Source: Anaerosoma tenue (GTDB taxonomy: Bacteria; Actinomycetota; Coriobacteriia; Anaerosomatales; Anaerosomataceae). From it: DNA of 64,000 nt. Where the stretch lies: NCBI RefSeq assembly GCF_023161965.1, contig NZ_JALNTY010000001.1, positions 602,501-666,500 on the forward strand, read 5' to 3'. Positions 1 through 64,000 of the stretch are shown here, in pieces. The notes below the pieces were generated by a model. The model did not search any database, had not been told where the DNA came from, and worked only from the letters and a program-made list of their open reading frames with translations. Position 1 is the first letter of the stretch. The number at the start of each line of letters is the position of its first letter. The position numbers and the translations under genes are program-made.

Positions 1-1
1 C

Positions 2-2443
2 CGGAAGCCACTGTCCAAGGGCCGCCGGATATGGCGTGTCGTGTGGCGCACCGGCCTCCTGATCTTCCTGGTGGTGCTGCTGGCGGGGGGCATCGCGGGT
101 TGTATCGCATACGAACGCCTCACCGAGGATCTTCCAGACCTTTCGGGCACCACTGAGCCGCTGGCGGAGACCAGTGTGATCTACGATCGCAACGGCGACG
201 TGCTCGTGGAACTGCACGCGGAGCAGAACCGCACGTACGTTCCGCTCGCGAGCATACCGGTGCAGCTCCGCCAGGCGGTCATATCGACCGAAGACCAGCG
301 ATTCTACGAACACGAGGGCGTGGACCCCTGGGGCATCGCGCGCGCCCTGTGGGTGAATGTCACACAAGGCAAGCACCACGGCGGCTCCACGATCACTCAG
401 CAGTACGTGGTCAACACGCTTATCGAACGCGAGGACACGCTCGCGCGGAAGGTCAAGGAAGCGATCCTCGCGTACCAGCTCGAATCTCAGTTCACGAAGG
501 ACGAGATACTCGAGAAGTACCTCAACACGATCTACTTCGGCCATGGCGCGTACGGGGTCCAGGCTGCGGCGGTCACGTACTTCGGTAAGGACGTGAGCGA
601 CCTGACGACAGCCGAGTGCGCGATGATCGGGGGGCTTCTCAGGTCGCCGGGCGGGTACTCCCCGCGTATCGACCCGGAGGCGGCCAAGGCGCGCCGCGAC
701 ACGGTTCTCGGGCAGATGCTCTCCCTCGGCTATCTCGATCAGGCGACCCATGACGCGGCTGTAGCCGAGCCGTTCACCCTGGCGGCCCCTGCCCCCACGG
801 CCACCATCGCCCCGTACTTCGTGGAATGGGTCAAGCAGACCCTGATCGATGAGCACGGACCTGACGCCGTGTACAAGGGCGGACTGCGCGTGGAGACGAC
901 CCTCGACCCGGCCGCTCAGGCCGCCGCCGAGGAGGCCATCGCGTCTGTGCTGGACCAGCCGGACGATCCGTCGGCGGCGCTCGTGTCGCTGGACCCGCGC
1001 ACCGGTGAGGTCGTGGCGCTCGTGGGCGGCAAGGACTTCGACACTCAGCAGTTCAACGTGGCGGTGCAGGGTAAACGTCAGCCAGGCTCGTCGTTCAAGC
1101 CGTTCGTGCTGGTCACGGCGCTCCAGGAGGGCATCTCTCCCGAGCAGACATACGAGAGTTCGGCGGGCTCGTTTGCGATTCCGGGTGGGCAGACATGGAA
1201 GGTCTCCGGCTACTCGGGCGGCGGGCCCATGCGTCTCCGCGTCGCCACCGAGAAGTCCATCAACTCCGTCTATGCGCAACTCATCCTGGCCGTAGGCGCC
1301 GATGATGTCGCCGAGACGGCTAAGAGCATGGGCATCGAAACGCCGATCAAGGCCGTACCATCGATCGCGCTCGGCGCGCAGGAAGTGACCCCGCTCGAGA
1401 TGGCCTCGGCGTACGGCACGCTTGCCAACGCCGGCGTCCACGTTCCCGCACACGGAATCACCCGCGTCACATCGATCGATGGCGAGGTGCTCTTCGAGGC
1501 CCCGACCACCGGGACAGAGGTCATCTCGCCAGCCGTGGCGTACGTGACGACGGACCTGCTCAAGGGCGTCATCTCGCGCGGGACCGGCACGGCCGCGAAG
1601 ATCGGTCGCCCCGCGGCGGGCAAGACCGGCACCACGCAGGAGTACCGCGACGCCTGGTTCGTGGGATACACCCCACAGCTTTCCACGGCCGTGTGGATCG
1701 GGTACACCGAAGGACAGATAGAGATGACGAACGTCCACGGGAGGAAGGTCACCGGCGGATCCTTCCCCGCGCAGATTTGGGCCGGCTTCATGAAGACGGC
1801 GCTCGCGGACGTGGAGGCCATGGACTTCGCACGGCCCCGAGGCGTCACCTCGGCGACCATCTGCCTCGAGACGGGCATGTTGGCAGCCGAGCACTGCCCG
1901 GAGACCGGGTCGGCGATCTTCCTCGCCGAGTCGCTCCCCGCCGAGTGCGAACTCCACGCCGAACCGGAGGTGGTGGACGTTCCCAACCTCATCGGGACCC
2001 AGAAGGTCGATGCGCTGGCGACCCTCACCGAGCTGGGGCTCATCGCCCAGGTGGAGGAGCAGCCGGTCGCGGGCGTACCGGCGGGCATGGTCGCAGACCA
2101 GTCACCCAGATATGGCGAGCAGGTGCCGCCGGGATCGATCATCGGCGTCATCGTGTCCTCGGGACCGCCCAAGACCGAACCACCGGTGGCGTCCTTCACA
2201 TACCTGCCCGAAGAGGCGCGCGTCGGCGAACCCGTCGAGTTCGACGGCACCGGATCCAGCGACCCCGACGGCGAGATCGTGAAGTGGTACTGGGAGTTCG
2301 GACCCGGCCCGGATGCGAACGCCGAGGGCGAGACGGCGGCCTACACGTTCGAGAGCGTGGGCACGTACACCGTCACGCTCTGGGTGACCGATGACACCGG
2401 CCTCGTATCGAGTCTGCCCGTGGAGATCGAGGTCAAGCCGTAG
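2..2443 (+). CDS. Class A penicillin-binding protein with PASTA and PKD domains (5' end cut by window)
   Basis: Bifunctional peptidoglycan glycosyltransferase/transpeptidase, anchored in the membrane and acting outside the cell. The reading frame is open to the window edge. A basic stretch (RKPLSKGRR) precedes the first GTG at position 41 and looks like the usual cytoplasmic tail, so the true start probably lies upstream. A membrane helix (GLLIFLVVLLAGGIAG) is followed by the glycosyltransferase domain (EDQRFYEHEGVD, GGSTITQQ) and the transpeptidase domain (SSFK catalytic serine, SIN, KTGTT). The C-terminus carries one PASTA domain (from VPNLIGTQ, about residues 650-710) and then a PKD-like Ig fold (SFTYLP...DPDGEIVKWYWEFG...YTVTLWVTD). 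PASTA on a class A PBP is common in Gram-positives; a terminal PKD is unusual. It converges on the U32 gene 24 bp downstream. Confidence 0.93.
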   Translation, partial: RKPLSKGRRIWRVVWRTGLLIFLVVLLAGGIAGCIAYERLTEDLPDLSGTTEPLAETSVIYDRNGDVLVELHAEQNRTYVPLASIPVQLRQAVISTEDQRFYEHEGVDPWGIARALWVNVTQGKHHGGSTITQQYVVNTLIEREDTLARKVKEAILAYQLESQFTKDEILEKYLNTIYFGHGAYGVQAAAVTYFGKDVSDLTTAECAMIGGLLRSPGGYSPRIDPEAAKARRDTVLGQMLSLGYLDQATHDAAVAEPFTLAAPAPTATIAPYFVEWVKQTLIDEHGPDAVYKGGLRVETTLDPAAQAAAEEAIASVLDQPDDPSAALVSLDPRTGEVVALVGGKDFDTQQFNVAVQGKRQPGSSFKPFVLVTALQEGISPEQTYESSAGSFAIPGGQTWKVSGYSGGGPMRLRVATEKSINSVYAQLILAVGADDVAETAKSMGIETPIKAVPSIALGAQEVTPLEMASAYGTLANAGVHVPAHGITRVTSIDGEVLFEAPTTGTEVISPAVAYVTTDLLKGVISRGTGTAAKIGRPAAGKTGTTQEYRDAWFVGYTPQLSTAVWIGYTEGQIEMTNVHGRKVTGGSFPAQIWAGFMKTALADVEAMDFARPRGVTSATICLETGMLAAEHCPETGSAIFLAESLPAECELHAEPEVVDVPNLIGTQKVDALATLTELGLIAQVEEQPVAGVPAGMVADQSPRYGEQVPPGSIIGVIVSSGPPKTEPPVASFTYLPEEARVGEPVEFDGTGSSDPDGEIVKWYWEFGPGPDANAEGETAAYTFESVGTYTVTLWVTDDTGLVSSLPVEIEVKP

Positions 2444-2467
2444 CGAAGCTGCTTCCGGCGCCGTAGG

Positions 2468-4882
2468 CTAACGGAGACCGCGGTAGAAGTGCCCGCTCGT
2501 GGCCGGCGTGATGAGAGCCTCACCGGGCGCGGCGGCCCCGGACACCACGGACGCCACGGCCGACGTGAACGTCCGCACCACCTCCGCGGCGCGCTGTGCG
2601 CCTTCGTCGCTGAAGTCCAGACGGACGGCGGCGACACCCGCCGCGACGACCTCATCCAGCGCCCGGGACAGGTCGAGGGTCACGGAGTTCAGGACGTGCG
2701 ACCTGCCGGACGGGTCTGTGGTCACCGGGAACTCATACCCCTTCTGGTCGCGGAGACGCCACCATCCAGCGCGTCGCGCGCACGTGCCGCATTTCCGGCC
2801 GCATGACCCCGCGGCCATCAGCACGCACTGCTCGGCCACCATCAACTCGATGCGTCCCCACACGAGTAGACCGGCGGGCACGGTCGAGGATGCTACCACC
2901 TCGGCAAGCTGACGCCCGCTGAGCTCTGGAGACGCCCACACCAGGCTCGCCCCAAGACGACCCAGAACCTCCACCGAGTACGCGTTCACCGTGTTGAGCG
3001 GCCAGTCGGCCTCGACGGGCGCAGAGGGCCCGTGTGTGCCGAGGAGCCCCAGATTGCCGGTGAGGAACGGCCCGCCGGCGGCCATACCTTGGGCCCACGG
3101 CATCTCATCCGGCCACACCACGCGCGGAAGCAGCGGGCGGACCCGCGCAGGAAGATCGTCCGGCGTCTGCCCGGCGTGGACGCGCAGCCACACTCTGTCC
3201 GCGCCCGCGTCGACACATGCGGCGGCGGTGGCCGCGTCCCATGCCGTGGCAACCACGAGCGGGACGCTGGTGCCCGCACCGCGTCTGCGCGCGCCCGGGA
3301 GGGGCGGTGGAACGGGGTGGCTACGCGAACGATGGGCCCACGGCCCGAGACGCGCCTCATCGAGCTTGCCGAGGGCCTCACGCCTCACCGCGTGAAGCCT
3401 GGAGTACCCCATCCCCGCACCGGCCTCGAGATCGATCTCCCAGCGCCCGGCACGGTATCCCGAACCGCCCAGCCTGCCCACGTGCTCCACGATCTCATCG
3501 ACACCGATCGGCTTCGTGCGCGCCGGTTCGACCGCCTCCCCTTCCGCGTGCGCGGTGTGTCCAGCGGCCGACACGGTGACCGAGAGAGGCTCCCCTATCC
3601 GCGCCTTCACGCGGATATCCACGGGAACCGCGTTCCGATCGGTCGTGGCTCCCTGGCCGTACGTTCGGCGGGCCGCGTCGAGAAGCGCTGCATTGGCAAC
3701 CCGGAACACCCTGTCTCCGGGTAGCACCTGTCGCTCGACGTCCAGGGATACCGTCGATCCAGCCGGTGCCGACGACGCCCTCGAACCCCCGATCGACAGT
3801 GCTCCGGCCGTCTGCGCGAACCGACCAGCCCGGGTCCAGAACTCGAGGGTGTCAGAGGGATCGAGCGCCCGCTCGAGTGCGACCTCGGCACGGCCGCGGT
3901 CACTGGCGGCCACACGACCGACGAGCACCCCCCGGTTGTTGGGCCGCGTGTAGCTCATGAGCTCCGGGCCACGCTCGCCGGTGAGGTAGGCGTCCGTGAA
4001 CCCGCGGTTAAACGCCTCCTCGAGGCGCTCCCACTCAGACGGGAGAACGTCGTACCGGTCGGGATCCTCGAGCGCGCGATCGAGCGCCGCACGGTACACG
4101 GAGGTCACGATCGCCACGTACTCGGGAGACTTCATGCGACCTTCGATCTTGAGAGCCGCCACGCCCGCCTTGATCAGCTGCGGCAGCTGCGCTATGCCGG
4201 CCAGGTCCCTGGTGGACAGCAGATAGTGGCCTGGGACCTCCACGGCCGCACCGTCGGCATCCAGCAGCTCGTAACGCATCCGGCACGGCTGGGCGCACAG
4301 ACCCCGGTTGGCCGAACGCTGGCCGATGAGGGACGACATCAGGCACTGCCCGGAATACGAGTAGCACAGAGCCCCGTGCACGAAGGTCTCCACCTCGACG
4401 CCGGCACTCGCGCATGCCGCGATGGCGCGTGGCGGGAGCTCCCGGGCGAGCGTCACTCGCTGCACGCCTTCTGCCGCAAGCAGGGACACGGTCTCGGCGT
4501 TCATCGCGTCGATCTGCGTTGACGCGTGGACTCGGACGTGGGGTAGCGACCGCCTCAGCACCGACAGCATGCCGATGTCCTGGACGATGACGGCATCCAC
4601 ACCCGCCGCCCATGCGGTGTCGATGAGGTCGAGCGCGTCGGACACCTCGGAGGGGAGCACCACGATGTTCGCCGTGAGATAGACGCGCGTTCCCCGGAGG
4701 TGGGCGAACCGGACCCACCCGGCAAGGGTCTCGATCTCGAAGTTGTCCGCGCCTCGACGCGCGTTGAACGAGCCAAGGCCGAGGTAGACCGCGTCGGCGC
4801 CGTTGTTGACCGCCGCAACGAGCGCGTCCGGACCTCCCGCGGGAGCGAGCAGCTCCACTTCTGACGTTCGTGTGTCAGGCAA
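2468..4882 (-). CDS. U32 family peptidase / RlhA-like protein with DUF3656
   Basis: 804-residue U32 family protein. The N-terminal TIM-barrel-like half has the signature ELLAPAGG, HASTQIDAMN and the cysteine-rich segment HGALCYSYSGQCLMSS...GLCAQPCRM, which in this family holds an iron-sulfur site. The C-terminal half matches the DUF3656 extension and has a second cysteine cluster (GSCGRKCGTCARR). Members include the collagenase-like peptidases and E. coli RlhA, which is needed for hydroxylation of 23S rRNA C2501. The long form with DUF3656 is closer to the RNA-modification type, so proteolysis should not be assumed. The start is the TTG at 4880-4882, with AGAGAAG upstream; the family motif begins only nine residues later. 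It is divergent from the downstream PBP gene. Confidence 0.88.
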   Translation of the reverse strand: MPDTRTSEVELLAPAGGPDALVAAVNNGADAVYLGLGSFNARRGADNFEIETLAGWVRFAHLRGTRVYLTANIVVLPSEVSDALDLIDTAWAAGVDAVIVQDIGMLSVLRRSLPHVRVHASTQIDAMNAETVSLLAAEGVQRVTLARELPPRAIAACASAGVEVETFVHGALCYSYSGQCLMSSLIGQRSANRGLCAQPCRMRYELLDADGAAVEVPGHYLLSTRDLAGIAQLPQLIKAGVAALKIEGRMKSPEYVAIVTSVYRAALDRALEDPDRYDVLPSEWERLEEAFNRGFTDAYLTGERGPELMSYTRPNNRGVLVGRVAASDRGRAEVALERALDPSDTLEFWTRAGRFAQTAGALSIGGSRASSAPAGSTVSLDVERQVLPGDRVFRVANAALLDAARRTYGQGATTDRNAVPVDIRVKARIGEPLSVTVSAAGHTAHAEGEAVEPARTKPIGVDEIVEHVGRLGGSGYRAGRWEIDLEAGAGMGYSRLHAVRREALGKLDEARLGPWAHRSRSHPVPPPLPGARRRGAGTSVPLVVATAWDAATAAACVDAGADRVWLRVHAGQTPDDLPARVRPLLPRVVWPDEMPWAQGMAAGGPFLTGNLGLLGTHGPSAPVEADWPLNTVNAYSVEVLGRLGASLVWASPELSGRQLAEVVASSTVPAGLLVWGRIELMVAEQCVLMAAGSCGRKCGTCARRAGWWRLRDQKGYEFPVTTDPSGRSHVLNSVTLDLSRALDEVVAAGVAAVRLDFSDEGAQRAAEVVRTFTSAVASVVSGAAAPGEALITPATSGHFYRGLR

Positions 4883-5016
4883 CGCTTCTCTTTCAGGGAA
4901 CGGTATGCGCCCTACGGGCGTCTATACGGACGGTATATACTATGGCTTCAGCATCGGCGCACACCGGACCGATGCGTGCCCCGACCATCATAGACGGTAC
5001 GCGCGGAGGGAGCCCC

Positions 5017-7251
5017 GTGTCGAGACGCACACGGACACGACGCCAGAAGAAGAGCCACGTGATCCTGCCGATCATCGCCGGCGTGCTGGTGGTCACCATG
5101 CTGGGCGGAGTGCTCATCGTGGGTGCCGCCGGGGCGTTCGGTCTCAACCTCGCAGATACGTGGCTTGCAGATCTTCCGGACATCGATGACGCCAGCGCCT
5201 TCGAGGTGGCACAGGCCACCCAGATCTACTCGGCCGACGGCGTGCTCCTGGCCAACCTGTTCCTGGAGAACAGACAGGTGGTGGGGCTCGACCAGATCTC
5301 GCCGCACCTCCTCCACGCTGTGGTTGCCGTTGAGGACGAGCGCTTCTACGAACACGAGGGCGTCGACTACCAGGGCATCGTGAGAGCGTTCGTCACGAAC
5401 CTCACATCGGACCGCCGAGAAGGCGCTTCGACGATCACGCAGCAGTACATCCGCAACACGATCCTCGCCGAAGAGCGCTACGACATCAGCTACCGGCGCA
5501 AGGCGCGCGAGGCATGGCTTGCGCTCGAGCTAGAGCGCCGGTACGACAAGGACGAGATCCTTGCGATGTACATCAACACCGTGTACTACGGCGAGGGCGC
5601 GTACGGAGCCGAATCCGCCGCCCTCACCTACTTCAACAAGCACGCGAACGAGCTGACCGTGGCCGAGGCGGCACTCATCGCGGGGCTCCCGCAGTCGCCG
5701 ATCCACCTCAGCCCGTACGACAATCCTGAGGGCGCCGTGGCCCGCCGGCAGTGGGTGCTCTCGAAGATGCACGAACTCGGCTACATCACCGACGAGGAGT
5801 ACGAGGCAGCGAAGGTCGAGGAGCTCGCGCTCGAGAAGTCGCCCACACTCGACACGCAGGGCGTGTACGCCGCCCAGTACTTCGTGGCCCATGTGAAGAA
5901 GGTGTTGCAGAACCAGTACGGCACCGACCTCGTCTTCAAGGGCGGGCTCACCGTCTACACCACCCTCGACACCCGTCTGCAGACGTATGCCGAGGAGGCC
6001 GTCAACGGCACTCTCGACCGGGCGGACGACCCCGACTGTGCCCTCGTGGCTATCGACCCCCGGACCGGCTACATCAAAGCCATGGTGGGTGGGCGCGACT
6101 GGGACACGAACAAGTTCAACTTCGCCACGCAGGCCCGCCGCCAGCCGGGTTCGTCGTTCAAGGTCTTCACGCTCGTCACCGCGCTCGAGGAGGGCATGAA
6201 TCCCGATCGTCGGCGTGTGGATTCTTCGTCACCGGCGCTCATCCCCACGGGAGGGAGCACCTGGCGCGTGAGCAACGCGGGTGGCGGCGGTCGCGGCTAC
6301 ATCACCCTGCGCCAGGCGACGGTGGGATCGGTCAACACCGCGTTCGCACGGCTGATCGCTGAGATGGGCGCCGAGAAGGTCGTGGAGACCGCACATCGCA
6401 TGGGGATCGAGAGCGACCTTGAGCCCTTCCTTTCGCTGACCCTGGGAAGCCAGGAGGTCACGCCGCTCGAGATGGCATCGGCCTTCGGCACCCTTGCCGC
6501 GGACGGGCGACACTACCCGCATACTGCTGTCACGCGCATCGTCGGCCCCCAAGGCGAGACCATCTTCGAAGCCGAGCCGCAGGGCGAGCAGGTCGTCAGC
6601 CACTCGATCGCGTACGCGGCCACACAGGTGCTCAAGGGCGTGATCACCGGCGGAACCGCCACCCGGGCGAATTTCGGCCGCCCCGCAGCAGGCAAGACCG
6701 GGACCACCCAGGACTATCGCGACGCCTGGTTCGTGGGCTATACCCCACAACTGTCCTGTGCGGTCTGGATGGGGTACACGCCGGAACGACCGATGCTCAA
6801 CGTCCACGGGAGACGGGTCTTCGGCGGGACATACGCCGCACCGATCTGGAAGGACTTCATGTCCAGAGCGCTTGCCGACGAACCGGTGATGGACTTCAAC
6901 CCCGCACCACCGCCCAAGTACACGTGGAAGAAGGAGTGGGAGATTCCCGAGAAGGCCGTCCCGACGCTCATCGGTCTGACCCAGGAGGCCGCTATCAAGG
7001 CCCTGGAGGACGCGGAGTTCGAGGACTACACGATCACAAGCGCGTTCAACGAGACGATTGCCAAGGGGCTCGTGGTGTCACAGACACCGGCTGCCGGCTC
7101 GAAGGTGATTCCGGAAGAGACGACCGTGACGATCGTCATCTCAAAGGGCCCTGATCCGAGCAAGGCGCCGCCTCCCGAGCCGGAGCCTGAGCCGGAGCCT
7201 GAGCCCGAACCGGAGCCTGAGCCGACGTCGACTCCCACACCGAAACCGTGA
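5017..7251 (+). CDS. Class A penicillin-binding protein (PBP1A-like) with PASTA domain
   Basis: 744-residue bifunctional peptidoglycan synthase, paralogous to the PBP at the start of the window. The frame is open from 4870, but the GTG at 5017 is preceded by GGAGGGAGCCCC and starts a basic cytoplasmic tail (SRRTRTRRQKK), so I use it. One membrane helix (about residues 12-38) is followed by the glycosyltransferase (EDERFYEHEGVDYQG, GASTITQQYIRN) and transpeptidase motifs (SSFK, SVN, KTGTT). A PASTA domain begins near VPTLIGLTQEAA. The protein ends in an acidic proline-rich tail of about seven PE repeats, from an imperfect 6-bp tandem repeat at about 7177-7225. A TATACT hexamer at 4936-4941 could be its -10 box, without a good -35. 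A strong terminator follows directly. Confidence 0.93.
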   Translation: MSRRTRTRRQKKSHVILPIIAGVLVVTMLGGVLIVGAAGAFGLNLADTWLADLPDIDDASAFEVAQATQIYSADGVLLANLFLENRQVVGLDQISPHLLHAVVAVEDERFYEHEGVDYQGIVRAFVTNLTSDRREGASTITQQYIRNTILAEERYDISYRRKAREAWLALELERRYDKDEILAMYINTVYYGEGAYGAESAALTYFNKHANELTVAEAALIAGLPQSPIHLSPYDNPEGAVARRQWVLSKMHELGYITDEEYEAAKVEELALEKSPTLDTQGVYAAQYFVAHVKKVLQNQYGTDLVFKGGLTVYTTLDTRLQTYAEEAVNGTLDRADDPDCALVAIDPRTGYIKAMVGGRDWDTNKFNFATQARRQPGSSFKVFTLVTALEEGMNPDRRRVDSSSPALIPTGGSTWRVSNAGGGGRGYITLRQATVGSVNTAFARLIAEMGAEKVVETAHRMGIESDLEPFLSLTLGSQEVTPLEMASAFGTLAADGRHYPHTAVTRIVGPQGETIFEAEPQGEQVVSHSIAYAATQVLKGVITGGTATRANFGRPAAGKTGTTQDYRDAWFVGYTPQLSCAVWMGYTPERPMLNVHGRRVFGGTYAAPIWKDFMSRALADEPVMDFNPAPPPKYTWKKEWEIPEKAVPTLIGLTQEAAIKALEDAEFEDYTITSAFNETIAKGLVVSQTPAAGSKVIPEETTVTIVISKGPDPSKAPPPEPEPEPEPEPEPEPEPTSTPTPKP

Positions 7252-7254
7252 CAG

Positions 7255-7288
7255 ACAACACCCCGGCCCGCGCGGGCCGGGGTGTTGT
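7255..7288. terminator. Bidirectional intrinsic terminator between PBP and NIF3-like genes
   Basis: Perfect 34-bp palindrome: 16-bp arms at 7255-7270 and 7273-7288, rich in GC at the centre. It starts 4 bp after the PBP stop codon and lies 22 bp from the stop of the convergent NIF3-like gene. A T-containing tract (TGTCTT) follows on the plus strand and TGTCTG on the minus strand, so it can serve both genes. Confidence 0.85.
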
Positions 7289-7310
7289 GTCTTCCCGATG
7301 GAGCGGGGCT

Positions 7311-8264
7311 TCAGGAACGCCTGACGCGCACCATCCCCGATGTGCAGACCACGTCAACGCCCCGGGACTCGATGCGATCGAGGACGAGGTTCATACCGAG
7401 AGCGTCAGAGCTGATGTGCCCGGCGATCACGAGCGCAAGCCCGATCTTCTCAGCGTGCTTACGATGCTCCTCCGAGTAGTGCATGCCGATGAGCGTGTCC
7501 ACGCCCGCCGCCAGCAGCTTGTCGAGGGCGTCTTTGGGCCCCTCGGTCCCTCCGGTCATGTCCACGGCGCACGTACCGACTCGCCTGGATCCGGAGCCCT
7601 GTATGATGATGGGCCCATACCCCTTCTTCGCCGCGTCGGCATACTCGGGCACCGAACGCAGGAGCTTGATCAGGTCATCGAGCGTGCGCGGCGCCTCGCC
7701 GTCCACGAGCTCCTGTACGAAGCGGTTGACGTTGTTGTCAGCGGGTGTGTGACACGACATCGAGGCGAACCCAAGGTGACGGGCGGCGTCCACCGCCTGA
7801 TAGTGATTCGCCGGCATGATCCGCCTGCGAACCTCTTCGGCACGTGATGCTATGAGCCCGTCGGCGACGCCGATCCCGACTCCCCGGGCCGCCCACAGGT
7901 CGGCCTGCATGTACATGACACGGTGCAGGTTGGCGTAACCGGGACCTTCAGGGTGGTGCGCGAACACGAGATCGATGGTCTGGCCCTTCTCGCGCAAGCG
8001 GTCTGCAAGCAGGATCTCGCCTACCTGCATGTCGATCCCGGTGATCAGCCCCCGGACCTCGAGGTCGGGGGCACCGGCGCAGATCCGTGTATCGTCGTAC
8101 GGATTGGACAGTCGCTCCTGGTCGAAGAACTCCTGCTCATCCGGGCTGAGCGCCTCACGCTCCTTCTTGGCCGCCTCCAGGACGGCTTGGATCTCCTCCT
8201 GCGAACGCGCATCGGCCTCGATGCCCGCCTCGACAGCCGTGCGGTAGATCTCGCCCAGTCTCAT
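7311..8264 (-). CDS. NIF3-like protein (NGG1p-interacting factor 3 family)
   Basis: 317-residue member of the NIF3/DUF34 superfamily. Family members are toroidal proteins with a di-metal site and a reported link to GTP cyclohydrolase-like hydrolysis and metal handling; no precise reaction can be assigned. The metal-binding HHP signature is present in FAHHPEGPGYANLH, and a second histidine/glutamate group lies near GMHYSEEHRKHAEK and AGHISSD. The N-terminal 70 residues form a charged helical extension (EEIQAVLEAAKKEREAL) not seen in the short YbgI-type proteins, so this belongs to the longer subfamily. Its ATG overlaps the upstream glycosylase stop (ATGA), with GGGGGACCGG before it. It is therefore the last gene of a polX-mpg-nif3 operon. 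Confidence 0.82.
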   Translation of the reverse strand: MRLGEIYRTAVEAGIEADARSQEEIQAVLEAAKKEREALSPDEQEFFDQERLSNPYDDTRICAGAPDLEVRGLITGIDMQVGEILLADRLREKGQTIDLVFAHHPEGPGYANLHRVMYMQADLWAARGVGIGVADGLIASRAEEVRRRIMPANHYQAVDAARHLGFASMSCHTPADNNVNRFVQELVDGEAPRTLDDLIKLLRSVPEYADAAKKGYGPIIIQGSGSRRVGTCAVDMTGGTEGPKDALDKLLAAGVDTLIGMHYSEEHRKHAEKIGLALVIAGHISSDALGMNLVLDRIESRGVDVVCTSGMVRVRRS

Positions 8265-8950
8265 CCGGTCCCCCTGTCATCGTGTGTGCTGCGCCTTGTC
8301 GGGCGCGGCCCTGTCCGTCCCCTGGAAACATACGCGCTCTCAGTGACATAGAAGCGCAACTCAAGATCGTGCCCCGCGCTCAACCCCACCCGCCCGCTGG
8401 TGGAGACCGCCTTGTCCGGCACGTGCGCCGCATCGTAGACCGCGATCGCACCGCCGAGCCGCTCGTCGTTCAGGCGGAGGTCGACGCCGAACGCCTCGGC
8501 CACCTTGGCGGGACCGTTCGACACCGCGATCCCGCTCATTCCCCGCCGACGCTCCATTGTATCCGCACCCCAGAGAGGTTCGACGGCCCGCACGAGCACC
8601 GCCCCGGCGACGCCCACAGGCTCTGTGACCAGGTTGAGCATGTGATGAACGCCGTACGTGAAGTACACATACGCGTGAGCGGGCGGTCCGTACATCACCC
8701 TGTTGCGCGCGGTCACACCCCTCGTTGCAGCATGTGAGCCCGGGTCGTCCGCGCCGAGATACGCCTCTGTCTCGACGATGCGCCCGCCGCAAACGGTATC
8801 ACCTACCGTGGTCACCAGGATCTTGCCCAGAAGGTCGCGCGCCACCAGGGAGGTCTCGCGCTCGAAGAACGACGCGTCGAGCGGGACGAGGCCCTCGACA
8901 GACGCCGTGGGAGCGCAAGCATCGGATCCCGCAACGGGATGACGGCTCAT
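8261..8950 (-). CDS. mpg: DNA-3-methyladenine glycosylase (AAG/MPG family)
   Basis: 229-residue base-excision repair enzyme of the AAG fold, which removes alkylated purines and hypoxanthine from DNA. Visible signatures are ARDLLGKILV, the catalytic glutamate in RIVETEAYLG, the segment HAATRGVTARNRVMYGPP, and YVYFTYGVHHMLNLV, which carries the intercalating and pocket residues of the family. The open frame extends upstream to 9055, but the ATG at 8948-8950 overlaps the polX stop codon as ATGA, the same coupling as at its own 3' end with the NIF3-like gene. The first about 25 residues are not conserved-looking. The overlap with polX on both sides points to one DNA-repair transcript. Confidence 0.92.
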   Translation of the reverse strand: MSRHPVAGSDACAPTASVEGLVPLDASFFERETSLVARDLLGKILVTTVGDTVCGGRIVETEAYLGADDPGSHAATRGVTARNRVMYGPPAHAYVYFTYGVHHMLNLVTEPVGVAGAVLVRAVEPLWGADTMERRRGMSGIAVSNGPAKVAEAFGVDLRLNDERLGGAIAVYDAAHVPDKAVSTSGRVGLSAGHDLELRFYVTESAYVSRGRTGPRPTRRSTHDDRGTG

Positions 8951-10686
8951 CGCTGCCGGTTCCGCCGGAGAGACGCCAGCAGATCGTCGAGCGGCAGCGT
9001 GTTCAACACCATCGACGGCGACACCCAGCCCCTCCTTGCGGTCGCCACTCCCCACCGCATGTGGCTGAACTGCGTCGCTTCATGAGCGTCCGTGTCGATG
9101 ACCACCCTCACACCCGCCTTGCGTGCCATGCGCAAGTGGACGTCGTTGAGATCGAGGCGTTCGGGATGGGCGTTCAACTCCAGCGCCGTGCCGGTCTCCG
9201 CCGCCTTCTCGATGACCGCCTCCATGTCGAGATCGAACGGATCCCGCCGACCCAGTAGACGGCCGGTGGGATGCCCGATGATATCCACAAAGGGGTTGTC
9301 CATCGCAGCGATCAGACGGTGTGTCGCCTGTTCACGCGATTGCCTGAAGCCGTGATGAAGCGATGCGATGCAGTAGTCGAAGCGTGCGAGGACGTCATCG
9401 GGGTAGTCCACGCCGCCGTCGTCGTCGATGTTCAGCTCGATGCCCTTGAGCAGCACCGGCCCCCCATCGTCGAGCGCGTTAAGCTCGTCGATCCGTTCCC
9501 ACTGCCGCTCCAGGTCGGCCAGGTCCAGACCACCCACCATCCGGAGCTCGTACGCGTGGTCGCTACACCCGAGGTACTCGTAGCCGAGGGTCGCGGCCCG
9601 CTGCCGGTTCTCTTCCAGGGTCGACCGTCCATCGGTAGCCACCGTATGGGAGTGGAGGTCGCCACGGATATCCTCCCGTGTGATCAGATCCGGCACCCGG
9701 CCATCGAGGGCGAGCTCGATCTCACCTGCGTCCTCACGGACCTCCGGAGGCATCACGGGCATGCCGAGCGCCGCGTACACGTCCGCTTCCGTGGCGCACT
9801 CGAGCCGCTGATCATCCTCGATGCGGAACACGCCGTACTCATTGATCTTGAGTCCGCGCGACTTCGCTATCTCGCGAAGATGCACGTTGTGTTCGGCCGA
9901 ACCGGTGAAGTACTGGAGCGCTGCGCCCCAGCACCCGGGGTCCACCACCCGCACGTCGGCCTGGCGGCCCGACGTCGTCATCACGCTCGTCTTCGTCTCC
10001 CCGCTCGCGAAGACCTCGGTCACCACCGGCAGATCACGCACGGCCTCCATCACGGCAGCGCCATCACGAGCGGCGACGAGCACGTCCACGTCTCCTACGG
10101 TCTCCTTCATCCGGCGGATGCTGCCGGCGTACTCGGCCTGCTCTACGCCCCGCAGAGCCTTCAGCTCCTCGACGAGCTTGGAGGCAAGCGGCAGGGCGTC
10201 CGCCAGGAGGATCCGTTCGCTCAGCTCCCGGTACCGGCGCACCCCCTCGGCGATGTTGTCGATCGTCTTGGCGCCGAAACCGGAGAGCCCTTCCAGGCGG
10301 CCCTCATCGAGCGCCTCCTCGAGGTCGTCCACAGAGACGATTCCGAGATCGTCATACAGCGCCTTGGCCTTCTTGGGGCCGACTCCCTGGATCCGCATCA
10401 GCTCGACCACGGAGGCCGGCACGCGAGCGACGACCTCCTCGTACTCCGGGAACGTTCCCTTCTCCAGGAGGGACGAGATGACGCTCGCGATCTTGGCGCC
10501 GATCCCGGGGATCTCGGTCAGGCGGTCTGCGAGCGCGGTGGACATGATGTCCTCATCCCAGGCGCGTACGGCATGGGCGGCTTTGTGGTAGGAGAGGAAT
10601 CGATAGCGGTCCTCCCCAGCGATCTCCAGCAGGTCGCCGAAGTCGTCGAGAGCGGTCGCGACAGCGGCGTTGTCATACGCGGGCAT
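8947..10686 (-). CDS. polX: DNA polymerase X family protein with PHP domain
   Basis: 579 residues, the normal length for bacterial PolX. The N-terminal two thirds is the family X polymerase: two helix-hairpin-helix regions (LTEIPGIGAKIASVI, RIQGVGPKKAKALYDDLG), then the nucleotidyltransferase palm with the metal-binding aspartates in VGDVDVLVAA and a further aspartate in ADVRVVDPG. The C-terminal PHP domain has DLHSHTVATDG, SDHAYELRMVGG, ELN, GHPTGRLLG and DTDAH, the metal ligands of a 3'-5' exonuclease. It acts in gap filling during base-excision repair, which fits the overlapping glycosylase gene. The start is the ATG at 10686 with GGAG upstream; the longer frame to 10815 runs into the argH 3' end and is basic low-complexity sequence. 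Confidence 0.95.
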   Translation of the reverse strand: MPAYDNAAVATALDDFGDLLEIAGEDRYRFLSYHKAAHAVRAWDEDIMSTALADRLTEIPGIGAKIASVISSLLEKGTFPEYEEVVARVPASVVELMRIQGVGPKKAKALYDDLGIVSVDDLEEALDEGRLEGLSGFGAKTIDNIAEGVRRYRELSERILLADALPLASKLVEELKALRGVEQAEYAGSIRRMKETVGDVDVLVAARDGAAVMEAVRDLPVVTEVFASGETKTSVMTTSGRQADVRVVDPGCWGAALQYFTGSAEHNVHLREIAKSRGLKINEYGVFRIEDDQRLECATEADVYAALGMPVMPPEVREDAGEIELALDGRVPDLITREDIRGDLHSHTVATDGRSTLEENRQRAATLGYEYLGCSDHAYELRMVGGLDLADLERQWERIDELNALDDGGPVLLKGIELNIDDDGGVDYPDDVLARFDYCIASLHHGFRQSREQATHRLIAAMDNPFVDIIGHPTGRLLGRRDPFDLDMEAVIEKAAETGTALELNAHPERLDLNDVHLRMARKAGVRVVIDTDAHEATQFSHMRWGVATARRGWVSPSMVLNTLPLDDLLASLRRNRQR

Positions 10687-10765
10687 GGTGCTCCATCCGG
10701 CCGGGTGCTCCCCCAGGATGATACCTGAGGCCCGGCGCCGCTGGCGCCGCCCCACGGGCCGGGGC

Positions 10766-12190
10766 TCACTCCTCCGGGGAGCCGCACTGCTCGATCCACG
10801 CGTCATCCCGCTCAAGCGCCTCGCGCGCAGCCGTCATCTGCTCGGCCACACGCTCGGGAGCCGTCCCGCCCGGAGTCGTCCTTCGTGCGACGACGGCATC
10901 GATGTCCACGGCGTCGAGCGCCTTCTGGTCGAAGACGGGTGACGCGGCCCGGAGTTCCTCCACGGTGAGGTCCTGCAGCGTCCGTCCCTCACGCTCGCAC
11001 ATGAGGACGAGCTTACCGACGATCTCGTGCGCCTCTCTGAACGGCACGCCGCGCTCGGCCAGGTGGTCGGCCAGGTCGGTCGCCGCCATGAAGCCGCCCC
11101 GCGCCCCCGAACGCATACGTTCCGCGTTCACGCGCATCGTGGCGAGCATGCCCGTCATGGCGTGCAGCGCGGCGCCGTACGTGTCCACCGCATCGAACGT
11201 CGGCTCCTTGTCCTCCTGCATGTCCTTGTTGTAGGCCAAGGGAAGTCCTTTGAGGGTGACCAGCAACGCGGTGAGGTCTCCGAGCACACGACCTGTCTTC
11301 CCGCGCACGAGCTCGGCGAAATCGGGATTCTTCTTCTGAGGCATGATGCTCGAGCCGGTGGACCAGCTGTCATCCAGCGTGATGAATCCGAACTCCTCGG
11401 ACGACCACAGGATCAGTTCCTCGGCCAGACGCGATAGATGCACCATGCCCAGCGTGCATGCATAGACGAGATCGGCGAGGAAGTCGCGATCTGAGACCGC
11501 ATCGAGCGAGTTGGGGGAGATCGACCCGAAGCCCAGTTCTGCGGCCACCGCCTCCCGGTCGAGCGGGAAGGTGGTGCCGGCCAGCGCCGCGCTGCCGAGC
11601 GGCATGACGTCGGAGGACGCGTATGCCCCTTTGAGACGGTCCAGGTCGCGAGCGAGCATCCATGAGTACGCGAGCATATGGTGAGCGAACAGCACCGGCT
11701 GCGCCTTCTGCAGGTGTGTATAGCCGGGCATCACGACATCCCGGTTCGACTCGGCGAGATGCAGCAGCGTCTCCCGGAGAGCGTTCACGCGCCCGGCGAG
11801 CTCGAGTGAAGAACGGCGTGCCGCAAGCCGCGTGGCTGTCGCCACCTGGTCGTTGCGCGAGCGCCCCGTGTGCAAGCGCTTTCCGGCGTCACCGATGCGC
11901 CGTGTGAGCTCGGCCTCGATCGCCATGTGCACGTCCTCGTCGGCGATACTGAAGGTGAACGCGCCGCACTCGATATCCTTGAGTATCCCGAGGAGCCCTT
12001 CCTCGATCGAGGTGGCGTCGGCCCCGGAGATGATGCCGCGGTCGGCCAGCATGCGCGCGTGCGCGATAGAGCCTGCGATGTCCTCGGCGTACAGACGCTT
12101 GTCCACCGGGAGCGACGCTCCGAACGCCTGCTGAAACTCGCCCGGAGTGTGCTCGAAGCGGCCGCTCCACGGGGTCCGGGCGTCACTCAT
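10766..12190 (-). CDS. argH: Argininosuccinate lyase
   Basis: 474-residue fumarase/aspartase-superfamily enzyme that splits argininosuccinate into arginine and fumarate, the last step of arginine synthesis. Signatures are GRFEHTPGEFQQAF, HTGRSRNDQVAT, GYTHLQKAQPV and the mobile loop GSSIMPQKKNPD. The ATG at 12190 overlaps the 3' end of the preceding TatA-like gene by 8 bp; the frame upstream of it is not enzyme-like. It is the last gene of the arginine operon. polX starts 79 bp downstream on the same strand, so readthrough is possible. Confidence 0.96.
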   Translation of the reverse strand: MSDARTPWSGRFEHTPGEFQQAFGASLPVDKRLYAEDIAGSIAHARMLADRGIISGADATSIEEGLLGILKDIECGAFTFSIADEDVHMAIEAELTRRIGDAGKRLHTGRSRNDQVATATRLAARRSSLELAGRVNALRETLLHLAESNRDVVMPGYTHLQKAQPVLFAHHMLAYSWMLARDLDRLKGAYASSDVMPLGSAALAGTTFPLDREAVAAELGFGSISPNSLDAVSDRDFLADLVYACTLGMVHLSRLAEELILWSSEEFGFITLDDSWSTGSSIMPQKKNPDFAELVRGKTGRVLGDLTALLVTLKGLPLAYNKDMQEDKEPTFDAVDTYGAALHAMTGMLATMRVNAERMRSGARGGFMAATDLADHLAERGVPFREAHEIVGKLVLMCEREGRTLQDLTVEELRAASPVFDQKALDAVDIDAVVARRTTPGGTAPERVAEQMTAAREALERDDAWIEQCGSPEE

Positions 12191-12431
12191 CGTCGTCACC
12201 AGGCTCGCTCGCCGCGGTCGGCGCGTCGGTGGACACCTCTGCGGGCGCATCGTTCGGCGCTTCCAGTGCAGAACCGGACTCAGATGACATCGGCTCTGCA
12301 GGCTCTGATGCACGGCCGCTCTTCTGGCCCACCAGATAACCGAGGCCGAAGGCGGCGAGTCCGGGTACGAACAGCAGCACGATGACGCCGATGATGATCA
12401 GCCACTCGGCTCCGCCTGGCATTCCGAACAC
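12183..12431 (-). CDS. Small TatA-like membrane protein encoded between argG and argH
   Basis: 82 residues. The N-terminus MFGMPGGAEWLIIIGVIVLLF strongly resembles a TatA/TatE start: a short polar segment, then Glu-Trp leading into a hydrophobic helix (about residues 9-34). After the helix, the family's FG/KLP hinge and amphipathic helix are missing; instead there is VPGLAAFGLGYLVGQKSGR and an acidic low-complexity tail rich in Glu, Ser, Ala and Asp ending DDDE. It is therefore probably not a working twin-arginine pore subunit. The GTG at 12429-12431 gives the TatA-like MFG start; an ATG four codons in is an alternative. It begins 6 bp after argG and overlaps argH by 8 bp, so it is co-translated with arginine genes. 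Function unknown. Confidence 0.7.
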   Translation of the reverse strand: MFGMPGGAEWLIIIGVIVLLFVPGLAAFGLGYLVGQKSGRASEPAEPMSSESGSALEAPNDAPAEVSTDAPTAASEPGDDDE

Positions 12432-12437
12432 AGCTGC

Positions 12438-13664
12438 CTACACCTCGCCTTCCTTGCCCATCTTTCTGCGCTGACGGGCCCACACCTTGACTGGCAGTCC
12501 GTGCAGGTCGATGAAGCCCTTCGCGGCCGCGTGATCGAAGCTGTCCGAGGCGTCGTAGGTGGCAAGGTCGTAGTCGTACAGGGAGTACGGGCTGCGACGG
12601 CCGACCGTGACGCAGCTGCCCTTGTAGAAGCGCAGCCGGACATCACCGGTCACCAGCTGCTGGGTCGTCTCGATGAAGCCATCGAGCGCCTCCTTGAGTG
12701 GCGAGAACCACATGCCGTTGTACACGAGCTCGGCCCACTTCTGCTCCACGCCGAGCTTGTAGTGCAGCACCTCGCGCTCCAGGCACAGGTCCTCGAGCGC
12801 CTTGTGCGCGGTGATCAGCGTGAGTGCGCCCGGGACCTCGTAGACCTCGCGACTCTTCACGCCGATCAGGCGGTTCTCGATCATGTCGATACGGCCGAAG
12901 CCGTGCCTGCCCGCAAGCTCGTTCATCGCGTTGATGATCTCGTGGAAGCTCATCAGCTCGCCGTTGAGCGCGACCGGGATGCCCTTCTTGAAGCTGATCT
13001 CGGCGTATTCCGGCTCGTCGCAGGTGTTCCCGCGGGAGTCGGCCGTGAGCGTGTAGATGTCCGCCGGCGGCTCCACCCACGGATCCTCCAGAGCGCCGCA
13101 CTCGATGGCGCGGCCCCACAGGTTGTCGTCGATCGAGTACGGGCTCTTCTTGGTGGTGGGAACCGGGATCCCCCGCTCGGCGGCCCAGTCCATCTCCTCC
13201 TCACGCGTGCGCAGATCCCACTCTCGGACCGGGGCGATGATGCCGAGGTCGGGGTCGAGCGCTGAAATCCCCACCTCGAAGCGCACCTGGTCGTTGCCCT
13301 TGCCCGTGCAGCCATGCCCGATGTACCGCGCGTCGTGGCGGTGCGCCTCCTCGACCAAATGCTTCACGATGATGGGGCGGCTCATCGCCGAGAGCAGCGG
13401 GTACTTGTTCTCGTAGAGGGCGTTGGCCTGCAGTGCGCGGGACAGGTACTCCTCGACGTACTCCTCGCGCACGTCCTTCACGATCGACTCGACTGCGCCG
13501 ATCGTAAGCGCCTTCTGGCGCACGAACTCCAGATCCTGGCGCTCCTGACCCACGTCGATCGCAAGCGCGATCACGTCCATGTCGTGGTTCTCCTGGATCC
13601 ACTTGATGGCTACGGAGGTATCGAGCCCTCCCGAGTACGCCAGGACACACTTGTCTTTGCCCAC
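12438..13664 (-). CDS. argG: Argininosuccinate synthase
   Basis: 408-residue ATP-dependent ligase joining citrulline and aspartate. The N-terminal ATP-pyrophosphatase P-loop is VLAYSGGLDTSV; other signatures are GHGCTGKGNDQVRFE and SPYSIDDNLWGR. GTG start at 13664, preceded by GGAAGGGCGATAAGC. It follows argR by 38 bp and is followed by the TatA-like small gene and argH. Confidence 0.97.
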   Translation of the reverse strand: MGKDKCVLAYSGGLDTSVAIKWIQENHDMDVIALAIDVGQERQDLEFVRQKALTIGAVESIVKDVREEYVEEYLSRALQANALYENKYPLLSAMSRPIIVKHLVEEAHRHDARYIGHGCTGKGNDQVRFEVGISALDPDLGIIAPVREWDLRTREEEMDWAAERGIPVPTTKKSPYSIDDNLWGRAIECGALEDPWVEPPADIYTLTADSRGNTCDEPEYAEISFKKGIPVALNGELMSFHEIINAMNELAGRHGFGRIDMIENRLIGVKSREVYEVPGALTLITAHKALEDLCLEREVLHYKLGVEQKWAELVYNGMWFSPLKEALDGFIETTQQLVTGDVRLRFYKGSCVTVGRRSPYSLYDYDLATYDASDSFDHAAAKGFIDLHGLPVKVWARQRRKMGKEGEV

Positions 13665-13702
13665 GCTTATCGCCCTTCCGTATGCAGCGTCATCCGTGAC
13701 CG

Positions 13703-14134
13703 TCAGTTGCGGCCGCGGAACTTGTCGAGTCCCTTGACGATCGCCTGCGCGGCGGTCTCGTCCGCTGTGACGATCAGTATCGTGTCATCACCTGCGATGC
13801 TGCCGAGGATCTTGTCGATCGACGCCGCGTCGAGCGCGGCTGCGACACCCTGACCGCCGCCCGCGGTCGTCTTGACCAGCACGAGCTGCTGCGACCGCAC
13901 GACGTCCTCGACCAACTCGGCGATCATGCGCTGAAGGTGGATATCCTCCGCCAGCACATACACGCCCTCGGGGAGCTTGCGGAGCCCCATGTCCGCGATG
14001 TCACGGGAGACGGTCGCCTGCGTACAGCTGAACCCCGCCTGCTTCAGGTGCTCCACGAGATCACGCTGGGTCCTGATGCGCTCTCTCCGCACTATGGTCC
14101 TGATCGCATCCTGTCGCTGAGTGCGCTTCCGCAT
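13703..14134 (-). CDS. argR: Arginine repressor ArgR
   Basis: 143-residue arginine-responsive repressor. The N-terminal winged helix contains the ArgR signature around FSCTQATVSRDIADMGLRK; the C-terminal hexamerisation/arginine-binding domain holds TTAGGGQGVAAALD and GSIAGDDTILIV. It is encoded inside the operon it presumably controls, between argF and argG, as is frequent in actinobacteria. It likely binds ARG boxes at the argC promoter (see the operator-like repeat at 19527-19543). Ribosome binding site GAAAGGGG precedes the ATG. Confidence 0.96.
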   Translation of the reverse strand: MRKRTQRQDAIRTIVRRERIRTQRDLVEHLKQAGFSCTQATVSRDIADMGLRKLPEGVYVLAEDIHLQRMIAELVEDVVRSQQLVLVKTTAGGGQGVAAALDAASIDKILGSIAGDDTILIVTADETAAQAIVKGLDKFRGRN

Positions 14135-14152
14135 GGCGACCCCTTTCCGTCT

Positions 14153-15070
14153 CTAGAGGACCAACGACATCCACGCACGCTGCGCGTGCAGGCGGTTCTC
14201 CGCTTCGTCGAACACGATGGAGCGTGGCGAGTCGATGACCGGCGCACTCACCTCTTCGCCGCGATGGGCAGGCAGGCAGTGCATGAACACGGCCTCGTCA
14301 TCGGCCTGCGCCATGAGATCATCGTCGACGGTGAAACCGGCGAAATCACGCAGCCTGCGCTCATGCTCGGCCTCCTGCCCCATCGACGCCCACGTGTCGG
14401 TGACGACGACGTCCGCTCCTTCAACCGCTGCGCGGGGGTCATGACCTACCGCGATGCGCCCGCCGGTACCGTAGCGCCCCGCGAGGGACCTCGCCTGCTC
14501 CACGATCGCTCCGTCGGCCTCGTATCCGGGAGGGGTGGCGATTGCCACGTCCATACCCGTGAGCGCGCCGGCCACCAGGTACGTGTGCGCCATGTTGTTC
14601 CCGTCGCCCACATACGCCAGCCGCAGACCGGAGAACGCCCCCTTGTGCTGGCGGATCGTGAGCAGGTCGGCCAGCCCCTGGCACGGGTGGTGGTCATCGG
14701 TGAGCGCGTTGATCACGGGAACGGACGCGTGCTCGGCCACCTCTTCGATGTGGCTCTGCGCGAAGGTGCGCAGGACGATCAGGTCCACGTAGCGTTCGAG
14801 CACCTTGACCGTGTCATGCACGGTCTCCTCGCGGGAGAACGCGTCGTAGGGTCCCATGACCACGGGATGGACGCCCAGCTGGACGCAGCCGGTCTCGAAG
14901 CTCACCCGCGTGCGGAGCGACGGCTTCATGAAGATGAGTCCCGCCATCGCACCATCGAACCTCGGCCACTCGTCAGGACCCTGGTCGGCGACATCCAGGA
15001 CGTGCGCGACCTCGTCTGGCGTGAGGTCGGCGAGCGTGAGTAGGTCACGACCCTTGAGACTCTGCATCAT
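14153..15070 (-). CDS. argF: Ornithine carbamoyltransferase
   Basis: 305-residue enzyme forming citrulline from ornithine and carbamoyl phosphate. The carbamoyl-phosphate loop is KPSLRTRVSFE (SLRTR in place of the common STRTR), followed by DHHPCQ and the ornithine-binding HCLPA. The ATG at 15068-15070 overlaps the argD stop as ATGA; a second ATG follows immediately. Biosynthetic rather than catabolic function is inferred from the operon. Confidence 0.96.
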   Translation of the reverse strand: MMQSLKGRDLLTLADLTPDEVAHVLDVADQGPDEWPRFDGAMAGLIFMKPSLRTRVSFETGCVQLGVHPVVMGPYDAFSREETVHDTVKVLERYVDLIVLRTFAQSHIEEVAEHASVPVINALTDDHHPCQGLADLLTIRQHKGAFSGLRLAYVGDGNNMAHTYLVAGALTGMDVAIATPPGYEADGAIVEQARSLAGRYGTGGRIAVGHDPRAAVEGADVVVTDTWASMGQEAEHERRLRDFAGFTVDDDLMAQADDEAVFMHCLPAHRGEEVSAPVIDSPRSIVFDEAENRLHAQRAWMSLVL

Positions 15071-16275
15071 ACTGCCTCCAGGACGATTTCAAGTGTATTC
15101 AGCAGTGTATCAGTTTCGTCCTTCCTGCATACAAGAGGTGGGAGCAGACGCAGAATATTCTCGCCGATGGCGTTCAGCACGATCCCTCTCTCAAGACACG
15201 CCGACGCCACTGCCTTAGCGTTGGGCTCCACCAGCTCGGCCGCGAGCATCAAGCCCCGGCCCCGCACCTCGCGCAACGCCCCGGTACGCCGTCCGAGTTC
15301 TTCGAGCGCGTCGCGCATGTACGAGCCCGTCCGTTCCGCGTTGATGCCGAGGTGCTCACCCTCCAGCGCGTCCAGGGTCGCCAGGGCAGCGGCACAGATC
15401 ACCGGGCCGCCGCCGAACGTGGACCCGTGGTCGCCCGGTGCGAACGCCCCGGCCGCCTCCCCGGAGGCGAGCACCGCGCCGATGGGGAGACCGTTGGCCA
15501 GCGACTTCGCGAGCATCATGACGTCGGGCCGGACACCGTATCCCTGCCAGGCGAACGGCGAGCCGGTGCGGTAGCAGCCCGACTGCACCTCGTCGAAGAT
15601 GAGGAGGACGTCACGCTCGTCACACAGCGCCCGGACCGCGTGCAGATACTTCTCATCGCACGGATGGACGCCCCCCTCGCCCTGTACGGGCTCCAGGAGC
15701 ACGGCGCACGTGCCAGGGGTGATCGCCCCCTCGAGCGCGGCCAGATCGTTCAACGGCACATGCGTGAACCCGGGAAGCAGCGGAGCGAACGCCTCCTGCT
15801 TCGAGGGCTGGCCCGTGGCCGAGAGCGCCGCCATCGTGCGTCCGTGGAAGCTGCGCTCCGCCGTCACGACATGGAAGCACGACTCGCCGCGCTTCGCCTT
15901 CCCCCATCGGCGGGCCAGCTTGATCGCGCCCTCCGCGGCCTCGGTGCCTGAGTTGCAGAAGAGCGTCTTCCATCCGCCCCCGGCCAGCCCGGACAGCCGC
16001 TCGGCCAACGCGGCCCGATGCTCGACATGGTAGAGGTTGGAGACGTGGACGAGCCTGCGCATCTGATCCGCGACCGCATCCGCGACCGCCGGATGCGCAT
16101 GCCCGAGGTTGACCGCGCCGATGCCGGACACGAAGTCGAGGTACTCCCGGCCCTGGTCGTCATACAAGCGCATGCCCTCGCCCCGCTCGAAGAGTACGGG
16201 CTGCCGGGCGTAGGTGGGCAGATGGAACGCGGCATCAAGCGCCGCGAGCCGCTCGTAACGTGCACCCATCGTCAC
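15067..16275 (-). CDS. argD: Acetylornithine aminotransferase
   Basis: 402-residue class III PLP-dependent aminotransferase converting N-acetylglutamate semialdehyde to N-acetylornithine. Signatures: NSGTEAAEGAIKLAR, FDEVQSGCYRTG and the PLP lysine in MMLAKSLANGLPIGA. The GTG at 16273-16275 overlaps the argB stop (GTGA); an ATG two codons later is possible. Both ends overlap neighbouring arg genes, indicating translational coupling. Confidence 0.95.
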   Translation of the reverse strand: MTMGARYERLAALDAAFHLPTYARQPVLFERGEGMRLYDDQGREYLDFVSGIGAVNLGHAHPAVADAVADQMRRLVHVSNLYHVEHRAALAERLSGLAGGGWKTLFCNSGTEAAEGAIKLARRWGKAKRGESCFHVVTAERSFHGRTMAALSATGQPSKQEAFAPLLPGFTHVPLNDLAALEGAITPGTCAVLLEPVQGEGGVHPCDEKYLHAVRALCDERDVLLIFDEVQSGCYRTGSPFAWQGYGVRPDVMMLAKSLANGLPIGAVLASGEAAGAFAPGDHGSTFGGGPVICAAALATLDALEGEHLGINAERTGSYMRDALEELGRRTGALREVRGRGLMLAAELVEPNAKAVASACLERGIVLNAIGENILRLLPPLVCRKDETDTLLNTLEIVLEAV

Positions 16276-17204
16276 AGTGTCACCTCGCCCTCATACGCTG
16301 CGTAAGTGGCGTCGTCTTCGAGGCCGAGGCTCGACGTCTCGGCCGTGATCATCGTCCCCACGCCCTCATCCGTGTACACCTCGAGCAACAAGGCGTGCGG
16401 GATGGTGCCGTTGAGGATATGCGCGCGCTCGACGCCCTGACGCAGGGCATGCACGCACGCACCGACCTTCGGGATCATCCCGGCGGCGAGCGTGCCTCCG
16501 TCTAACATGCCTTCCGCCTCATCGAACGACAGGGCGCTGATCAGCGAGCCTTTGTCGGCGAAATCCGCGTAGAGGCCGTCCACGTCGGTGAGGAAGATCA
16601 CCTTCTCGGCGCCGAGCGCGGCGGCCATCTCGCCGGCGACAAGATCCGCGTTGATGTTGAAGGAGCCGCCATCGTCTCCCGCTCCCACCGAAGCGATGAC
16701 CGGGATGAACCCGTCTTCGATGAGGTCGGTGACCACGGTGGTGTCGATGGAAGTGACATCACCGACGCGACCGAGCCGCTCGTCCTTGCGCGTGGCGCGG
16801 ATGAGGTTGGCGTCGTCACCCGCGATCCCCACCGCCAGGCGACCGTGCGCGTTGATCGCCGAGACGAGGTCGCCGTTCACCTTGCCGACGAGCACCATCT
16901 TCACGATCTCCATCGCCTCCGGCGAGGTGACCCGCAAGCCGTCGACGAACTCGACCGGCATACCCAGCCTGTCCATGTACGCGGTTATCTCTGGTCCCCC
17001 GCCGTGCACGATCACTGGGTTGATCCCCACCAGCTTCATGAGCACGATGTCGGCGGCCACGCTGTGCCGCAGCGTCTCGTCCGTCATCGCGGCGCCGCCG
17101 TACTTGATGACGACCGTGCGGCCCCATGCGCGCTTGATCCACGGAAGCGACTCCATGAGGATCGCGGCCTTGTCATGCATGTCCATGGGCTGCTCCTTGA
17201 TCAT
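16272..17204 (-). CDS. argB: Acetylglutamate kinase
   Basis: 310-residue amino-acid kinase phosphorylating N-acetylglutamate. Motifs: TVVIKYGGAAM, IVHGGGPEITAYMDRLG and FLTDVDGLY. The ATG at 17202-17204 overlaps the argJ stop (ATGA), so I reject the longer frame starting at 17258. The N-terminal segment of about 25 residues (IKEQPMDMHDKAAILMESLPWIKR) resembles the mobile N-terminal helix of arginine-inhibited hexameric kinases, so feedback inhibition by arginine is plausible but not shown. Confidence 0.95.
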   Translation of the reverse strand: MIKEQPMDMHDKAAILMESLPWIKRAWGRTVVIKYGGAAMTDETLRHSVAADIVLMKLVGINPVIVHGGGPEITAYMDRLGMPVEFVDGLRVTSPEAMEIVKMVLVGKVNGDLVSAINAHGRLAVGIAGDDANLIRATRKDERLGRVGDVTSIDTTVVTDLIEDGFIPVIASVGAGDDGGSFNINADLVAGEMAAALGAEKVIFLTDVDGLYADFADKGSLISALSFDEAEGMLDGGTLAAGMIPKVGACVHALRQGVERAHILNGTIPHALLLEVYTDEGVGTMITAETSSLGLEDDATYAAYEGEVTL

Positions 17205-18427
17205 GAGCGGTAGTCCCCGTTGATGCGCACGTACTCGTGACTGAGGTCGCACGTCCACACGGTGGCTTCGCCAGAGCCGACGTGCAGGTCCACCAGCACC
17301 TCGATCTCCGGCTCAGCGAGCGCCCGGGCCGCCTCGTCCTCGTCGAAACCGAGGGCGGTGCCGTTGCGGCACATGGTGATCCCGGCGAAGACGATCTCGA
17401 AGGCTCCCGGATCCACATGCGCGCCCGACTTGCCGATGGCCATCGCGACCCGTCCCCAGTTCGCGTCCTCGCCGTAGAGCGCGCACTTCATGAGCGGCGA
17501 GTTGGCGATCGCGAACGCCGCGGTCTCCGCATCGCGCTCGTCGGCGGCGCCGCGCACCGTCACGGTCACGAACTTGGTGGCGCCCTCACCGTCGCGAACC
17601 ACCATCTTGGCCAGATCCGTGGCGACCTGCGTGATGGCGGCGCTCACCGCCTCGTAGGCGGCACTGCCCGACTCGAGCAACGCACCTCCCTCGGCGCCTG
17701 AGGCCATGAGTATGCACGAGTCGTTGGTGGACGTGTCCGAATCGACCGTGATGCGGTTGAACGAGCGCGAGACGGCATGCCGGAGCAGGACGTCGCACGT
17801 GTCCGGCGACAGCGGTGCGTCGGTGGTGAGGAACGCGAGCATCGTCGCCATGTCCGGCTGTATCATCCCGCTTCCCTTGGCGATACCACCAACGGTGAAG
17901 GTCCGTCCGTCCGCCGTCACTGAGACAGCCGACTGCTTCTGAAACGTGTCCGTGGTCATGATGGCTTCCGCCGCAGTCTCGCCGCCGCCGGGGCCCAACT
18001 CGGCGACCGCTTCGCGGATCCCCGCTTCCACGTGGTCTATCGGGAGCGGCACGCCGATCACCCCGGTGGAACAGACCGCCACCTCGCCGGGCAGGCACCG
18101 GAGCAGCCCGGCTGTCGTTTCCGCCATCCGCCGCGCGTGGACCATGCCCTGATCCCCGGTGCAGGCGTTGGCGTTGCCGGCGTTCACCGCGATCGCGCGC
18201 AACATCCCGTCGGCCGTATGGGCACGCGAGAGGAGCACGGGGGGCGCCGCCGTTGCGCTCTGCGTGTAGACGCCGGCGGCGGGACACGGAGCGTCGACGG
18301 CGATCACGCACACGTCGCGCCGGCCCGAGCGCTTCAACCCGGCGCTGACGCCAGCCGCGACGAACCCGGCCGGTGCGGTCACGCCGCCTGCCTTATCTGA
18401 GAAGACGAACTCCTCGACCTGTGCCAC
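17201..18427 (-). CDS. argJ: Bifunctional glutamate N-acetyltransferase / amino-acid acetyltransferase
   Basis: 408-residue ArgJ, which recycles the acetyl group from acetylornithine to glutamate and may also use acetyl-CoA. The autocleavage site lies in MATMLAFLTTDAPL, where the threonine becomes the nucleophile of the beta chain. Other signatures are GNANACTG and GEDANWGR. Presence of argJ indicates the cyclic arginine pathway. Start chosen at the GTG at 18427, five bases after AGGAG; the in-frame GTG at 18433 would overlap that site. Confidence 0.95.
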   Translation of the reverse strand: MAQVEEFVFSDKAGGVTAPAGFVAAGVSAGLKRSGRRDVCVIAVDAPCPAAGVYTQSATAAPPVLLSRAHTADGMLRAIAVNAGNANACTGDQGMVHARRMAETTAGLLRCLPGEVAVCSTGVIGVPLPIDHVEAGIREAVAELGPGGGETAAEAIMTTDTFQKQSAVSVTADGRTFTVGGIAKGSGMIQPDMATMLAFLTTDAPLSPDTCDVLLRHAVSRSFNRITVDSDTSTNDSCILMASGAEGGALLESGSAAYEAVSAAITQVATDLAKMVVRDGEGATKFVTVTVRGAADERDAETAAFAIANSPLMKCALYGEDANWGRVAMAIGKSGAHVDPGAFEIVFAGITMCRNGTALGFDEDEAARALAEPEIEVLVDLHVGSGEATVWTCDLSHEYVRINGDYRS

Positions 18428-18436
18428 GTGCACTCC

Positions 18437-19474
18437 TTACACGATCGGGACGGGCGCTTCGAGGCCCGCCGTCTCTTCGATGCCAAGCGCCAGGTTGGCG
18501 CACTGCACTGCCTGCCCCGCGGTCCCCTTGACGAGGTTGTCGATCGCGCACGTCACCACGAGGGTGTGCGTCACCTGATCCAGCGTCACGCCCACGTGCG
18601 CCCGGTTGCTGCCCCGGACATGACCCGTGGCCGGTTGGACCCCCGGGTCGCAGACGCTCACGAACGGTTCACCCTGGTACGCCTGCCGATATGTTGCGTG
18701 AACCTCCTCGGGCGTGATACCGGCGTCGCACTCCAGGTACACGGTGGAGAGCAAGCCTCTGCCGAGCGGTGCCAGATGCGGCGTGAACACGACCGCCGGG
18801 GCGTCCAATCCGAGGTCGCCGAGCGCCTGCGCGATCTCCGGGGTGTGCCGGTGGGACGTCACCTTGTAGGCGGCGACCGAATCCGCGGCGTTCATGAAGT
18901 GTGTGGCCTCCGAGAGACTCCGCCCTGCGCCCGAGACGCCGGAGATCGCGTCGACGATGACCCGTCCGGATACGACGACGCCTGCCCGGACCGCCGGTGC
19001 GGCCGCAAGCAGCGTGGCAGTGGGGTAGCAGCCCGGACAGGCGATGAGCCGCGCACCCGGAAGCGACTCCCGCCACAACTCGGGCAGGCCATACACCGCC
19101 TCCGGAAGCAGGCCTGCCGCGGTGTGATCCGCCTGGTACCAGGCGCCGTACACCGCCGGGTCGCGCAGCCTGAAGTCGGCCGACGCGTCCACGACGGTGC
19201 GCCCGGCCCCGAGCAGCGTCGGGGCGACCGCCATCGCTGCCGTGTGCGGCACGGCGAGGAACACGACCTCGGCCACGCGCGCCACCGCATCCGCGTCATG
19301 CGGCCCATAGACGAGGTCGCACGATGCGAGTCCCGGATACAGCTCCGACACCCGACGTCCCTGGTCCCGCTCGGACGTGACGGCCACGAGCTCGAATGAC
19401 GGATGTCCAAGCAGTAACCGTGTGAGTTCGGCCCCCGCGTATCCCGCGGCCCCTATGATGGCTGCCGATAGCAC
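18437..19474 (-). CDS. argC: N-acetyl-gamma-glutamyl-phosphate reductase
   Basis: 345-residue NADPH-dependent reductase, first gene of the arginine operon. The nucleotide-binding fold starts IIGAAGYAGAELTRLL; the catalytic cysteine is in ACPGCYPTA and a conserved histidine in SHRHTPEI. GTG start at 19474, about 8 bases after GGGAGGAC. That ribosome binding site is one arm of a 12-bp inverted repeat (19476-19512). Ten bases separate it from argJ. Confidence 0.96.
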   Translation of the reverse strand: MLSAAIIGAAGYAGAELTRLLLGHPSFELVAVTSERDQGRRVSELYPGLASCDLVYGPHDADAVARVAEVVFLAVPHTAAMAVAPTLLGAGRTVVDASADFRLRDPAVYGAWYQADHTAAGLLPEAVYGLPELWRESLPGARLIACPGCYPTATLLAAAPAVRAGVVVSGRVIVDAISGVSGAGRSLSEATHFMNAADSVAAYKVTSHRHTPEIAQALGDLGLDAPAVVFTPHLAPLGRGLLSTVYLECDAGITPEEVHATYRQAYQGEPFVSVCDPGVQPATGHVRGSNRAHVGVTLDQVTHTLVVTCAIDNLVKGTAGQAVQCANLALGIEETAGLEAPVPIV

Positions 19475-19475
19475 G

Positions 19476-19512
19476 ATTCTGTCCTCCCAATCGTCGATCA
19501 GGAGGACAGAAT
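19476..19512 (-). repeat. 12-bp inverted repeat spanning the argC ribosome binding site and -10 box
   Basis: Perfect 12-bp arms at 19476-19487 and 19501-19512 with a 13-nt loop. On the coding (minus) strand the proximal arm is GGAGGACAGAAT, which holds the argC Shine-Dalgarno and ends just before the GTG. The distal arm overlaps the predicted -10 box TATTCT. It could be a DNA operator, or an RNA hairpin sequestering the ribosome site in transcripts started further upstream. Confidence 0.7.
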
Positions 19513-19536
19513 ACGCTCAAGTGCGAATAATGGCAA
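19508..19536 (-). promoter_or_regulatory. Predicted arginine operon promoter
   Basis: On the minus strand, TTGCCA (19531-19536) and TATTCT (19508-19513) are separated by exactly 17 bp, a good housekeeping sigma pattern pointing at argC. The start point would fall near 19500, about 25 bases before the GTG. Confidence 0.65.
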
Positions 19537-19543
19537 CCATTAT
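19527..19543. promoter_or_regulatory. Candidate ArgR operator over the argC -35 box
   Basis: Inverted repeat of 7-bp arms ATAATGG and CCATTAT with a 3-bp centre, covering the predicted -35 box. It sits in an A/T-rich island with flanking TGCGAAT and TTGCATA, which resemble ARG-box halves (TGAAT/TGCAT). argR is in the same operon. The match to the 18-bp ARG-box consensus is imperfect, so this is an inference from position. Confidence 0.4.
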
Positions 19544-19619
19544 GCAATATTTGTGCGTATAGTGCCGGCTGCTCCACCAAGCGCACGCGCCTGCCCGCTA
19601 CGCGCCGGGTCAAGTCGCC

Positions 19620-22061
19620 CTAGCCGCGCACCTCGCCACCCACAGCAGCGCACACCTTGCGTACGAGCTTGTCATGCACAGGACGGACGTCCGCGTCCGA
19701 AAGGGTCCTGTCGGGGGCACGGTATGTGAGCGAGAACGCGAGGCTCTTGGTGCCTTCCGGAAGCCGCCGCTCCTTGTCCTCGACGCCTTCAGGGTCGCGA
19801 TACACGTCGAACAGGCGCACCGACTCAAGGAGGGTGCCGCCTGCGGATTCGATGGCCGAGACGACACGTTCGGATGTCACGTCCTCAGGCACCACGAGCG
19901 CGAGATCCAGTGCGGCCGCCGGATGACGCGGAATCTCCTTGAACGTGGTCGTCACCTTCGAAGCCGCCTTCAGGAGCGCGGGAACGGATATCTCGAAGAG
20001 CGTCGCCGGGCCGCTGGCGTCGAATCGCTCCAGCACGTCGGCCGACACCTCTCCGAGCCAACCGATCACGTCACCGCGAACGATGACCTCGGCCGTACGA
20101 CCCGGCTGCAACCAGGACCGTTCCGTCGCACGCACGCTCCAGCGTTCGACGCCGAGCGCCTCGAGCAGGGACGCGAGAACACCCTTGCCGTCGAAGAAGT
20201 CGAGCCCCGGCGCCTGCTCGTTCCATCCCGGACGGACCCACGAGCCGGCCAGCACGCCTGCGGCCATCAGACGCTCCTTGGGCTGCTTGCGGCCCTCTGA
20301 CGTGACGAACACCGTGCCCATCTCGTAGAGATGCACATCGGCGATCCCACGGCGCTGATTGTGGGAGAGCGCTCGCAGCAGACTCGGGGCGAGCGTCCAA
20401 CGCATGACCGCCTGTTCCTCGGACATGGGGTTGATCAGCTCGACCAGCAGTTCATCCGGAGCGAGCTCCCAGCCCAGACGGTCCAGGTCGGCGGGATCCC
20501 CGAACGAGTACCCCACGTGTTCGTCGAGGCCCGCCGCACGCAGCACCGACCCGATGCGCGACACGAAGCGCTGACGGGACGTCCTCCCGCCGATCCGCCC
20601 CCCGCCGCCCGGCAAGGTCGACGTGATGTTCTCGAGTCCGTACAGACGCGCGACCTCCTCGATGAGGTCGACCTCCCGCTCAAGATCAGGCCGGAAACCG
20701 GGCACCACGACCTCGAGCTCGTCTCCGGAACCCTCTGCTGAGAGCCCGAGCGGCAGAAGGAGCGTCGCGATCGCCTGAGTCTCCAGATCCGTACCCAGCA
20801 AGGCGTTCACGCGTCCGGTCCGCAGCCGCAGCTGCAGCGGTGTGCGCTGGCCCGGATAGACATCCACGAGGCCCGGAGCCACCGTGCCACCGGCCACTTC
20901 GGCGATCAGTGCGGCCGCCCGGTCCGACGCACGGCTCGCGAGATCGGGATCCACGCCGCGCTCGTACCGGAGCGAGGACTCCGAGATGAGTCCGAGCCGG
21001 CGGCTCGTGCGGCTGATCGACGCCGTATCGAAGCACGCCGACTCCAGAAGGATGTCGGTCGTGGCCTCGGAGACCTCGGTCTCCTCGCCGCCCATCACAC
21101 CCGCCAGAGCGACAGGACCATCGTCGTCGGTTATCAGGAGCGTGTCGCTGGCGAGACGCCGCTCCTGTCCATCGAGCGTTCGGATCGTCTCGTCCTCGCG
21201 TGCCGCCCGGACCGTGATCGCCGCGACACCGTCGCGCTTGGCGAGCGTACCCAGGTCGAAGGCGTGCAGCGGCTGGCCAAGTTCGAAGAGGATGTAGTTG
21301 GTAACGTCGACCACGTTGTTGACCGGACGAGCGCCGCCCGCAGCCACGCGCTCGGCGAGCCAAGCGGGTGACGGCCCCACCTTGACACCGCGGATCACCC
21401 GCGCCGTGTACCTGGGGCACAGAGCGCCGTCCTCGATCTCCACGCTCACGAGATCTGCGGCGGGCGCGCCCTCCTCCACCGGCGCCGAGGCAGGGACGGT
21501 GAACGTGGCCCCTGTGACGGCCGCCACCTCGCGCGCCACACCCACCATCGACAGGCAGTCGGGGCGGTTCGGGGTGACCTCGAGCTCCAGCACGGTGTCT
21601 GCGATGCCGTAGTACTCGGCGAACGGCTCACCCACCGGCGCATCGGGTTCGAGGATCAGCAGGCCGCTGCCATCGCCGCCCACCTCGATCTCCGTTGGCG
21701 AACACATCATGCCTTCGGAGACCAGACCACGGAGCTTCGCCCGTTTGATCGTCACACCGCCGGGAAGCGTCGTGCCCACCTGCGCCACCGGGACCTTGTC
21801 GCCAGCCTCGAAGTTGGTGGCGCCGCAGACGATGTTCAGCGGTTCATCAGCGCCCACATCCACCGAGCAGTACGACAGCCTGTCGGCGTCGGGATGCTGC
21901 TCCTTGGTGATGACCTGACCCACAACGACACCGTCGAGTGCGGCGCCGAGCGTGTGGACCGCCTCGACCTTGGTGCCGGTCATGTCGAGCCGTTCGCACA
22001 GCTCATCGACGGGCAGGGTGACGTCCACGAGTTCCTTGAGCCATTTGAGCGATACGCGCAT
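19620..22061 (-). CDS. pheT: Phenylalanine-tRNA ligase beta subunit
   Basis: 813-residue beta subunit of the heterotetrameric PheRS. It has the N-terminal tRNA-binding domain (EMAP-like; VVGQVITKEQHPDADRLSYC), the B3/4 editing domain, B5 and the C-terminal anticodon-binding FDX-ACB domain (FKEIPRHPAAALDLALVV). Full length for the bacterial protein. ATG start with GAAGGATCC upstream. It follows pheS after 77 bp; that gap contains a short imperfect hairpin (CGTCGC / GCGACG arms) but no evident terminator. Confidence 0.96.
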   Translation of the reverse strand: MRVSLKWLKELVDVTLPVDELCERLDMTGTKVEAVHTLGAALDGVVVGQVITKEQHPDADRLSYCSVDVGADEPLNIVCGATNFEAGDKVPVAQVGTTLPGGVTIKRAKLRGLVSEGMMCSPTEIEVGGDGSGLLILEPDAPVGEPFAEYYGIADTVLELEVTPNRPDCLSMVGVAREVAAVTGATFTVPASAPVEEGAPAADLVSVEIEDGALCPRYTARVIRGVKVGPSPAWLAERVAAGGARPVNNVVDVTNYILFELGQPLHAFDLGTLAKRDGVAAITVRAAREDETIRTLDGQERRLASDTLLITDDDGPVALAGVMGGEETEVSEATTDILLESACFDTASISRTSRRLGLISESSLRYERGVDPDLASRASDRAAALIAEVAGGTVAPGLVDVYPGQRTPLQLRLRTGRVNALLGTDLETQAIATLLLPLGLSAEGSGDELEVVVPGFRPDLEREVDLIEEVARLYGLENITSTLPGGGGRIGGRTSRQRFVSRIGSVLRAAGLDEHVGYSFGDPADLDRLGWELAPDELLVELINPMSEEQAVMRWTLAPSLLRALSHNQRRGIADVHLYEMGTVFVTSEGRKQPKERLMAAGVLAGSWVRPGWNEQAPGLDFFDGKGVLASLLEALGVERWSVRATERSWLQPGRTAEVIVRGDVIGWLGEVSADVLERFDASGPATLFEISVPALLKAASKVTTTFKEIPRHPAAALDLALVVPEDVTSERVVSAIESAGGTLLESVRLFDVYRDPEGVEDKERRLPEGTKSLAFSLTYRAPDRTLSDADVRPVHDKLVRKVCAAVGGEVRG

Positions 22062-22138
22062 CGCGGGATCCTTCCTCAGGGTCGGTCGCTATCGTCGCCG
22101 TGACCGGTCATCCTTCAGGGTGACCGAAGCGACGGTCG

Positions 22139-23200
22139 TCAGAACTGGTGCAGGAAGCGGGTGTCTCCTTCGATGAAGTGGCGAAGGTCGGGCACGCCGT
22201 ACTTCAGCCCCGCTATCCTCTCGGCGCCGATACCGAACGCGAAGCCCGTATAGCGCTCCGGATCGATACCCACGTAGCCGAACACGTTGGGGTCGACCAT
22301 CCCGCAGCCGAGGATCTCGAGCCAGCCCTCGCCTCCACAGGATCGACAGCCCTCGCCGCCACAGATCCCGCAGGAGACGTCCACCTCGGCCGACGGCTCC
22401 GTGAACGGGAAGAAGTGCGGGCGCAGCCGCACGCGACGATCCGGCCCGAACATCTCGCGCACGAAATGCTCCAGCGTGCCTTTGAGATCGCCGAACGTGA
22501 CGCCTTCGTCCACCACCAGCCCCTCCACCTGTGTGAACTGCGGCAAGTGGCTCGGGTCGGCCACATCCCGACGGTACACCTTGCCCGGTACGATCACGTA
22601 GATGGGCGGCTTCTCGCTCTCCATCACGTGTACCTGGCCGGGGCTGGTATGCGTCCGCAGTAAGACGTCGCTCTCCCCCTCCACGACCGCCGTGTCCCCC
22701 GAGAGGTCTCTCGCGTAGAACGTGTCCTGAAGTGCGCGCGCCGGGTGGTCCGCCGGATGGTTGAGGGCGGTGAAGTTGTAGTAGTCGAGTTCCACCTCCG
22801 GGCCTTCCGCAACGCGATAGCCCAGGCCGGAGAAGACTTCGACGATCTCGTCCACCACCTGGTGCAGCACGTGCTGATGACCGAGCGGCCTCGCTCGCCC
22901 GGGCAGCGTCACGTCCACCGCCTCCGCAGCGATCCGGGACGCCCGCGCGGTACGCTCGAGCGCCTCTCGTCTCCGATCGAGCGCCGACTCGAGAGCACGC
23001 CGCACCTCGTTGGATATGCGCCCGACCTCGGGCCGCTCCTCGGCAGACAGCGCGCCCAGTCCTCGCAGGATCGCGGTGAGCGAACCCCTCTTGCCCAGGT
23101 ACGCGATGCGGACCTCCTCGAGTGCATCAAGCGTCGTCGCACCCTCTACGGCCGTCAGCGACTCAGCCTCCAACGCCCGCAAGTCTTCTCCGATCGTCAT
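22139..23200 (-). CDS. pheS: Phenylalanine-tRNA ligase alpha subunit
   Basis: 353-residue catalytic subunit: N-terminal coiled coil (about residues 1-90), then the class II aminoacyl-tRNA synthetase core with motif 2 region (RTHTSPGQVHVME), the phenylalanine-binding segment FTEPSAEVDV, and motif 3 (GFAFGIGAERIAGLKYGV). The insert CGICGGEGCRSCGGEGW is a four-cysteine cluster typical of many bacterial PheS. Expression is controlled by the T-box leader directly upstream; GAGGTCGGG precedes the ATG. Confidence 0.97.
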   Translation of the reverse strand: MTIGEDLRALEAESLTAVEGATTLDALEEVRIAYLGKRGSLTAILRGLGALSAEERPEVGRISNEVRRALESALDRRREALERTARASRIAAEAVDVTLPGRARPLGHQHVLHQVVDEIVEVFSGLGYRVAEGPEVELDYYNFTALNHPADHPARALQDTFYARDLSGDTAVVEGESDVLLRTHTSPGQVHVMESEKPPIYVIVPGKVYRRDVADPSHLPQFTQVEGLVVDEGVTFGDLKGTLEHFVREMFGPDRRVRLRPHFFPFTEPSAEVDVSCGICGGEGCRSCGGEGWLEILGCGMVDPNVFGYVGIDPERYTGFAFGIGAERIAGLKYGVPDLRHFIEGDTRFLHQF

Positions 23201-23221
23201 CCCGACCTCACTTCTTCCATC

Positions 23222-23533
23222 CGTGTACGGAAAGGGAGCCGCCCCGCCCTTGTCACAAGGACGGGAACGGCTCCCGCGGTACCACCTTGTTTGGCCGATG
23301 ACTCACCGGCCCTCTCACTCCCGTGCACCATCAACGCACGGCCGGGATCCTCTCCCGCAGGCCCGATATCGGGGGCACCGGCTCACCTACTCGGGCCGCA
23401 GGCCCTTTCAGATCGCAGCTGATGGAGTGAACCGCGGGTCCTCCGCCCGGGGTCCTTGCAGTCGGTGGGACCCCTCCCTGGCGGGCGGCTCCTGAGAACC
23501 GCGCCTCTCCGTCGTCGCCTCATGTGCGATTGG
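23222..23533 (-). promoter_or_regulatory. T-box riboswitch (tRNA-Phe) controlling pheST
   Basis: On the minus strand the T-box core AAGGTGGTACCGCGG (complement of about 23274-23288) is followed by a strong terminator hairpin (23234-23275) and a T-containing tract at 23228-23233. The alternative antiterminator would pair the T-box with part of this stem. Upstream, Stem I has an apical loop like the family (CCACCGACTGCAAGG within a GGGGTCC/GGACCCC stem). The 3' side carries TTC followed by A at 23429-23431, the expected phenylalanine specifier codon. Uncharged tRNA-Phe should therefore allow readthrough. A TAGACT box at 23540-23545, inside the end of the signal peptidase gene, is a likely -10. 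Confidence 0.87.
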
Positions 23534-23548
23534 TACGTCAGTCTAGCA

Positions 23549-23944
23549 TCACTCCGCAGCGCTCACCAGCGAACATGCGACCCTCCCTGCAGGCACGACG
23601 GCGACCACCACACCCCGCACGTCGTTCCGGTCGACGGGCTCCACATCGGCTGCTGCGTTCGCATCGCCGCGCATGCGGAGCGAGCCATCCGGCTCCACGC
23701 CCACGACCCGATGCACCACCAGGTCGCCATCATGTGCGAAGACGGTGAGGTCGCCCTGCTGCGGCTCGGCCGCGACCCGCGTGTACACGATCAGATCGCC
23801 AGGATAGAGCGCCGGGCGCATCGAGCCACCCTCGACGTACAGCATGCCATGCGACCACGCCAGCACCAGCGCGACGACCGCGAGCCCGGCCCCCGCCACG
23901 CGGCGCAGCCACACCGCCCAGCCGCTATCGGACTTGCTCTGCAT
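23549..23944 (-). CDS. SipW-type (Ser-His) signal peptidase I
   Basis: 131-residue membrane signal peptidase. One N-terminal helix (about residues 16-33) is followed by the catalytic serine in EGGSMRPALYPGDLIVY (Ser41) and by VVHRVVG (His78), where Gram-negative/Gram-positive P-type enzymes have lysine, and by MRGDANAAAD (the GDAN box). The Ser-His arrangement is that of the ER/SipW type, which processes TasA-like matrix or surface proteins. Its ATG lies 20 bp inside the 3' end of the upstream TasA-like gene, so enzyme and probable substrate are translationally coupled. No C-terminal membrane segment is seen. Confidence 0.88.
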   Translation of the reverse strand: MQSKSDSGWAVWLRRVAGAGLAVVALVLAWSHGMLYVEGGSMRPALYPGDLIVYTRVAAEPQQGDLTVFAHDGDLVVHRVVGVEPDGSLRMRGDANAAADVEPVDRNDVRGVVVAVVPAGRVACSLVSAAE

Positions 23945-24407
23945 CTACGTAGACCGACGCGCGGACGTAGTCGCCCTGAAGGTCGTTGCCGGCTTCGGAC
24001 GGCAGGCTTACCGCGAGATCGAGGTCTGCAGCCTGCCCGGCTCCAAGCCGTATCGGTGCGGTCCTGAGCGTGGACAGGGGCCCGGCGTACAGCTCCACGC
24101 CGTTGCACGTTGCCCGGCACTGCAGCGCGTTCCAGAAGTCGGTGATGCCCGCCTTCTTCGCCGCGCTCGTGACCGCATCGCACGCGATGGATCCCGTGTT
24201 GCGGACCTCAAGCGTCCTGCTGACCGTCTCACCAGGGGCGAGCCCTTCCACGGTGAGGGCCGCCGATGTCGGCTCCACCGAGACGAGCACGGTGCCCGCC
24301 GTGATCATGTTGTCCTTCACCTCGGTCTGTGCCGTGAAGTACGCCCTTGCTCCGCCGATGGACAGCATCGCCACGATCAGCGCCACATACGTGAACAGTC
24401 GCTTCAT
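23925..24407 (-). CDS. TasA/SipW-substrate-like secreted protein
   Basis: 160 residues. ATG at 24407, preceded by AAGGAGGAG; the longer frame to 24485 crosses a promoter-like region and is rejected. The N-terminus is a SipW-dependent signal peptide: basic start, hydrophobic helix, then GGARAYFTAQTEVKDNMITAGT, which matches the family pattern of A-Y-F-T followed by N-x-hydrophobic-x-AGT. The mature part (about 130 residues) is a single beta-sandwich-like domain with the repeat phrase LAPGETVSRTLEVRNTGS and three cysteines. In Bacillus, such proteins form matrix fibres or are surface proteins. It overlaps the SipW-type peptidase gene. Confidence 0.8.
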   Translation of the reverse strand: MKRLFTYVALIVAMLSIGGARAYFTAQTEVKDNMITAGTVLVSVEPTSAALTVEGLAPGETVSRTLEVRNTGSIACDAVTSAAKKAGITDFWNALQCRATCNGVELYAGPLSTLRTAPIRLGAGQAADLDLAVSLPSEAGNDLQGDYVRASVYVDAEQVR

Positions 24408-24567
24408 CGTTCTCCTCCTTGCGGATCTCGCCGCCGAGGGGAGGTGGCGGATGGATGGTATGCGGGGCCCCGCACCGCACATCATGGCGCCCGCACTTCA
24501 ACGTGCCCTTACCAGAGCCTCACCGGCAGCCGAACGATGCGCGCCCGAAGTGGGGCCGCTACAGAAC

Positions 24568-24600
24568 GACGAAGGCCCCGCGCTATGCGGGGCCTTCGTC
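24568..24600 (-). terminator. Terminator of the infC-rpmI-rplT operon
   Basis: Perfect 14-bp inverted repeat (24568-24581 and 24587-24600) with a 5-nt loop, 22 bp after the rplT stop. It is followed by only a weak T tract (GTTCTGT). It separates the ribosomal operon from the TasA-like gene, whose promoter must lie in 24408-24567. Confidence 0.75.
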
Positions 24601-24622
24601 ATCACGCCGTGGTACAGGACCG

Positions 24623-24982
24623 TCAGGCGCCCTGCGCCGCCTTGGCGACCTCCACCAGCTTGGCGAACGCGGCCGGATCGTTCACGGCCATGTCGGAGAG
24701 CACCTTGCGGTCAAGGGTCACTTCGGCCTTCTTGAGACCGTTCATGAACACCGAGTACGACAGACCGTTGAGACGGGCGCCGGCGTTGATGCGGGCGATC
24801 CACAGACGGCGGATCTCACGCTTCTTGTTCCGGCGGTCGCGGTACTGGTACTGCAGCGAGTGCTGCAACTGCTCCTTCGCGCTCTTGTAGCGGCGGCTAC
24901 GGTCTCCGTAGTATCCGCTCGCCTGATCGAGAACGGTCCGGCGCTTCTTCTTCGCGGTGACTGCACGCTTCACCCTGGGCAT
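24623..24982 (-). CDS. rplT: 50S ribosomal protein L20
   Basis: 119 residues, standard length. Basic N-terminus ([14 protein letters not shown]) and conserved core ([23 protein letters not shown]). Binds 23S rRNA early in assembly; in many bacteria it also represses its own operon through the infC leader. Last gene of infC-rpmI-rplT; AAGGAG precedes the ATG. Confidence 0.98.
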
Positions 24983-25019
24983 GGTCGATCACTCCTTGGA
25001 AGGATACGCGAGCTTCGGA

Positions 25020-25217
25020 CTAACCGACGCCCAGCTTCTGCTTGATGGCTTTCTCGTCCGCCTTGTGCACGAGGCCGTCCTGGCGGAAGTTGCGCTTACG
25101 CTTGGGGCTCTTCTTCTCGAGGATGTGGCTCTTGAAGGCCTTCGCGCGCTTGATCTTGCCGGTACCGGTGAGCTTGAAGCGCTTCGCGGTACCCTTGTGG
25201 GTTCTCATCTTGGGCAT
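25020..25217 (-). CDS. rpmI: 50S ribosomal protein L35
   Basis: 65 residues with the family signature [19 protein letters not shown] and a basic C-terminus. GGAGACGAC precedes the ATG. It lies 8 bp after infC and 37 bp before rplT. Confidence 0.98.
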
Positions 25218-25225
25218 GTCGTCTC

Positions 25226-25858
25226 CTATTCCTTCGCGGCAGCGTCGCCGGAGGCAGCCTCAGCGGCCTGTGCCGGCTCTGCCGCGTCGTCCGACCCGTC
25301 AGCCTCGGCCTGCTTCTTCTCGGCGGGCTTGGCCTTCACCGGCTCCTTCTTGTGAGGCGCCACCAACATGAACATGTTGCGGCCTTCGAGTTTGGGCTTG
25401 GACTCCACGAACGCAAGGTCCGCGATGTCGGCCTCCAGCCGCTCGAGTATCGCCAGTCCGCGCTCGGCGTGCACCATCTCGCGACCGCGGAACATGATCG
25501 TCACTTTGACCTTGGCGCCCGCCTCGAGGAAGCGCACGACGTGCTTCTTCTTGGTCTCGTAGTCGTGCGTGTCGATCTTCGGGCGGAACTTGATCTCTTT
25601 GACCTCTACGCGCGTCTGGTTCTTACGCGCCTTCTTGGCCTTCTGCTCCATCTCGTACTTGTACTTGCCGTAGTCCATGGTCTTGCAGACCGGCGGATCG
25701 GCGTTGGGAGCGATCTCGACGAGGTCGAGACCCTGTTCGTCGGCCATGCGGAGAGCATCCGAGACCATGAAGATGCCGAGCTGCTCACCTTCGTCCGAGA
25801 TCAGACGGCACCTTTGCGCCCTGATTCGATCGTTGAGCCTGGGCTCTGTCGTGCTGAT
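25226..25858 (-). CDS. infC: Translation initiation factor IF-3, probable ATC start codon
   Basis: 210 residues. The N-domain begins [15 protein letters not shown] and contains [25 protein letters not shown]; the C-domain has [18 protein letters not shown] and [10 protein letters not shown]. The conserved family start coincides with ATC at 25858, placed five bases after a perfect GGAGGTGA. The only nearby ATG (25873) overlaps that Shine-Dalgarno and has none of its own, so ATC initiation is the best reading. Non-AUG starts (AUU in E. coli) are known for infC and allow IF-3 to limit its own synthesis. A C-terminal Ala/Glu/Lys-rich tail of about 45 residues extends beyond the usual end. Confidence 0.95.
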
Positions 25859-25904
25859 ACGCTTCACCTCCATCAGGTGGGGGCCCGTATCCGGCCCCGT
25901 CATC

Positions 25905-25938
25905 AAAAAACGCCCCGCGGCTTGACTGTCGGGGCGTT
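25905..25938 (-). terminator. Attenuator hairpin in the infC leader
   Basis: On the minus strand, 9-bp arms (AACGCCCCG / CGGGGCGTT) with a 12-nt loop are followed immediately by six T residues (25910-25905). It lies within the transcribed leader, 46 bases before the infC start. It is therefore an attenuator candidate, as used for L20- or IF3-dependent control of infC-rpmI-rplT operons in other bacteria. Confidence 0.75.
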
Positions 25939-26080
25939 CAGCCGAGCGGACCGTCTTCTGCGTCCGCTCGATCATCCAGACCAGACAGCTGCACATCTCG
26001 TGCGCCGGCAGGTGGGGACCATCTCGTACTGTCGTCCAGACGGGGTCCCGCTTGTACGGTATGGGGTTGTAAGTCACGTG

Positions 26081-26109
26081 AGTATACCGGCCGGCTGGAA
26101 GGCTGTCCA
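26081..26109 (-). promoter_or_regulatory. Predicted infC operon promoter
   Basis: Minus strand TGGACA (26104-26109) and TATACT (26081-26086) with 17-bp spacing, five of six -35 bases matching consensus. The start near 26074 gives an untranslated leader of about 215 nt holding the attenuator. No open frame in this leader looks like a protein. Confidence 0.75.
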
Positions 26110-26201
26110 GCAGCGCATGGGCACATACTAGACAGTGACCGCGCCCGGCCCGCGACTGTGGGACGGACGGCATCCATGTGACCGCGCTCAGGGAGGCCCG
26201 C

Positions 26202-28562
26202 ATGAACGACACGTCCGGACCCGCCACCATACTCGTCGTGTTCGGCGCCACCGGAGACCTCATGGCGCGCAAGATCGCCCCTTCGCTCCTGCATCTGGAC
26301 CGCCAGGGTCTCCTCCATCCGCGACTGCGGGTGATCGGGTTCTCACGACGCCCATGGTCTGACGCCGACTTCCGCGACCGCGTACGCGACACGCTCACCG
26401 AGCGCCATCAGGATCCCGGCCCGCTCGAGGCATTCCTGAAGCGGTTCACCTACCGCCGCGGCACCTTCGAGGACGCCACCGCCTACCATGCGCTTGCAGA
26501 GGACATCGGCGGGATCGCAACGGACTGGGGCGGGTGCGTCGACAAGCTGTTCTATCTTGCGGTGCCTCCGGACAACTACGAGACGATCCTCGGCAACCTC
26601 GCGGCGAGCGGACTCACCTCGGTATGCAACGCCGAAACCGGATACACCAGGGTCCTGATCGAGAAGCCGTTCGGCCATGATGTCGCCAGCTCCAAGGCGC
26701 TCGATGAGCTTCTGGCCTCGCTCTTCACGGAGGAGCAGATCTACCGGATCGACCACTACCTTGCCAAGGAGATGCTTCAGGGGATCCTTGCGTTCCGGTT
26801 CCACAACGACCTTCTCGAATCCGCATGGAACAGGGCCGGCATCGAGCGCATCGACATCTCGCTTCTCGAGACCATCGGCGTGGAGAAGCGGGGCCGGTTC
26901 TACGACGGCGTGGGCGCGCTCCGCGACGTGGGACAGAACCACCTGCTCCAGATGCTCGCGCTGGTGACGATGGACCAGCCCCGGACTCTTGATGCCGACG
27001 ACATACGGGCCGCCCGCGCTTCTCTTCTCGAGACCTTGCGACCGCTCCTGCCCCACGAGGTCGCACGCTCGAGCTACCGGGCCCAGCACGAAGGCTACCG
27101 GGGTATCGAAGGCGTGGATCCGGAATCGGAGACAGAGACATACTTCCGCCTCAAGACGATGATGTCGGGACCCCGCTGGGCGGGGGTGCCGGTGTCGTTC
27201 GAGAGCGGCAAGCGCATCGCCCCCGGACCGCTGAAGCGCATCGTGGTGACGTTCCGCCACCGGCAACCGTGCCTGTGCGACGGCACGACACACCTGCGTA
27301 ACCGCGTGGTGTTCACGCTCGAGCCCGACGACACTGTCTCGATCACGTTCTGGGCCAAGCAGCCCGGCTTCGACTATGAGGTCGAGGAGCGCGCGTTCGA
27401 CTTCGCCCTCTACGAGAAGCGCGAGAAGCTGCAGTACGTGGAGGAGTACGCCAAGCTGCTCTACGACGCGGTCCGGGGGGATCAGACCTCGTTCGTCTCC
27501 ACGGACGAGGTCCGTGCGATGTGGCGGTTCGTGGATCCGGTCATCGAAGGGTGGAGCGACGGCGCCGTGCCTCTGGAGTCCTACACCCCCGACACGCACG
27601 AGGCGGTGGAGCGGGCCCGGGAGGCGCTCGGCCGCACCGGCACGAAACCTCAGGTCGGCGTCCTCGGACTCGGCAAGATGGGGGCAGGCATCGCGCGGAA
27701 CCTGCTCGACCGCGGATGGGAGGTCGTGGGGTGGAACCGCACGACCTCGGTCGCCCGGGCGATGGAGCCGGACGGGCTCACCGCCGCGGACTCCCTTGAG
27801 GATTGTGTCGCGGCGCTCCGGCCCCCGCGGATCGTGTGGCTGATGGTGCCGGCCGGCAACGCCGTCGACGGCGTGCTCTTCGGCACCGGAGACGCACCCG
27901 GACTTGCAGACCTGCTGGAACCTGACGACATCGTGATCGATGGGGGCAACTCGCGCTTCACCAGCGACGAACCCCGCGCGGAGCGGCTGCGGGGCCGCGG
28001 CATCGACTTCCTCGACTGCGGCACTTCGGGCGGTCCGTCCGGGGCGCGCAACGGCGCGTGCCTCATGATCGGCGGCGACCGGGAGGCGTTCGAGCGTGCC
28101 GAGGCGGTCTTCGCCGACATCGCCGTGCAAGGCGGCTATCGCTTCTTCCCCGGTGTGGGCTCGGGGCATTTCGTGAAGATGGTCCACAACGGGATCGAGT
28201 ACGGCATGATGCAGGCGATCGCCGAGGGGTTCTCGCTGATGCGCCGCTCCGAGCGCGACCTCGACCTCGAGGCGGTGGCCGACGTGTACCAGCACGCCAG
28301 CGTCATCGAGTCGAGGCTTGTGGGCTGGCTGGCCGACGCATACGCACGACACGGCGATGGGCTCGACCCGGTGTCAGGAAGCGTGGGCCACACCGGCGAG
28401 GGAGCGTGGACCGTGGAGGCGGCTCGACTAGCCGGTCTCGACGTCCCCGTCATCGAGGCGGCGCTGCATTTCCGCCTCGACTCGGACGACGCCCCGTCCT
28501 ACACCGGCAAGGTGGTACAGGCCCTGCGGAACGAGTTCGGCGGACACGGACTCGGCACGTAG
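26202..28562 (+). CDS. Fused glucose-6-phosphate dehydrogenase / 6-phosphogluconate dehydrogenase
   Basis: 786 residues joining two oxidative pentose-phosphate enzymes in one frame. Residues about 1-465 are a full G6PDH: nucleotide loop [11 protein letters not shown] (14-24), EKPFGHD (154-160), active-site RIDHYLAKE (182-190), and [10 protein letters not shown] with the catalytic histidine (247). After a linker of about 20 residues (465-483), residues 484-786 are a 6PGDH of the short, about 300-residue decarboxylating type: [13 protein letters not shown] (489-501), NRT after the second strand suggesting NADP use, TSGG (608-611) and the catalytic KMVHNGIEY (659-667). The start at ATG 26202 has GGGAGG upstream. 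The 6-phosphogluconolactonase step is not included. It is divergent from infC. Confidence 0.93.
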
Positions 28563-28592
28563 CGCGACCCGGTCCGTCCCGCGGATGCGCGC

Positions 28593-29927
28593 TCAGAACA
28601 GGTGCGGTATCTCCGAGGCTCCGGTGGGGTACGCCCAGATCGCTCGCTTGAGATCGGATGCGGTCTGCCCGCAGGCCATGGCGACAGCGAAGACGTTGAT
28701 GACCTCGCCCGCCGTGTGTCCGAGCAGATGCACCCCCACCACCCTGCCGCTCCCGCGCTCCACGATGGTCTTCGCACCCGACACCTGTTGGCCGATGCGA
28801 CGTGAGGCGGCCCATCCACTGGTGTCGGTCAGCTTCGCCTCGACCTCGATCCCCTGCGCCTCGGCCTGCTCGACCGTCATGCCCACAGAGGCGAGGATCG
28901 GGTCCGAGAACACCACGCTCGGCGTGACCGGCGGAGCGAACCCGGCAGAGCCGGGTTCCAGGATGTCCGCCACCGCCACACGGGCCTGTGCGGTGGCCAC
29001 CGGCGTGAGGGGCGCGCCCGTTGCGGACGCGTCACCCACCGCGTAGACCCGCTCGTTGCCCACGCTGCACATCCTGCCGTCTACCTCGATGCCACGACGT
29101 CCGTGCTCGATACCCGCGGCCTCGAGACCGAGGCCGGAGATCGCGGGCACGCGACCCGCGCCGTGAACGACTGTCTCCGCGGATACCTCCAGCCCCTCCT
29201 CGCAGACCACCGTGAACATGCCATCATCGTCACGGACCTCGGTGACCGTGGCGTTGGTGAACACGTCGATGCCGGCGCTTCGGTAGCCGCTCACCACCAT
29301 GTCGGCGAGATCAGGGTCGAAAGCCTCGAGCACGCGCGGCCCCCGGTGCAGTATCGTCACCTTGGCGCCCGCGGCGGCGGCGATGTGCGCGAACTCGAAC
29401 GACACGTAGCCGCCCCCGACGAAGACCACGCGTGGGCCGACGTGTCCCGCCGCCAGGAAATCCTCGCTGTCGAGGACGTGCTCTTCGCCGGGGATGCGCA
29501 ACGGACGGGGCATCGCGCCGGTCGCGACCACGATCCTGTCGGCCGAGTACCGAACGCCTCCGATGTCGAGGACGTCGGGGCCGTCGAAACGCGCAGGTCC
29601 GTGCAGGAGCGTCACACCGGCTCCGGCGAGCCACTCCTCGATGCGTCCGGGCACGGGCTCCGTGAACGACCGCTTGAACGCCAGCAGCGAGGACCAGTCC
29701 AGTCGAAGCGCGCCCTCCAAGCCGTGATCCTTCTGATTCCGGGCACGTTCCACGACCTCCGCCGCGGTGAACAGGACCTTCTTGGGCTCGCAACCGCGCA
29801 GCGAACACGTACCGCCGTACTCCCGTGAATCAGTGATGGCCACGGACCTGCCGGCCGCGGCGAGCTCGCTCGCCGCGGTCTGTCCGGCCACTCCTGTTCC
29901 GATCACGATGACGTCGAATCGCTCCAT
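28593..29927 (-). CDS. NAD(P)/FAD-dependent disulfide oxidoreductase (glutathione/mercuric reductase-like), C-terminal His replaced by Tyr
   Basis: 444-residue class I pyridine nucleotide-disulfide oxidoreductase. The FAD-binding start VIVIGTGVAGQTAA is followed by the redox-active CxxxxC motif in GGTCSLRGCEPKK. The NAD(P) site is VFVGGGYVSFEFAHIAA, and YAVGDAS is the second FAD motif. The C-terminal dimer-interface motif that normally carries the catalytic His-Glu pair (HPTxxE) reads AYPTGASE, so the acid-base histidine is a tyrosine. The substrate is therefore unclear; it may be a flavin quinone- or thiol-reductase. The ATG at 29927 follows AAGGAGG; the longer frame to 30404 is antisense to the next gene and is rejected. 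It is convergent with zwf-gnd, 30 bp apart. Confidence 0.88.
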   Translation of the reverse strand: MERFDVIVIGTGVAGQTAASELAAAGRSVAITDSREYGGTCSLRGCEPKKVLFTAAEVVERARNQKDHGLEGALRLDWSSLLAFKRSFTEPVPGRIEEWLAGAGVTLLHGPARFDGPDVLDIGGVRYSADRIVVATGAMPRPLRIPGEEHVLDSEDFLAAGHVGPRVVFVGGGYVSFEFAHIAAAAGAKVTILHRGPRVLEAFDPDLADMVVSGYRSAGIDVFTNATVTEVRDDDGMFTVVCEEGLEVSAETVVHGAGRVPAISGLGLEAAGIEHGRRGIEVDGRMCSVGNERVYAVGDASATGAPLTPVATAQARVAVADILEPGSAGFAPPVTPSVVFSDPILASVGMTVEQAEAQGIEVEAKLTDTSGWAASRRIGQQVSGAKTIVERGSGRVVGVHLLGHTAGEVINVFAVAMACGQTASDLKRAIWAYPTGASEIPHLF

Positions 29928-30105
29928 GGGGCCTCCTTCGCACCTATCCGGGTACCGCCGGCAACCGGTGCCGACCCCGTGTATGTTCCCCGCACCCGAC
30001 GCGCCGACCCCGACGGGAGCGCTCGCATCGCGTTGGGTATCTTCACACAGAGATCGAAGCAGTGTGCGCCGAGCGCGGACATGACCCCTGATGGAGGAGG
30101 AGCAC

Positions 30106-31077
30106 ATGCACGCACGTACGACCCGTATGGTCCTTGCATGTATGGCCACCGTACTCCTGTTGATGATGGCCGCCTGTGCGTCCGAGGGCTCCGACGCTAC
30201 CGGCACGGACGAGGCGTCCCGGGGCACCGTGACGATCGGCTCCAAGATCGACACCGAGGGCGAGCTCATCTCGTCCATCGTCAAGCTCGTGCTGGAGGAT
30301 GCCGGCTTCGATGTCGTCGACAAGAGCCAGACGGGTACCACCGAGGTCGTCCGCAAGTCCATCATCGCTGGGGAGATCGACCTGTATCCCGAGTACTCGG
30401 GCAATGGCTACTGGTTCTTCCTCGACGACCTGACCGACGAAGAGAAGGCGGGCTACAAGAACGGCCAGGACGGCTATGACACCACCGCTCGCATCGACCT
30501 CGAACAGAACGGGATCGTCTGGCTGGAGCCGATACGCGCCAACAACACCTGGGCTCTGGCGGTGCGGCAGGAGTTCGCTGAGGCCGAAGGCCTGGAGACG
30601 ATGTCCGACTTCGCCGAATATGTCGCCGAGGGCAGACCCGTGAAGGTGGCCGCGAGCGACGAGTTCTTCACGAGCGCGGGCAACCCCGAGTTCGAGGAGG
30701 TGTACGGCTACGCCCTGACGGAGGACCAGAAGATCCGCCTCGCCGGCGGCAACACCGCCGCCACTGAGAAGGCGGTCGCGGAAGGGACGGACGGTGTCAA
30801 CTTCGGCATGGCGTACGGAACGGATGGAGCGCTCGCGGACCTCGGGCTCGTGATCCTTGAAGACGACCTCGGTGCACAGATCGTGTACTGGCCCACGCCG
30901 ATCGTCCGGGAGTCGATCGTCGACGAGTACCCGGAGATCGCCGACCTGCTCGAGCCGGTGATGGCGTCACTCGGCCTGGAAGACCTCCAGCAGCTCAACG
31001 CCCGCATCCAGGTCAACGGCGAGCCGGCCGATGCAGTCGCCCGTGACTACCTCGTGGACGGTGGTTTCATCGACTGA
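30106..31077 (+). CDS. Compatible-solute ABC transporter, substrate-binding lipoprotein (OpuC/OsmF type)
   Basis: 323 residues. Signal peptide with lipobox MMAAC (cysteine becomes lipid anchor), then the OpuAC/ProX fold: GTVTIGSKIDTEGELISSIV, GTTEVVRKSIIAGEIDLYPEYSGNGYWFF. Binds quaternary amines such as glycine betaine or choline, or related compounds. The ATG at 30106 follows GGAGGAGGAGCAC; the 30091 ATG overlaps that site. First gene of a four-gene operon with two permeases and an ATPase, the arrangement of OpuB/OpuC and YehZYXW systems. Confidence 0.9.
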   Translation: MHARTTRMVLACMATVLLLMMAACASEGSDATGTDEASRGTVTIGSKIDTEGELISSIVKLVLEDAGFDVVDKSQTGTTEVVRKSIIAGEIDLYPEYSGNGYWFFLDDLTDEEKAGYKNGQDGYDTTARIDLEQNGIVWLEPIRANNTWALAVRQEFAEAEGLETMSDFAEYVAEGRPVKVAASDEFFTSAGNPEFEEVYGYALTEDQKIRLAGGNTAATEKAVAEGTDGVNFGMAYGTDGALADLGLVILEDDLGAQIVYWPTPIVRESIVDEYPEIADLLEPVMASLGLEDLQQLNARIQVNGEPADAVARDYLVDGGFID

Positions 31078-31114
31078 GCGTCCGGCGATACACGACGCGC
31101 GCCGAGGAGAAGCG

Positions 31115-32308
31115 GTGAGCACCAGGATCCGGACGCATAGAGTGGGAGTGACGATGGCCCTGTTCGGGCTGTCATCGCTGCTGCTCCTCCCCTTCGCCAC
31201 GCTCCGCGCAAGCCGTATCCAGACAGGCGATCCGGTCTCCGCGCTCGACGCCCTCGGACCCTGGTGGTCGTCGGGGTTGGTGGCCGTGTGGGTCGCGATC
31301 GCCCTGATCTCGGTGCGCGACTCCGGCGGGCCGCGTGCCGCCACCGCGCGGGGCATGCTCGCCAGCCTGGCGCTCCTGGGAACGGTGGGACTCTCCGGCG
31401 TCGCCGCGACCAGGTTGCTGGCCGAGGCGGGTACGTTCGCACGCGTCTCGGTCGGGCTTGGCGCCTGGGCATGCATCGCGGTGTCGTATCCGCTCCTGCT
31501 CGCCTCGCGCAGAGAGCTCGGCACTGCCCCGCGAGTCACCCGGCTCGCCCTCTCCGCCGTAGGCCCCGTGGGCCTGCTCGTCATGGTCGGGAGCGGCCTT
31601 CTAGGGGATCTCGCGATCCTCCGTGAGTACGTGAACCAGTCGGACCGGTTCTGGACGGAGGTCGGTAGCCATATCGCGTTAACCGCGATCGCTACGGGCA
31701 TCGCGCTCGCGATCGGTTTCGGCCTCGGCGTCCTCGCATTCAGACGGCCGCGCCTGAGGGGTCCGGTGTTCACAGTGGCGAACGTCTTCCAAACGATCCC
31801 GGGGCTCGCGATGGTCGGGCTGTTGTTCGCGCCGCTCTCCTGGCTTGGGACGAACGTGCCGCTCCTGGGCCGTCTCGGCGTAGGCGGGCTCGGCTGGGCG
31901 CCCGTGATCACCGCGCTCACCCTCTATGCATTGCTCGCCGTGGTGCGCAACACCTACGCGGGACTCGCCTCGGTCCCCGATAGCGTGGTGGAGGCTGGTC
32001 TCGGCATGGGCATGACCGAGGGGCAGGTGATGCGCAGGGTCCGGCTCCCGCTGGCGCTTCCGGTGATCTTCGGCGGGATCCGGACCTCGGCCGTCCAGAC
32101 GCTCGGCAACGCGACCCTCGGTGCGTTCGTGGCGGCCGGCACCCTTGGCCTCTTCGTGTTCGGCGGCCTCTCGCAGCAGGCGATGGACCTCGTCCTCCTT
32201 GGCTCCATCACGCTCGTGGCGCTGGCGCTTGGCCTCGACGCCGCACTGCGCACAGCACAGAGACTCGTCACACCCCGGCACACGCGGCGAACGGAGGCGG
32301 TGCGGTGA
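31115..32308 (+). CDS. Compatible-solute ABC transporter permease with extended N-terminus (YehY-like)
   Basis: 397 residues. The C-terminal about 200 residues form a BPD-type permease domain with the EAA-loop region VPDSVVEAGLGMGMTEGQVMRRVRLPLALPVIFGGIR. The N-terminal about 180 residues add four or five more hydrophobic helices and no recognised domain; E. coli YehY shows similar extension. Start GTG at 31115 (AGGAGAAGCG upstream). It ends 4 bp into the ATPase gene (GTGA overlap). Confidence 0.88.
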   Translation: MSTRIRTHRVGVTMALFGLSSLLLLPFATLRASRIQTGDPVSALDALGPWWSSGLVAVWVAIALISVRDSGGPRAATARGMLASLALLGTVGLSGVAATRLLAEAGTFARVSVGLGAWACIAVSYPLLLASRRELGTAPRVTRLALSAVGPVGLLVMVGSGLLGDLAILREYVNQSDRFWTEVGSHIALTAIATGIALAIGFGLGVLAFRRPRLRGPVFTVANVFQTIPGLAMVGLLFAPLSWLGTNVPLLGRLGVGGLGWAPVITALTLYALLAVVRNTYAGLASVPDSVVEAGLGMGMTEGQVMRRVRLPLALPVIFGGIRTSAVQTLGNATLGAFVAAGTLGLFVFGGLSQQAMDLVLLGSITLVALALGLDAALRTAQRLVTPRHTRRTEAVR

Positions 32309-33258
32309 TAGAGATACGCAACGTGCGCAAGGTGTACGAGGGTAGCGAGCGTCCCGCCGTGCGCGATCTCTCCTTCGATGTACCGACGGGCCAGGTGGTG
32401 GCGCTGATCGGGCCGAGCGGTTGCGGGAAGTCGACGACGATGCGCATGGTCAACCGGCTCGTCGAACCTGACAGCGGCACGATCTCCATCGACGGCGAGG
32501 ACGTGCGGTCCCTGCGGCCGGAGACGCTCCGAAGGCACATCGGCTACGCGATCCAGGGTGTGGGGCTGTTCCCTCACTGGACGGTCGCACAGAACGTCGG
32601 CGTGGTCCCCGGCCTCCTGCAGTGGGACCGCATGCGCATCGCAGAACGCACGCACGAGCTGCTCGACCTCGTGGGCCTCGACCCCGCCATATACGCCGAC
32701 AAACACCCCGATGAACTCTCCGGCGGCGAGGCGCAACGCGTAGGCGTGGCCCGTGCCCTGGCCGCCGACCCGCCCATACTGCTGATGGACGAGCCCTTCG
32801 GGGCGGTGGACCCGCTGACGAGAGACCGCCTCCATGCCGAGTTCCGCAGGATCCAGGACGCGCTGAGGAAGACCGTGCTGTTCGTGACACACGACATGGA
32901 TGAAGCCGTGCGGCTGGGCGACCGGATCGTGGTGATGCGTGATGGCAGTCTCGTACAGCAGGACACTCCGGAGCGGGTGCTCGCCTACCCGGTGGATGGC
33001 TTCGTCGCCTCGTTCGTGGGAGCCGAGCGCGCGCTCAAGCGGCTCTCGCTCGCACCCGTGACCGAGGCGCTCTACGCCCCTGACACTGGCAGTCCCGAGG
33101 AGCCGGCGGTGGCCTCCACCGCATCGCTTCGCGAGGCGCTCGCCGTCATCCTCGAGGCCGGTGTCCCGTCGATCCCGGTGCATGACGAAGATGGCGCGAT
33201 CGTGGGGGCCGTGAGCGTGGAGAGCATCGTCGAGCGATTCAGACGGCCGCTCACATGA
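32305..33258 (+). CDS. Compatible-solute ABC transporter ATP-binding protein with CBS domain
   Basis: 317 residues. Walker A GPSGCGKST, Q-loop, signature LSGGEAQRVGVARAL, Walker B ILLMDEPFG and the switch histidine in FVTHDMDEA. After residue about 265 a single CBS-like segment follows (LREALAVILEAGVPSIPVHDEDGAIVGAVSVESIVERF), typical of OpuA/ProV-type ATPases that sense ionic strength or nucleotides. GTG start overlaps the permease stop; its own stop overlaps the next ATG (ATGA). Confidence 0.93.
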   Translation: MIEIRNVRKVYEGSERPAVRDLSFDVPTGQVVALIGPSGCGKSTTMRMVNRLVEPDSGTISIDGEDVRSLRPETLRRHIGYAIQGVGLFPHWTVAQNVGVVPGLLQWDRMRIAERTHELLDLVGLDPAIYADKHPDELSGGEAQRVGVARALAADPPILLMDEPFGAVDPLTRDRLHAEFRRIQDALRKTVLFVTHDMDEAVRLGDRIVVMRDGSLVQQDTPERVLAYPVDGFVASFVGAERALKRLSLAPVTEALYAPDTGSPEEPAVASTASLREALAVILEAGVPSIPVHDEDGAIVGAVSVESIVERFRRPLT

Positions 33259-34010
33259 GCCGGGCCCGCCATCTCGCCGTACCGGCCGCTGCAGCGGCGG
33301 CCTACCTTGCGGTGGCTGCCGCAACGCCGGCGTGGAGGTGGGTGCTGGGCGCCGTCTTCCCTGAGGAATCGCGCCTCCTGTACCCTGACGCGACGCCCCT
33401 CGCCCTTGTATGGCAGCACCTGGAGCTCGTGCTGATCTCGAGTGTGCTGTCGGTGGTGGTGGGCCTGGCTCTCGGCATCTTCGTGACCCGGCCGGCCGGC
33501 ACCGACTTCTATGGTGTGGTCGCCGATCTCACGAACCTCGGCCAGACGTTCCCGCCGGTGGCCGTGTTCACGCTCGCCGTGCCGTTGCTGGGATTCGGCC
33601 TTCGGCCCACGATACTGGCACTCGCCCTGTACGGCGTCCTCCCGGTGCTCCGGAACACCATCTCCGGCCTTGAGGGGATCCCGGCCGACGTGCTCGAGAG
33701 CGCATCGGGGCTGGGGATGCGGCCGTGGCAGCGGCTGGCCCGCGTGGAACTGCCGATCGCCGTGCCGGTCATCATGGCCGGCATACGAGTGTCGGTGATC
33801 GTGAACGTCGCCACGGCGACCATCGGTGCGATCGCGGGAGCCGGTGGGTTCGGTGCGCCGATCATCAACGGATTGGTCAACCTGGCGCCAGCGATCACCC
33901 TCGAGGGAGCGGTCCTCGCCGCAGGCCTGGCGCTCACGCTGGACGCTCTCCTTGGCGGAGTCGAACGCACTATCGCGCACAGAGAGCGAGCCGCCGCGAC
34001 AGCCCGGTGA
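33255..34010 (+). CDS. Compatible-solute ABC transporter permease
   Basis: 251-residue membrane permease with about six helices. EAA-loop region: GLEGIPADVLESASGLGMRPWQRLARVELPIAVPVIMAGIR, followed by the conserved TIGAIAGAGGFGAPI. Second permease of the system; overlaps the ATPase gene by 4 bp and converges on thrS with a 10-bp gap. Confidence 0.92.
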   Translation: MSRARHLAVPAAAAAAYLAVAAATPAWRWVLGAVFPEESRLLYPDATPLALVWQHLELVLISSVLSVVVGLALGIFVTRPAGTDFYGVVADLTNLGQTFPPVAVFTLAVPLLGFGLRPTILALALYGVLPVLRNTISGLEGIPADVLESASGLGMRPWQRLARVELPIAVPVIMAGIRVSVIVNVATATIGAIAGAGGFGAPIINGLVNLAPAITLEGAVLAAGLALTLDALLGGVERTIAHRERAAATAR

Positions 34011-34020
34011 TGATGCCCGC

Positions 34021-35937
34021 CTACGGCCGCTCCGCCGCCACCCGCGCAGCGAACTCGTCCACACCCATCGCACCGATGTCACCCGCCGTACGCTCGCGCA
34101 CACCCACGGTGTCGGCTTCGATCTCCTTGTCGCCCACCACGAGCATGTACGGCACCTTCTGCTGCTGCGCCTTGGCGATCTTCACGCGCATCGGCTCGTT
34201 CTCGGCGTACACCTCGGCGCGCACGCCGGCCTTCGCGAGACGCGCGCGCACGCCCTCGCAGTGCTCGAGATGGCGATCCGCGATGGGGATGACCACGGCC
34301 TGTACCGGCGCGAGCCACGTGGGGAACGCGCCAGCGGTGTGCTCGATCAGGATGCCGAGGAACCGCTCCATCGAGCCGAAGATGGCCCGGTGCAGCATGA
34401 ACGGCTGCTCCTCGGTGTTCTCGGCTGTGCGGTAGGTGATGCCGAAGCGCTCCGGATTGTTGAAGTCCACCTGTATGGTGGACAGCTGCCAGATGCGGCC
34501 GATGGCGTCCTTGACCTTGATGTCGATCTTCGGGCCGTAGAACGCGCCGTCGCCCTCGTTGATCTGGTACGGCAACCCCCACTCGTCGAGCGCGGTCATG
34601 AGCGCGCGAGTGGCGAGATCCCAGTCCTCGTCGCGGCCCACGGACTTCTCGGGACGCGTGGAGACCTCGGCCGAGTACTCGAAGTCGAACGTGTCCATGA
34701 TGTACTTGACTATGTCGAGCATCGCCTTGACCTCGGGGATGATCTGCTCGCCGGTGCAGAATATGTGCGCGTCGTCCTGGGTGAACCCGCGCGCGCGCAT
34801 GAGCCCGTGCACCACGCCGCTTCGCTCGTTGCGGTACACGGTGCCGAACTCGAAGAGCCGCATCGGCAGGTCACGGTAGGAGCGCACGCTGTCGCGGTAC
34901 ACGAGGAGCGCACCGGGGCAGTTCATCGGCTTCACCGCGTAGTCGGTGGGCTCCCGGCCCTCGCCCTCGTCGATCTGGAACGGGAACATGTTGTCCTGGT
35001 AGTAATCCCAGTGGCCGCTCGTCTTCCACACGTCGGCCTTGTAGATGTGCGGCGTGCGGATCTCCACATAGCCGCGCTCGTACAGGTCGGCCGAGAGCCA
35101 CTCCACGAGCTCGTGGAACACGCGGGCTCCCTTGGGGTGATAGAGGACCAGACCGCTGCCGGCGAGTTCGTCGAAATGGAACAGGTCCATCTCGCGGCCG
35201 AGTTTGCGGTGGTCGCGCTTCTCTGCCTCCTCGAGGCGGGTAAGGTATGCATCCAGATCCTTCTGGCCGAACCACGCGGTGCCGTAGATGCGCTGCAGCA
35301 TCGGGCGGTCCGAGTCGCCGCGCCAGTACGCGCCCGCCACCTTCATGAGCTTGAACGCCTTGATCCAGCCGGTGTGCGGCACATGGGGACCCCGACACAG
35401 GTCGGTGAAGACGCCCGAGGTGTACGCCGAGATGACCTCGCCCTCCGGCAACTCCCCGATCAGTTCGAGCTTGTAGGGCTGGCCCTCGAACACGCGCAGG
35501 GCCTCGGTGCGGTCGATCGCCCGGCGCGAGAACGGTTGCTCCTCGGCGATGATCCCGTGCATGCGCTCTTCGATGGCGCCCAGGTCCTCAGGCGTGAGCG
35601 TGCGATCGACCTCGATGTCGTAGTAGAAGCCGTCTTCGATCGCCGGCCCGATGCCGAAGCGTGCGCCCGGGAAGAGCTGCATCACGGCCTCGGCCATGAC
35701 GTGCGCCGCCGAGTGGCGCAGCAGTTCGAGCGCCTCGGGATCGCGCTCGGTCACGATGGCGACAGCCGCACCGTCGGACACCACGGCGGCCGTGTCCACG
35801 AGCCGTCCGTCCACGCGGCCCGCGATCGCGGCCGCTGCCAGACGCGGGCCGATCGATGCCGCCACATCAGCGACGGTAGCGTCTACGGGTACGGACTTGA
35901 CGCTGCCATCCGGCAGCGTGATGGAGATCTCAGACAT
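34021..35937 (-). CDS. thrS: Threonine-tRNA ligase
   Basis: 638-residue class II synthetase. N-terminal TGS domain (ITLPDGSVKSVPVDATVADVAASIG), then the editing domain with RHSAAHVMAEAV (HxxxH metal site) and the catalytic core with zinc ligands in MNCPGALLVYR and the motif 2 region RLFEFGTVYRNERSG. The C-terminal anticodon-binding domain begins near WLAPVQAVVIPI. Start ATG 35937 with AAAGGAACC upstream; the longer frame is rejected. No T-box is seen in the 46-bp gap upstream, so it may be cotranscribed with the zinc-ribbon gene. Confidence 0.97.
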   Translation of the reverse strand: MSEISITLPDGSVKSVPVDATVADVAASIGPRLAAAAIAGRVDGRLVDTAAVVSDGAAVAIVTERDPEALELLRHSAAHVMAEAVMQLFPGARFGIGPAIEDGFYYDIEVDRTLTPEDLGAIEERMHGIIAEEQPFSRRAIDRTEALRVFEGQPYKLELIGELPEGEVISAYTSGVFTDLCRGPHVPHTGWIKAFKLMKVAGAYWRGDSDRPMLQRIYGTAWFGQKDLDAYLTRLEEAEKRDHRKLGREMDLFHFDELAGSGLVLYHPKGARVFHELVEWLSADLYERGYVEIRTPHIYKADVWKTSGHWDYYQDNMFPFQIDEGEGREPTDYAVKPMNCPGALLVYRDSVRSYRDLPMRLFEFGTVYRNERSGVVHGLMRARGFTQDDAHIFCTGEQIIPEVKAMLDIVKYIMDTFDFEYSAEVSTRPEKSVGRDEDWDLATRALMTALDEWGLPYQINEGDGAFYGPKIDIKVKDAIGRIWQLSTIQVDFNNPERFGITYRTAENTEEQPFMLHRAIFGSMERFLGILIEHTAGAFPTWLAPVQAVVIPIADRHLEHCEGVRARLAKAGVRAEVYAENEPMRVKIAKAQQQKVPYMLVVGDKEIEADTVGVRERTAGDIGAMGVDEFAARVAAERP

Positions 35938-35983
35938 GATGCGGTTCCTTTCAGGGACCGTCAGCCCTGCGCTCAGGCCTCGG

Positions 35984-36424
35984 TCACTGCTTGGTCTTGC
36001 AGTACGGGCAGACCTGCCAGTCGAGCTTGAGGGCCCTGCCGCACTCCACACACTCCTTGCGCAGCTTCTTCATGCACGAGGGGCAGATGAGGTAGTCGGG
36101 CTCGACGGGCTGATAGCACGCCGGGCACGTCTGGCCTTCCTTGAGGAGCTCGACCTCCTTGGCCCGGATCTCAAGCTCGCGCTCACGTGCATCCAGGGCG
36201 CTCTCCGGCGGACGGACCACCATGTAGATCGCCCAGCCGAACACGTTGAAGAGCAGCACCACGAGCGCCCAGAACCAGGGCATCGCGCCACGACGCTCGG
36301 CATCGCGCCACGTCCAGAAGACCAGGGCCACCGAAAAGACCACGAAGAACAACATGCACAGGTTGGTCGCAAGATCCAATGCAGGCTTGATCGGAGCGAG
36401 TAGTTCTCCGAGCACCTCTTCCAT
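35984..36424 (-). CDS. Membrane protein with PLDc_N-like helices and double zinc ribbon
   Basis: 146 residues. Two hydrophobic segments (about residues 17-38 and 48-70, with FWTWRDAERRGAMPWFWALVVLLFNVFGWAIY split by a short polar turn) resemble the phospholipase-D-nuclease N-terminal (PLDc_N) membrane module. A charged coiled-coil-like link (ESALDARERELEIRAKEVELLKEG) leads to a zinc-ribbon pair: CPACYQ...CPSC and CVEC...CPYC. Such zinc-ribbon membrane proteins are common in actinobacteria and of unknown role. ATG 36424 with GGAGGGGG upstream. It is 46 bp upstream of thrS. Confidence 0.82.
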   Translation of the reverse strand: MEEVLGELLAPIKPALDLATNLCMLFFVVFSVALVFWTWRDAERRGAMPWFWALVVLLFNVFGWAIYMVVRPPESALDARERELEIRAKEVELLKEGQTCPACYQPVEPDYLICPSCMKKLRKECVECGRALKLDWQVCPYCKTKQ

Positions 36425-36510
36425 GTGGCCCCCTCCAGGGTCTCGAGCATCACACATGACACCGGACTAACCCGCAGCGCCGTTGCTGACGACGCGACAG
36501 GGCTACGGGG

Positions 36511-36519
36511 ATTCTACCA
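36511..36519 (-). promoter_or_regulatory. Predicted extended -10 promoter for the zinc-ribbon gene
   Basis: Minus strand TGGTAGAAT: a TAGAAT -10 box (36511-36516) with an upstream TG motif. No convincing -35 box. It lies about 85 bp before the start codon, in a 175-bp gap that otherwise shows nothing. Confidence 0.4.
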
Positions 36520-36599
36520 GAACCGACGCCGGCCGCACGGCCCCTGGTGGCTGATACGGGCGCAAGACGTCACCGCACAGGCGGCGCGCGCGCGAGACC

Positions 36600-37907
36600 C
36601 TACAGCGAGCCGTCCACGAAGGCCTTCACGGCGCCCGCGGTATAGAGGCTGCCGGTCACCATCACGCCAGCGGCGCCTGACCTGGCCTCGGCCATGGCCA
36701 GAGCCTTCCCCAGCGACGGCTCGGCGACCACTTCACGCCCCGTGACCCGCTCGACGAGCGCGGCCAGCTCACCTGCCGGAAGACACCGCGGCGAACCGTT
36801 CTCGGTGGTGACGAAGAACACGGCCGTGTCCGCGAGCGCGCGCACGATCCCCTCTGCGTCCTTGTCGGCGAGGATGCCGAGCACAACGGCCGGCGGCGAG
36901 TCCCGGAACGAATCGCGTATCGCAGCCGCCAACACCGCGGCAGCCTCTGGATTGTGCGCACCGTCGATCACGAGCGGCGGCCTCGTGCGCAGCACCTCGA
37001 AACGGCCGGGGAAGGTGACCGAGCGGAGCGCTGCGTTCGCCCGATCGGGATCGAGGACGTTGAACATCGCGGCCCCCGTTGCCGCCATCGCCACCGCCGC
37101 GTTCGGCGCCTGGTACGCAGGCGCATGGAGGGCCACCCGATAGTCACGGAGACCGTGGACGTCCACCGTGAGCGTGCCCCTCGGCGTCCGGGGACGGCGC
37201 ACGATCCGCCACGTGACATCCGGATCGTCGCCCAACCCCACCGTCATCACCTTGGGAACCCCAAGCGAGAGCGCTCGCTCGTGGAAGATGTGGTCCACTC
37301 CCTGGCAGCCAGGCCCCAGGACCGGAAAGGAGCGCCTCTTGATGATGTGAGCCTTGTCGGCGGCGATCTCCTCCCGAGTGGCGCCGAGGCGCTCGGTGTG
37401 GTCGAGCGACACGCCTGTGATCACCGCCACCGCCGGATCGACCACGCTCGTCGCATCCCACCGGCCACCCATCCCCACCTCGAGACACGCGAACTCGACC
37501 TTCTTGGTGCGGAACGCGTGGAGCGCCGTGGCGGTGAGGAGTTCGAACTCGGTGAATTCTCGATCCATGGTGTCAGCGGCGTCGAACACGTCGGCAAGGT
37601 ACTGCGCGAACTTCCGCTTGCCGATCTGCCTGCCGTCAACCGTGATCCGCTCCGTATAGGAGACCAGATGCGGGCTCGTGTAGACACCGGTGCGATATCC
37701 ATGCGCCGTGAGCAGCGCGCCGGTCATCCTGGTGACCGACGTCTTGCCGTTGGTGCCGGTGACCTGCACACAGGAACACGCCATCTCGGCCATGCCGAGC
37801 GCATCCATGAGCGCCCTGATGCCGTCGAGCGACGGGTTGATGCCGAACGTCAGCGCACGCTCCAAACGCGCGATCGCCGCTTCGTATACGGCATCCTCTG
37901 ATGGCAC
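36600..37907 (-). CDS. folC: Bifunctional folylpolyglutamate synthase / dihydrofolate synthase
   Basis: 435-residue Mur-ligase-family enzyme adding glutamate to folates. ATP loop VTGTNGKTSVTRM; conserved FELLTATALHAF and EVGMGGRWDATSVV; C-terminal domain with DGAHNPEA. Supports the folate one-carbon system together with fhs. GTG start at 37907, 3 bp after valS, so probably translated from the valS transcript. Confidence 0.95.
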   Translation of the reverse strand: MPSEDAVYEAAIARLERALTFGINPSLDGIRALMDALGMAEMACSCVQVTGTNGKTSVTRMTGALLTAHGYRTGVYTSPHLVSYTERITVDGRQIGKRKFAQYLADVFDAADTMDREFTEFELLTATALHAFRTKKVEFACLEVGMGGRWDATSVVDPAVAVITGVSLDHTERLGATREEIAADKAHIIKRRSFPVLGPGCQGVDHIFHERALSLGVPKVMTVGLGDDPDVTWRIVRRPRTPRGTLTVDVHGLRDYRVALHAPAYQAPNAAVAMAATGAAMFNVLDPDRANAALRSVTFPGRFEVLRTRPPLVIDGAHNPEAAAVLAAAIRDSFRDSPPAVVLGILADKDAEGIVRALADTAVFFVTTENGSPRCLPAGELAALVERVTGREVVAEPSLGKALAMAEARSGAAGVMVTGSLYTAGAVKAFVDGSL

Positions 37908-37910
37908 AGG

Positions 37911-40559
37911 CTACTCCGATAGGTCCGCCAACTGCGCGCTGAGCTTGGACACGGTGGCCGCCAACTCCCCGGCGCGGGCCCGATCCTTCTCTATTATGTC
38001 AGGTGAGGCCTTCGCGAGGAAGCCTTCATTGCCAAGCTTCTTCGTGAGTCGATCGAGATCGGCCTGTGTGCGCTCCAACTGCGAAGCGATCCGCTCGCGC
38101 TCTGCGCCGAAGTCCACGAGTCCTTCGAGCGACACGTACACCTCGCTGCCGGCCGCGACGGCTGATGAGGCGTGCGGCGGGCGCACGACGTCCTCCCCCA
38201 CCTCGAACCCGCCGATGCCAGCGAGGGCGCGGATGTCGTCGGTCATCGAGACGAGGACCTCGCCTTCCGCCTCGGGCGCCTTCACCGACACCTCGAGCGG
38301 GGCCTTCGGGGAGACCGAGTACCGTGCGCGCACCCCGCGCACCGCCGTCACGACTTCCTGGAGCAGCCCGATCGAGCGCTCCGCCCCTTCGTCGCGGAAG
38401 CCGGAAAGCGCCGCCGCATCGGGCCACTCGGCGACCATCAACGCCCGATCGGCGCCGGCCCCGTCGATCGGAAGCCGACTCCAGATCTCCTCGGTGACGA
38501 ACGGCATCATCGGGTGGAGGAGACGCAGCGCGTTGTCGAGCACGTACACGAGGTTGCGCAGCACCGTCTCCCGTGTCCGGCCTCCGGCGGCGAGGCGGAC
38601 CTTCGCGAGCTCGATGTACCAGTCGCAGAACTCGTTCCAGAAGAAGTCGTACAGGGCGCGCGCGGTCTCTCCGAACTCGTACGCCAGCAGCCCCTCGTCT
38701 ACGCGCGCCGAGAGGTCGGCGAGACGGGAGAGGATCCATGCGTCCGCCACCGTCTCCACCTGAGGCGGACCGGCGACGAAGGCCTCGTCGATGTTCATGA
38801 GGACGAACCTGCTGGCGTTCCAGATCTTGTTCGCGAAATTGCGTGACGAGACCAGCTTCTCCTCGGAGAACTTGATGTCCTGATTGCCGGTGACCTGCAG
38901 CATGAGGCCGAACCGCATGCCGTCGGCGCCGTAGTGGGCCATGAGATCGAGCGGGTCCACGCCCGTGCCGAGCGACTTGCTCATCCGCTTGCCCTCGGCG
39001 TTGAAGACGGTGGGGTGGATGATGACATCGCGATACGGGACGTCGCCCACGAAGTACAGGCCGCTCATGATCATCCGGGCCACCCACAGGAAAAGGATGT
39101 CCCGCGCGGTGGAGAGCACCGTGGTGGGATAGAAGAAGTCGAGCTCGGGCGTCTCGTCCGGCCAGCCGAGCGTTGCGAACGGCCAGAGTTGCGACGAGAA
39201 CCAGGTGTCGAGCACATCCTCGTCCTGACGCGCAGTGGCACCGCACTTCGGGCACGATCCGAGGTCTTCCATGCTTGCGCCCTGCCAACCGCACGCGTCG
39301 CAGTAGAAGACGGGGATGCGATGCCCCCACCAGAGCTGCCGCGAGATGCACCAGTCGCGGATGTTCTCCATCCAGTGGAAGTAGACGTTCTCCCAGCGCC
39401 GGGGATGGAAGACCACGCGGTCCTCTTTCACCGCCTCGATGGCCGGTGTGGCGAGTGGCTTCATGTCGACGAACCACTGGTCGGAGAGCCAGGGCTCCAC
39501 GACCGTGTGACACCGATAGCAGTGCCCCACCGCGTGCACGTGGTCGTCCACCGCCACGAGCAGCCCCCCGGCCTCGAGGTCGGCGACGACGCGTCGCCGC
39601 GCCTCATGCCGGTCGAGACCTTCATACGGACCGCCCTCGGCGGTGATGGTCGCGTCCGCATTGAGCACGTTGATCTTGGGCAGACCGTGCCGCTCCCCGA
39701 TCTCGAAGTCATTGGGATCGTGAGCGGGCGTCACCTTGACGGCCCCCGTGCCGAACGAGGGGTCCACGTACTCGTCGGCCACGATGGGGATCTCGCGACC
39801 CAGCAGCGGCAGCACGATGGTCGCTCCGACAAGCTCACGATACCGCTCGTCATCGGGGTGCACCGCCACGCACGTGTCTCCCAGCATCGTCTCGGGCCTC
39901 GTGGTGGCTACCACGACATGGTCGCGACCGGCAACCGGCTCCTTGAGGGGGTAGCGCAGATGCCAGAGGTGGCTGTCCAGCTCCTCGTGCTCGACCTCGA
40001 TATCGGACAAGGCGGTCGAACACCGCGGACACCAGTTGATGATCCGCTTGCCGCGGTAGATGAGCCCCTTTTCGTACCACTCCACGAAGACCTTGCGCAC
40101 GGCGCGCTGGTATCCCTCGTCCATCGTGAAGTGCTCGTCGGAGTAGTCGCAGCTGCACCCCATGCGCTTGAGCTGCTCGATGATCACGCTGCCGTGCTCT
40201 TCTCGCCACTCCCAGCACATCTCGACGAACCGCTCCCGGCCCACGTCGTGGCGCGACAGCCCCTGAGCCGCGAGCTTCTGCTCCACCTTGTTCTGGGTGG
40301 CGATGCCTGCGTGGTCGGTTCCCAGCACCCACCTGGTGGGCTGACCTGTCATGCGCGACCTGCGGATCACAACGTCCTGGATGGTGTTGTTCAGCGCATG
40401 GCCCATGTGGAGCGAACCGGTGACGTTGGGAGGAGGTATCACCACGGTGAACGGACTCTCCCCTTCCGCCGCTTGCTCGAAGAGGCGACCGGAGACCCAT
40501 CGGTCGAACACGGGCGACTCGACGGCGTCGGGATCGTACGCTGGAGAGAGCTGCTTCAT
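37911..40559 (-). CDS. valS: Valine-tRNA ligase
   Basis: 882-residue class I synthetase. HIGH-type motif PPPNVTGSLHMGHALN, editing domain (TTRPETMLGDT), zinc ribbon CDACGWQ...CPKCGA, KMSKS motif GKRMSKSLGT, anticodon domain, and a C-terminal coiled coil (ERERIASQLERTQADLDRLTKKL) specific to ValRS. Start at ATG 40559, since MKQLSPAYDPDAVE is the conserved N-terminus; AAGGA lies about 12 bases upstream, which is long. The rejected upstream frame contains a TAGAAT box (40597-40602) that may be the -10. No T-box motif is seen. Confidence 0.96.
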   Translation of the reverse strand: MKQLSPAYDPDAVESPVFDRWVSGRLFEQAAEGESPFTVVIPPPNVTGSLHMGHALNNTIQDVVIRRSRMTGQPTRWVLGTDHAGIATQNKVEQKLAAQGLSRHDVGRERFVEMCWEWREEHGSVIIEQLKRMGCSCDYSDEHFTMDEGYQRAVRKVFVEWYEKGLIYRGKRIINWCPRCSTALSDIEVEHEELDSHLWHLRYPLKEPVAGRDHVVVATTRPETMLGDTCVAVHPDDERYRELVGATIVLPLLGREIPIVADEYVDPSFGTGAVKVTPAHDPNDFEIGERHGLPKINVLNADATITAEGGPYEGLDRHEARRRVVADLEAGGLLVAVDDHVHAVGHCYRCHTVVEPWLSDQWFVDMKPLATPAIEAVKEDRVVFHPRRWENVYFHWMENIRDWCISRQLWWGHRIPVFYCDACGWQGASMEDLGSCPKCGATARQDEDVLDTWFSSQLWPFATLGWPDETPELDFFYPTTVLSTARDILFLWVARMIMSGLYFVGDVPYRDVIIHPTVFNAEGKRMSKSLGTGVDPLDLMAHYGADGMRFGLMLQVTGNQDIKFSEEKLVSSRNFANKIWNASRFVLMNIDEAFVAGPPQVETVADAWILSRLADLSARVDEGLLAYEFGETARALYDFFWNEFCDWYIELAKVRLAAGGRTRETVLRNLVYVLDNALRLLHPMMPFVTEEIWSRLPIDGAGADRALMVAEWPDAAALSGFRDEGAERSIGLLQEVVTAVRGVRARYSVSPKAPLEVSVKAPEAEGEVLVSMTDDIRALAGIGGFEVGEDVVRPPHASSAVAAGSEVYVSLEGLVDFGAERERIASQLERTQADLDRLTKKLGNEGFLAKASPDIIEKDRARAGELAATVSKLSAQLADLSE

Positions 40560-40745
40560 GGGTGTGGTTCGTCCTTCCGTGACGGTGATTCCGTGGATTC
40601 TACGATATACCAGCTCGCCAATGGTGTCCCGTTCGTCGGCCAGTGTCGACCACTGACCGGACTCCATACCCCCATGCGTATAGGCGCGCGCTAACGAAGT
40701 GACGATATACTACCCAGAGTCCTCAAGTGGAAGGTTGTGACGCCG

Positions 40746-40967
40746 ATGGCCGACTGCGAGTGCCTCCCAACATGTCCGTTCTTCAACGACCAGATGGCGG
40801 AGATGCCGTCCATGGCTGAGATCATCAAGCAGCGCTACTGTCGTGGCAGCAACGTGCACTGCGCCCGCCACATGGTGTTCCGGACGCTTGGCCGTCCCGC
40901 GATCCCCAAGGACCTCTACCCGAGCCAGGTGGAGCGTGCAGAGGAGATCATCGACGCCGCCAGATAG
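40746..40967 (+). CDS. Small cysteine-rich protein, possible Fe-S or zinc site
   Basis: 73 residues, soluble. Cysteines: MADCECLPTCPFFND near the start, then KQRYCRGSNVHCARHMV, giving five Cys and a histidine that could bind one metal or cluster. The pattern (CxxxCPFFN, then YCxG...CAR, then IPKDLYPSQ) recurs in small proteins of anaerobic bacteria that I recognise but cannot name. ATG at 40746; a TATACT box at 40706-40711 lies 34 bp upstream. It is transcribed alone, divergent from valS and closed by a strong terminator. Confidence 0.72.
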   Translation: MADCECLPTCPFFNDQMAEMPSMAEIIKQRYCRGSNVHCARHMVFRTLGRPAIPKDLYPSQVERAEEIIDAAR

Positions 40968-40987
40968 GATCGGACGCCAGCAACAGC

Positions 40988-41015
40988 CGAAACGGGCCCC
41001 ACGGGGCCCGTTTCG
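40988..41015. terminator. Bidirectional terminator after the small Cys-rich gene
   Basis: Perfect 13-bp inverted repeat (40988-41000 and 41003-41015). It lies 20 bp after the small gene and 51 bp from the clpX stop on the other strand. The arms begin and end in AAAC/GTTT, giving T residues at both exits. Confidence 0.8.
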
Positions 41016-41066
41016 CGTTCACTGCGCTGCACCGACCGATCACCCGGTCGACGGCACCGGGTGGAT

Positions 41067-42323
41067 CTATGCGCTCGCGTCACGCGCTCCGGAGAGCGTG
41101 AGGACCGGCGATGCCGCTCCCCGCACGACCTCCTCGGTGACGGTGACACGCTCCACGTCGTCGCGGCCCGGCAGGTCGTACATGGTGTCGAGGAGCAGCG
41201 ATTCGAGGATCGATCGCAGCCCCCGTGCGCCCGTCTGTCGCTGGATGGCCTGACGCGCGACCTCGGTGAGGGCCTCATCGGTGAACACGAGCTCCACGCC
41301 CTCCATCCGGAAGAGCCGCTCGTACTGGCGCACCAGCGCATTCTTCGGTTCGGTGAGGATGCGCACGAGCTCGGCCTCGTCCAGCTCCTCCACATGCGCA
41401 GTCACCGGTATGCGACCCACGAACTCGGGGATCAGACCGAACCTGTGCAGGTCCTCGGGCAGCACCTTGGCAAGGAGCGCGCCGGTATCATGCTGACGCG
41501 CGTCATGCATCTCGGCACCGAAGCCGACACCCTTGGTGCCGATGCGGTCGGCGATGAGCTTCTCGAGTCCTACGAACGCCCCGCCGAGGATGAACAGGAT
41601 GTTGGTGGTGTCGATGCGGATCAGGTCCTGTTGAGGATGCTTCCGCCCTCCCTGGGGCGGGACCGCCGCTTCCGTGCCTTCCACGATCTTGAGCAGCGCC
41701 TGCTGCACTCCCTCTCCCGACACGTCGCGGGTGATGGAAAGGTTCTCGGCCTTGCGTGCGATCTTGTCGATCTCATCGATGTAGATGATGCCGACCTGCG
41801 CCCGCTCGACATCGAAGTCGGCAGCGGTGATGAGCTTGAGGAGGATGTTCTCGACATCCTCGCCCACGTAGCCCGCCTCCGTGAGCGTGGTGGCGTCGGC
41901 GATCGCGAACGGCACCTTCAGGATGCGCGCCAACGTCTGCGCGAGCAGGGTCTTCCCACAACCGGTCGGCCCGAGCAGCAGGATGTTGCTCTTGGCGATC
42001 TCGACCTCGTCCTCGCCGACGTCTTCGGTGCGGATGCGCTTGTAGTGGTTGTACACGGCCACGGCAAGGGTCTTCTTGGCCAGATCCTGCCCCACCACGT
42101 AGTCGTCGAGCCGCGCGAGGATCTCCTTTGGCGTGGGCAGTTCCTCGTCTTCCGCATGCACGGCCATCGCGTCGGCCTGCTCTTCTTCGACGATCTCGTT
42201 GCACAGGTCGATGCACTCGTCGCAGATGTAGACGCCGGGGCCCGCCACCAGCTTGCGCACCTGGTGTTGCGGCTTGCCGCAGAACGAACACACGAGCCGC
42301 TGGTTGTCGTCGTGACGCTCCAT
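41067..42323 (-). CDS. clpX: ATP-dependent Clp protease ATPase subunit ClpX
   Basis: 418-residue AAA+ unfoldase that feeds substrates to ClpP. N-terminal zinc-binding domain ([10 protein letters not shown]...CDECIDLC), Walker A GPTGCGKT, Walker [12 protein letters not shown], and the sensor/pore region including [12 protein letters not shown]. It forms a tig-clpP-clpX operon; the AAGGAGG for clpX lies over the clpP stop codon, about 13 bases before the ATG. Confidence 0.97.
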
Positions 42324-42331
42324 CAGGTGGT

Positions 42332-42952
42332 TCAGTCCTCCTTGGGTGACCGCTGCGTGAACACGGCGTCGATGAGACCATACGCCTTGGCTTCCTCGGC
42401 GGTCATGATGTTGTCCCGCTCGGTGTCAGCGTGGATCTTCTCCATCGGCTGACCGGTGTGGTGCGCAAGGATGCGATCGAGCGCCTCGCGCATCCGCAGC
42501 ATCTCCCTGGCCTGGATCTCGATGTCGCTCACCTGGCCCTGCGTGCCGCCCCACGGCTGGTGGATGAGCACGCGGCTGTTGGGCAGCGCGAAACGCTTGC
42601 CGGCAGCGCCGGCGGCAAGAAGCACTGCGGCTGCCGACGCACACTGACCGATACAGATCGTGCTCACGTCGGACCGGATGTACTGCATCGTGTCGTACAT
42701 CGCCAGCGCCGCGGTGACCGAGCCGCCGGGCGAGTTGATGTACAGGTTGATGTCCTTCTCGGGATCCTCGCTCTCAAGGTGCAGCAACTGCGCGATCACG
42801 AGATTCGAGACCACGTCGTCGATCTCGGTGCCGAGGAACACGACCCGCTCGTTCAACAGCCGCGAGAAGATGTCGAAGCTGCGCTCTCCACGCGAGGTCT
42901 GCTCTACCACGATCGGCACGAGCGAACTCGCAACGGGCTCCTTTGCCGTCAT
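42332..42952 (-). CDS. clpP: ATP-dependent Clp protease proteolytic subunit
   Basis: 206-residue serine peptidase. Catalytic serine in [14 protein letters not shown] and histidine in [10 protein letters not shown]; also [13 protein letters not shown] at 42952 overlaps the tig stop codon (TGATG) and is preceded by GAGGAGGAGCAG, so the longer frame to 42994 is rejected. Translationally coupled to trigger factor. Confidence 0.97.
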
Positions 42953-44253
42953 CACTGCTCCTCCTCGATCACTTCGGCGTTGTCCATCAGCCACTTCAGG
43001 GCCTTGCGGTGCATGATCTGCTCGCGGACGAGCGGGAGCGCTCCATTCCGCTCGAGGTCCTTGCCGAGCTCCTCGGCGGCCTCCGTGTCCTCGCCCGCGA
43101 TCTCGCGGACGGTGTCGGCGAGATCGCTCTCTGAAACGCTCATACCCTGCGCGACGAACAGCGCCTCGAGAGCGAGCTCCTCGCGCACACGGCGGTCCGC
43201 CTGCTCGCGGAGATCCGTCTGGAGCTGCTCGGGGCTCGTCCCGGTCATCTGCAGGTACTCCTGGGGCGCGATCCCCCGCTGCTCGAGATTCTCGAAGAAC
43301 TCGCGCATCATCGACGCGGCCCGGATATCGACCATCTCCTCCGGGACGTCTCCGTCCAGGCGGCCGACAAGCTCGGTGAGCGCCGCGCCCTCCACCTCCC
43401 GTGCGTGACCGGTCGCCTTCGCGGAATCGAGCTTCTCGCGCACGTCGGCTCGATACTCGTCGAACGTGTCGAAGCCGCCTGCCGTGGCCGCGAACTCGTC
43501 ATCGAGCTCCGGGAGCACCTTCGTCTTGACCTCGTGCACCTCGATCTCGAAGCGGGCTTGCTTGCCCGCGAACTCCTCGTTGGAGGTGGTGTCGGGGATC
43601 TCGAACTCCGCAACGGCGCTGCCACCGGGCGCGGTGCCCACGAGCGCGGCATCGAACTCGGGCGGCATCATGCCGCGACCCAGTTCGTACATGTACTTGT
43701 CCACCACGTTGCCCTCGTACGCCTCACCGTCAACGGTGCCCACGAACGAGATCAGCGCGAAGTCGTCCTCGCCGACCGGCGCGTCCACCGACTCCAGCGT
43801 GGCGAATCGCTCCCTCACGTGCTCGATCTGCGCATCGACCTCACGGTCGGAGGCCTTCTGCGCGGGGACCGTGACCGTGAACGCGTCCGCACTCGAGAGG
43901 GTGAGCTCGGGACGCAAGGTCACCTCGGCGGTGTACGTGTAGTCGCTGCCCGGCTCGATCATGTCGAGCTCGCCGACATCAGGACGTCCCACGGTGCGTA
44001 TGTCCTCCCGCGAGACGGCCCGGCCATACGAGTCGGACACGATGTCGTCCTGCGCGTCAGCCAGGACCGCTTCACGGCCGACGTGGGTGTCGATCACCGG
44101 GCGCGGCGCCTTGCCCGGACGGAAGCCTGGGATGCGCAGCTTCGCGCCGATGGCCGCATACGCATCCGCGATGGCCTTGTCCACATCCGCCGCGGGTACC
44201 GTGACCGTGATCTTCGCACGGCCCTCTTCGAGACGCTCAACGCTCGTCTGCAA
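42952..44253 (-). CDS. tig: Trigger factor
   Basis: 433-residue ribosome-associated chaperone and peptidyl-prolyl isomerase. N-terminal ribosome-binding region with the signature [12 protein letters not shown]-like domain ([19 protein letters not shown]); long helical C-terminal domain with acidic end (NAEVIEEEQ). ATG with AGGATCC upstream. First gene of tig-clpP-clpX. Confidence 0.96.
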
Positions 44254-44315
44254 GGATCCTCCTCAGAATGTCGCTTCCTGCCGGGGCGCCTGCGACGCTC
44301 CGTGATGGCTCGGTG

Positions 44316-44400
44316 TGGTGCGGGCGAGAGGACTCGAACCTCCACGAGTTTCCCCACTGGAACCTAAATCCAGCGCGTCTGCCAGTTCCGCCACGCCCGC
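44316..44400 (-). tRNA. tRNA-Leu (anticodon TAG)
   Basis: 85-nt minus-strand gene: acceptor GCGGGCG pairs with CGCCCGC, anticodon stem CTGGA/TCCAG around TTTAGGT (anticodon TAG), a long variable arm as in class II tRNAs, T-loop GGTTCGAGTCC, and an encoded ACCA end at 44316-44319. A TACACT box at 44418-44423 may be its own -10. Confidence 0.95.
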
Positions 44401-44438
44401 ATGAAGCCGGATTGCTAAGTGTAGCAAACGCGATACCC

Positions 44439-44480
44439 CCTCACCAGAAGAGCCGGCCCTATGGGCCGGCTCTCGTGAGG
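44439..44480 (-). terminator. Hairpin between tRNA-Lys and tRNA-Leu
   Basis: Inner perfect 11-bp stem (44449-44459 / 44463-44473) with 3-nt loop, extended by outer CCTCAC/GTGAGG pairs. It lies just after the tRNA-Lys CCA end. It lacks a T tract, so it may be an RNA-processing hairpin rather than a full terminator. Confidence 0.55.
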
Positions 44481-44486
44481 TGTGTA

Positions 44487-44562
44487 TGGTGGGCCGTATA
44501 GGGATCGAACCTATGACCTTGGGATTAAGAGTCCCCTGCTCTACCAGCTGAGCTAACGGCCC
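44487..44562 (-). tRNA. tRNA-Lys (anticodon CTT)
   Basis: 76-nt minus-strand gene with acceptor GGGCCGT, D-arm AGCTCAGCTGGTAGAGC, anticodon stem GGGGA/TCCC(A) around CTCTTAA (anticodon CTT), T-loop GGTTCGATCC and encoded CCA. Confidence 0.96.
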
Positions 44563-44574
44563 GAGTGCTCGCAT

Positions 44575-44602
44575 ATTGTAACCGCTCGGCTCACGAATGC
44601 AA
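44575..44602 (-). promoter_or_regulatory. Predicted promoter of tRNA-Lys
   Basis: Minus strand TTGCAT (44597-44602) and TACAAT (44575-44580), 16-bp spacing. The start would fall near 44568, six bases before the mature tRNA 5' end, as expected for a tRNA promoter. Confidence 0.7.
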
Positions 44603-44676
44603 ATCCCGTTGAACGACGCGCGTGTGACATCCCGAGGGACGTTCCAGGCTGGCGAGGTCAGCCGCCCGGCCACGCT

Positions 44677-46371
44677 CTAGGAGAGCCCCGTGACGTTCCC
44701 CTCGGCATCGATGTCGATGTGTTCGCCCGCCGGCTTGCCCGGCAGACCAGGCATCGTGGTGATGTCGCCGCAGAGCGCGTACACGAAACCCGCTCCCGCC
44801 GAGATACGCACGTCGCGAACGGGCAAGCGCCAGCCCACCGGCGCTCCCTTGAGCTTCGGGTCATGCGACAGCGAGAGGTGCGTCTTGGCCATGCAGACCG
44901 GGAAGTCGCACAGCCCCTCGGCGCTGATCCGCTCCATCGCTTTCGATGCTCCGAAGGAGAAGTCGACGCCGGAGGCGCCGTAGATCCGCGTTGCGATCGC
45001 CGCGATCTTCTCACGCATCGGCAGGTCGTCGGAGTAGGTGAACTGAAGGCTGGAGGGTTCCCCGCAGGCCCTGGCAACGGCGTCAGCGAGGTCCAGTCCG
45101 CCCCTTCCACCGTCGGCGTGCAAGGTGTGCGCCACCACATCGAAAGCACCCGCCTCGCGAGCCCGCTCCATGATGAGCGCGTGCTCTGCGGGCGTGTCGG
45201 TGGGAAACGTGTTGACCGCGACGACGACGGGGATGCCGAACGACCGCACGTTCTCGATCTGACGCACCAGGTTGGGCATGCCTTCTTCGAGCGCATCCAG
45301 GTCTTCGACGGTCATGGCAGGGTCCAGAGGCCGGCCTGGCTTGACCTCGAACCGGCCCGAGTGGGCCTTCAACGCGCGGACCGTGCAGACCATCACCGCG
45401 GCGTCGGGCTCCAGGCCGGATGCACGGCACTTCATGTTCACGAACTTCTCTGCACCCATGTCGGCGCCGAAACCCGCCTCCGTGACGACGTAGTCGGCGA
45501 GCTTCAGCGCGATCCGGTCCGCCACGATCGAGCTGTTGCCCTGTGCGATGTTCGCGAAGGGGCCGGCATGCACGAACACAGGACCACCCTCCAGGTCCTG
45601 CATCAGGTTCGGCTTGATCGTGTCCCTCATCAACACGGTCATCGCACCGGCGACCTTGAGGTCCTCGGCGGTGACCGGCTCCCCCGAGCGGGTACGCGCC
45701 ACGATCACGCGCCCGATGCGTGTCCGTAGGTCGTGGATGTCCTCGGCGAGCGCAAGGATCGCCATGAGCTCGCTTGCCACGGTGATCTCGAAGTGCGTCT
45801 CGCGCGGATCGCCGTCGGTGCGGCCGCCCAGCCCGATCACCACGTTGCGGAGCGACCGGTCTGAGATGTCCATCACCCGCGGCCACGAGACCGCATGGGT
45901 GTCGATATCGAGCGGATTGCCATGGAAGATCGAGTTGTCTATGAAGGCCGCGCATAGATTGTGGGCCGCAGTGATCGCGTGGACGTCGCCGGTGAGGTGC
46001 AGGTTGATGTCCTCCATCGGGACCACCTGGGAGTACCCGCCGCCCGCCGCGCCGCCCTTGATGCCGAACACCGGCCCCAGCGACGGCTGCCGGATACATG
46101 AGAACGCCGAATGCCCCGCGGCGCGCAACGCCTGTCCCAGCCCGACGGTCGTGAGCGTCTTGCCTTCGCCAAGGGGCGTGGGTGTGATAGCGGTGACAAG
46201 CACGTACCGGCCGTTCGGCCGTTCGGCGAGGCGCTCGAGCACCTTGAGGCTGACCTTCGCCTTGGTGCGGCCGTTCGGCTCCACCTCGTCGGGCTCGAGA
46301 CCGATCTCCTCGGCTATGTCGCGTACCGGTCGCACCGTTGCGGCATGGGCGATCTCGATGTCTGAGAGCAT
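44677..46371 (-). CDS. fhs: Formate-tetrahydrofolate ligase
   Basis: 564-residue enzyme making 10-formyl-THF from formate, ATP and THF; the entry step of the methyl branch of the Wood-Ljungdahl pathway or a route for formate assimilation. P-loop-like ATP site TPTPLGEGKTLTTVGLGQAL; other signatures GIKGGAAGGGYSQVVPMEDINLH and LTGDVHAITAAHNL. ATG at 46371 with GAGGAG upstream; the longer frame runs into the tRNA-His region and is rejected. Flanked on both sides by tRNA genes on the same strand. No other Wood-Ljungdahl gene lies in the window, so acetogenesis is not shown. Confidence 0.97.
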   Translation of the reverse strand: MLSDIEIAHAATVRPVRDIAEEIGLEPDEVEPNGRTKAKVSLKVLERLAERPNGRYVLVTAITPTPLGEGKTLTTVGLGQALRAAGHSAFSCIRQPSLGPVFGIKGGAAGGGYSQVVPMEDINLHLTGDVHAITAAHNLCAAFIDNSIFHGNPLDIDTHAVSWPRVMDISDRSLRNVVIGLGGRTDGDPRETHFEITVASELMAILALAEDIHDLRTRIGRVIVARTRSGEPVTAEDLKVAGAMTVLMRDTIKPNLMQDLEGGPVFVHAGPFANIAQGNSSIVADRIALKLADYVVTEAGFGADMGAEKFVNMKCRASGLEPDAAVMVCTVRALKAHSGRFEVKPGRPLDPAMTVEDLDALEEGMPNLVRQIENVRSFGIPVVVAVNTFPTDTPAEHALIMERAREAGAFDVVAHTLHADGGRGGLDLADAVARACGEPSSLQFTYSDDLPMREKIAAIATRIYGASGVDFSFGASKAMERISAEGLCDFPVCMAKTHLSLSHDPKLKGAPVGWRLPVRDVRISAGAGFVYALCGDITTMPGLPGKPAGEHIDIDAEGNVTGLS

Positions 46372-46454
46372 CGTCGGCTCCTCGCTCCTTGTCCTGTGAG
46401 TGCGCATGACCCACCACATCAAGTGTAGCCGAGAGAGCGAGGTGGATAACATAC

Positions 46455-46479
46455 GACGACCCGCGCAAGGCGGGTCGTC
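46455..46479 (-). terminator. Terminator of the tRNA Pro-Gly-Arg-His cluster
   Basis: Perfect 10-bp stem (46455-46464 / 46470-46479) with 5-nt loop, 11 bp after the tRNA-His CCA end, followed on the minus strand by GTATGTTAT. It separates the tRNA cluster from fhs. Confidence 0.65.
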
Positions 46480-46490
46480 ACAGAGATGCT

Positions 46491-46568
46491 TGGGGTGGGT
46501 AACGGGACTTGAACCCGCGGCCTCCGGAGCCACAGTCCGGCGCTCTAACCAACTGAGCTACACCCACC
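46491..46568 (-). tRNA. tRNA-His (anticodon GTG)
   Basis: Minus-strand gene with the histidine-specific extra G(-1) encoded at 46568, acceptor GTGGGTG, anticodon stem CCGGA/TCCGG around CTGTGGC (anticodon GTG), discriminator C and encoded CCA at 46491-46493. Confidence 0.95.
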
Positions 46569-46579
46569 ATGTGAGTTGC

Positions 46580-46656
46580 TGGCACGCCCGGAGGGATTCG
46601 AACCCCCGACCTAGAGATTAGAAGTCTCCCGCTCTATCCAGCTGAGCTACGGGCGC
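46580..46656 (-). tRNA. tRNA-Arg (anticodon TCT)
   Basis: 77-nt minus-strand gene: acceptor GCGCCCG, D-arm AGCTCAGCTGGATAGAGC, anticodon loop CTTCTAA (anticodon TCT, reads AGA), T-loop GGTTCGAATCC, encoded CCA at 46580-46582. Confidence 0.95.
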
Positions 46657-46751
46657 ATTTGCGAGCGCCTCCGAAGTGCCGAGTGCAAACGGTACTTGGC
46701 GCGCCCTGCGTTGTCAATCGGCACACCTGGGGTGTGCCGGAGGCCGATCTA

Positions 46752-46827
46752 TGGAGCGGCGGACGGGACTCGAACCCGCAACAATCAGCTTGGAAGGCTG
46801 AGGCTCTACCAATTGAACTACCGCCGC
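46752..46827 (-). tRNA. tRNA-Gly (anticodon TCC)
   Basis: 76-nt minus-strand gene: acceptor GCGGCGG, anticodon stem CAGC/GCTG around CTTCCAA (anticodon TCC), T-loop GGTTCGAGTCC, encoded CCA at 46752-46754. The gap of 95 bp to tRNA-Arg contains a short CACACC.../GGTGTG-type repeat only. Confidence 0.95.
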
Positions 46828-46830
46828 ACG

Positions 46831-46907
46831 TGGTCGGGCCGGCGGGATTCGAACCCACGACCCTCTGCTCCCAAAGCAGATGCGCTACCAAACTGCGCTA
46901 CGGCCCG
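46831..46907 (-). tRNA. tRNA-Pro (anticodon TGG)
   Basis: 77-nt minus-strand gene: acceptor CGGGCCG, D-arm AGCGCAGTTTGGTAGCGC, anticodon loop TTTGGGA (anticodon TGG), T-loop GGTTCGAATCC, discriminator A and encoded CCA. Only 3 bp from tRNA-Gly, so the two are processed from one transcript. Confidence 0.96.
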
Positions 46908-46959
46908 ACCTCGAACCCGAGTGAGGCCCTCGCGGACCCTGTGCTCGAGAGCATCGCTT

Positions 46960-46988
46960 AGTATAGGGGCGCGCCGTCCACCGGGCAA
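46960..46988 (-). promoter_or_regulatory. Predicted promoter of the tRNA Pro-Gly-Arg-His cluster
   Basis: Minus strand TTGCCC (46983-46988) and TATACT (46960-46965) with 17-bp spacing; start near 46953, about 45 bases before tRNA-Pro. Confidence 0.65.
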
Positions 46989-47049
46989 ATCATTCCCGCC
47001 CGGTCGCCCGGGGCGCATCGCCGGCCCGCATCACCAGCCGCGCCGACCG

Positions 47050-47643
47050 CTACTCCCCCAGTACGCCCCGCAATGCGCGCAACGCCGCGCCACGGTGGCT
47101 GATCGCGTTCTTCTCGGCCATCCCCAGGTCTGCCATCGTGCGACCGGGCGCCTGCGATGGCAGGAAGATGGGGTCGTACCCGAATCCACCGGATCCGTGC
47201 GCCTCGACCCCGATCGAGCCCTCGCACGCCCCATCGACGACGGTCTCGGCGCCGTCCGCGTCGATGTACACGATCACGCTACGGAAGCGCGCTCCCCGCT
47301 GCCCGGCGGGAACGCCCTCGAGCGCCGCCAGCAGTTTGGCGTTGTTGTCAGCGTCGGTGGCGTCCAGGCCCGCGTACCGGGACGAGTAGACGCCCGGCTC
47401 GCCGCCGAGCGCATCCACCTCGAGGCCGGAGTCGTCGGCGAGCGCGGGTAGACCGAACGTCTCGTGATAGGCCTGCGCCTTCAGCCGCGCGTTCTCCTCG
47501 AAGGTGCTTCCCGTCTCCTCGACATCGAGCGTCGACGACCCGAGGTCCGGCGCGGTGACGAACTCCCAGCCGGACAGGTCGAGGGCCGAGCGGATCTCCG
47601 CCAGCTTGCCGCGGTTGCCCGTGGCCACGATCACGCGAGGCAT
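47050..47643 (-). CDS. rdgB: Non-canonical purine NTP pyrophosphatase (RdgB/HAM1)
   Basis: 197-residue nucleotide-sanitising enzyme hydrolysing dITP, ITP and XTP to the monophosphates. Substrate motif ATGNRGKLAEIR at the N-terminus, metal-binding LADDSGLEVDALGG, and GFGYDPIFLP. Starts 1 bp after rph, in the common rph-rdgB pairing. Confidence 0.96.
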   Translation of the reverse strand: MPRVIVATGNRGKLAEIRSALDLSGWEFVTAPDLGSSTLDVEETGSTFEENARLKAQAYHETFGLPALADDSGLEVDALGGEPGVYSSRYAGLDATDADNNAKLLAALEGVPAGQRGARFRSVIVYIDADGAETVVDGACEGSIGVEAHGSGGFGYDPIFLPSQAPGRTMADLGMAEKNAISHRGAALRALRGVLGE

Positions 47644-47644
47644 G

Positions 47645-48394
47645 TCACGCTCCGTCCCGGTACGTCTCGAGGTCCTCGGCGATCATACGTCGCTGCAGCT
47701 CCACGAGGCGTGTCGTGCCGATCGCGGCCAGGTCGAGCAGCGAGTCGAGACGAGCCCTGTCGAACGGCGTCCGCTCCCCCGTGCCCTGCACCTCGATAAA
47801 GCGGCCCTTGCCGTCACAGACGACGTTCATATCCACCTCGGCCACGCTGTCTTCGCTGTAATCCAGATCCAGACACGCCACGCCATCGACCACGCCCACC
47901 GATGTGGCCGCCACGTTGTCGAGCACGGGAACGTCGCTGATCCGGCCAGCCTCGACCCACGTTGCGAACGCGTCCATCATCGCGATGTACGCCCCCGTGA
48001 TGGCCGCCGTGCGCGTGCCTCCGTCGGCCTGCAGGACGTCGCAGTCCAGGTTGAGCGTGACCTCGCCGCCCATCGACCGCATGTCCACCACCGTGCGAAG
48101 GGAGCGCCCGATCAGGCGCTGGATCTCGTGTGTCCGGCCGCTCGGCGCCCCGGCCGCCACCTCTCGACGCGTGCGGGTGTGTGTGGAGGCGGGCAAGAGC
48201 GAGTACTCGGCGGTGACCCATCCCTTGCCGCTCCCCCTCCGCCAGCCGGCGACGGTCTCGGAGAAGGTGGCGGCGCACAGCACCTTGGTGTCGCCCAACT
48301 CGAACAGGCATGAACCGTGCGCGTGCTTCAGGTATCTGCGCGTCACGGTGACGGGTCGGAGCGCATCAGGTGCGCGACCGTACGATCGGGCCAC
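47645..48394 (-). CDS. rph: Ribonuclease PH
   Basis: 249-residue phosphorolytic 3'-5' exoribonuclease that trims tRNA 3' ends. Signatures: [24 protein letters not shown] at the N-terminus (longer than the quoted core), [14 protein letters not shown] and QRLIGRSLR, with the phosphate-binding arginines. GTG start at 48394, 14 bp after the MBL gene. Confidence 0.96.
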
Positions 48395-48408
48395 GGACGG
48401 CCTCCTTG

Positions 48409-49158
48409 TCAGTCGATGTCCAGAGCAGTGAGTTCGTGTGCCACGATAACACGCCCCCCGAACGCCCCACGTGCCTGCCGCCCGGCCTCATCCCGGTCGA
48501 TCGTGGGCCACAGATGCGTGAGGACGAGGGTGTGGGCGCCGGATGCCGAGGCAAGAGCGCCGGCCTCGGCAGGCGTCATATGCGGGGCCCGTCCGGCGTA
48601 CTCCGCGGGGAGCGTGGCCTCAGCGAGCAGTACCTGCGCGCCGCGTGCCGCTGTCTCCACGGCCGGGCCGTACGCCGTGTCGGAGGTGTAGCACACCCGG
48701 GCGTTACCCGCCTCCACGACGAACGAAAACGCGGGATCCACGTGGTCGGCAGGGTGCGGCACCAGCGTCACGTCGCCCACGACCACGGGAACGTTCACCT
48801 CGAGCGTTCGCATCTCGAACGCCTCTGCCAGCTCGCGGGCTCCCCGCTCACCGAGCAGCGCCTCCATGCGTGGACGGAGGCCGGAGGGGAGCCACAGGGG
48901 GATCGGAGGCACCGGACCCGTGGGGGCGTACCGTAGCGCCGCCTGAAGGGCGAAGACGTCGGCGAAGTGATCCACGTGCCCGTGTGACACGAGCACGGCA
49001 TCCAGGTGCGTGGGGTCCATCACGTGGCCGAGGTTCGACAGGACGCCGCTGCCGCAGTCGAGCAGCACGGCGGTCGAGGACGTCTGCACGAGGTGTCCCG
49101 CGCACGCGCGGCCGGCGTCGGGATACGAGGCTGCGCTTCCGAGCACCGTCAGCCGCAT
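48409..49158 (-). CDS. MBL-fold metal-dependent hydrolase (RNase Z-like)
   Basis: 249-residue metallo-beta-lactamase-fold protein. Metal motif [10 protein letters not shown] (HxHxDH), further ligands in [18 protein letters not shown] and LTHLWP. No exosite typical of true RNase Z is seen, so I leave it as an uncharacterised hydrolase related to RNase Z/cAMP phosphodiesterases; the linkage to rph suggests an RNA or nucleotide role. It overlaps murI by 10 bp. Confidence 0.85.
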
Positions 49159-50072
49159 GTCTCGTCCGCCTCGTGCTCCCGCAGGCGCTCCGCCATCGTG
49201 TGGTCGAACAGCGCCTCGAGCTCGGCCACGTCCACGTGCTTCACCGTCCCGAGTCCACGACCTATGATGCGCGCCCCCAGCGCCCCGAACTCGTCGGGGT
49301 CGCCCGTAGTGGCGTAGACCTCGGTGCGCGTGGCCGACGGTCCGGCACGGTGCCCCCGCAACGTGAGCGTCTCCACCACCTCACGCGCGGTCTCCTCGGC
49401 AGAGGAGATCAGCCGGACGCGGGACCCCATCACCTGCTGGATGGCGGTTTCCAGCAGCGGGAAGTGCGTGCAACCGAGCACGAGCGTATCCACACCGCTT
49501 CGCTTGAGCGGGTCGAGGTAATCGCGCGCCATCTCGTAGAACGCCGGCCTGACGTAGACGCTCCCCATCTGCGAGAGGAGGTCCTCAAGGGTGCCCTCAC
49601 CAAGACGCAGGCCCTGCTCCACAAGGTCCACGAAGCGCGGGGCGGGCGTGGAGAACACGGTCACCCCGGCATCGATCGCGCGTGCGGCCTGGCTGTAGGC
49701 CCCTGACTCGATAGTGCCCACGGTGCCGATCACGCCCACCCTCCGGTTCACTGTGGCCTTCACCGCCGCCCGCGCGCCCGGCTCCACGACTCCGATCACC
49801 GGCACGTCGAACGCCTGCTGCGCCAGCGGCAATCCGGCGGCGGTCGCCGTGTTGCAGGCGACCACGATCAGCTTCACTTCTCGCGCGGAAAGCCACCTGC
49901 CGATCTGCAGCACGAAGCGCCGCACATCGTTCTGGGAGCGGGGGCCGTACGGGCATCGCGCCGTATCACCCAGGTAGATGATGCTCTCGTCCGGAAGGGC
50001 GCGCATGATCTCACCCGCAACGGTCAGCCCGCCGAGCCCCGAATCGAATATGCCGATGGGTAGGTCTCGCAT
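49149..50072 (-). CDS. murI: Glutamate racemase
   Basis: 307-residue cofactor-independent racemase supplying D-glutamate for peptidoglycan. Signatures IGIFDSGLGGLTVAGEI; catalytic cysteines in VVACNTATAAG and LVLGCTHFPLLE. The family N-terminus begins at MRDLPIGIF, ATG 50072. There is no Shine-Dalgarno before it and a TATACT box ends 7 bp upstream, so the transcript is probably leaderless. The alternative ATG at 50108 would add a 12-residue leader with no ribosome site. Confidence 0.95.
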   Translation of the reverse strand: MRDLPIGIFDSGLGGLTVAGEIMRALPDESIIYLGDTARCPYGPRSQNDVRRFVLQIGRWLSAREVKLIVVACNTATAAGLPLAQQAFDVPVIGVVEPGARAAVKATVNRRVGVIGTVGTIESGAYSQAARAIDAGVTVFSTPAPRFVDLVEQGLRLGEGTLEDLLSQMGSVYVRPAFYEMARDYLDPLKRSGVDTLVLGCTHFPLLETAIQQVMGSRVRLISSAEETAREVVETLTLRGHRAGPSATRTEVYATTGDPDEFGALGARIIGRGLGTVKHVDVAELEALFDHTMAERLREHEADETCG

Positions 50073-50079
50073 GGTGTCG

Positions 50080-50085
50080 AGTATA
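50080..50085 (-). promoter_or_regulatory. TATACT -10 box for a leaderless murI transcript
   Basis: Minus-strand TATACT exactly 7 bp before the murI ATG, placing the expected start point on the A of the ATG. The -35 position (ATGCCT) is poor. Confidence 0.5.
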
Positions 50086-50100
50086 GGCGTAGCGCCCGCC

Positions 50101-51168
50101 TCAGGCATCGCCGAGCAGACCCTCGATGGCGCCAGCGATCTCGTGCACCGGCAGGACGGCCCGTGCCGCGCCCAGGTCGATCGCGGCTTTGGGCATGCCC
50201 CATACCGTGGACGTGGCCTCGTCCTGGCAGATCGTGGGAGCCCCGCGATCGTGCAGCGCCTTCAGACCCCGCGCGCCGTCGGCGCCCATCCCGGTGAGCA
50301 GCACGCCGACCGCCTTCTTCGCATAGCTCACCGCCACCGATTCGAAGAGCGTGTCCGCCGAGGGGATATACAGCTGGCCGGGCTGCGGCTTGGTGAACCG
50401 CAGTCTCCGTCCGTCGACCTCCATGTTGGTGCCGGTCGCAGCCAGGTACGCGACTCCCGGCTGGAGCACGTCCCCCTCGGCGGCGGCGGCCACCGTGATC
50501 TTGCACGCGGCGTCCAGCCACGTTGCGAGCCCGGGGACGAACCCGTCCGCGATATGCTGCGCGACCACCACGGGCAGCGGGAAGTCGTGCGGAAGACGCG
50601 CAAGCACTTCTAGGAGCGCCGTGGGTCCGCCAGTAGACGAGCCGATGGCCACGAGGCGCAGTCCGTCGCCCCCTACGTCCGGCGACTCCACAGGAGGCAC
50701 GCCCGTGTGCACGGGCGTACGACGCCCACGTATGTGGGTGATCACCTTCACCCGGGAGAGGATCTTCACGGTGCGGATGATCTGGCGACCGATGGCCTCG
50801 AGGTCGGCCCAGTCCTTCGGCTCCGGCTTCTTCATGACCTCCAGAGCGCCGACGGCGAGCGCGTCGAACGCGCGCCCCATCCCCTCGCCGTACACGGATG
50901 AGGAGACCACCAGTATCGGCGTGGGCGTGAACGCCATGATCCGCTCGGTGGCCTCAAGGCCGTCCATCTTGGGCATGTGGATGTCCATCGTGACCAGGTC
51001 GGGGCGAAGGCGGGCGACGAGGTCGACCGCCTCCTCGCCGTTGGTGGCGGTGCCCACCACCTCGATCACAGGATCGCTCGCCAGAATCTGCGCGAGCATC
51101 TCTCTGGCCACTATGGAGTCGTCGGCTATGACGACCCGGATACGCTGCCCCTCAGCGGTTCCCGGCAC
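50101..51168 (-). CDS. cheB: Chemotaxis protein-glutamate methylesterase CheB
   Basis: 355 residues. N-terminal receiver with phosphoacceptor aspartate in LVTMDIHMPKMDG and acidic DDS pocket; C-terminal methylesterase with catalytic serine in AIGSSTGGPTALLE, histidine in VVAQHIADGF and aspartate in TGMGADGARG. Removes methyl groups (or deamidates) from receptor glutamates after phosphorylation by CheA. GTG start with GGGGGAACAC. Last gene of the chemosensory operon; murI follows after 28 bp. Confidence 0.96.
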   Translation of the reverse strand: MPGTAEGQRIRVVIADDSIVAREMLAQILASDPVIEVVGTATNGEEAVDLVARLRPDLVTMDIHMPKMDGLEATERIMAFTPTPILVVSSSVYGEGMGRAFDALAVGALEVMKKPEPKDWADLEAIGRQIIRTVKILSRVKVITHIRGRRTPVHTGVPPVESPDVGGDGLRLVAIGSSTGGPTALLEVLARLPHDFPLPVVVAQHIADGFVPGLATWLDAACKITVAAAAEGDVLQPGVAYLAATGTNMEVDGRRLRFTKPQPGQLYIPSADTLFESVAVSYAKKAVGVLLTGMGADGARGLKALHDRGAPTICQDEATSTVWGMPKAAIDLGAARAVLPVHEIAGAIEGLLGDA

Positions 51169-51183
51169 GTGTTCCCCCAGTGT

Positions 51184-53505
51184 CTAGCGGATGAGACGTT
51201 CTACCGTGTCGAGCAGCGTGTCCTGATTGAAGACCGACTTGGTGATGTAGGCGTCAGCGCCTGCGTTGATGCCTTCGGCCTTCTCCTCGTCCCGCTCCAA
51301 CGATGTCACGATGATGACCGGGATGTGCTGCAGCATGTCGTCCGACTTGATGGCCTTGGTGAGCTCGAAGCCTGTCATGTTGGGCATCTGGACGTCGGTG
51401 ACGACCGCATCGGGATCGAGACCCTCACGGAGGCGCGCCAGCCCCATCGCGCCGTCGGTGGCGGTCTCCACTTCGTACCCGGCCGCTTCGAAGATGGACC
51501 GCTCGAGCTCGCGGGTGGTGAAGGAGTCCTCGCAGATGAGGATCCGGCTCGGACCTGCCGCCTTCTCCTTCACCGCGGTGCTCCTGCGCACCCTCACGCC
51601 GGTGATCTGTCGGCCGTTCGTCATGAGGTCGGGCACGTTGAGGATGGGCACCACCTCACCCGCCCCGAGGATCGTGACGCCCGCCACGTTGTCCACCCGC
51701 TTGAGGTGCGTCCCCAGGGTCTTGATCACTATCTGCTGCTCGCCCACGAACGCGTCCACGATCAGGCCGAGGCGATGGCCCGAGAAGGAAAGCGTGGCGA
51801 TGGGGATCTTTCCGCCGTTCGACTCATCTGCAACCGCATCGAGGCCAAGGATGTCGCGGAGATGCACGAGCGGCACCGTGCGTCTCTGGCGCCTGATCAC
51901 CTCGTGGCCCTCGACCTTGATGACCTCCGAGGGCTCCACCCTCGCCGTTTCTTCAACGGATGAGGTGGGCAACGCGAACGTCTGACCGCTCACGCGCAAC
52001 AGAAGCGCTCTGATGATCGCGAGAGTGAGAGGGATGGTGAGCCGGAACGTAGAGCCCTTGCCGAGCTCCGACTCCACGTCGAGCGAACCCTTCAGCCGTT
52101 CGACCACGAACTCGCGCACCACATCCATCCCCACGCCGCGCCCGGAGATCTCGGTGATGATGGCGGCCGTGGAGAAGCCCTTCTCGAAGATGAGGTACCG
52201 CGCCTCGCGGTCGCTCATCGACTTCGCTTCAGACTCGCTGAGGTAGCCCTTGCGGATAGCGGCAGCCTTCACACGCTCCGGGTCTATACCGGCGCCATCG
52301 TCGGCGATCTCGATGACGATATGGTCGCCCTCCTGACGGGCCGAGAGCCGGATCGTGCCTTTCGCCGGCTTGCCGAGTGCGACCCGCTCGGCCGCCGGCT
52401 CGATGCCGTGATCCACCGCATTCCGCATGATGTGCACGAGCGGGTCGTTGATCTCCTCGAGCACCTTCTTGTCGAGCTCGGTGTCTCCGCCTTCGACCAC
52501 GAGCTCGACGTCCTTCTTGAACTGCCGGGCGAGATCGCGCATCGCCCGCGGGAAGGTGTTGAAGACCGTGCTCACCGGGAGCATCCGGAGCTCCATCGCC
52601 TGCTCCTGCAGGTCCGAGACGACCGCGGATGTCCGAGAAGTGTCATCGGCATAGGTCTTGGCAAGCGCACTGATAGCGTTGCGCTGCTCGGAGATCGTCT
52701 CATCGAGAAGACGCATGTCGGCCGTGAGCATGCCTTGTTCCTCAGCGGGAAGCATCGCCAGGAGCGACTTCAAGCGCGACCAGAGTTGTTGGACCTCGGT
52801 CGTGACCGACGCGGCGTTCCTCAGGTCACGTACGCGCTGCTCGTCTTTGATCTGCGAGATGACGACCTCGCTCACGAGGTTGAGGAGGCGGTCCACCTGG
52901 CTCGTCTTGATCCGTACCGTCGCCTGTGTCTTGGTCTGGAGCTGCTCCTGCCTGGCAGCAGGCTTCGCGTCCTCGTCGCCGTCGTCCGCAGGCTCGTCCT
53001 CGCCTGCGACGTCCTCATCCGCGTCGTCGACGGCATCGTCGGGCTCCTCGGTCGCAGCGGCGGCCTCAGCGGCAATCGCCACGGGCTCCGCGGGCTCCGG
53101 CGGCGCCTGCACCTCACCGGTCTCGGCCAGGGCGGCCAGACGGCCCGTGAGCGATTCGACATCCAGATCACCCGCGGCGGGCTTGCCCGCGTTCTCGGCA
53201 AGGAACACCACCGCGTCGAGCGCCTCGAAGAAGCTGTCGGTCATGTCGCCGGTGTACGGCATGTCGCCGTCGCGCACCTTCACCATGATGTCTTCCATGC
53301 GGTGCGCGATGTCGGAGATCTCCATGAGGCCGACCATCCGCGACGAGCCCTTGAGCGTGTGGGCATCGCGGAGCCACTGGTCTATCAGCGGCCGGTTCGA
53401 AGGGTCCGCCTCCAGCGTGATGATGCCCTCGTTGAGGCGCTGGAGGAGGTCGGTGGCCTCCTCCTGGAACTTCGCGATGAACGCCGAACGGTCGAACTCG
53501 ACCAT
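51184..53505 (-). CDS. cheA: Hybrid chemotaxis histidine kinase CheA with C-terminal receiver
   Basis: 773 residues. Hpt domain with phosphorylated histidine in DAHTLKGSSRMVGL (about residue 50), an acidic disordered linker (about 150-195) with no clear P2, the dimerisation domain (VDRLLNLVSEVVISQIKDEQR), kinase domain with N box HIMRNAVDHGIEP, DDGAGIDPERV and GRGVGMDVVREFV, CheW-like P5, and a receiver from about residue 650 (ILICEDSFTTRE, phosphoacceptor VVTDVQMPNMTG, TSLERDEEKAEG). CheA-receiver fusions are typical of FrzE/ChpA-like systems that control pili, development or second messengers. 15 bp precede cheB. Confidence 0.95.
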   Translation of the reverse strand: MVEFDRSAFIAKFQEEATDLLQRLNEGIITLEADPSNRPLIDQWLRDAHTLKGSSRMVGLMEISDIAHRMEDIMVKVRDGDMPYTGDMTDSFFEALDAVVFLAENAGKPAAGDLDVESLTGRLAALAETGEVQAPPEPAEPVAIAAEAAAATEEPDDAVDDADEDVAGEDEPADDGDEDAKPAARQEQLQTKTQATVRIKTSQVDRLLNLVSEVVISQIKDEQRVRDLRNAASVTTEVQQLWSRLKSLLAMLPAEEQGMLTADMRLLDETISEQRNAISALAKTYADDTSRTSAVVSDLQEQAMELRMLPVSTVFNTFPRAMRDLARQFKKDVELVVEGGDTELDKKVLEEINDPLVHIMRNAVDHGIEPAAERVALGKPAKGTIRLSARQEGDHIVIEIADDGAGIDPERVKAAAIRKGYLSESEAKSMSDREARYLIFEKGFSTAAIITEISGRGVGMDVVREFVVERLKGSLDVESELGKGSTFRLTIPLTLAIIRALLLRVSGQTFALPTSSVEETARVEPSEVIKVEGHEVIRRQRRTVPLVHLRDILGLDAVADESNGGKIPIATLSFSGHRLGLIVDAFVGEQQIVIKTLGTHLKRVDNVAGVTILGAGEVVPILNVPDLMTNGRQITGVRVRRSTAVKEKAAGPSRILICEDSFTTRELERSIFEAAGYEVETATDGAMGLARLREGLDPDAVVTDVQMPNMTGFELTKAIKSDDMLQHIPVIIVTSLERDEEKAEGINAGADAYITKSVFNQDTLLDTVERLIR

Positions 53506-53535
53506 CTCGTCTCCTTCGTGCGGTCGACCGAACGG

Positions 53536-54765
53536 CTAATTCACGATGGTGAACGCCGAACCGATCTGCTTCGACTCGTTCGCCAGGCTCGACAACTGCT
53601 CCGCCGCACCCGCCACCTGCCGGGACGCCGCCGCCGTCTGCTGTGCCACCGACGCGACCTCCCGCATAGCCTTCACGACCTGCTCGGTCGCGCTCCTCTG
53701 CTGCTGCGTCGCCGCCGAGATCTCCTTGGCCGCGGCCGTGGTCTGCTCGATGGTGTCGAGGATCGACTCGAAGCTCTCGCCGGTGGCATGCGCCAGATCC
53801 ACGCCGCCCTCCACCTGCTTGAGCTCCTGCTCGGTGGAGATCACCAGCTCGTTGGCGGCGCTCTGGATCTCGGTCATGATCGTCTCGATCTCACCGGTGG
53901 ACTGCACCACCGACTCGGCGAGCTTGCGGATCTCCACGGCCACCACGCTGAAGCCCTTGCCCGCCTCGCCGGCGCGCGCGGCTTCGATGGCGGCGTTGAG
54001 CGCGAGTATCTTCGTCTGGTCGGCGATGCTGTTGATCATCACCAACACCTGGCCGATCTGCTGGCTGCGCTCTCCCAGCTGCAGGATCTTCGACGCCGAG
54101 GTCTGCGCGCGCGTCTTGATCTGCTCCATCGACCCGAGCGTGCTCATGACGGACTGCTGGCCGTTCTCGGCATTGCCGAGCGACGCCTCCGCCATCTTGA
54201 CGACCTGGTTCGCGTTCTCGGCGATCTGCCGGTACGTGGCGGCAAGCTCCTCCATCGTGGCCGTGGTCTGGCTGATGGACGCCGCCTGCTCCGCCGCGCC
54301 GGAGGCCTGCTGCTCGGTGGCCGAGAGGATCTCCGTAGAGGTCCCGGCGAGCCGCGACGACGATTCCTGCATCTGGCTCAACAGGTAGATGATGAGGTCG
54401 AGCAGCTGGTTGTAGGACCGCGACAACACGCCGAACTCATCCTCCGAGTCGGCGGTGACCTTGTGCCCGATCTCGCTCTGGCACGCTCGCTTGATGCTGT
54501 CGACCACCGAGGTGAGCGGCGCCATCATCTTCCGGCCGATGGCCGATTGGACGATGGCAAGCAACACCAGCACCGCAACGAAGATCGCCACGATGGCGGC
54601 GACCCTCCAGATGACCCCCTGTGTCAGCTGGAGCTCACTGCCGAGGATCAGCCATGCGGCGATGAGCTGCACGGCGTTGGCGATGGCCACCGTGACCAGG
54701 CTCATCAGCGTGTACTTGGCGAGGAAGCTCCCGCGCGTCTTCTGCAGCCAGCCTTTGATCATCAT
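53536..54765 (-). CDS. Methyl-accepting chemotaxis protein lacking an extracellular sensor domain
   Basis: 409 residues. Two membrane helices (about 18-42 and 51-77) joined by only about 8 residues, so no periplasmic or extracellular ligand domain. A HAMP-like segment follows ([39 protein letters not shown]) and then the cytoplasmic coiled-coil with the kinase-control tip [29 protein letters not shown]. Glutamine/glutamate-rich helices give methylation sites. ATG overlaps the cheW stop (ATGA). It may sense membrane state, or pass on signals from a partner such as the DUF4388 or PilB-like protein. Confidence 0.92.
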
Positions 54766-55334
54766 GCTCTCCCGTCACGAGACTCACCGATGGGTTCGAG
54801 TATCTTCTCCACGTTCACGATGCCGATGAGCAGCCCGTCGATGTACACCGAGCCGCTCATGTACTCCGCCTGTGCTTTGTCCAGCGTGGACAAAGGTGGC
54901 TCCAGCGCACCGGTCAGCACGTCCACGATGTCGCCGATCTCATCCACCACGATCGCCGAGACGCACTCGCCGGTCGAGACGATGATGGCGGATGGCAGCT
55001 CCTGCTCGATGTCCAGCTCGGACCGGCTCGGCACCCGGATGAGAGTACCGAGGTCGGTGACCGATACGATCTCACCGCGCACGTTGATCACGCCGAGCAC
55101 GAAATCGGGCACACGCGGGATGCGCGTGACCTCGTACTCGTTGTAGATCTCGCGCACAGCGTCGATCGTGACCGCGTACCACTCCTCGCCCAGCCGGAAC
55201 ATCAACAGCCCGACCGTCTCGTCCGATGCCGCTTCCTCCTGCACCTGCGCGAGCGACTCGGCACGGCGCCTGAGGATGTCGTTCATCTGTGAGGAGACGA
55301 GTGCGTTGTTCGCAGCGATCTCGTGCGTGCTCAC
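54762..55334 (-). CDS. cheW: CheW-like coupling protein 1
   Basis: 190 residues. An N-terminal helix of about 40 residues ([20 protein letters not shown]) precedes the CheW fold: [45 protein letters not shown] and the C-terminal strands with DEIGDIVDV. Links receptor and CheA. GTG start overlaps the stop of the second cheW (GTGA), with GGAGGAGAGG upstream. Confidence 0.92.
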
Positions 55335-55906
55335 GCCTCTCCTCCTTCGTCCTCAGGAACCACGTCGAACGCCCGCGCCGGCACCAGCCGGTCGATGTCG
55401 AGCAGGACCGTGATCCCCTGGGCGAGCCGAACCGTGCCGAGCATCCGGTCTGCGAGCGTGTAGACCGACGACGGAGGCTGGACGCCGCCCGGAGGCAGGT
55501 CGACCACATCCTCGACACTGTCGACGATCAGGCACACGACATGCCCCCGCGTGCGACAGAACACCATCGGTGTCTCAAGCGTGTAGCCGGCATCCTCCAG
55601 TTTGAGAAGCGCACGCAGATCGAGCACCGGAACGACCGATCCCCTGATCTCGATAAGCCCCACCAACGCAGGGTCATCATCCGGGAGCGGCAGCAGCTCG
55701 GCCAGTTGCTGCACCTCCTGAACGACCGCGATCGGCAGACCGTAGAGCTGTCCTGCCAACCTGAACGTCACCGCCCGGTCCACGGCAGCATCAGACGCCG
55801 CCTCGTTCAGCGCGATCTCTTCCTCGAACGGCGAGGACACCGCGTCATCGGTCACAGCGTCCGTTGCGACGGATCCGTTGGTGTCGGTCTTCTTGGTGCG
55901 GGGCAC
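55331..55906 (-). CDS. cheW: CheW-like coupling protein 2
   Basis: 191 residues. A hydrophilic N-terminal stretch of about 45 residues (DTNGSVATDAVTDDAVSSPFEEE) precedes a CheW domain: FRLAGQLYGLPIAVVQEVQQL, LVGLIEIRGSVVPVLDLRALL, VDSVEDVVDLPPG. Start chosen at GTG 55906, six bases after AAGGAG; the GTG at 55921 would overlap that site. Having two different CheW proteins suggests two signalling complexes or a mixed array. Confidence 0.9.
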   Translation of the reverse strand: MPRTKKTDTNGSVATDAVTDDAVSSPFEEEIALNEAASDAAVDRAVTFRLAGQLYGLPIAVVQEVQQLAELLPLPDDDPALVGLIEIRGSVVPVLDLRALLKLEDAGYTLETPMVFCRTRGHVVCLIVDSVEDVVDLPPGGVQPPSSVYTLADRMLGTVRLAQGITVLLDIDRLVPARAFDVVPEDEGGEA

Positions 55907-55917
55907 GTGCCGCTCCT

Positions 55918-57771
55918 TCACTCGGTGAAGCGTAGGACTCTGTTCAGTTCGTCGGCACTCACGTCTCCGGCCTTGACCCTTGCGAGGCCTGCGATCACCA
56001 GCGGACGCATCCCCGCAGCCGTGGCCGCCGCTGAGATCTCCGCGGCGCTCCTGGCCCGCCCAACGACCGCGCGTACCGGCTCGGTGAACGGCAGCACCTC
56101 ATGTATGGCCGTGGCGCCCCTGAAGCCGGTCTTTCCGCAGTTGGGACAACCGCTACCCGCCCGGTCACGCAATCCTGCCGGGGCGCCGGGGATGCGCGAC
56201 GCCAGGGCGCCATCGGTCTCCATCGAGCAGTTGGGGCAGTTCAGCCGCACGAGACGCTGGCCCACGCCGAGCGTCAGCGCAGCCGCGAGGCTGTGCGGCT
56301 CGGCGCCGATCTCGAGCATGCGCCACACGCCCGAAGCGATATCGGCCGCAGGGAACGTGGCCACCACGAGCTTGCCCATGCCGGCCGCCTCGACAGCGAG
56401 ATGCACGTCCTCCACGGTACGGAGCCCGTCCACCGCGATGACGTCGGTATCCTGCCGCATGCCCGCCGCGATGTACGCGGCCGACGACAGACCGCCGGGC
56501 TCGATCATCACCTGGGCCACGGCCGGGATCTCGTGCTCGATCGATTGCTCCACCGAGTACACCGTCTTGCCCACCGATGCCGCGTGCCCGAGCAGTGCGT
56601 AGTACGTGGCGCTCGCGCCACCCGCCACGGGGGCGCAGACGAGAAGGATGCCCCTGCCACGCTCCACCATCGCGTGCAACGCACGCGACTCCGCGTCGGA
56701 CACACCGAGCTCCACGAGGGTGCGCGGCTGCCGCAACGCGGAGAGCGTGACCACGAGCCGCTGGCCCGAGATGGTAGGCACCACCGACGTGGTGAGGACG
56801 AGGTCCTTGTCGGCGATGTGGGTGTGCATCCTGCCCAACGCGGGGCGGCTCGACGGCACCGCACCGAGACGGGTGTACTGCTTGAAGCCGTCGACCAGCG
56901 CGCCTTGCATCGAGAGCGGCGCAGAAGCGATCTTCTCGAGACCGCCCTTGACCCGGTACACGAGGAAGAAGTCGTCCTTGTAAGGCAGCAGGTGGATCCT
57001 GCTGGCGCCACGGGCGACAGCATGCTCGAGGATATCCGAGACGAGCACGGCCACCTTGCGGGTGTCGGCGACGGCGAGGACATCGAGGTCGATCGTCTGG
57101 CCCTCTGTCTGCGCAGGCGCGCCTGCGGCCATGCGGTCCATGGTCTCGCTGATGGCCTCTGCCACCGGTTGCGGCGCGGCCTCCTCCACAGGAGCCACCG
57201 GAACCGCCGGTGTCTGATCGAGCGACTCGTCGAAGAAGTCCGATGCCTCCAGAGAGGCCTCCGGCGAGGGCGTTTCCCCGGTGGACTCCGTAGATCGCGC
57301 AACGGGCACGTCGACGGGACCAGCCGCAGCGGCGCCATAGTACTGCTCCAGCGCCGCCGCCACGGAGCTCGCCTCCGCGATGACGGGCTCGACCTCAAGC
57401 CCGATGGCGGACGCGACCAGGTCGAGACCGAACACATCCATCGGGTCGCCTACCGCCACGGTGAGCATACCCTCGATCTCGAACATGGGCAGCACCTCGT
57501 ACCCACGCGCGACAGAGGCGGGCACCAGGGCGACCGCCTCATCCTCTGGCGCATAGCTGGCGAGGTCTACCTGCGGGACGCCCATGTCGTGTTCGAGCAC
57601 CGACAGCACGTCGTTCGCGCTCACATACGCCCGCTCTGTGAGCACGACGCCCTCATGCACGCCACGGGAGCGAGCCGCCTCCACCACGCTCGCTACCTGC
57701 TCGACGGTCATCAGGCCTACGGCCACGAGGCCGTCCAGCACGCGACGGGAGATGCCACTGGCCGGGGACAT
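55918..57771 (-). CDS. PilB/GspE-like protein with degenerate ATPase motifs in a chemosensory operon
   Basis: 617 residues. Residues about 8-146 resemble an MshEN/GspE N-terminal domain (VLDGLVAVGLMTVEQVASVV). An acidic Pro/Ala linker spans about 147-235. Residues about 240-617 follow the secretion/pilus ATPase fold closely: ILEHAVARGASRIHLLPYKDDFFLVYRVKGGL, TSVVPTISGQRLVV and the C-terminal CPNC...CPNCGKTGFRG zinc site (Cys512, 515, 542, 545). But Walker A reads APVAGGASAT (380-389): the lysine is Ala386. The Walker B GEIRD box reads VDGLRT (447-452), losing the catalytic glutamate. It should not hydrolyse ATP by the normal mechanism. ATG at 57771 with AGGGGGCCAC; the longer frame is antisense-like and rejected. 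It lies between the response regulator and cheW; no other pilus gene is in the window. Confidence 0.85.
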   Translation of the reverse strand: MSPASGISRRVLDGLVAVGLMTVEQVASVVEAARSRGVHEGVVLTERAYVSANDVLSVLEHDMGVPQVDLASYAPEDEAVALVPASVARGYEVLPMFEIEGMLTVAVGDPMDVFGLDLVASAIGLEVEPVIAEASSVAAALEQYYGAAAAGPVDVPVARSTESTGETPSPEASLEASDFFDESLDQTPAVPVAPVEEAAPQPVAEAISETMDRMAAGAPAQTEGQTIDLDVLAVADTRKVAVLVSDILEHAVARGASRIHLLPYKDDFFLVYRVKGGLEKIASAPLSMQGALVDGFKQYTRLGAVPSSRPALGRMHTHIADKDLVLTTSVVPTISGQRLVVTLSALRQPRTLVELGVSDAESRALHAMVERGRGILLVCAPVAGGASATYYALLGHAASVGKTVYSVEQSIEHEIPAVAQVMIEPGGLSSAAYIAAGMRQDTDVIAVDGLRTVEDVHLAVEAAGMGKLVVATFPAADIASGVWRMLEIGAEPHSLAAALTLGVGQRLVRLNCPNCSMETDGALASRIPGAPAGLRDRAGSGCPNCGKTGFRGATAIHEVLPFTEPVRAVVGRARSAAEISAAATAAGMRPLVIAGLARVKAGDVSADELNRVLRFTE

Positions 57772-57779
57772 GTGGCCCC

Positions 57780-58160
57780 CTAACCCTGTGCCTTCGAGAG
57801 CTCTTCCGCCACCGCGGCGAGCAGGGTGTCCGGCTCGACGGGCTTGGTCAGGTACTGGTTGGCACCCGTTCGGATACCGGTGGCCATGGCCTGCTCCTCG
57901 GTCTTCGCGGTGAGCATGATGATCGGTATCTGCTTGTAGTTCTGATCGAACTTGAGCAGTCTGCACACGCGATACCCGTCGAGCTTGGGCAACATCACGT
58001 CGAGAAGTATCAGGTCGGGCTTCTCGGCGCGCGCGGTCTCCAGCGCCTCGGCTCCATCGGATGCCGTTATGACCTCATAGCCCCCCGCCAGAAGGATGGC
58101 CTTTATCATCTCGAGGATGGTCGGGCTATCGTCGACCGCAAGGATCCGCGCGCCTGCCAT
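57780..58160 (-). CDS. CheY-like single-domain response regulator
   Basis: 126-residue receiver domain: ILAVDDSPTILEMI (acidic pocket), phosphoacceptor aspartate in LILLDVMLPKLDGY, MLTAKTEEQAM (conserved Thr/Ala) and the lysine in YLTKPVEP. No output domain. This form resembles PilG/PilH-type regulators as much as flagellar CheY. ATG 58160 with GGGAGGGAG upstream. It is 8 bp upstream of the PilB-like gene, a candidate partner. Confidence 0.93.
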   Translation of the reverse strand: MAGARILAVDDSPTILEMIKAILLAGGYEVITASDGAEALETARAEKPDLILLDVMLPKLDGYRVCRLLKFDQNYKQIPIIMLTAKTEEQAMATGIRTGANQYLTKPVEPDTLLAAVAEELSKAQG

Positions 58161-58229
58161 TCCAGTCTCCCTCCCGATTGGTCCGCACCCCATGCGGCCT
58201 TCGCGCACGCGGCGCTCTGACCGGCGGCG

Positions 58230-59816
58230 TCACGCCTTGCCGATCGTCTTCCGACACTCTATCAGACTGCGCTCACACGTCCGCGCCAGCAGGTCCGCCT
58301 GGAACCCGCCGGAGAACTCCGTCCAGCCCCCCTCGGGGCTCTTCTTCAACGCCTTCAACGCGTTCTCGTACTCCTTCGCCGCGGCGTCGAACTGCCGCTG
58401 CGACTTGTAGATGTTGGCAAGATTGAGGTGCGCGAGCGCGAAATCGGCATCGATATACACCGTCTTCTTCAGTTCGCTGATCGCCCGCACGAAGTCACCC
58501 TGGCGCTGATAGATGATGCCGAGGATGTACCGGGGCACCGGGAGCAGCGGGTCGATAGCCAGCGCCTTGTGGCACTCGGCGAGCGCGCGTTCATAGTCGC
58601 CGGTGTCGGCATGCACGTATCCGAGGAGCAGATGCGCCTCGGCATTGTTGGGGTCGGCATCCAGGATGCTGCCGGCGGCCTCGACGACCCGCTCGGGTCG
58701 TCCATCCTTCAGGTCCTTGCGCGCACGCTCGAGCACGGCCCCGACGTCGAGGACAGGGTCTTCCTCCGACCCGCCCGCGCCTGCAGGGGCCGACACGCTC
58801 GCGGGCTCCGATCGCGCGAACGCGCTGCGAGACACGCTCCGGGTACCCCGCTCCGCCGTCGCCTCCGACCGGGCCCTCCGCCGGGAGGCCGAGGATTCCG
58901 CGCGGGTGGCCGCCGATGCGGACCGCCCTGCGGCGTCGGTCGACCGCCCTGTCGAGATCGGCCGGCCCGGGGATTTCTTCCGATAGAGGAACACCCCGCC
59001 CACCTCGACGGCCTCGAAGTCATCGCTGATCGAGGTGAGCGTCTCGGAGTGCCCGATGAACAGGTAGCCGCCCTCGTTCAGGCTGTCGAAGAAGTTCCGG
59101 ACCACGCGCCGCGTCGACTCGATGCGGAAGTAGATGGTGACGTTGCGACAGAAGATGATGTCCCAGTTGCCCATGAGCGAGAGCGGGTACGGTTCCTTGA
59201 TGAGGTTCTGGTAGCCGAAGTCCACGAGGGAGCGCACGCGATCATGGACCCGGTAGTCTCCGCTCATCGTGCGCTCGAAGTGCCGCGAGATGACATCGGG
59301 GGTGACGTTCATCATCGCACGCTTGCCGTAGACGCCGCTCTTGGCGCGCGCGAGCGCCTTGGTAGAGACATCGGTCCCCAGGACCTGCGGCTTCCATCCG
59401 CTCGCGGTGATGCCCGTGTCGAGCAGCGACATGGCGATCGAGTACGGCTCCTCGCCCGTGGAGCATCCGGCCGACCACACCCTGAGGTTGCGATTGCCGG
59501 GTTCTTTCCGTGCCATGACATCGGGGATCACCGAATCACGCAGCGCGTCGAACTGCGCGGGGAACCTGAAGAAGCTGGTCTCGTTTATGGTCACCAGGTT
59601 CAGCAACTCGTTGAACTCGTGGTCGTCGCGCCCGAGCGCGTCGTAGTAGTCGTTCAACGTGTTGTAGCCGAGCCGCGTTGCCCTGGTCACCAGGGAGATG
59701 CGCAGCGAGTCGAGCTTCGACTCCTCGAGGTAGATGCCGGAGTGACGGTGGATGAGGTCCCTGAAGCGTCGGAACTCCTCGATGCTCAGGTCCTTCGCCA
59801 GGTCCTCGTTCAGCAT
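58230..59816 (-). CDS. cheR: Chemotaxis receptor methyltransferase CheR with C-terminal TPR domain
   Basis: 528 residues. Residues about 1-275 are CheR: N-terminal helical domain (FRRFRDLIHRHSGIYL), NETSFFRFPAQFD, the SAM site VWSAGCSTGEEPYSIAM, and DIIFCRNVTIYF. A low-complexity Arg/Ser/Ala linker (about 280-360) leads to about three tetratricopeptide repeats (AHLLLGYVHADTGDYERALAECHKALAID; the next begins PRYILGIIYQRQGDFVRAIS). CheR-TPR fusions are typical of alternative systems such as FrzF. It uses SAM to methylate receptor glutamates. Confidence 0.94.
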   Translation of the reverse strand: MLNEDLAKDLSIEEFRRFRDLIHRHSGIYLEESKLDSLRISLVTRATRLGYNTLNDYYDALGRDDHEFNELLNLVTINETSFFRFPAQFDALRDSVIPDVMARKEPGNRNLRVWSAGCSTGEEPYSIAMSLLDTGITASGWKPQVLGTDVSTKALARAKSGVYGKRAMMNVTPDVISRHFERTMSGDYRVHDRVRSLVDFGYQNLIKEPYPLSLMGNWDIIFCRNVTIYFRIESTRRVVRNFFDSLNEGGYLFIGHSETLTSISDDFEAVEVGGVFLYRKKSPGRPISTGRSTDAAGRSASAATRAESSASRRRARSEATAERGTRSVSRSAFARSEPASVSAPAGAGGSEEDPVLDVGAVLERARKDLKDGRPERVVEAAGSILDADPNNAEAHLLLGYVHADTGDYERALAECHKALAIDPLLPVPRYILGIIYQRQGDFVRAISELKKTVYIDADFALAHLNLANIYKSQRQFDAAAKEYENALKALKKSPEGGWTEFSGGFQADLLARTCERSLIECRKTIGKA

Positions 59817-59835
59817 GCGATCACCGCGATCGCCC

Positions 59836-60576
59836 TCACGACACGCCTACGCGGTCGTCGATGCGTTCGATCAGCCCCGCGGCGTGCATGCCGTAGAGGA
59901 TCTTCGCCGTCTCGAAGTCGTTGTAGCCGGTCAGATCGACGAGCTCCCCGACCGATCGGCCGCCGTGGAGATAGCACAGCAGCATCCACTCACGCGGCTT
60001 CAGGTGGATCTCCATCGACTTATCGCCCGGCGCCGAGGCCATGATGAACTCGGTGTCCATATTCGGGATCTTCTGCTTGATCTTGCTCCAGAGCTCGAGC
60101 CTCCGCGACGCCTCCATGATGATGTTCTCCACGGAGACGGAGATGCCGATGTCTTCGTCATCGCAGGTCTCGTCGGGCTCGAACCTCAGCTCCCCCTCCT
60201 CCCACCGGAAGAGATCGAAGAGCGTGTCGTTGATCTGGTCCTGGATGAACGCCTCAAGGACGCGGCCGTCGAGGTAACCCTCGTCCACCAGGATCTGCCC
60301 AAGCCGCCTCCCGGCCTTCTCCTTCTTCTGGATCTTCTGGAGGCCGAGCGCCTGCCGCAACTGCTTCTCCGAGATCACGCCGGCTTTGACCAGGCGTCTG
60401 CCGAGGGACTCACGGTGCCAGTTGGAGCTCGCGAAGAATACGCGACCCTTCTTGAAGCACACCTTGCCCTGCGCATCGGAGCGCTCGAGGTGCAGCGTAC
60501 CGGTCTTACGGCCTGTAGCGAGCAGGCGGAACATGTCCGAGATGGAGAAGTCTCTGAGGTTGCCCTCGAGCGCCAC
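59836..60576 (-). CDS. DUF4388 (PATAN-like) domain protein, first gene of the chemosensory operon
   Basis: 246 residues. The N-terminus is a DUF4388 domain: ALEGNLRDFSISDMFRLLATGRKTGTLHLE...GKVCFKKGRVFFA. A middle helical part (SLGRRLVKAGVISEKQLRQAL, LGQILVDEGYLDGRVLEAF) repeats an MshEN-like helix pattern, and the C-terminal 60 residues look like a winged helix (WMLLCYLHGGRSVGELVDLTGYNDFETAKILYGMHAAGLIER). DUF4388 is found with CheY/PilB-like proteins and gliding or cyanobacterial PATAN regulators. Start chosen at GTG 60576 after AGAGGAG; the frame from 60630 has no ribosome site. Confidence 0.82.
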   Translation of the reverse strand: MALEGNLRDFSISDMFRLLATGRKTGTLHLERSDAQGKVCFKKGRVFFASSNWHRESLGRRLVKAGVISEKQLRQALGLQKIQKKEKAGRRLGQILVDEGYLDGRVLEAFIQDQINDTLFDLFRWEEGELRFEPDETCDDEDIGISVSVENIIMEASRRLELWSKIKQKIPNMDTEFIMASAPGDKSMEIHLKPREWMLLCYLHGGRSVGELVDLTGYNDFETAKILYGMHAAGLIERIDDRVGVS

Positions 60577-60699
60577 GAGTGGTTGCTCCTCTGATCGCGT
60601 AGAGACGGTGGACGAACGGCGCCGCGTCACGGCTGCCGCACAATCGTAGCACGTCGTGCGGGGGCCACAAACGTCACAGAATCTAATCCTGAACAGGTC

Positions 60700-60728
60700 T
60701 TGCGCCCCCGCTTAAGTTCCCTTAGGAT
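60700..60728 (+). promoter_or_regulatory. Predicted promoter of the ArsR-Dsr operon
   Basis: Plus strand TTGCGC (60700-60705) and TAGGAT (60723-60728), 17-bp spacing. The start near 60735 lies just before the triple repeat, as expected if a repressor blocks initiation. The 196-bp gap before it also holds the divergent promoter of the chemosensory operon, where TTGTGG and TACGAT 16 bp apart on the minus strand (about 60645-60675) are the best candidate. Confidence 0.5.
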
Positions 60729-60739
60729 GGACCTTGGGC

Positions 60740-60763
60740 ATATGCGAATATGCGAATATGCGA
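60740..60763 (+). repeat. Three tandem copies of ATATGCGA before the arsR gene
   Basis: Exact 8-bp repeat ATATGCGA three times in a row, immediately after the predicted transcription start and 9 bp before the arsR start codon. Position and A/T content suit an operator for the encoded ArsR-family repressor. Confidence 0.6.
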
Positions 60764-60772
60764 GAGGGAGAC

Positions 60773-61102
60773 ATGGACGAGCACGAGTTCTACTGTCTGC
60801 ATTCGGATCTCTGTAAGACGCTCGCGAACGAGAAGCGCCAGATGATCCTCGGGGCGCTCCGCGACGGGGAGCGGAGCGTGAGCGAGATCCAGGCCGCCAC
60901 GGGCATACCGCAGGCCACGCTCTCCCAGCACCTCGCCATCCTCCGTTCACGTGGGGTCGTACGCACACGGCGCGCGGGCAACCACGTCTACTACGACATC
61001 ATCAATCCCAAGATCATCCAGGCATTCGATCTCATCACCGAGGTGATGCAGGAGACGATCGAGCTCCGCAGAGGAACGGTCGAGGGCATCCCAGGGGAAT
61101 AA
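60773..61102 (+). CDS. ArsR-family transcriptional regulator
   Basis: 109-residue winged-helix regulator. Signatures: KTLANEKRQMILGALRDGERSVSEIQ, recognition helix region ATGIPQATLSQHLAILRSRGVV, wing RTRRAGNHVYYDI. The arsenic/zinc-site CVC motif in the third helix is absent; instead two cysteines sit at the N-terminus (FYCLHSDLCKT). It may sense thiols, persulfide or redox change rather than metal, which fits the sulfur-relay genes downstream. ATG at 60773 with GAGAGGGAGAC. The downstream genes start 60 bp later. Confidence 0.9.
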   Translation: MDEHEFYCLHSDLCKTLANEKRQMILGALRDGERSVSEIQAATGIPQATLSQHLAILRSRGVVRTRRAGNHVYYDIINPKIIQAFDLITEVMQETIELRRGTVEGIPGE

Positions 61103-61125
61103 CCGCTGCCGCGCGCGGCAGCGGT
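61102..61125. repeat. 24-bp perfect palindrome between arsR and dsrE-like gene
   Basis: Perfect self-complementary 24-bp sequence, ACCGCTGCCGCG and its complement, beginning at the last base of the arsR stop codon. No T tract follows. It could attenuate, protect or process the transcript between regulator and structural genes. Confidence 0.6.
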
Positions 61126-61162
61126 CGTAGGGTCCGTATGACGAGGCAAAGGGAGGCGCACG

Positions 61163-61645
61163 GTGACTGACGAAGGCAAGAAGAGCCTCGCGATGGTGGT
61201 GATGAGCGGCGACATGGACAAGTTGTTCGGCGCGTTCATCATCGCCAACGGCGCGGCCGCGATGGGTATGGACGTGACGATGTTCTTCACGTTCTGGGGC
61301 CTGCGCGCGATCAAGAAGGACGTCCGCACCGGCAAGACGTTCTTCGGCAAGATGCTTGGCGCGATGTACGGCGGCGACATCATGAAGGCCAACCCGAGCA
61401 AGTTCAGCTTCGGGGGCATGGGCCGCTGGATGTTCGGCAAGATGATGGGCAAGCACAACGTCCAGAAGCTGAATGAGATGCGCGATCTGGCTGTGCAGCT
61501 CGGCGTGAACATGTACGGCTGCCAGATGTCGATGGACGTCATGGAGATCCCGCAGGAAACCTTCATCGATGGCGTGCAGGACCCCGTGGGCGTGGGCTTC
61601 TTCCTGCTGAAGGCCCAGGACGCGGACATCCAGCTGTTCATCTAG
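61163..61645 (+). CDS. DsrE family protein (DsrE2-like)
   Basis: 160-residue DsrE/DsrF/DrsH-like protein. Pattern: SLAMVVMSGDMDKLFGAFIIANGAAAMGMDVTMFFTFWGL, a region of Met-rich sequence, and the conserved cysteine in GVNMYGCQMSMDVM. DsrE-type proteins carry sulfur as persulfide and pass it to or from TusA. GTG start with GGGAGGCGCACG. Located directly upstream of tusA, as in many sulfur-metabolism loci. No N-terminal membrane anchor. Confidence 0.9.
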   Translation: MTDEGKKSLAMVVMSGDMDKLFGAFIIANGAAAMGMDVTMFFTFWGLRAIKKDVRTGKTFFGKMLGAMYGGDIMKANPSKFSFGGMGRWMFGKMMGKHNVQKLNEMRDLAVQLGVNMYGCQMSMDVMEIPQETFIDGVQDPVGVGFFLLKAQDADIQLFI

Positions 61646-61663
61646 CACGGATCCGGGAGAGAC

Positions 61664-61686
61664 CCGCCCGCTGATGCTGCGGGCGG
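61664..61686 (+). repeat. Hairpin between dsrE-like and tusA genes
   Basis: Perfect 8-bp arms (61664-61671 and 61679-61686) with 7-nt loop in the 90-bp gap. No T tract; a likely mRNA stabiliser or partial terminator. Confidence 0.5.
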
Positions 61687-61735
61687 TGGACAGTGAAGGC
61701 GCACGACGTGCGCACCGATCGGGAAAGGAACCATC

Positions 61736-61978
61736 ATGTCTGACGACGTCAAGGTCGACCTCGAACTGGACCTCAAGGGCCTGCTCTGCCCCCTGCCGAT
61801 GGTGAAGGTCAGCCAGAACATCAACAACGTGCCCGTGGGTGGCGTGATCCGCGCTGTCGCCACCGACCCGGGCGCCATGGCCGACATCCCCGCGTGGGCG
61901 CAGTCCACCGGCAACGAAGTCCTGTCCGCCGACAAGGAAGGCTCCGAGTTCGTCTTCCTCGTCAAGCGAGTCAAGTAG
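61736..61978 (+). CDS. tusA: TusA-family sulfurtransferase
   Basis: 80 residues with the defining motif LKGLLCPLPMVKVSQ (CPxP, active-site cysteine), then VGGVIRAVATDPGAMADIPAWAQSTGNEVL. TusA proteins carry persulfide sulfur between DsrE-like proteins, IscS and sulfur-oxidising or Hdr-type complexes. Twenty bp upstream of the NarI/DsrM-like gene. Confidence 0.94.
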   Translation: MSDDVKVDLELDLKGLLCPLPMVKVSQNINNVPVGGVIRAVATDPGAMADIPAWAQSTGNEVLSADKEGSEFVFLVKRVK

Positions 61979-61997
61979 CGGGGGCTCACCACCTACC

Positions 61998-62723
61998 ATG
62001 GAAACCTATCTCTGGATCACATCCGTGTGGGGTGTGTACATCGCGCTAGCGGTGTTCATCGTGGGGATGGGGTGGCGCGTGTACCAGTGGGCGACCACCC
62101 CCAAGTCCCCCGTGCGTCTCGGCATGTTCCCGAAGCCTGCGACCAGGGGCGGGCGCTTCTGGAAGATGCTCAAGGACACGTTCGTTGCACCCCACTCGGC
62201 CAAGATCGAACCCAAGATGTACTTCTTCTCGATGCTGTTCCACATCGCGGCCCTGGCCGCGTTCGTGGGTCACCTGCGCATCCTCGGCGAGTACCCCATC
62301 CTGCCCGACCTCCTCGGCGAGCACGGTATGGACACGTTCGCCGCGTGGGCGGGCTCCATCGCCGGCACGCTGATGCTCGTGGGCATCATCTTCTGGATCG
62401 GCCGCAGGACCTTCGGCCCGTACAAGAACCTCTCCGTGCCCGAGGACTACCTGCTGCTGTTCCTGCTCTTCGGCGTGATCGTCATGGGCGACCACCTGCG
62501 ATTCGTGTACGGCAGCTTCATCCACGCCGACACCTACCAGGCGTGGTTCCAGAGCCTGCTCGCGTTCAAGCCCGCGTTCCCCGACAAGCTGCTCGCCGGC
62601 AACGTAGGGTGGTCGCTCGGCACGCACATGCTCTTCACGGACCTGTTCCTGATCTACTTCCCGTTCAGCAAGCTGGTGCACGCCATCGGCTCGCTGGCCG
62701 CGAACTACGTGAGGAGTGAGTGA
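61998..62723 (+). CDS. NarI/DsrM-like membrane cytochrome b subunit
   Basis: 241 residues, about five membrane helices. Resembles the nitrate reductase gamma / DsrM family. Histidines suited to heme ligation: LFHIAALAAFVGHLRIL, GDHLRFVYGSFIH and GTHMLFTDLFLIYFPFSKLVH. Would take electrons from menaquinol (or give them) and pass them to the adjacent Fe-S subunit. Stop overlaps the ATG of the next gene (TGATG). Confidence 0.85.
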   Translation: METYLWITSVWGVYIALAVFIVGMGWRVYQWATTPKSPVRLGMFPKPATRGGRFWKMLKDTFVAPHSAKIEPKMYFFSMLFHIAALAAFVGHLRILGEYPILPDLLGEHGMDTFAAWAGSIAGTLMLVGIIFWIGRRTFGPYKNLSVPEDYLLLFLLFGVIVMGDHLRFVYGSFIHADTYQAWFQSLLAFKPAFPDKLLAGNVGWSLGTHMLFTDLFLIYFPFSKLVHAIGSLAANYVRSE

Positions 62724-64000
62724 TGATGGAGGCGATCCGGCTCGAGACCCTCACGGGCGTCATCGACAAGAAGATGAACCGCCAGCTCAAGCAGTACATC
62801 GACATCTGCGCGCGCTGCGCGATCTGCAAGGACGCATGCCATCAGTACGTGGGAACGGGCGACTTCAAGTACCTCCCGGCGCGCAGGGCCGAGCTCATCA
62901 GGCAGATCTACAAGAAGTACTTCGACGGCGCGGGACGCTTCATGCCGGCGCTCTACGAGGCGCGCGATCCTGACGAGAACCTGCTCGACGAGCTCTACGA
63001 CTCCACGTACGCATGCACCGGCTGCCGCCGCTGCATGTACTACTGCCCCTTCTCGATCGACACGGCATGGATCCTGTCGGTGGCCAAAGCGATCCTCATC
63101 GCGGCAGGCCGGGGCAACGAGATGCTCGGCCAGCTCGCCGACGCCGCGATCTTCAAGGGCGAGAACGCGGCGATGTTCGAGGGCGTCATGCTGAGCGGCT
63201 TCGAGGACATCACCGAGGAGGTCCGCGCCATCACGGGCAACCCGGAGCACAAGGTGCACGTGAACAAGGAGGGCGCCGACATCCTGTACGTGGCGCTCGC
63301 CGGGGCGCACTCCATCCGGCCCGCGGCCGTGATCTTCGAGGAAGCCGGCGAGAACTGGACGATCTCGATGTTCGAGGCCGCCAACTACGGCTTCTTCTAC
63401 GGCGACACCGAGAAGGCGCGGCTGATCACCAAGCGCTACATCGACGAGGCCAAGCGCCTCGGCGTGAAGGAGATCGTGGTGCCGGAGTGCGGCCATGCCT
63501 ACCGCGTCGCCGAGTTCTTCTACGAGGCGTGGAGCAAGGAGCCGATGCCGTTCAAGGTGAGCCACATCCTTGAGAAGGTCGACGAGTACATCAAGGCCGG
63601 ACGCATCACGGTGGACAAGAACAAGATCGACGGCAAGGTCACGTACCACGACCCGTGCCAGCTTGGCCGCAACGGCGGCAAGTTCGAGCAGCCGCGCGAC
63701 ATCGTGAAGGCGGTCACCGACGACTTCGTGGACCTTACCCCCAACCGCGCCGAGCAGTGGTGCTGCGGCGGTGGCGGCGGGATCGTGGCCATGGAGGAGT
63801 TCAAGGACGTGCGGCTGAAGTCGGGTATCAAGAAGGTCGAGCAGCTCCGGGCGAGCGGCGCCAGCGTGCTGGCGTGTCCGTGCGAGAACTGCCGCCTGCA
63901 GATCGAGGAGCTCAACGAGGTGCACGGGCTCGGACTCGAGATCTGGCAGGTCATCGACCTGGTGGTGGCTGCCATGCCGCTTCCTGGGAACGACGCAGCC
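62723..64000 (+). CDS. DsrK/HdrD-like iron-sulfur subunit (3' end cut by window)
   Basis: At least 426 residues; the frame is open at the window end. Two [4Fe-4S] sites: Cys29, 32, 35, 39 and Cys98, 101, 104, 108 (CxxCxxCxxxC each). A first CCG-like domain around Cys256 (VPECGHAYRV) lacks most of its cysteines, as is usual in DsrK. The second is complete: Cys312 (DPCQLGRNG), Cys347-348 (WCCGGGGG), Cys387 and 390 (CPCENC). This CCG domain binds the non-cubane cluster that reduces disulfides in HdrB/HdrD. With the cytochrome b subunit it forms a DsrMK-like pair. The ATG at 62723 is coupled to the preceding stop. Confidence 0.9.
   Translation, partial: MMEAIRLETLTGVIDKKMNRQLKQYIDICARCAICKDACHQYVGTGDFKYLPARRAELIRQIYKKYFDGAGRFMPALYEARDPDENLLDELYDSTYACTGCRRCMYYCPFSIDTAWILSVAKAILIAAGRGNEMLGQLADAAIFKGENAAMFEGVMLSGFEDITEEVRAITGNPEHKVHVNKEGADILYVALAGAHSIRPAAVIFEEAGENWTISMFEAANYGFFYGDTEKARLITKRYIDEAKRLGVKEIVVPECGHAYRVAEFFYEAWSKEPMPFKVSHILEKVDEYIKAGRITVDKNKIDGKVTYHDPCQLGRNGGKFEQPRDIVKAVTDDFVDLTPNRAEQWCCGGGGGIVAMEEFKDVRLKSGIKKVEQLRASGASVLACPCENCRLQIEELNEVHGLGLEIWQVIDLVVAAMPLPGNDAA

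Follow-up and report, generated by a model that had tools for sequence, protein, structure and literature searches.

A PilB-like protein without ATPase motifs in a chemosensory operon of Anaerosomatales, most likely a signalling or docking part

The chemosensory operon and its PilB-like gene

The communication between chemosensory systems and pilus motors is an open question in the field. The locus described here raises this question in a special form: what is the role of a protein which has the fold of the pilus-assembly ATPase PilB, has lost its catalytic motifs and is encoded within a chemosensory (che) operon? The gene was found in the window, i.e. the whole analyzed stretch of 64,000 nucleotides from Anaerosoma tenue, and its product is called pseudo-PilB in the following. 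The cluster comprises these genes:

59836..60630, minus strand: DUF4388 (PATAN-type) protein, operon gene 1 (Pfam PF14332, E 2e-33)
58230..59816, minus strand: CheR with C-terminal TPR repeats (Pfam)
57780..58208, minus strand: response regulator (RR), single-domain (Pfam)
55918..57771, minus strand: pseudo-PilB, a PilB/GspE-like pseudo-ATPase of 617 amino acids (ORF, Pfam, alignment, structure model)
55331..55921, minus strand: CheW 1 (Pfam)
54762..55334, minus strand: CheW 2 (Pfam)
53536..54765, minus strand: MCP with two TM helices and no ligand-binding domain (Pfam)
51184..53505, minus strand: CheA with C-terminal receiver domain (Pfam)
50101..51168, minus strand: CheB (Pfam)
49149..50108, minus strand: MurI, glutamate-racemase-like, end gene of the conserved cluster (Pfam, orthologous loci)

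With DUF4388 equated with the PATAN domain in Pfam nomenclature, the operon order is PATAN/DUF4388-CheR/TPR-RR-pseudo-PilB-CheW-CheW-MCP-CheA-CheB-MurI. The initial annotation had placed the PilB-like gene between a response regulator and two cheW genes, which was borne out: the RR gene lies upstream with a gap of 8 bp, and cheW1 follows downstream, overlapping the stop codon of pseudo-PilB by 4 bp. According to Pfam, the operon contains the full set of che core genes expected of a Type-IV-pilus-type system (CheA, CheW, MCP, CheR, CheB and RR). Its CheA comprises one Hpt. The loop between the two TM helices of the MCP has a length of about 13 residues and is somewhat longer in relatives; no ligand-binding domain was found in this MCP. 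In most orthologous loci the chemosensory cluster is closed by the glutamate racemase gene, which is odd company for che genes.

Pilin and PilC genes had been reported as missing from the window, and this also held true, since neither homologues of PilC and PilD (queries from the own genome) nor a pilin-like motif were detected in the 64,000 nucleotides. A distance of about 118 kb separates the pilus operon from the pseudo-PilB gene. The part of the window at 60734-64000 (plus strand) contains a divergent ArsR-type regulator gene followed by DsrE-like, TusA-like and heterodisulfide-reductase-like genes, and was judged by eye to be a sulfur or redox cluster.

Conserved fold and loss of the catalytic motifs

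Within pseudo-PilB, four regions are of importance:

57325..57753, minus strand: N-terminal MshEN-like domain (residues 7-149), which retains the fold but has degraded c-di-GMP motifs (Pfam, model, motif scoring)
56608..56634, minus strand: degenerate P-loop, residues 380-388, APVAGGASA (alignment, model)
56416..56433, minus strand: degenerate Walker B, residues 447-452, VDGLRT (alignment)
56137..56238, minus strand: zinc-binding region, Cys512, 515, 542 and 545 (invariant in alignment)

Pfam assigned T2SSE to residues 236-611 (E 4e-53) and MshEN to residues 63-149 (E 5e-19). The AlphaFold2 model showed a mean pLDDT of 84.5, and its superposition on solved PilB/GspE structures resulted in a full fold match with a Z of about 35 over about 380 residues (35.4 to 5zfr/5tsh), the MshEN domain alone giving a Z of 12.3 to 5htl. 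The four zinc-binding cysteines were invariant in 38/38 sequences, as were many structural positions. Pfam matches, superposition and cysteines together confirm the earlier view that the fold of a pilus/secretion ATPase, its zinc cysteines and an MshEN-like domain are kept. Within the ATPase core of the model, the sole spot of low confidence (pLDDT <50) is formed by residues 383-385 of the P-loop.

For the catalytic motifs an alignment of 52 orthologues, all from Anaerosomatales (class Coriobacteriia), was used. As the initial annotation had read from the window sequence, Ala386 occupies the position of the Walker A lysine and V447-D-G-L-R-T452 that of the VGEIRD box. At position 386 the orthologues comprise arginine (26), alanine (15), serine (7), glycine (3) and cysteine (1), but not a single lysine. 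The glutamate of Walker B (position 449) is likewise missing in all of them and is replaced by G, S, P, A or T. The aspartate of the Asp box was found in 0/52 orthologues, with a glutamate in one sequence, and the histidine of the His box in 0/52. The three PilBs of the own genome all keep GPTGSGKST and (V/I)GEIRD. Arginines common to PilB are retained in pseudo-PilB, which shows only about 28-30% identity to these PilBs. In the NCBIfam equivalog model for PilB (TIGR02538) it reached 256.7 bits compared to a cut-off of 675.65, a cut-off which is weak as a lone test since the own intact PilBs also fall just below it with 646.8 and 635.1 bits. Since the catalytic features of PilB motor ATPases were looked for and are missing, pseudo-PilB is placed outside this group, although it may work like a signalling form of PilB.

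Distribution and probable output of the operon

The fully decayed family was found in one order only, and its named records belong mostly to Anaerosomatales, Coriobacteriia or Actinobacteria. Within the class, matches outside the order reached at most about 240 bits, the level of an ordinary PilB, compared to at least 500 bits for true members. As far as the contigs reach, the gene order is identical in 46 named loci. Among 69 genomes of the order, 56 contain both pseudo-PilB and the operon CheA and 10 contain neither; the three mismatches (G003, G028 and G036) look like contig ends. A Fisher value for this co-loss is only indicative, given the linkage of the genes and their shared ancestry. 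One genome (G040, 99% complete) encodes three intact PilBs and PilT, but lacks CheW, the operon-type CheA and pseudo-PilB. This indicates that pseudo-PilB tracks the Che system and not the pili. With a constant position in all loci examined and the joint loss with CheA, the assignment of the pseudo-ATPase to the chemosensory system is supported.

A second, different chemosensory system is encoded in the own genome (C3:313000-331500), comprising an MCP, CheW, CheB, a CheA with P2 domain and CheC. Genes for PilT and for a GGDEF protein lie close to it. In two genomes without the Che system of the window (G059 and G124), the CheW matches found were consistent with this second system only.

A flagellar output of the operon was ruled out, since the flagellar marker FlhA was detected in 0/69 genomes of the order. 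This leaves pili as the probable output, and PilB, PilT, PilC and a prepilin peptidase are present in the own genome. Two cultured members of the order were described as rods without motility whose surface is covered in pili-like appendages; in one of them, Parvivirga hydrogeniphila, these occur only when ferrihydrite is present (PMC9686372). Because these members are non-motile, the pilus output may consist in attachment or mineral contact instead of twitching.

A receiver-PilT fusion was considered as a partner lost together with the Che operon and was rejected, since a receiver-bearing PilT-like protein, or a diverged form of it, also occurs in genomes without the operon. In the own genome (C1:94809-96293) this PilT carries an intact P-loop behind an N-terminal receiver-like domain, whose conserved lysine is apparently missing. 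Most of the order contains the PilT-fused domain or a divergent version of it.

Proposed role of pseudo-PilB

In Myxococcus xanthus, the Walker A variant K327A of PilB has defects in both ATP hydrolysis and the assembly of pili and nevertheless signals via the Dif chemosensory proteins for the production of exopolysaccharide; nucleotide-free PilB was proposed as the signalling state by the authors (PMC5544727). The natural Ala386 of pseudo-PilB occupies the position of this substitution, which suggests that nature has fixed a signalling-competent, ATP-free PilB of the kind known from Myxococcus as a laboratory mutant. With its ATPase site lost and its fold and operon position kept across the order, pseudo-PilB most likely acts in signalling or docking and not as a motor. 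The scaffold linking CheA signalling to pili, which the initial annotation had proposed, gains support from the parallel to Myxococcus.

Altogether, we consider it fairly probable that pseudo-PilB is a pilus motor which was recruited to a pilus-controlling che operon, lost its ATP chemistry and now works as an adaptor for docking and signalling, tied to the DUF4388/PATAN protein. The gene of a pilus-assembly motor would have been duplicated and recruited into the operon; its ATP chemistry would then have been lost stepwise, with the fold of the ring subunit retained for protein contacts. The result would be an ATP-independent, PilB-shaped ring or subunit, with the DUF4388/PATAN protein of the operon, the carrier of a predicted c-di-GMP motif, as its likeliest partner. 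This contact would couple both the Che system and the level of c-di-GMP to the genuine PilB motors, and in this way to the activity of the pili. Since the MCP comprises no ligand-binding domain, the signal of the array would probably come from a protein partner instead of an external ligand. The contacts are predicted by analogy, and pseudo-PilB may serve the Che system as an input, as an output or as both. The openly licensed literature was searched for reports of a PilB-like pseudo-ATPase encoded among che genes, and none was found.

A purely upstream position can be considered as a possible, if less probable, alternative. Here, pseudo-PilB would act before CheA, either by signalling a constant 'nucleotide-free PilB' state or by gauging the state of the pilus base, and would feed the sensor-less MCP. 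The incorporation of the gene into the che operon, the MCP without ligand-binding domain and the identity of A386 with the signalling K327A substitution are in agreement with this, as is the parallel to the M. xanthus PilB acting upstream of Dif. However, the M. xanthus PilB is also a working motor and can sense the pilus via its own cycle, which a permanently inactive copy cannot run through.

Rather unlikely is a modulation of the motor itself, by which pseudo-PilB would join or cap the active PilB hexamer or compete for PilM/PilC and thereby throttle pilus extension. The retained PilB fold, the arginines common to PilB, the zinc site and the three intact PilBs of the genome could be explained in this way. 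On the other hand, the low identity to these PilBs (about 28-30%) speaks against it, and the presence of pseudo-PilB follows CheA and not PilB, as can be seen for G040 with its three PilBs and no pseudo-PilB.

Location of the c-di-GMP motif

The adaptor proposed above would receive its c-di-GMP input from the neighbouring DUF4388 protein, and the binding motifs of both proteins were compared. The consensus of MshE, (R/K/L)LGxx(LVI)(LVI)xxG(LVI)(LVI)xxxxLxxxLxxQ, occurs in two copies (PMC11731258), and a 24-residue motif spacing was used, which fits the PilB of the own genome. In the pseudo-PilB family the glycine of motif I is changed to leucine in 51/52 and the glutamine to alanine in 45/52 sequences; in motif II the arginine and the leucine are lost. 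The protein of the window matches 9/22 consensus positions, an amount reached by 209/500 shuffles, and its orthologues match 9 to 15 of 22. In the curated c-di-GMP model of NCBI (cut-off 38 bits) it scored 11.6 bits and two orthologues 31.8 and 12.5, compared to 53.2 and 45.8 bits for the two operon PilBs of the own genome. Some of the orthologues may, judged by these scores, show residual c-di-GMP binding.

The initial annotation had suggested that pseudo-PilB itself could be a second-messenger sensor, i.e. that its MshEN domain senses c-di-GMP for the Che system. With a score of 11.6 bits and a motif at shuffle level this suggestion was not supported, and we regard such a receptor function as very improbable, although the MshEN fold is present, the genome contains 11 GGDEF matches, and the homologues of two Actinomycetota outside the class (G521 and G463, see below) pass the c-di-GMP model.

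The motif is located instead in the first gene of the operon:

60235..60408, minus strand: two MshE-type c-di-GMP motifs in the DUF4388 protein, residues 75-132 (motif scoring, curated model)

This protein matches 19/22 consensus positions (0/500 shuffles), with 18-19 in most orthologues. It passes the curated model with 44.7 bits compared to the cut-off of 38, and matches the sequence of the MshE crystal structure (E 4e-6). A Foldseek search with the DUF4388 model did not recover the MshE-like helices and gave no significant PDB match, the helices thus being predicted from sequence. Based on the motif scores, it is the DUF4388 protein, as the predicted carrier of the c-di-GMP motif, to which the second-messenger role should be assigned.

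DUF4388 proteins occur at two places only in the genome, in the Che operon and in the pil operon, where the second one (51% identical) is encoded between the two pilB genes. Thus, the Che operon holds relatives of two proteins of the pilus operon, PATAN and PilB, with c-di-GMP binding predicted for the PATAN one. According to Pfam no receiver domain is fused to the DUF4388 protein of the operon, the RR being a separate gene. Among the control genomes DUF4388 was found in Synechococcus, Thermus and Deinobacterium, an occurrence on which its equation with PATAN is based in part, and in the openly licensed literature it was named only in the context of nitrite reductase. In Synechocystis, PATAN regulators of chemotaxis-like systems bind PilB (PMC10519157, PMC12288463). 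By pairing a dead copy of the motor with a c-di-GMP-motif protein of a PilB-binding type, the operon offers a compact set of candidate contacts.

Origin and maintenance of pseudo-PilB

The docking and signalling adaptor favoured here implies an ancestor with an intact ATPase site. In three Actinomycetota outside the class (G521, G577 and G463), a similar operon contains a PilB-like gene at the equivalent position. The homologues of these genomes keep the Walker A lysine (NSGKTT, HAGKTA and RSGKTS, respectively) and the Walker B glutamate (IDEI, LDEI and IDEL), whereas their Asp and His boxes are missing, and they share the change of glycine to aspartate in Walker B with the family of the window. 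Both groups form one clade with a support of 100/100, within which the exact branching is unsure due to long branches. In a further genome (G511), an apparently fully intact PilB directly follows the RR of a che cluster, with genes for DnaK, DnaJ and ClpB nearby; the tree leaves its placement relative to the pseudo-PilB clade uncertain.

Homologues in the same position with intact Walker motifs and an adjacent pilus operon had been named in the initial annotation as evidence against its interpretation. The first part of this combination does exist in other classes, in one case fully intact, but in the stretch examined no pilus genes adjoin the PilB of G511. The Walker-intact homologues are read as earlier stages of one lineage. 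In the simplest reading, a che operon would first have taken up a PilB, whose force-generating boxes were then lost, followed in Anaerosomatales by the ATP site.

A further-reaching version is put forward only tentatively. According to this, a pseudo-motor ring would be a dedicated, stoichiometric part of the chemosensory system and a hub joining the c-di-GMP-binding PATAN protein, CheA and pili, the steps of its formation being preserved in living genomes. The captured ATPase would have lost its force-generating boxes, then the ATP site and, in Anaerosomatales, the c-di-GMP site. Due to the surviving partial stages, the order in which force generation, ATP binding and second-messenger binding were lost becomes a question that can be asked.

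Since the homologues elsewhere in a similar operon keep lysine and glutamate, the ancestors could bind ATP, and it could be argued that pseudo-PilB is still an ATPase or an ATP-binding switch with a non-canonical P-loop, as half of the family carries Arg386. This is highly improbable: position 386 varies freely between R, A, S, G and C, neither the Walker B glutamate nor the Asp and His boxes are retained, and the P-loop is poorly ordered in the model. An alternative intact P-loop, which would have contradicted the loss of the site, was not found either. The only GxxxxGKT-like string of the protein, GHAASVGKT (395-403), is too long by one residue, begins with a glycine that is not conserved, and is located after the P-loop helix.

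Compared to a near-identical genome, 23 synonymous and 2 non-synonymous codon changes were counted over 464 codons, and the identity of pseudo-PilB across the order amounts to about 52-81%. Based on this codon comparison, pseudo-PilB is under purifying selection, and the loss of its catalytic residues is, as judged from the alignment, old and complete across the order. The order-wide loss of the motifs, the invariant structural positions and the ratio of 23:2 indicate a maintained protein without ATPase site and not a decaying gene. In one genome (G022, C26:43922-45750) the gene is split over two frames, either by a frame break or by an assembly error. A decaying pseudogene or an annotation artefact, for which only this frame break and the lost catalytic residues could be cited, is refuted by the purifying selection and conservation of a gene that is open in nearly all genomes, and can practically be dismissed.

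Small GTPases were observed at several of these loci. In the operons of G521 and G577 (L186:6803-7315 and L187:7483-8013) a small GTPase gene, missing from the operon of the window, lies between DUF4388 and CheR, and its product is related to the GTPase of the own pilus operon. This pilus operon (C1:527000-546000) comprises two pilB genes, a small Ras-like GTPase, a Roadblock/LC7 protein and a DUF4388 protein. Its GTPase/Roadblock set is reminiscent of the control of pili by MglA/MglB.

Comparison with known systems

Pseudo-PilB has the architecture of MshEN and ATPase core, the zinc tetracysteine and the fold in common with PilB (TIGR02538) and GspE (TIGR02533). It differs from them by the missing Walker A lysine, Walker B glutamate and Asp and His boxes, and by a gene located in a che operon instead of beside pilC or pilin genes. 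With the MshEN/GSPII domain of MshE and of PilF from T. thermophilus it shares the overall N-terminal fold, but the binding motif is degraded and sits instead in the DUF4388 gene.

The Pil-Chp system of P. aeruginosa is similar in the chemosensory control of type IV pili, which is probable here. To our knowledge, the Pil-Chp operon contains no PilB-like gene. Furthermore, its ChpA comprises several phosphotransfer domains compared to one Hpt in the CheA of the window.

The PATAN response regulators PixG and PixE of Synechocystis bind PilB1, and both organisms combine a chemotaxis-like system with a PATAN protein, the contact to PilB being predicted by analogy here. In contrast to PixG and PixE, the DUF4388 protein carries no receiver domain and contains the MshE-type motif, and its operon has a pseudo-PilB of its own. 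A further parallel is PilB/Dif of M. xanthus, where chemosensory signalling is possible for a PilB that lacks the Walker A lysine (PMC5544727). While M. xanthus uses one motor for both purposes and its lysine-less form is a laboratory mutant, the protein described here is a separate, dedicated and naturally inactive component encoded in the che operon.
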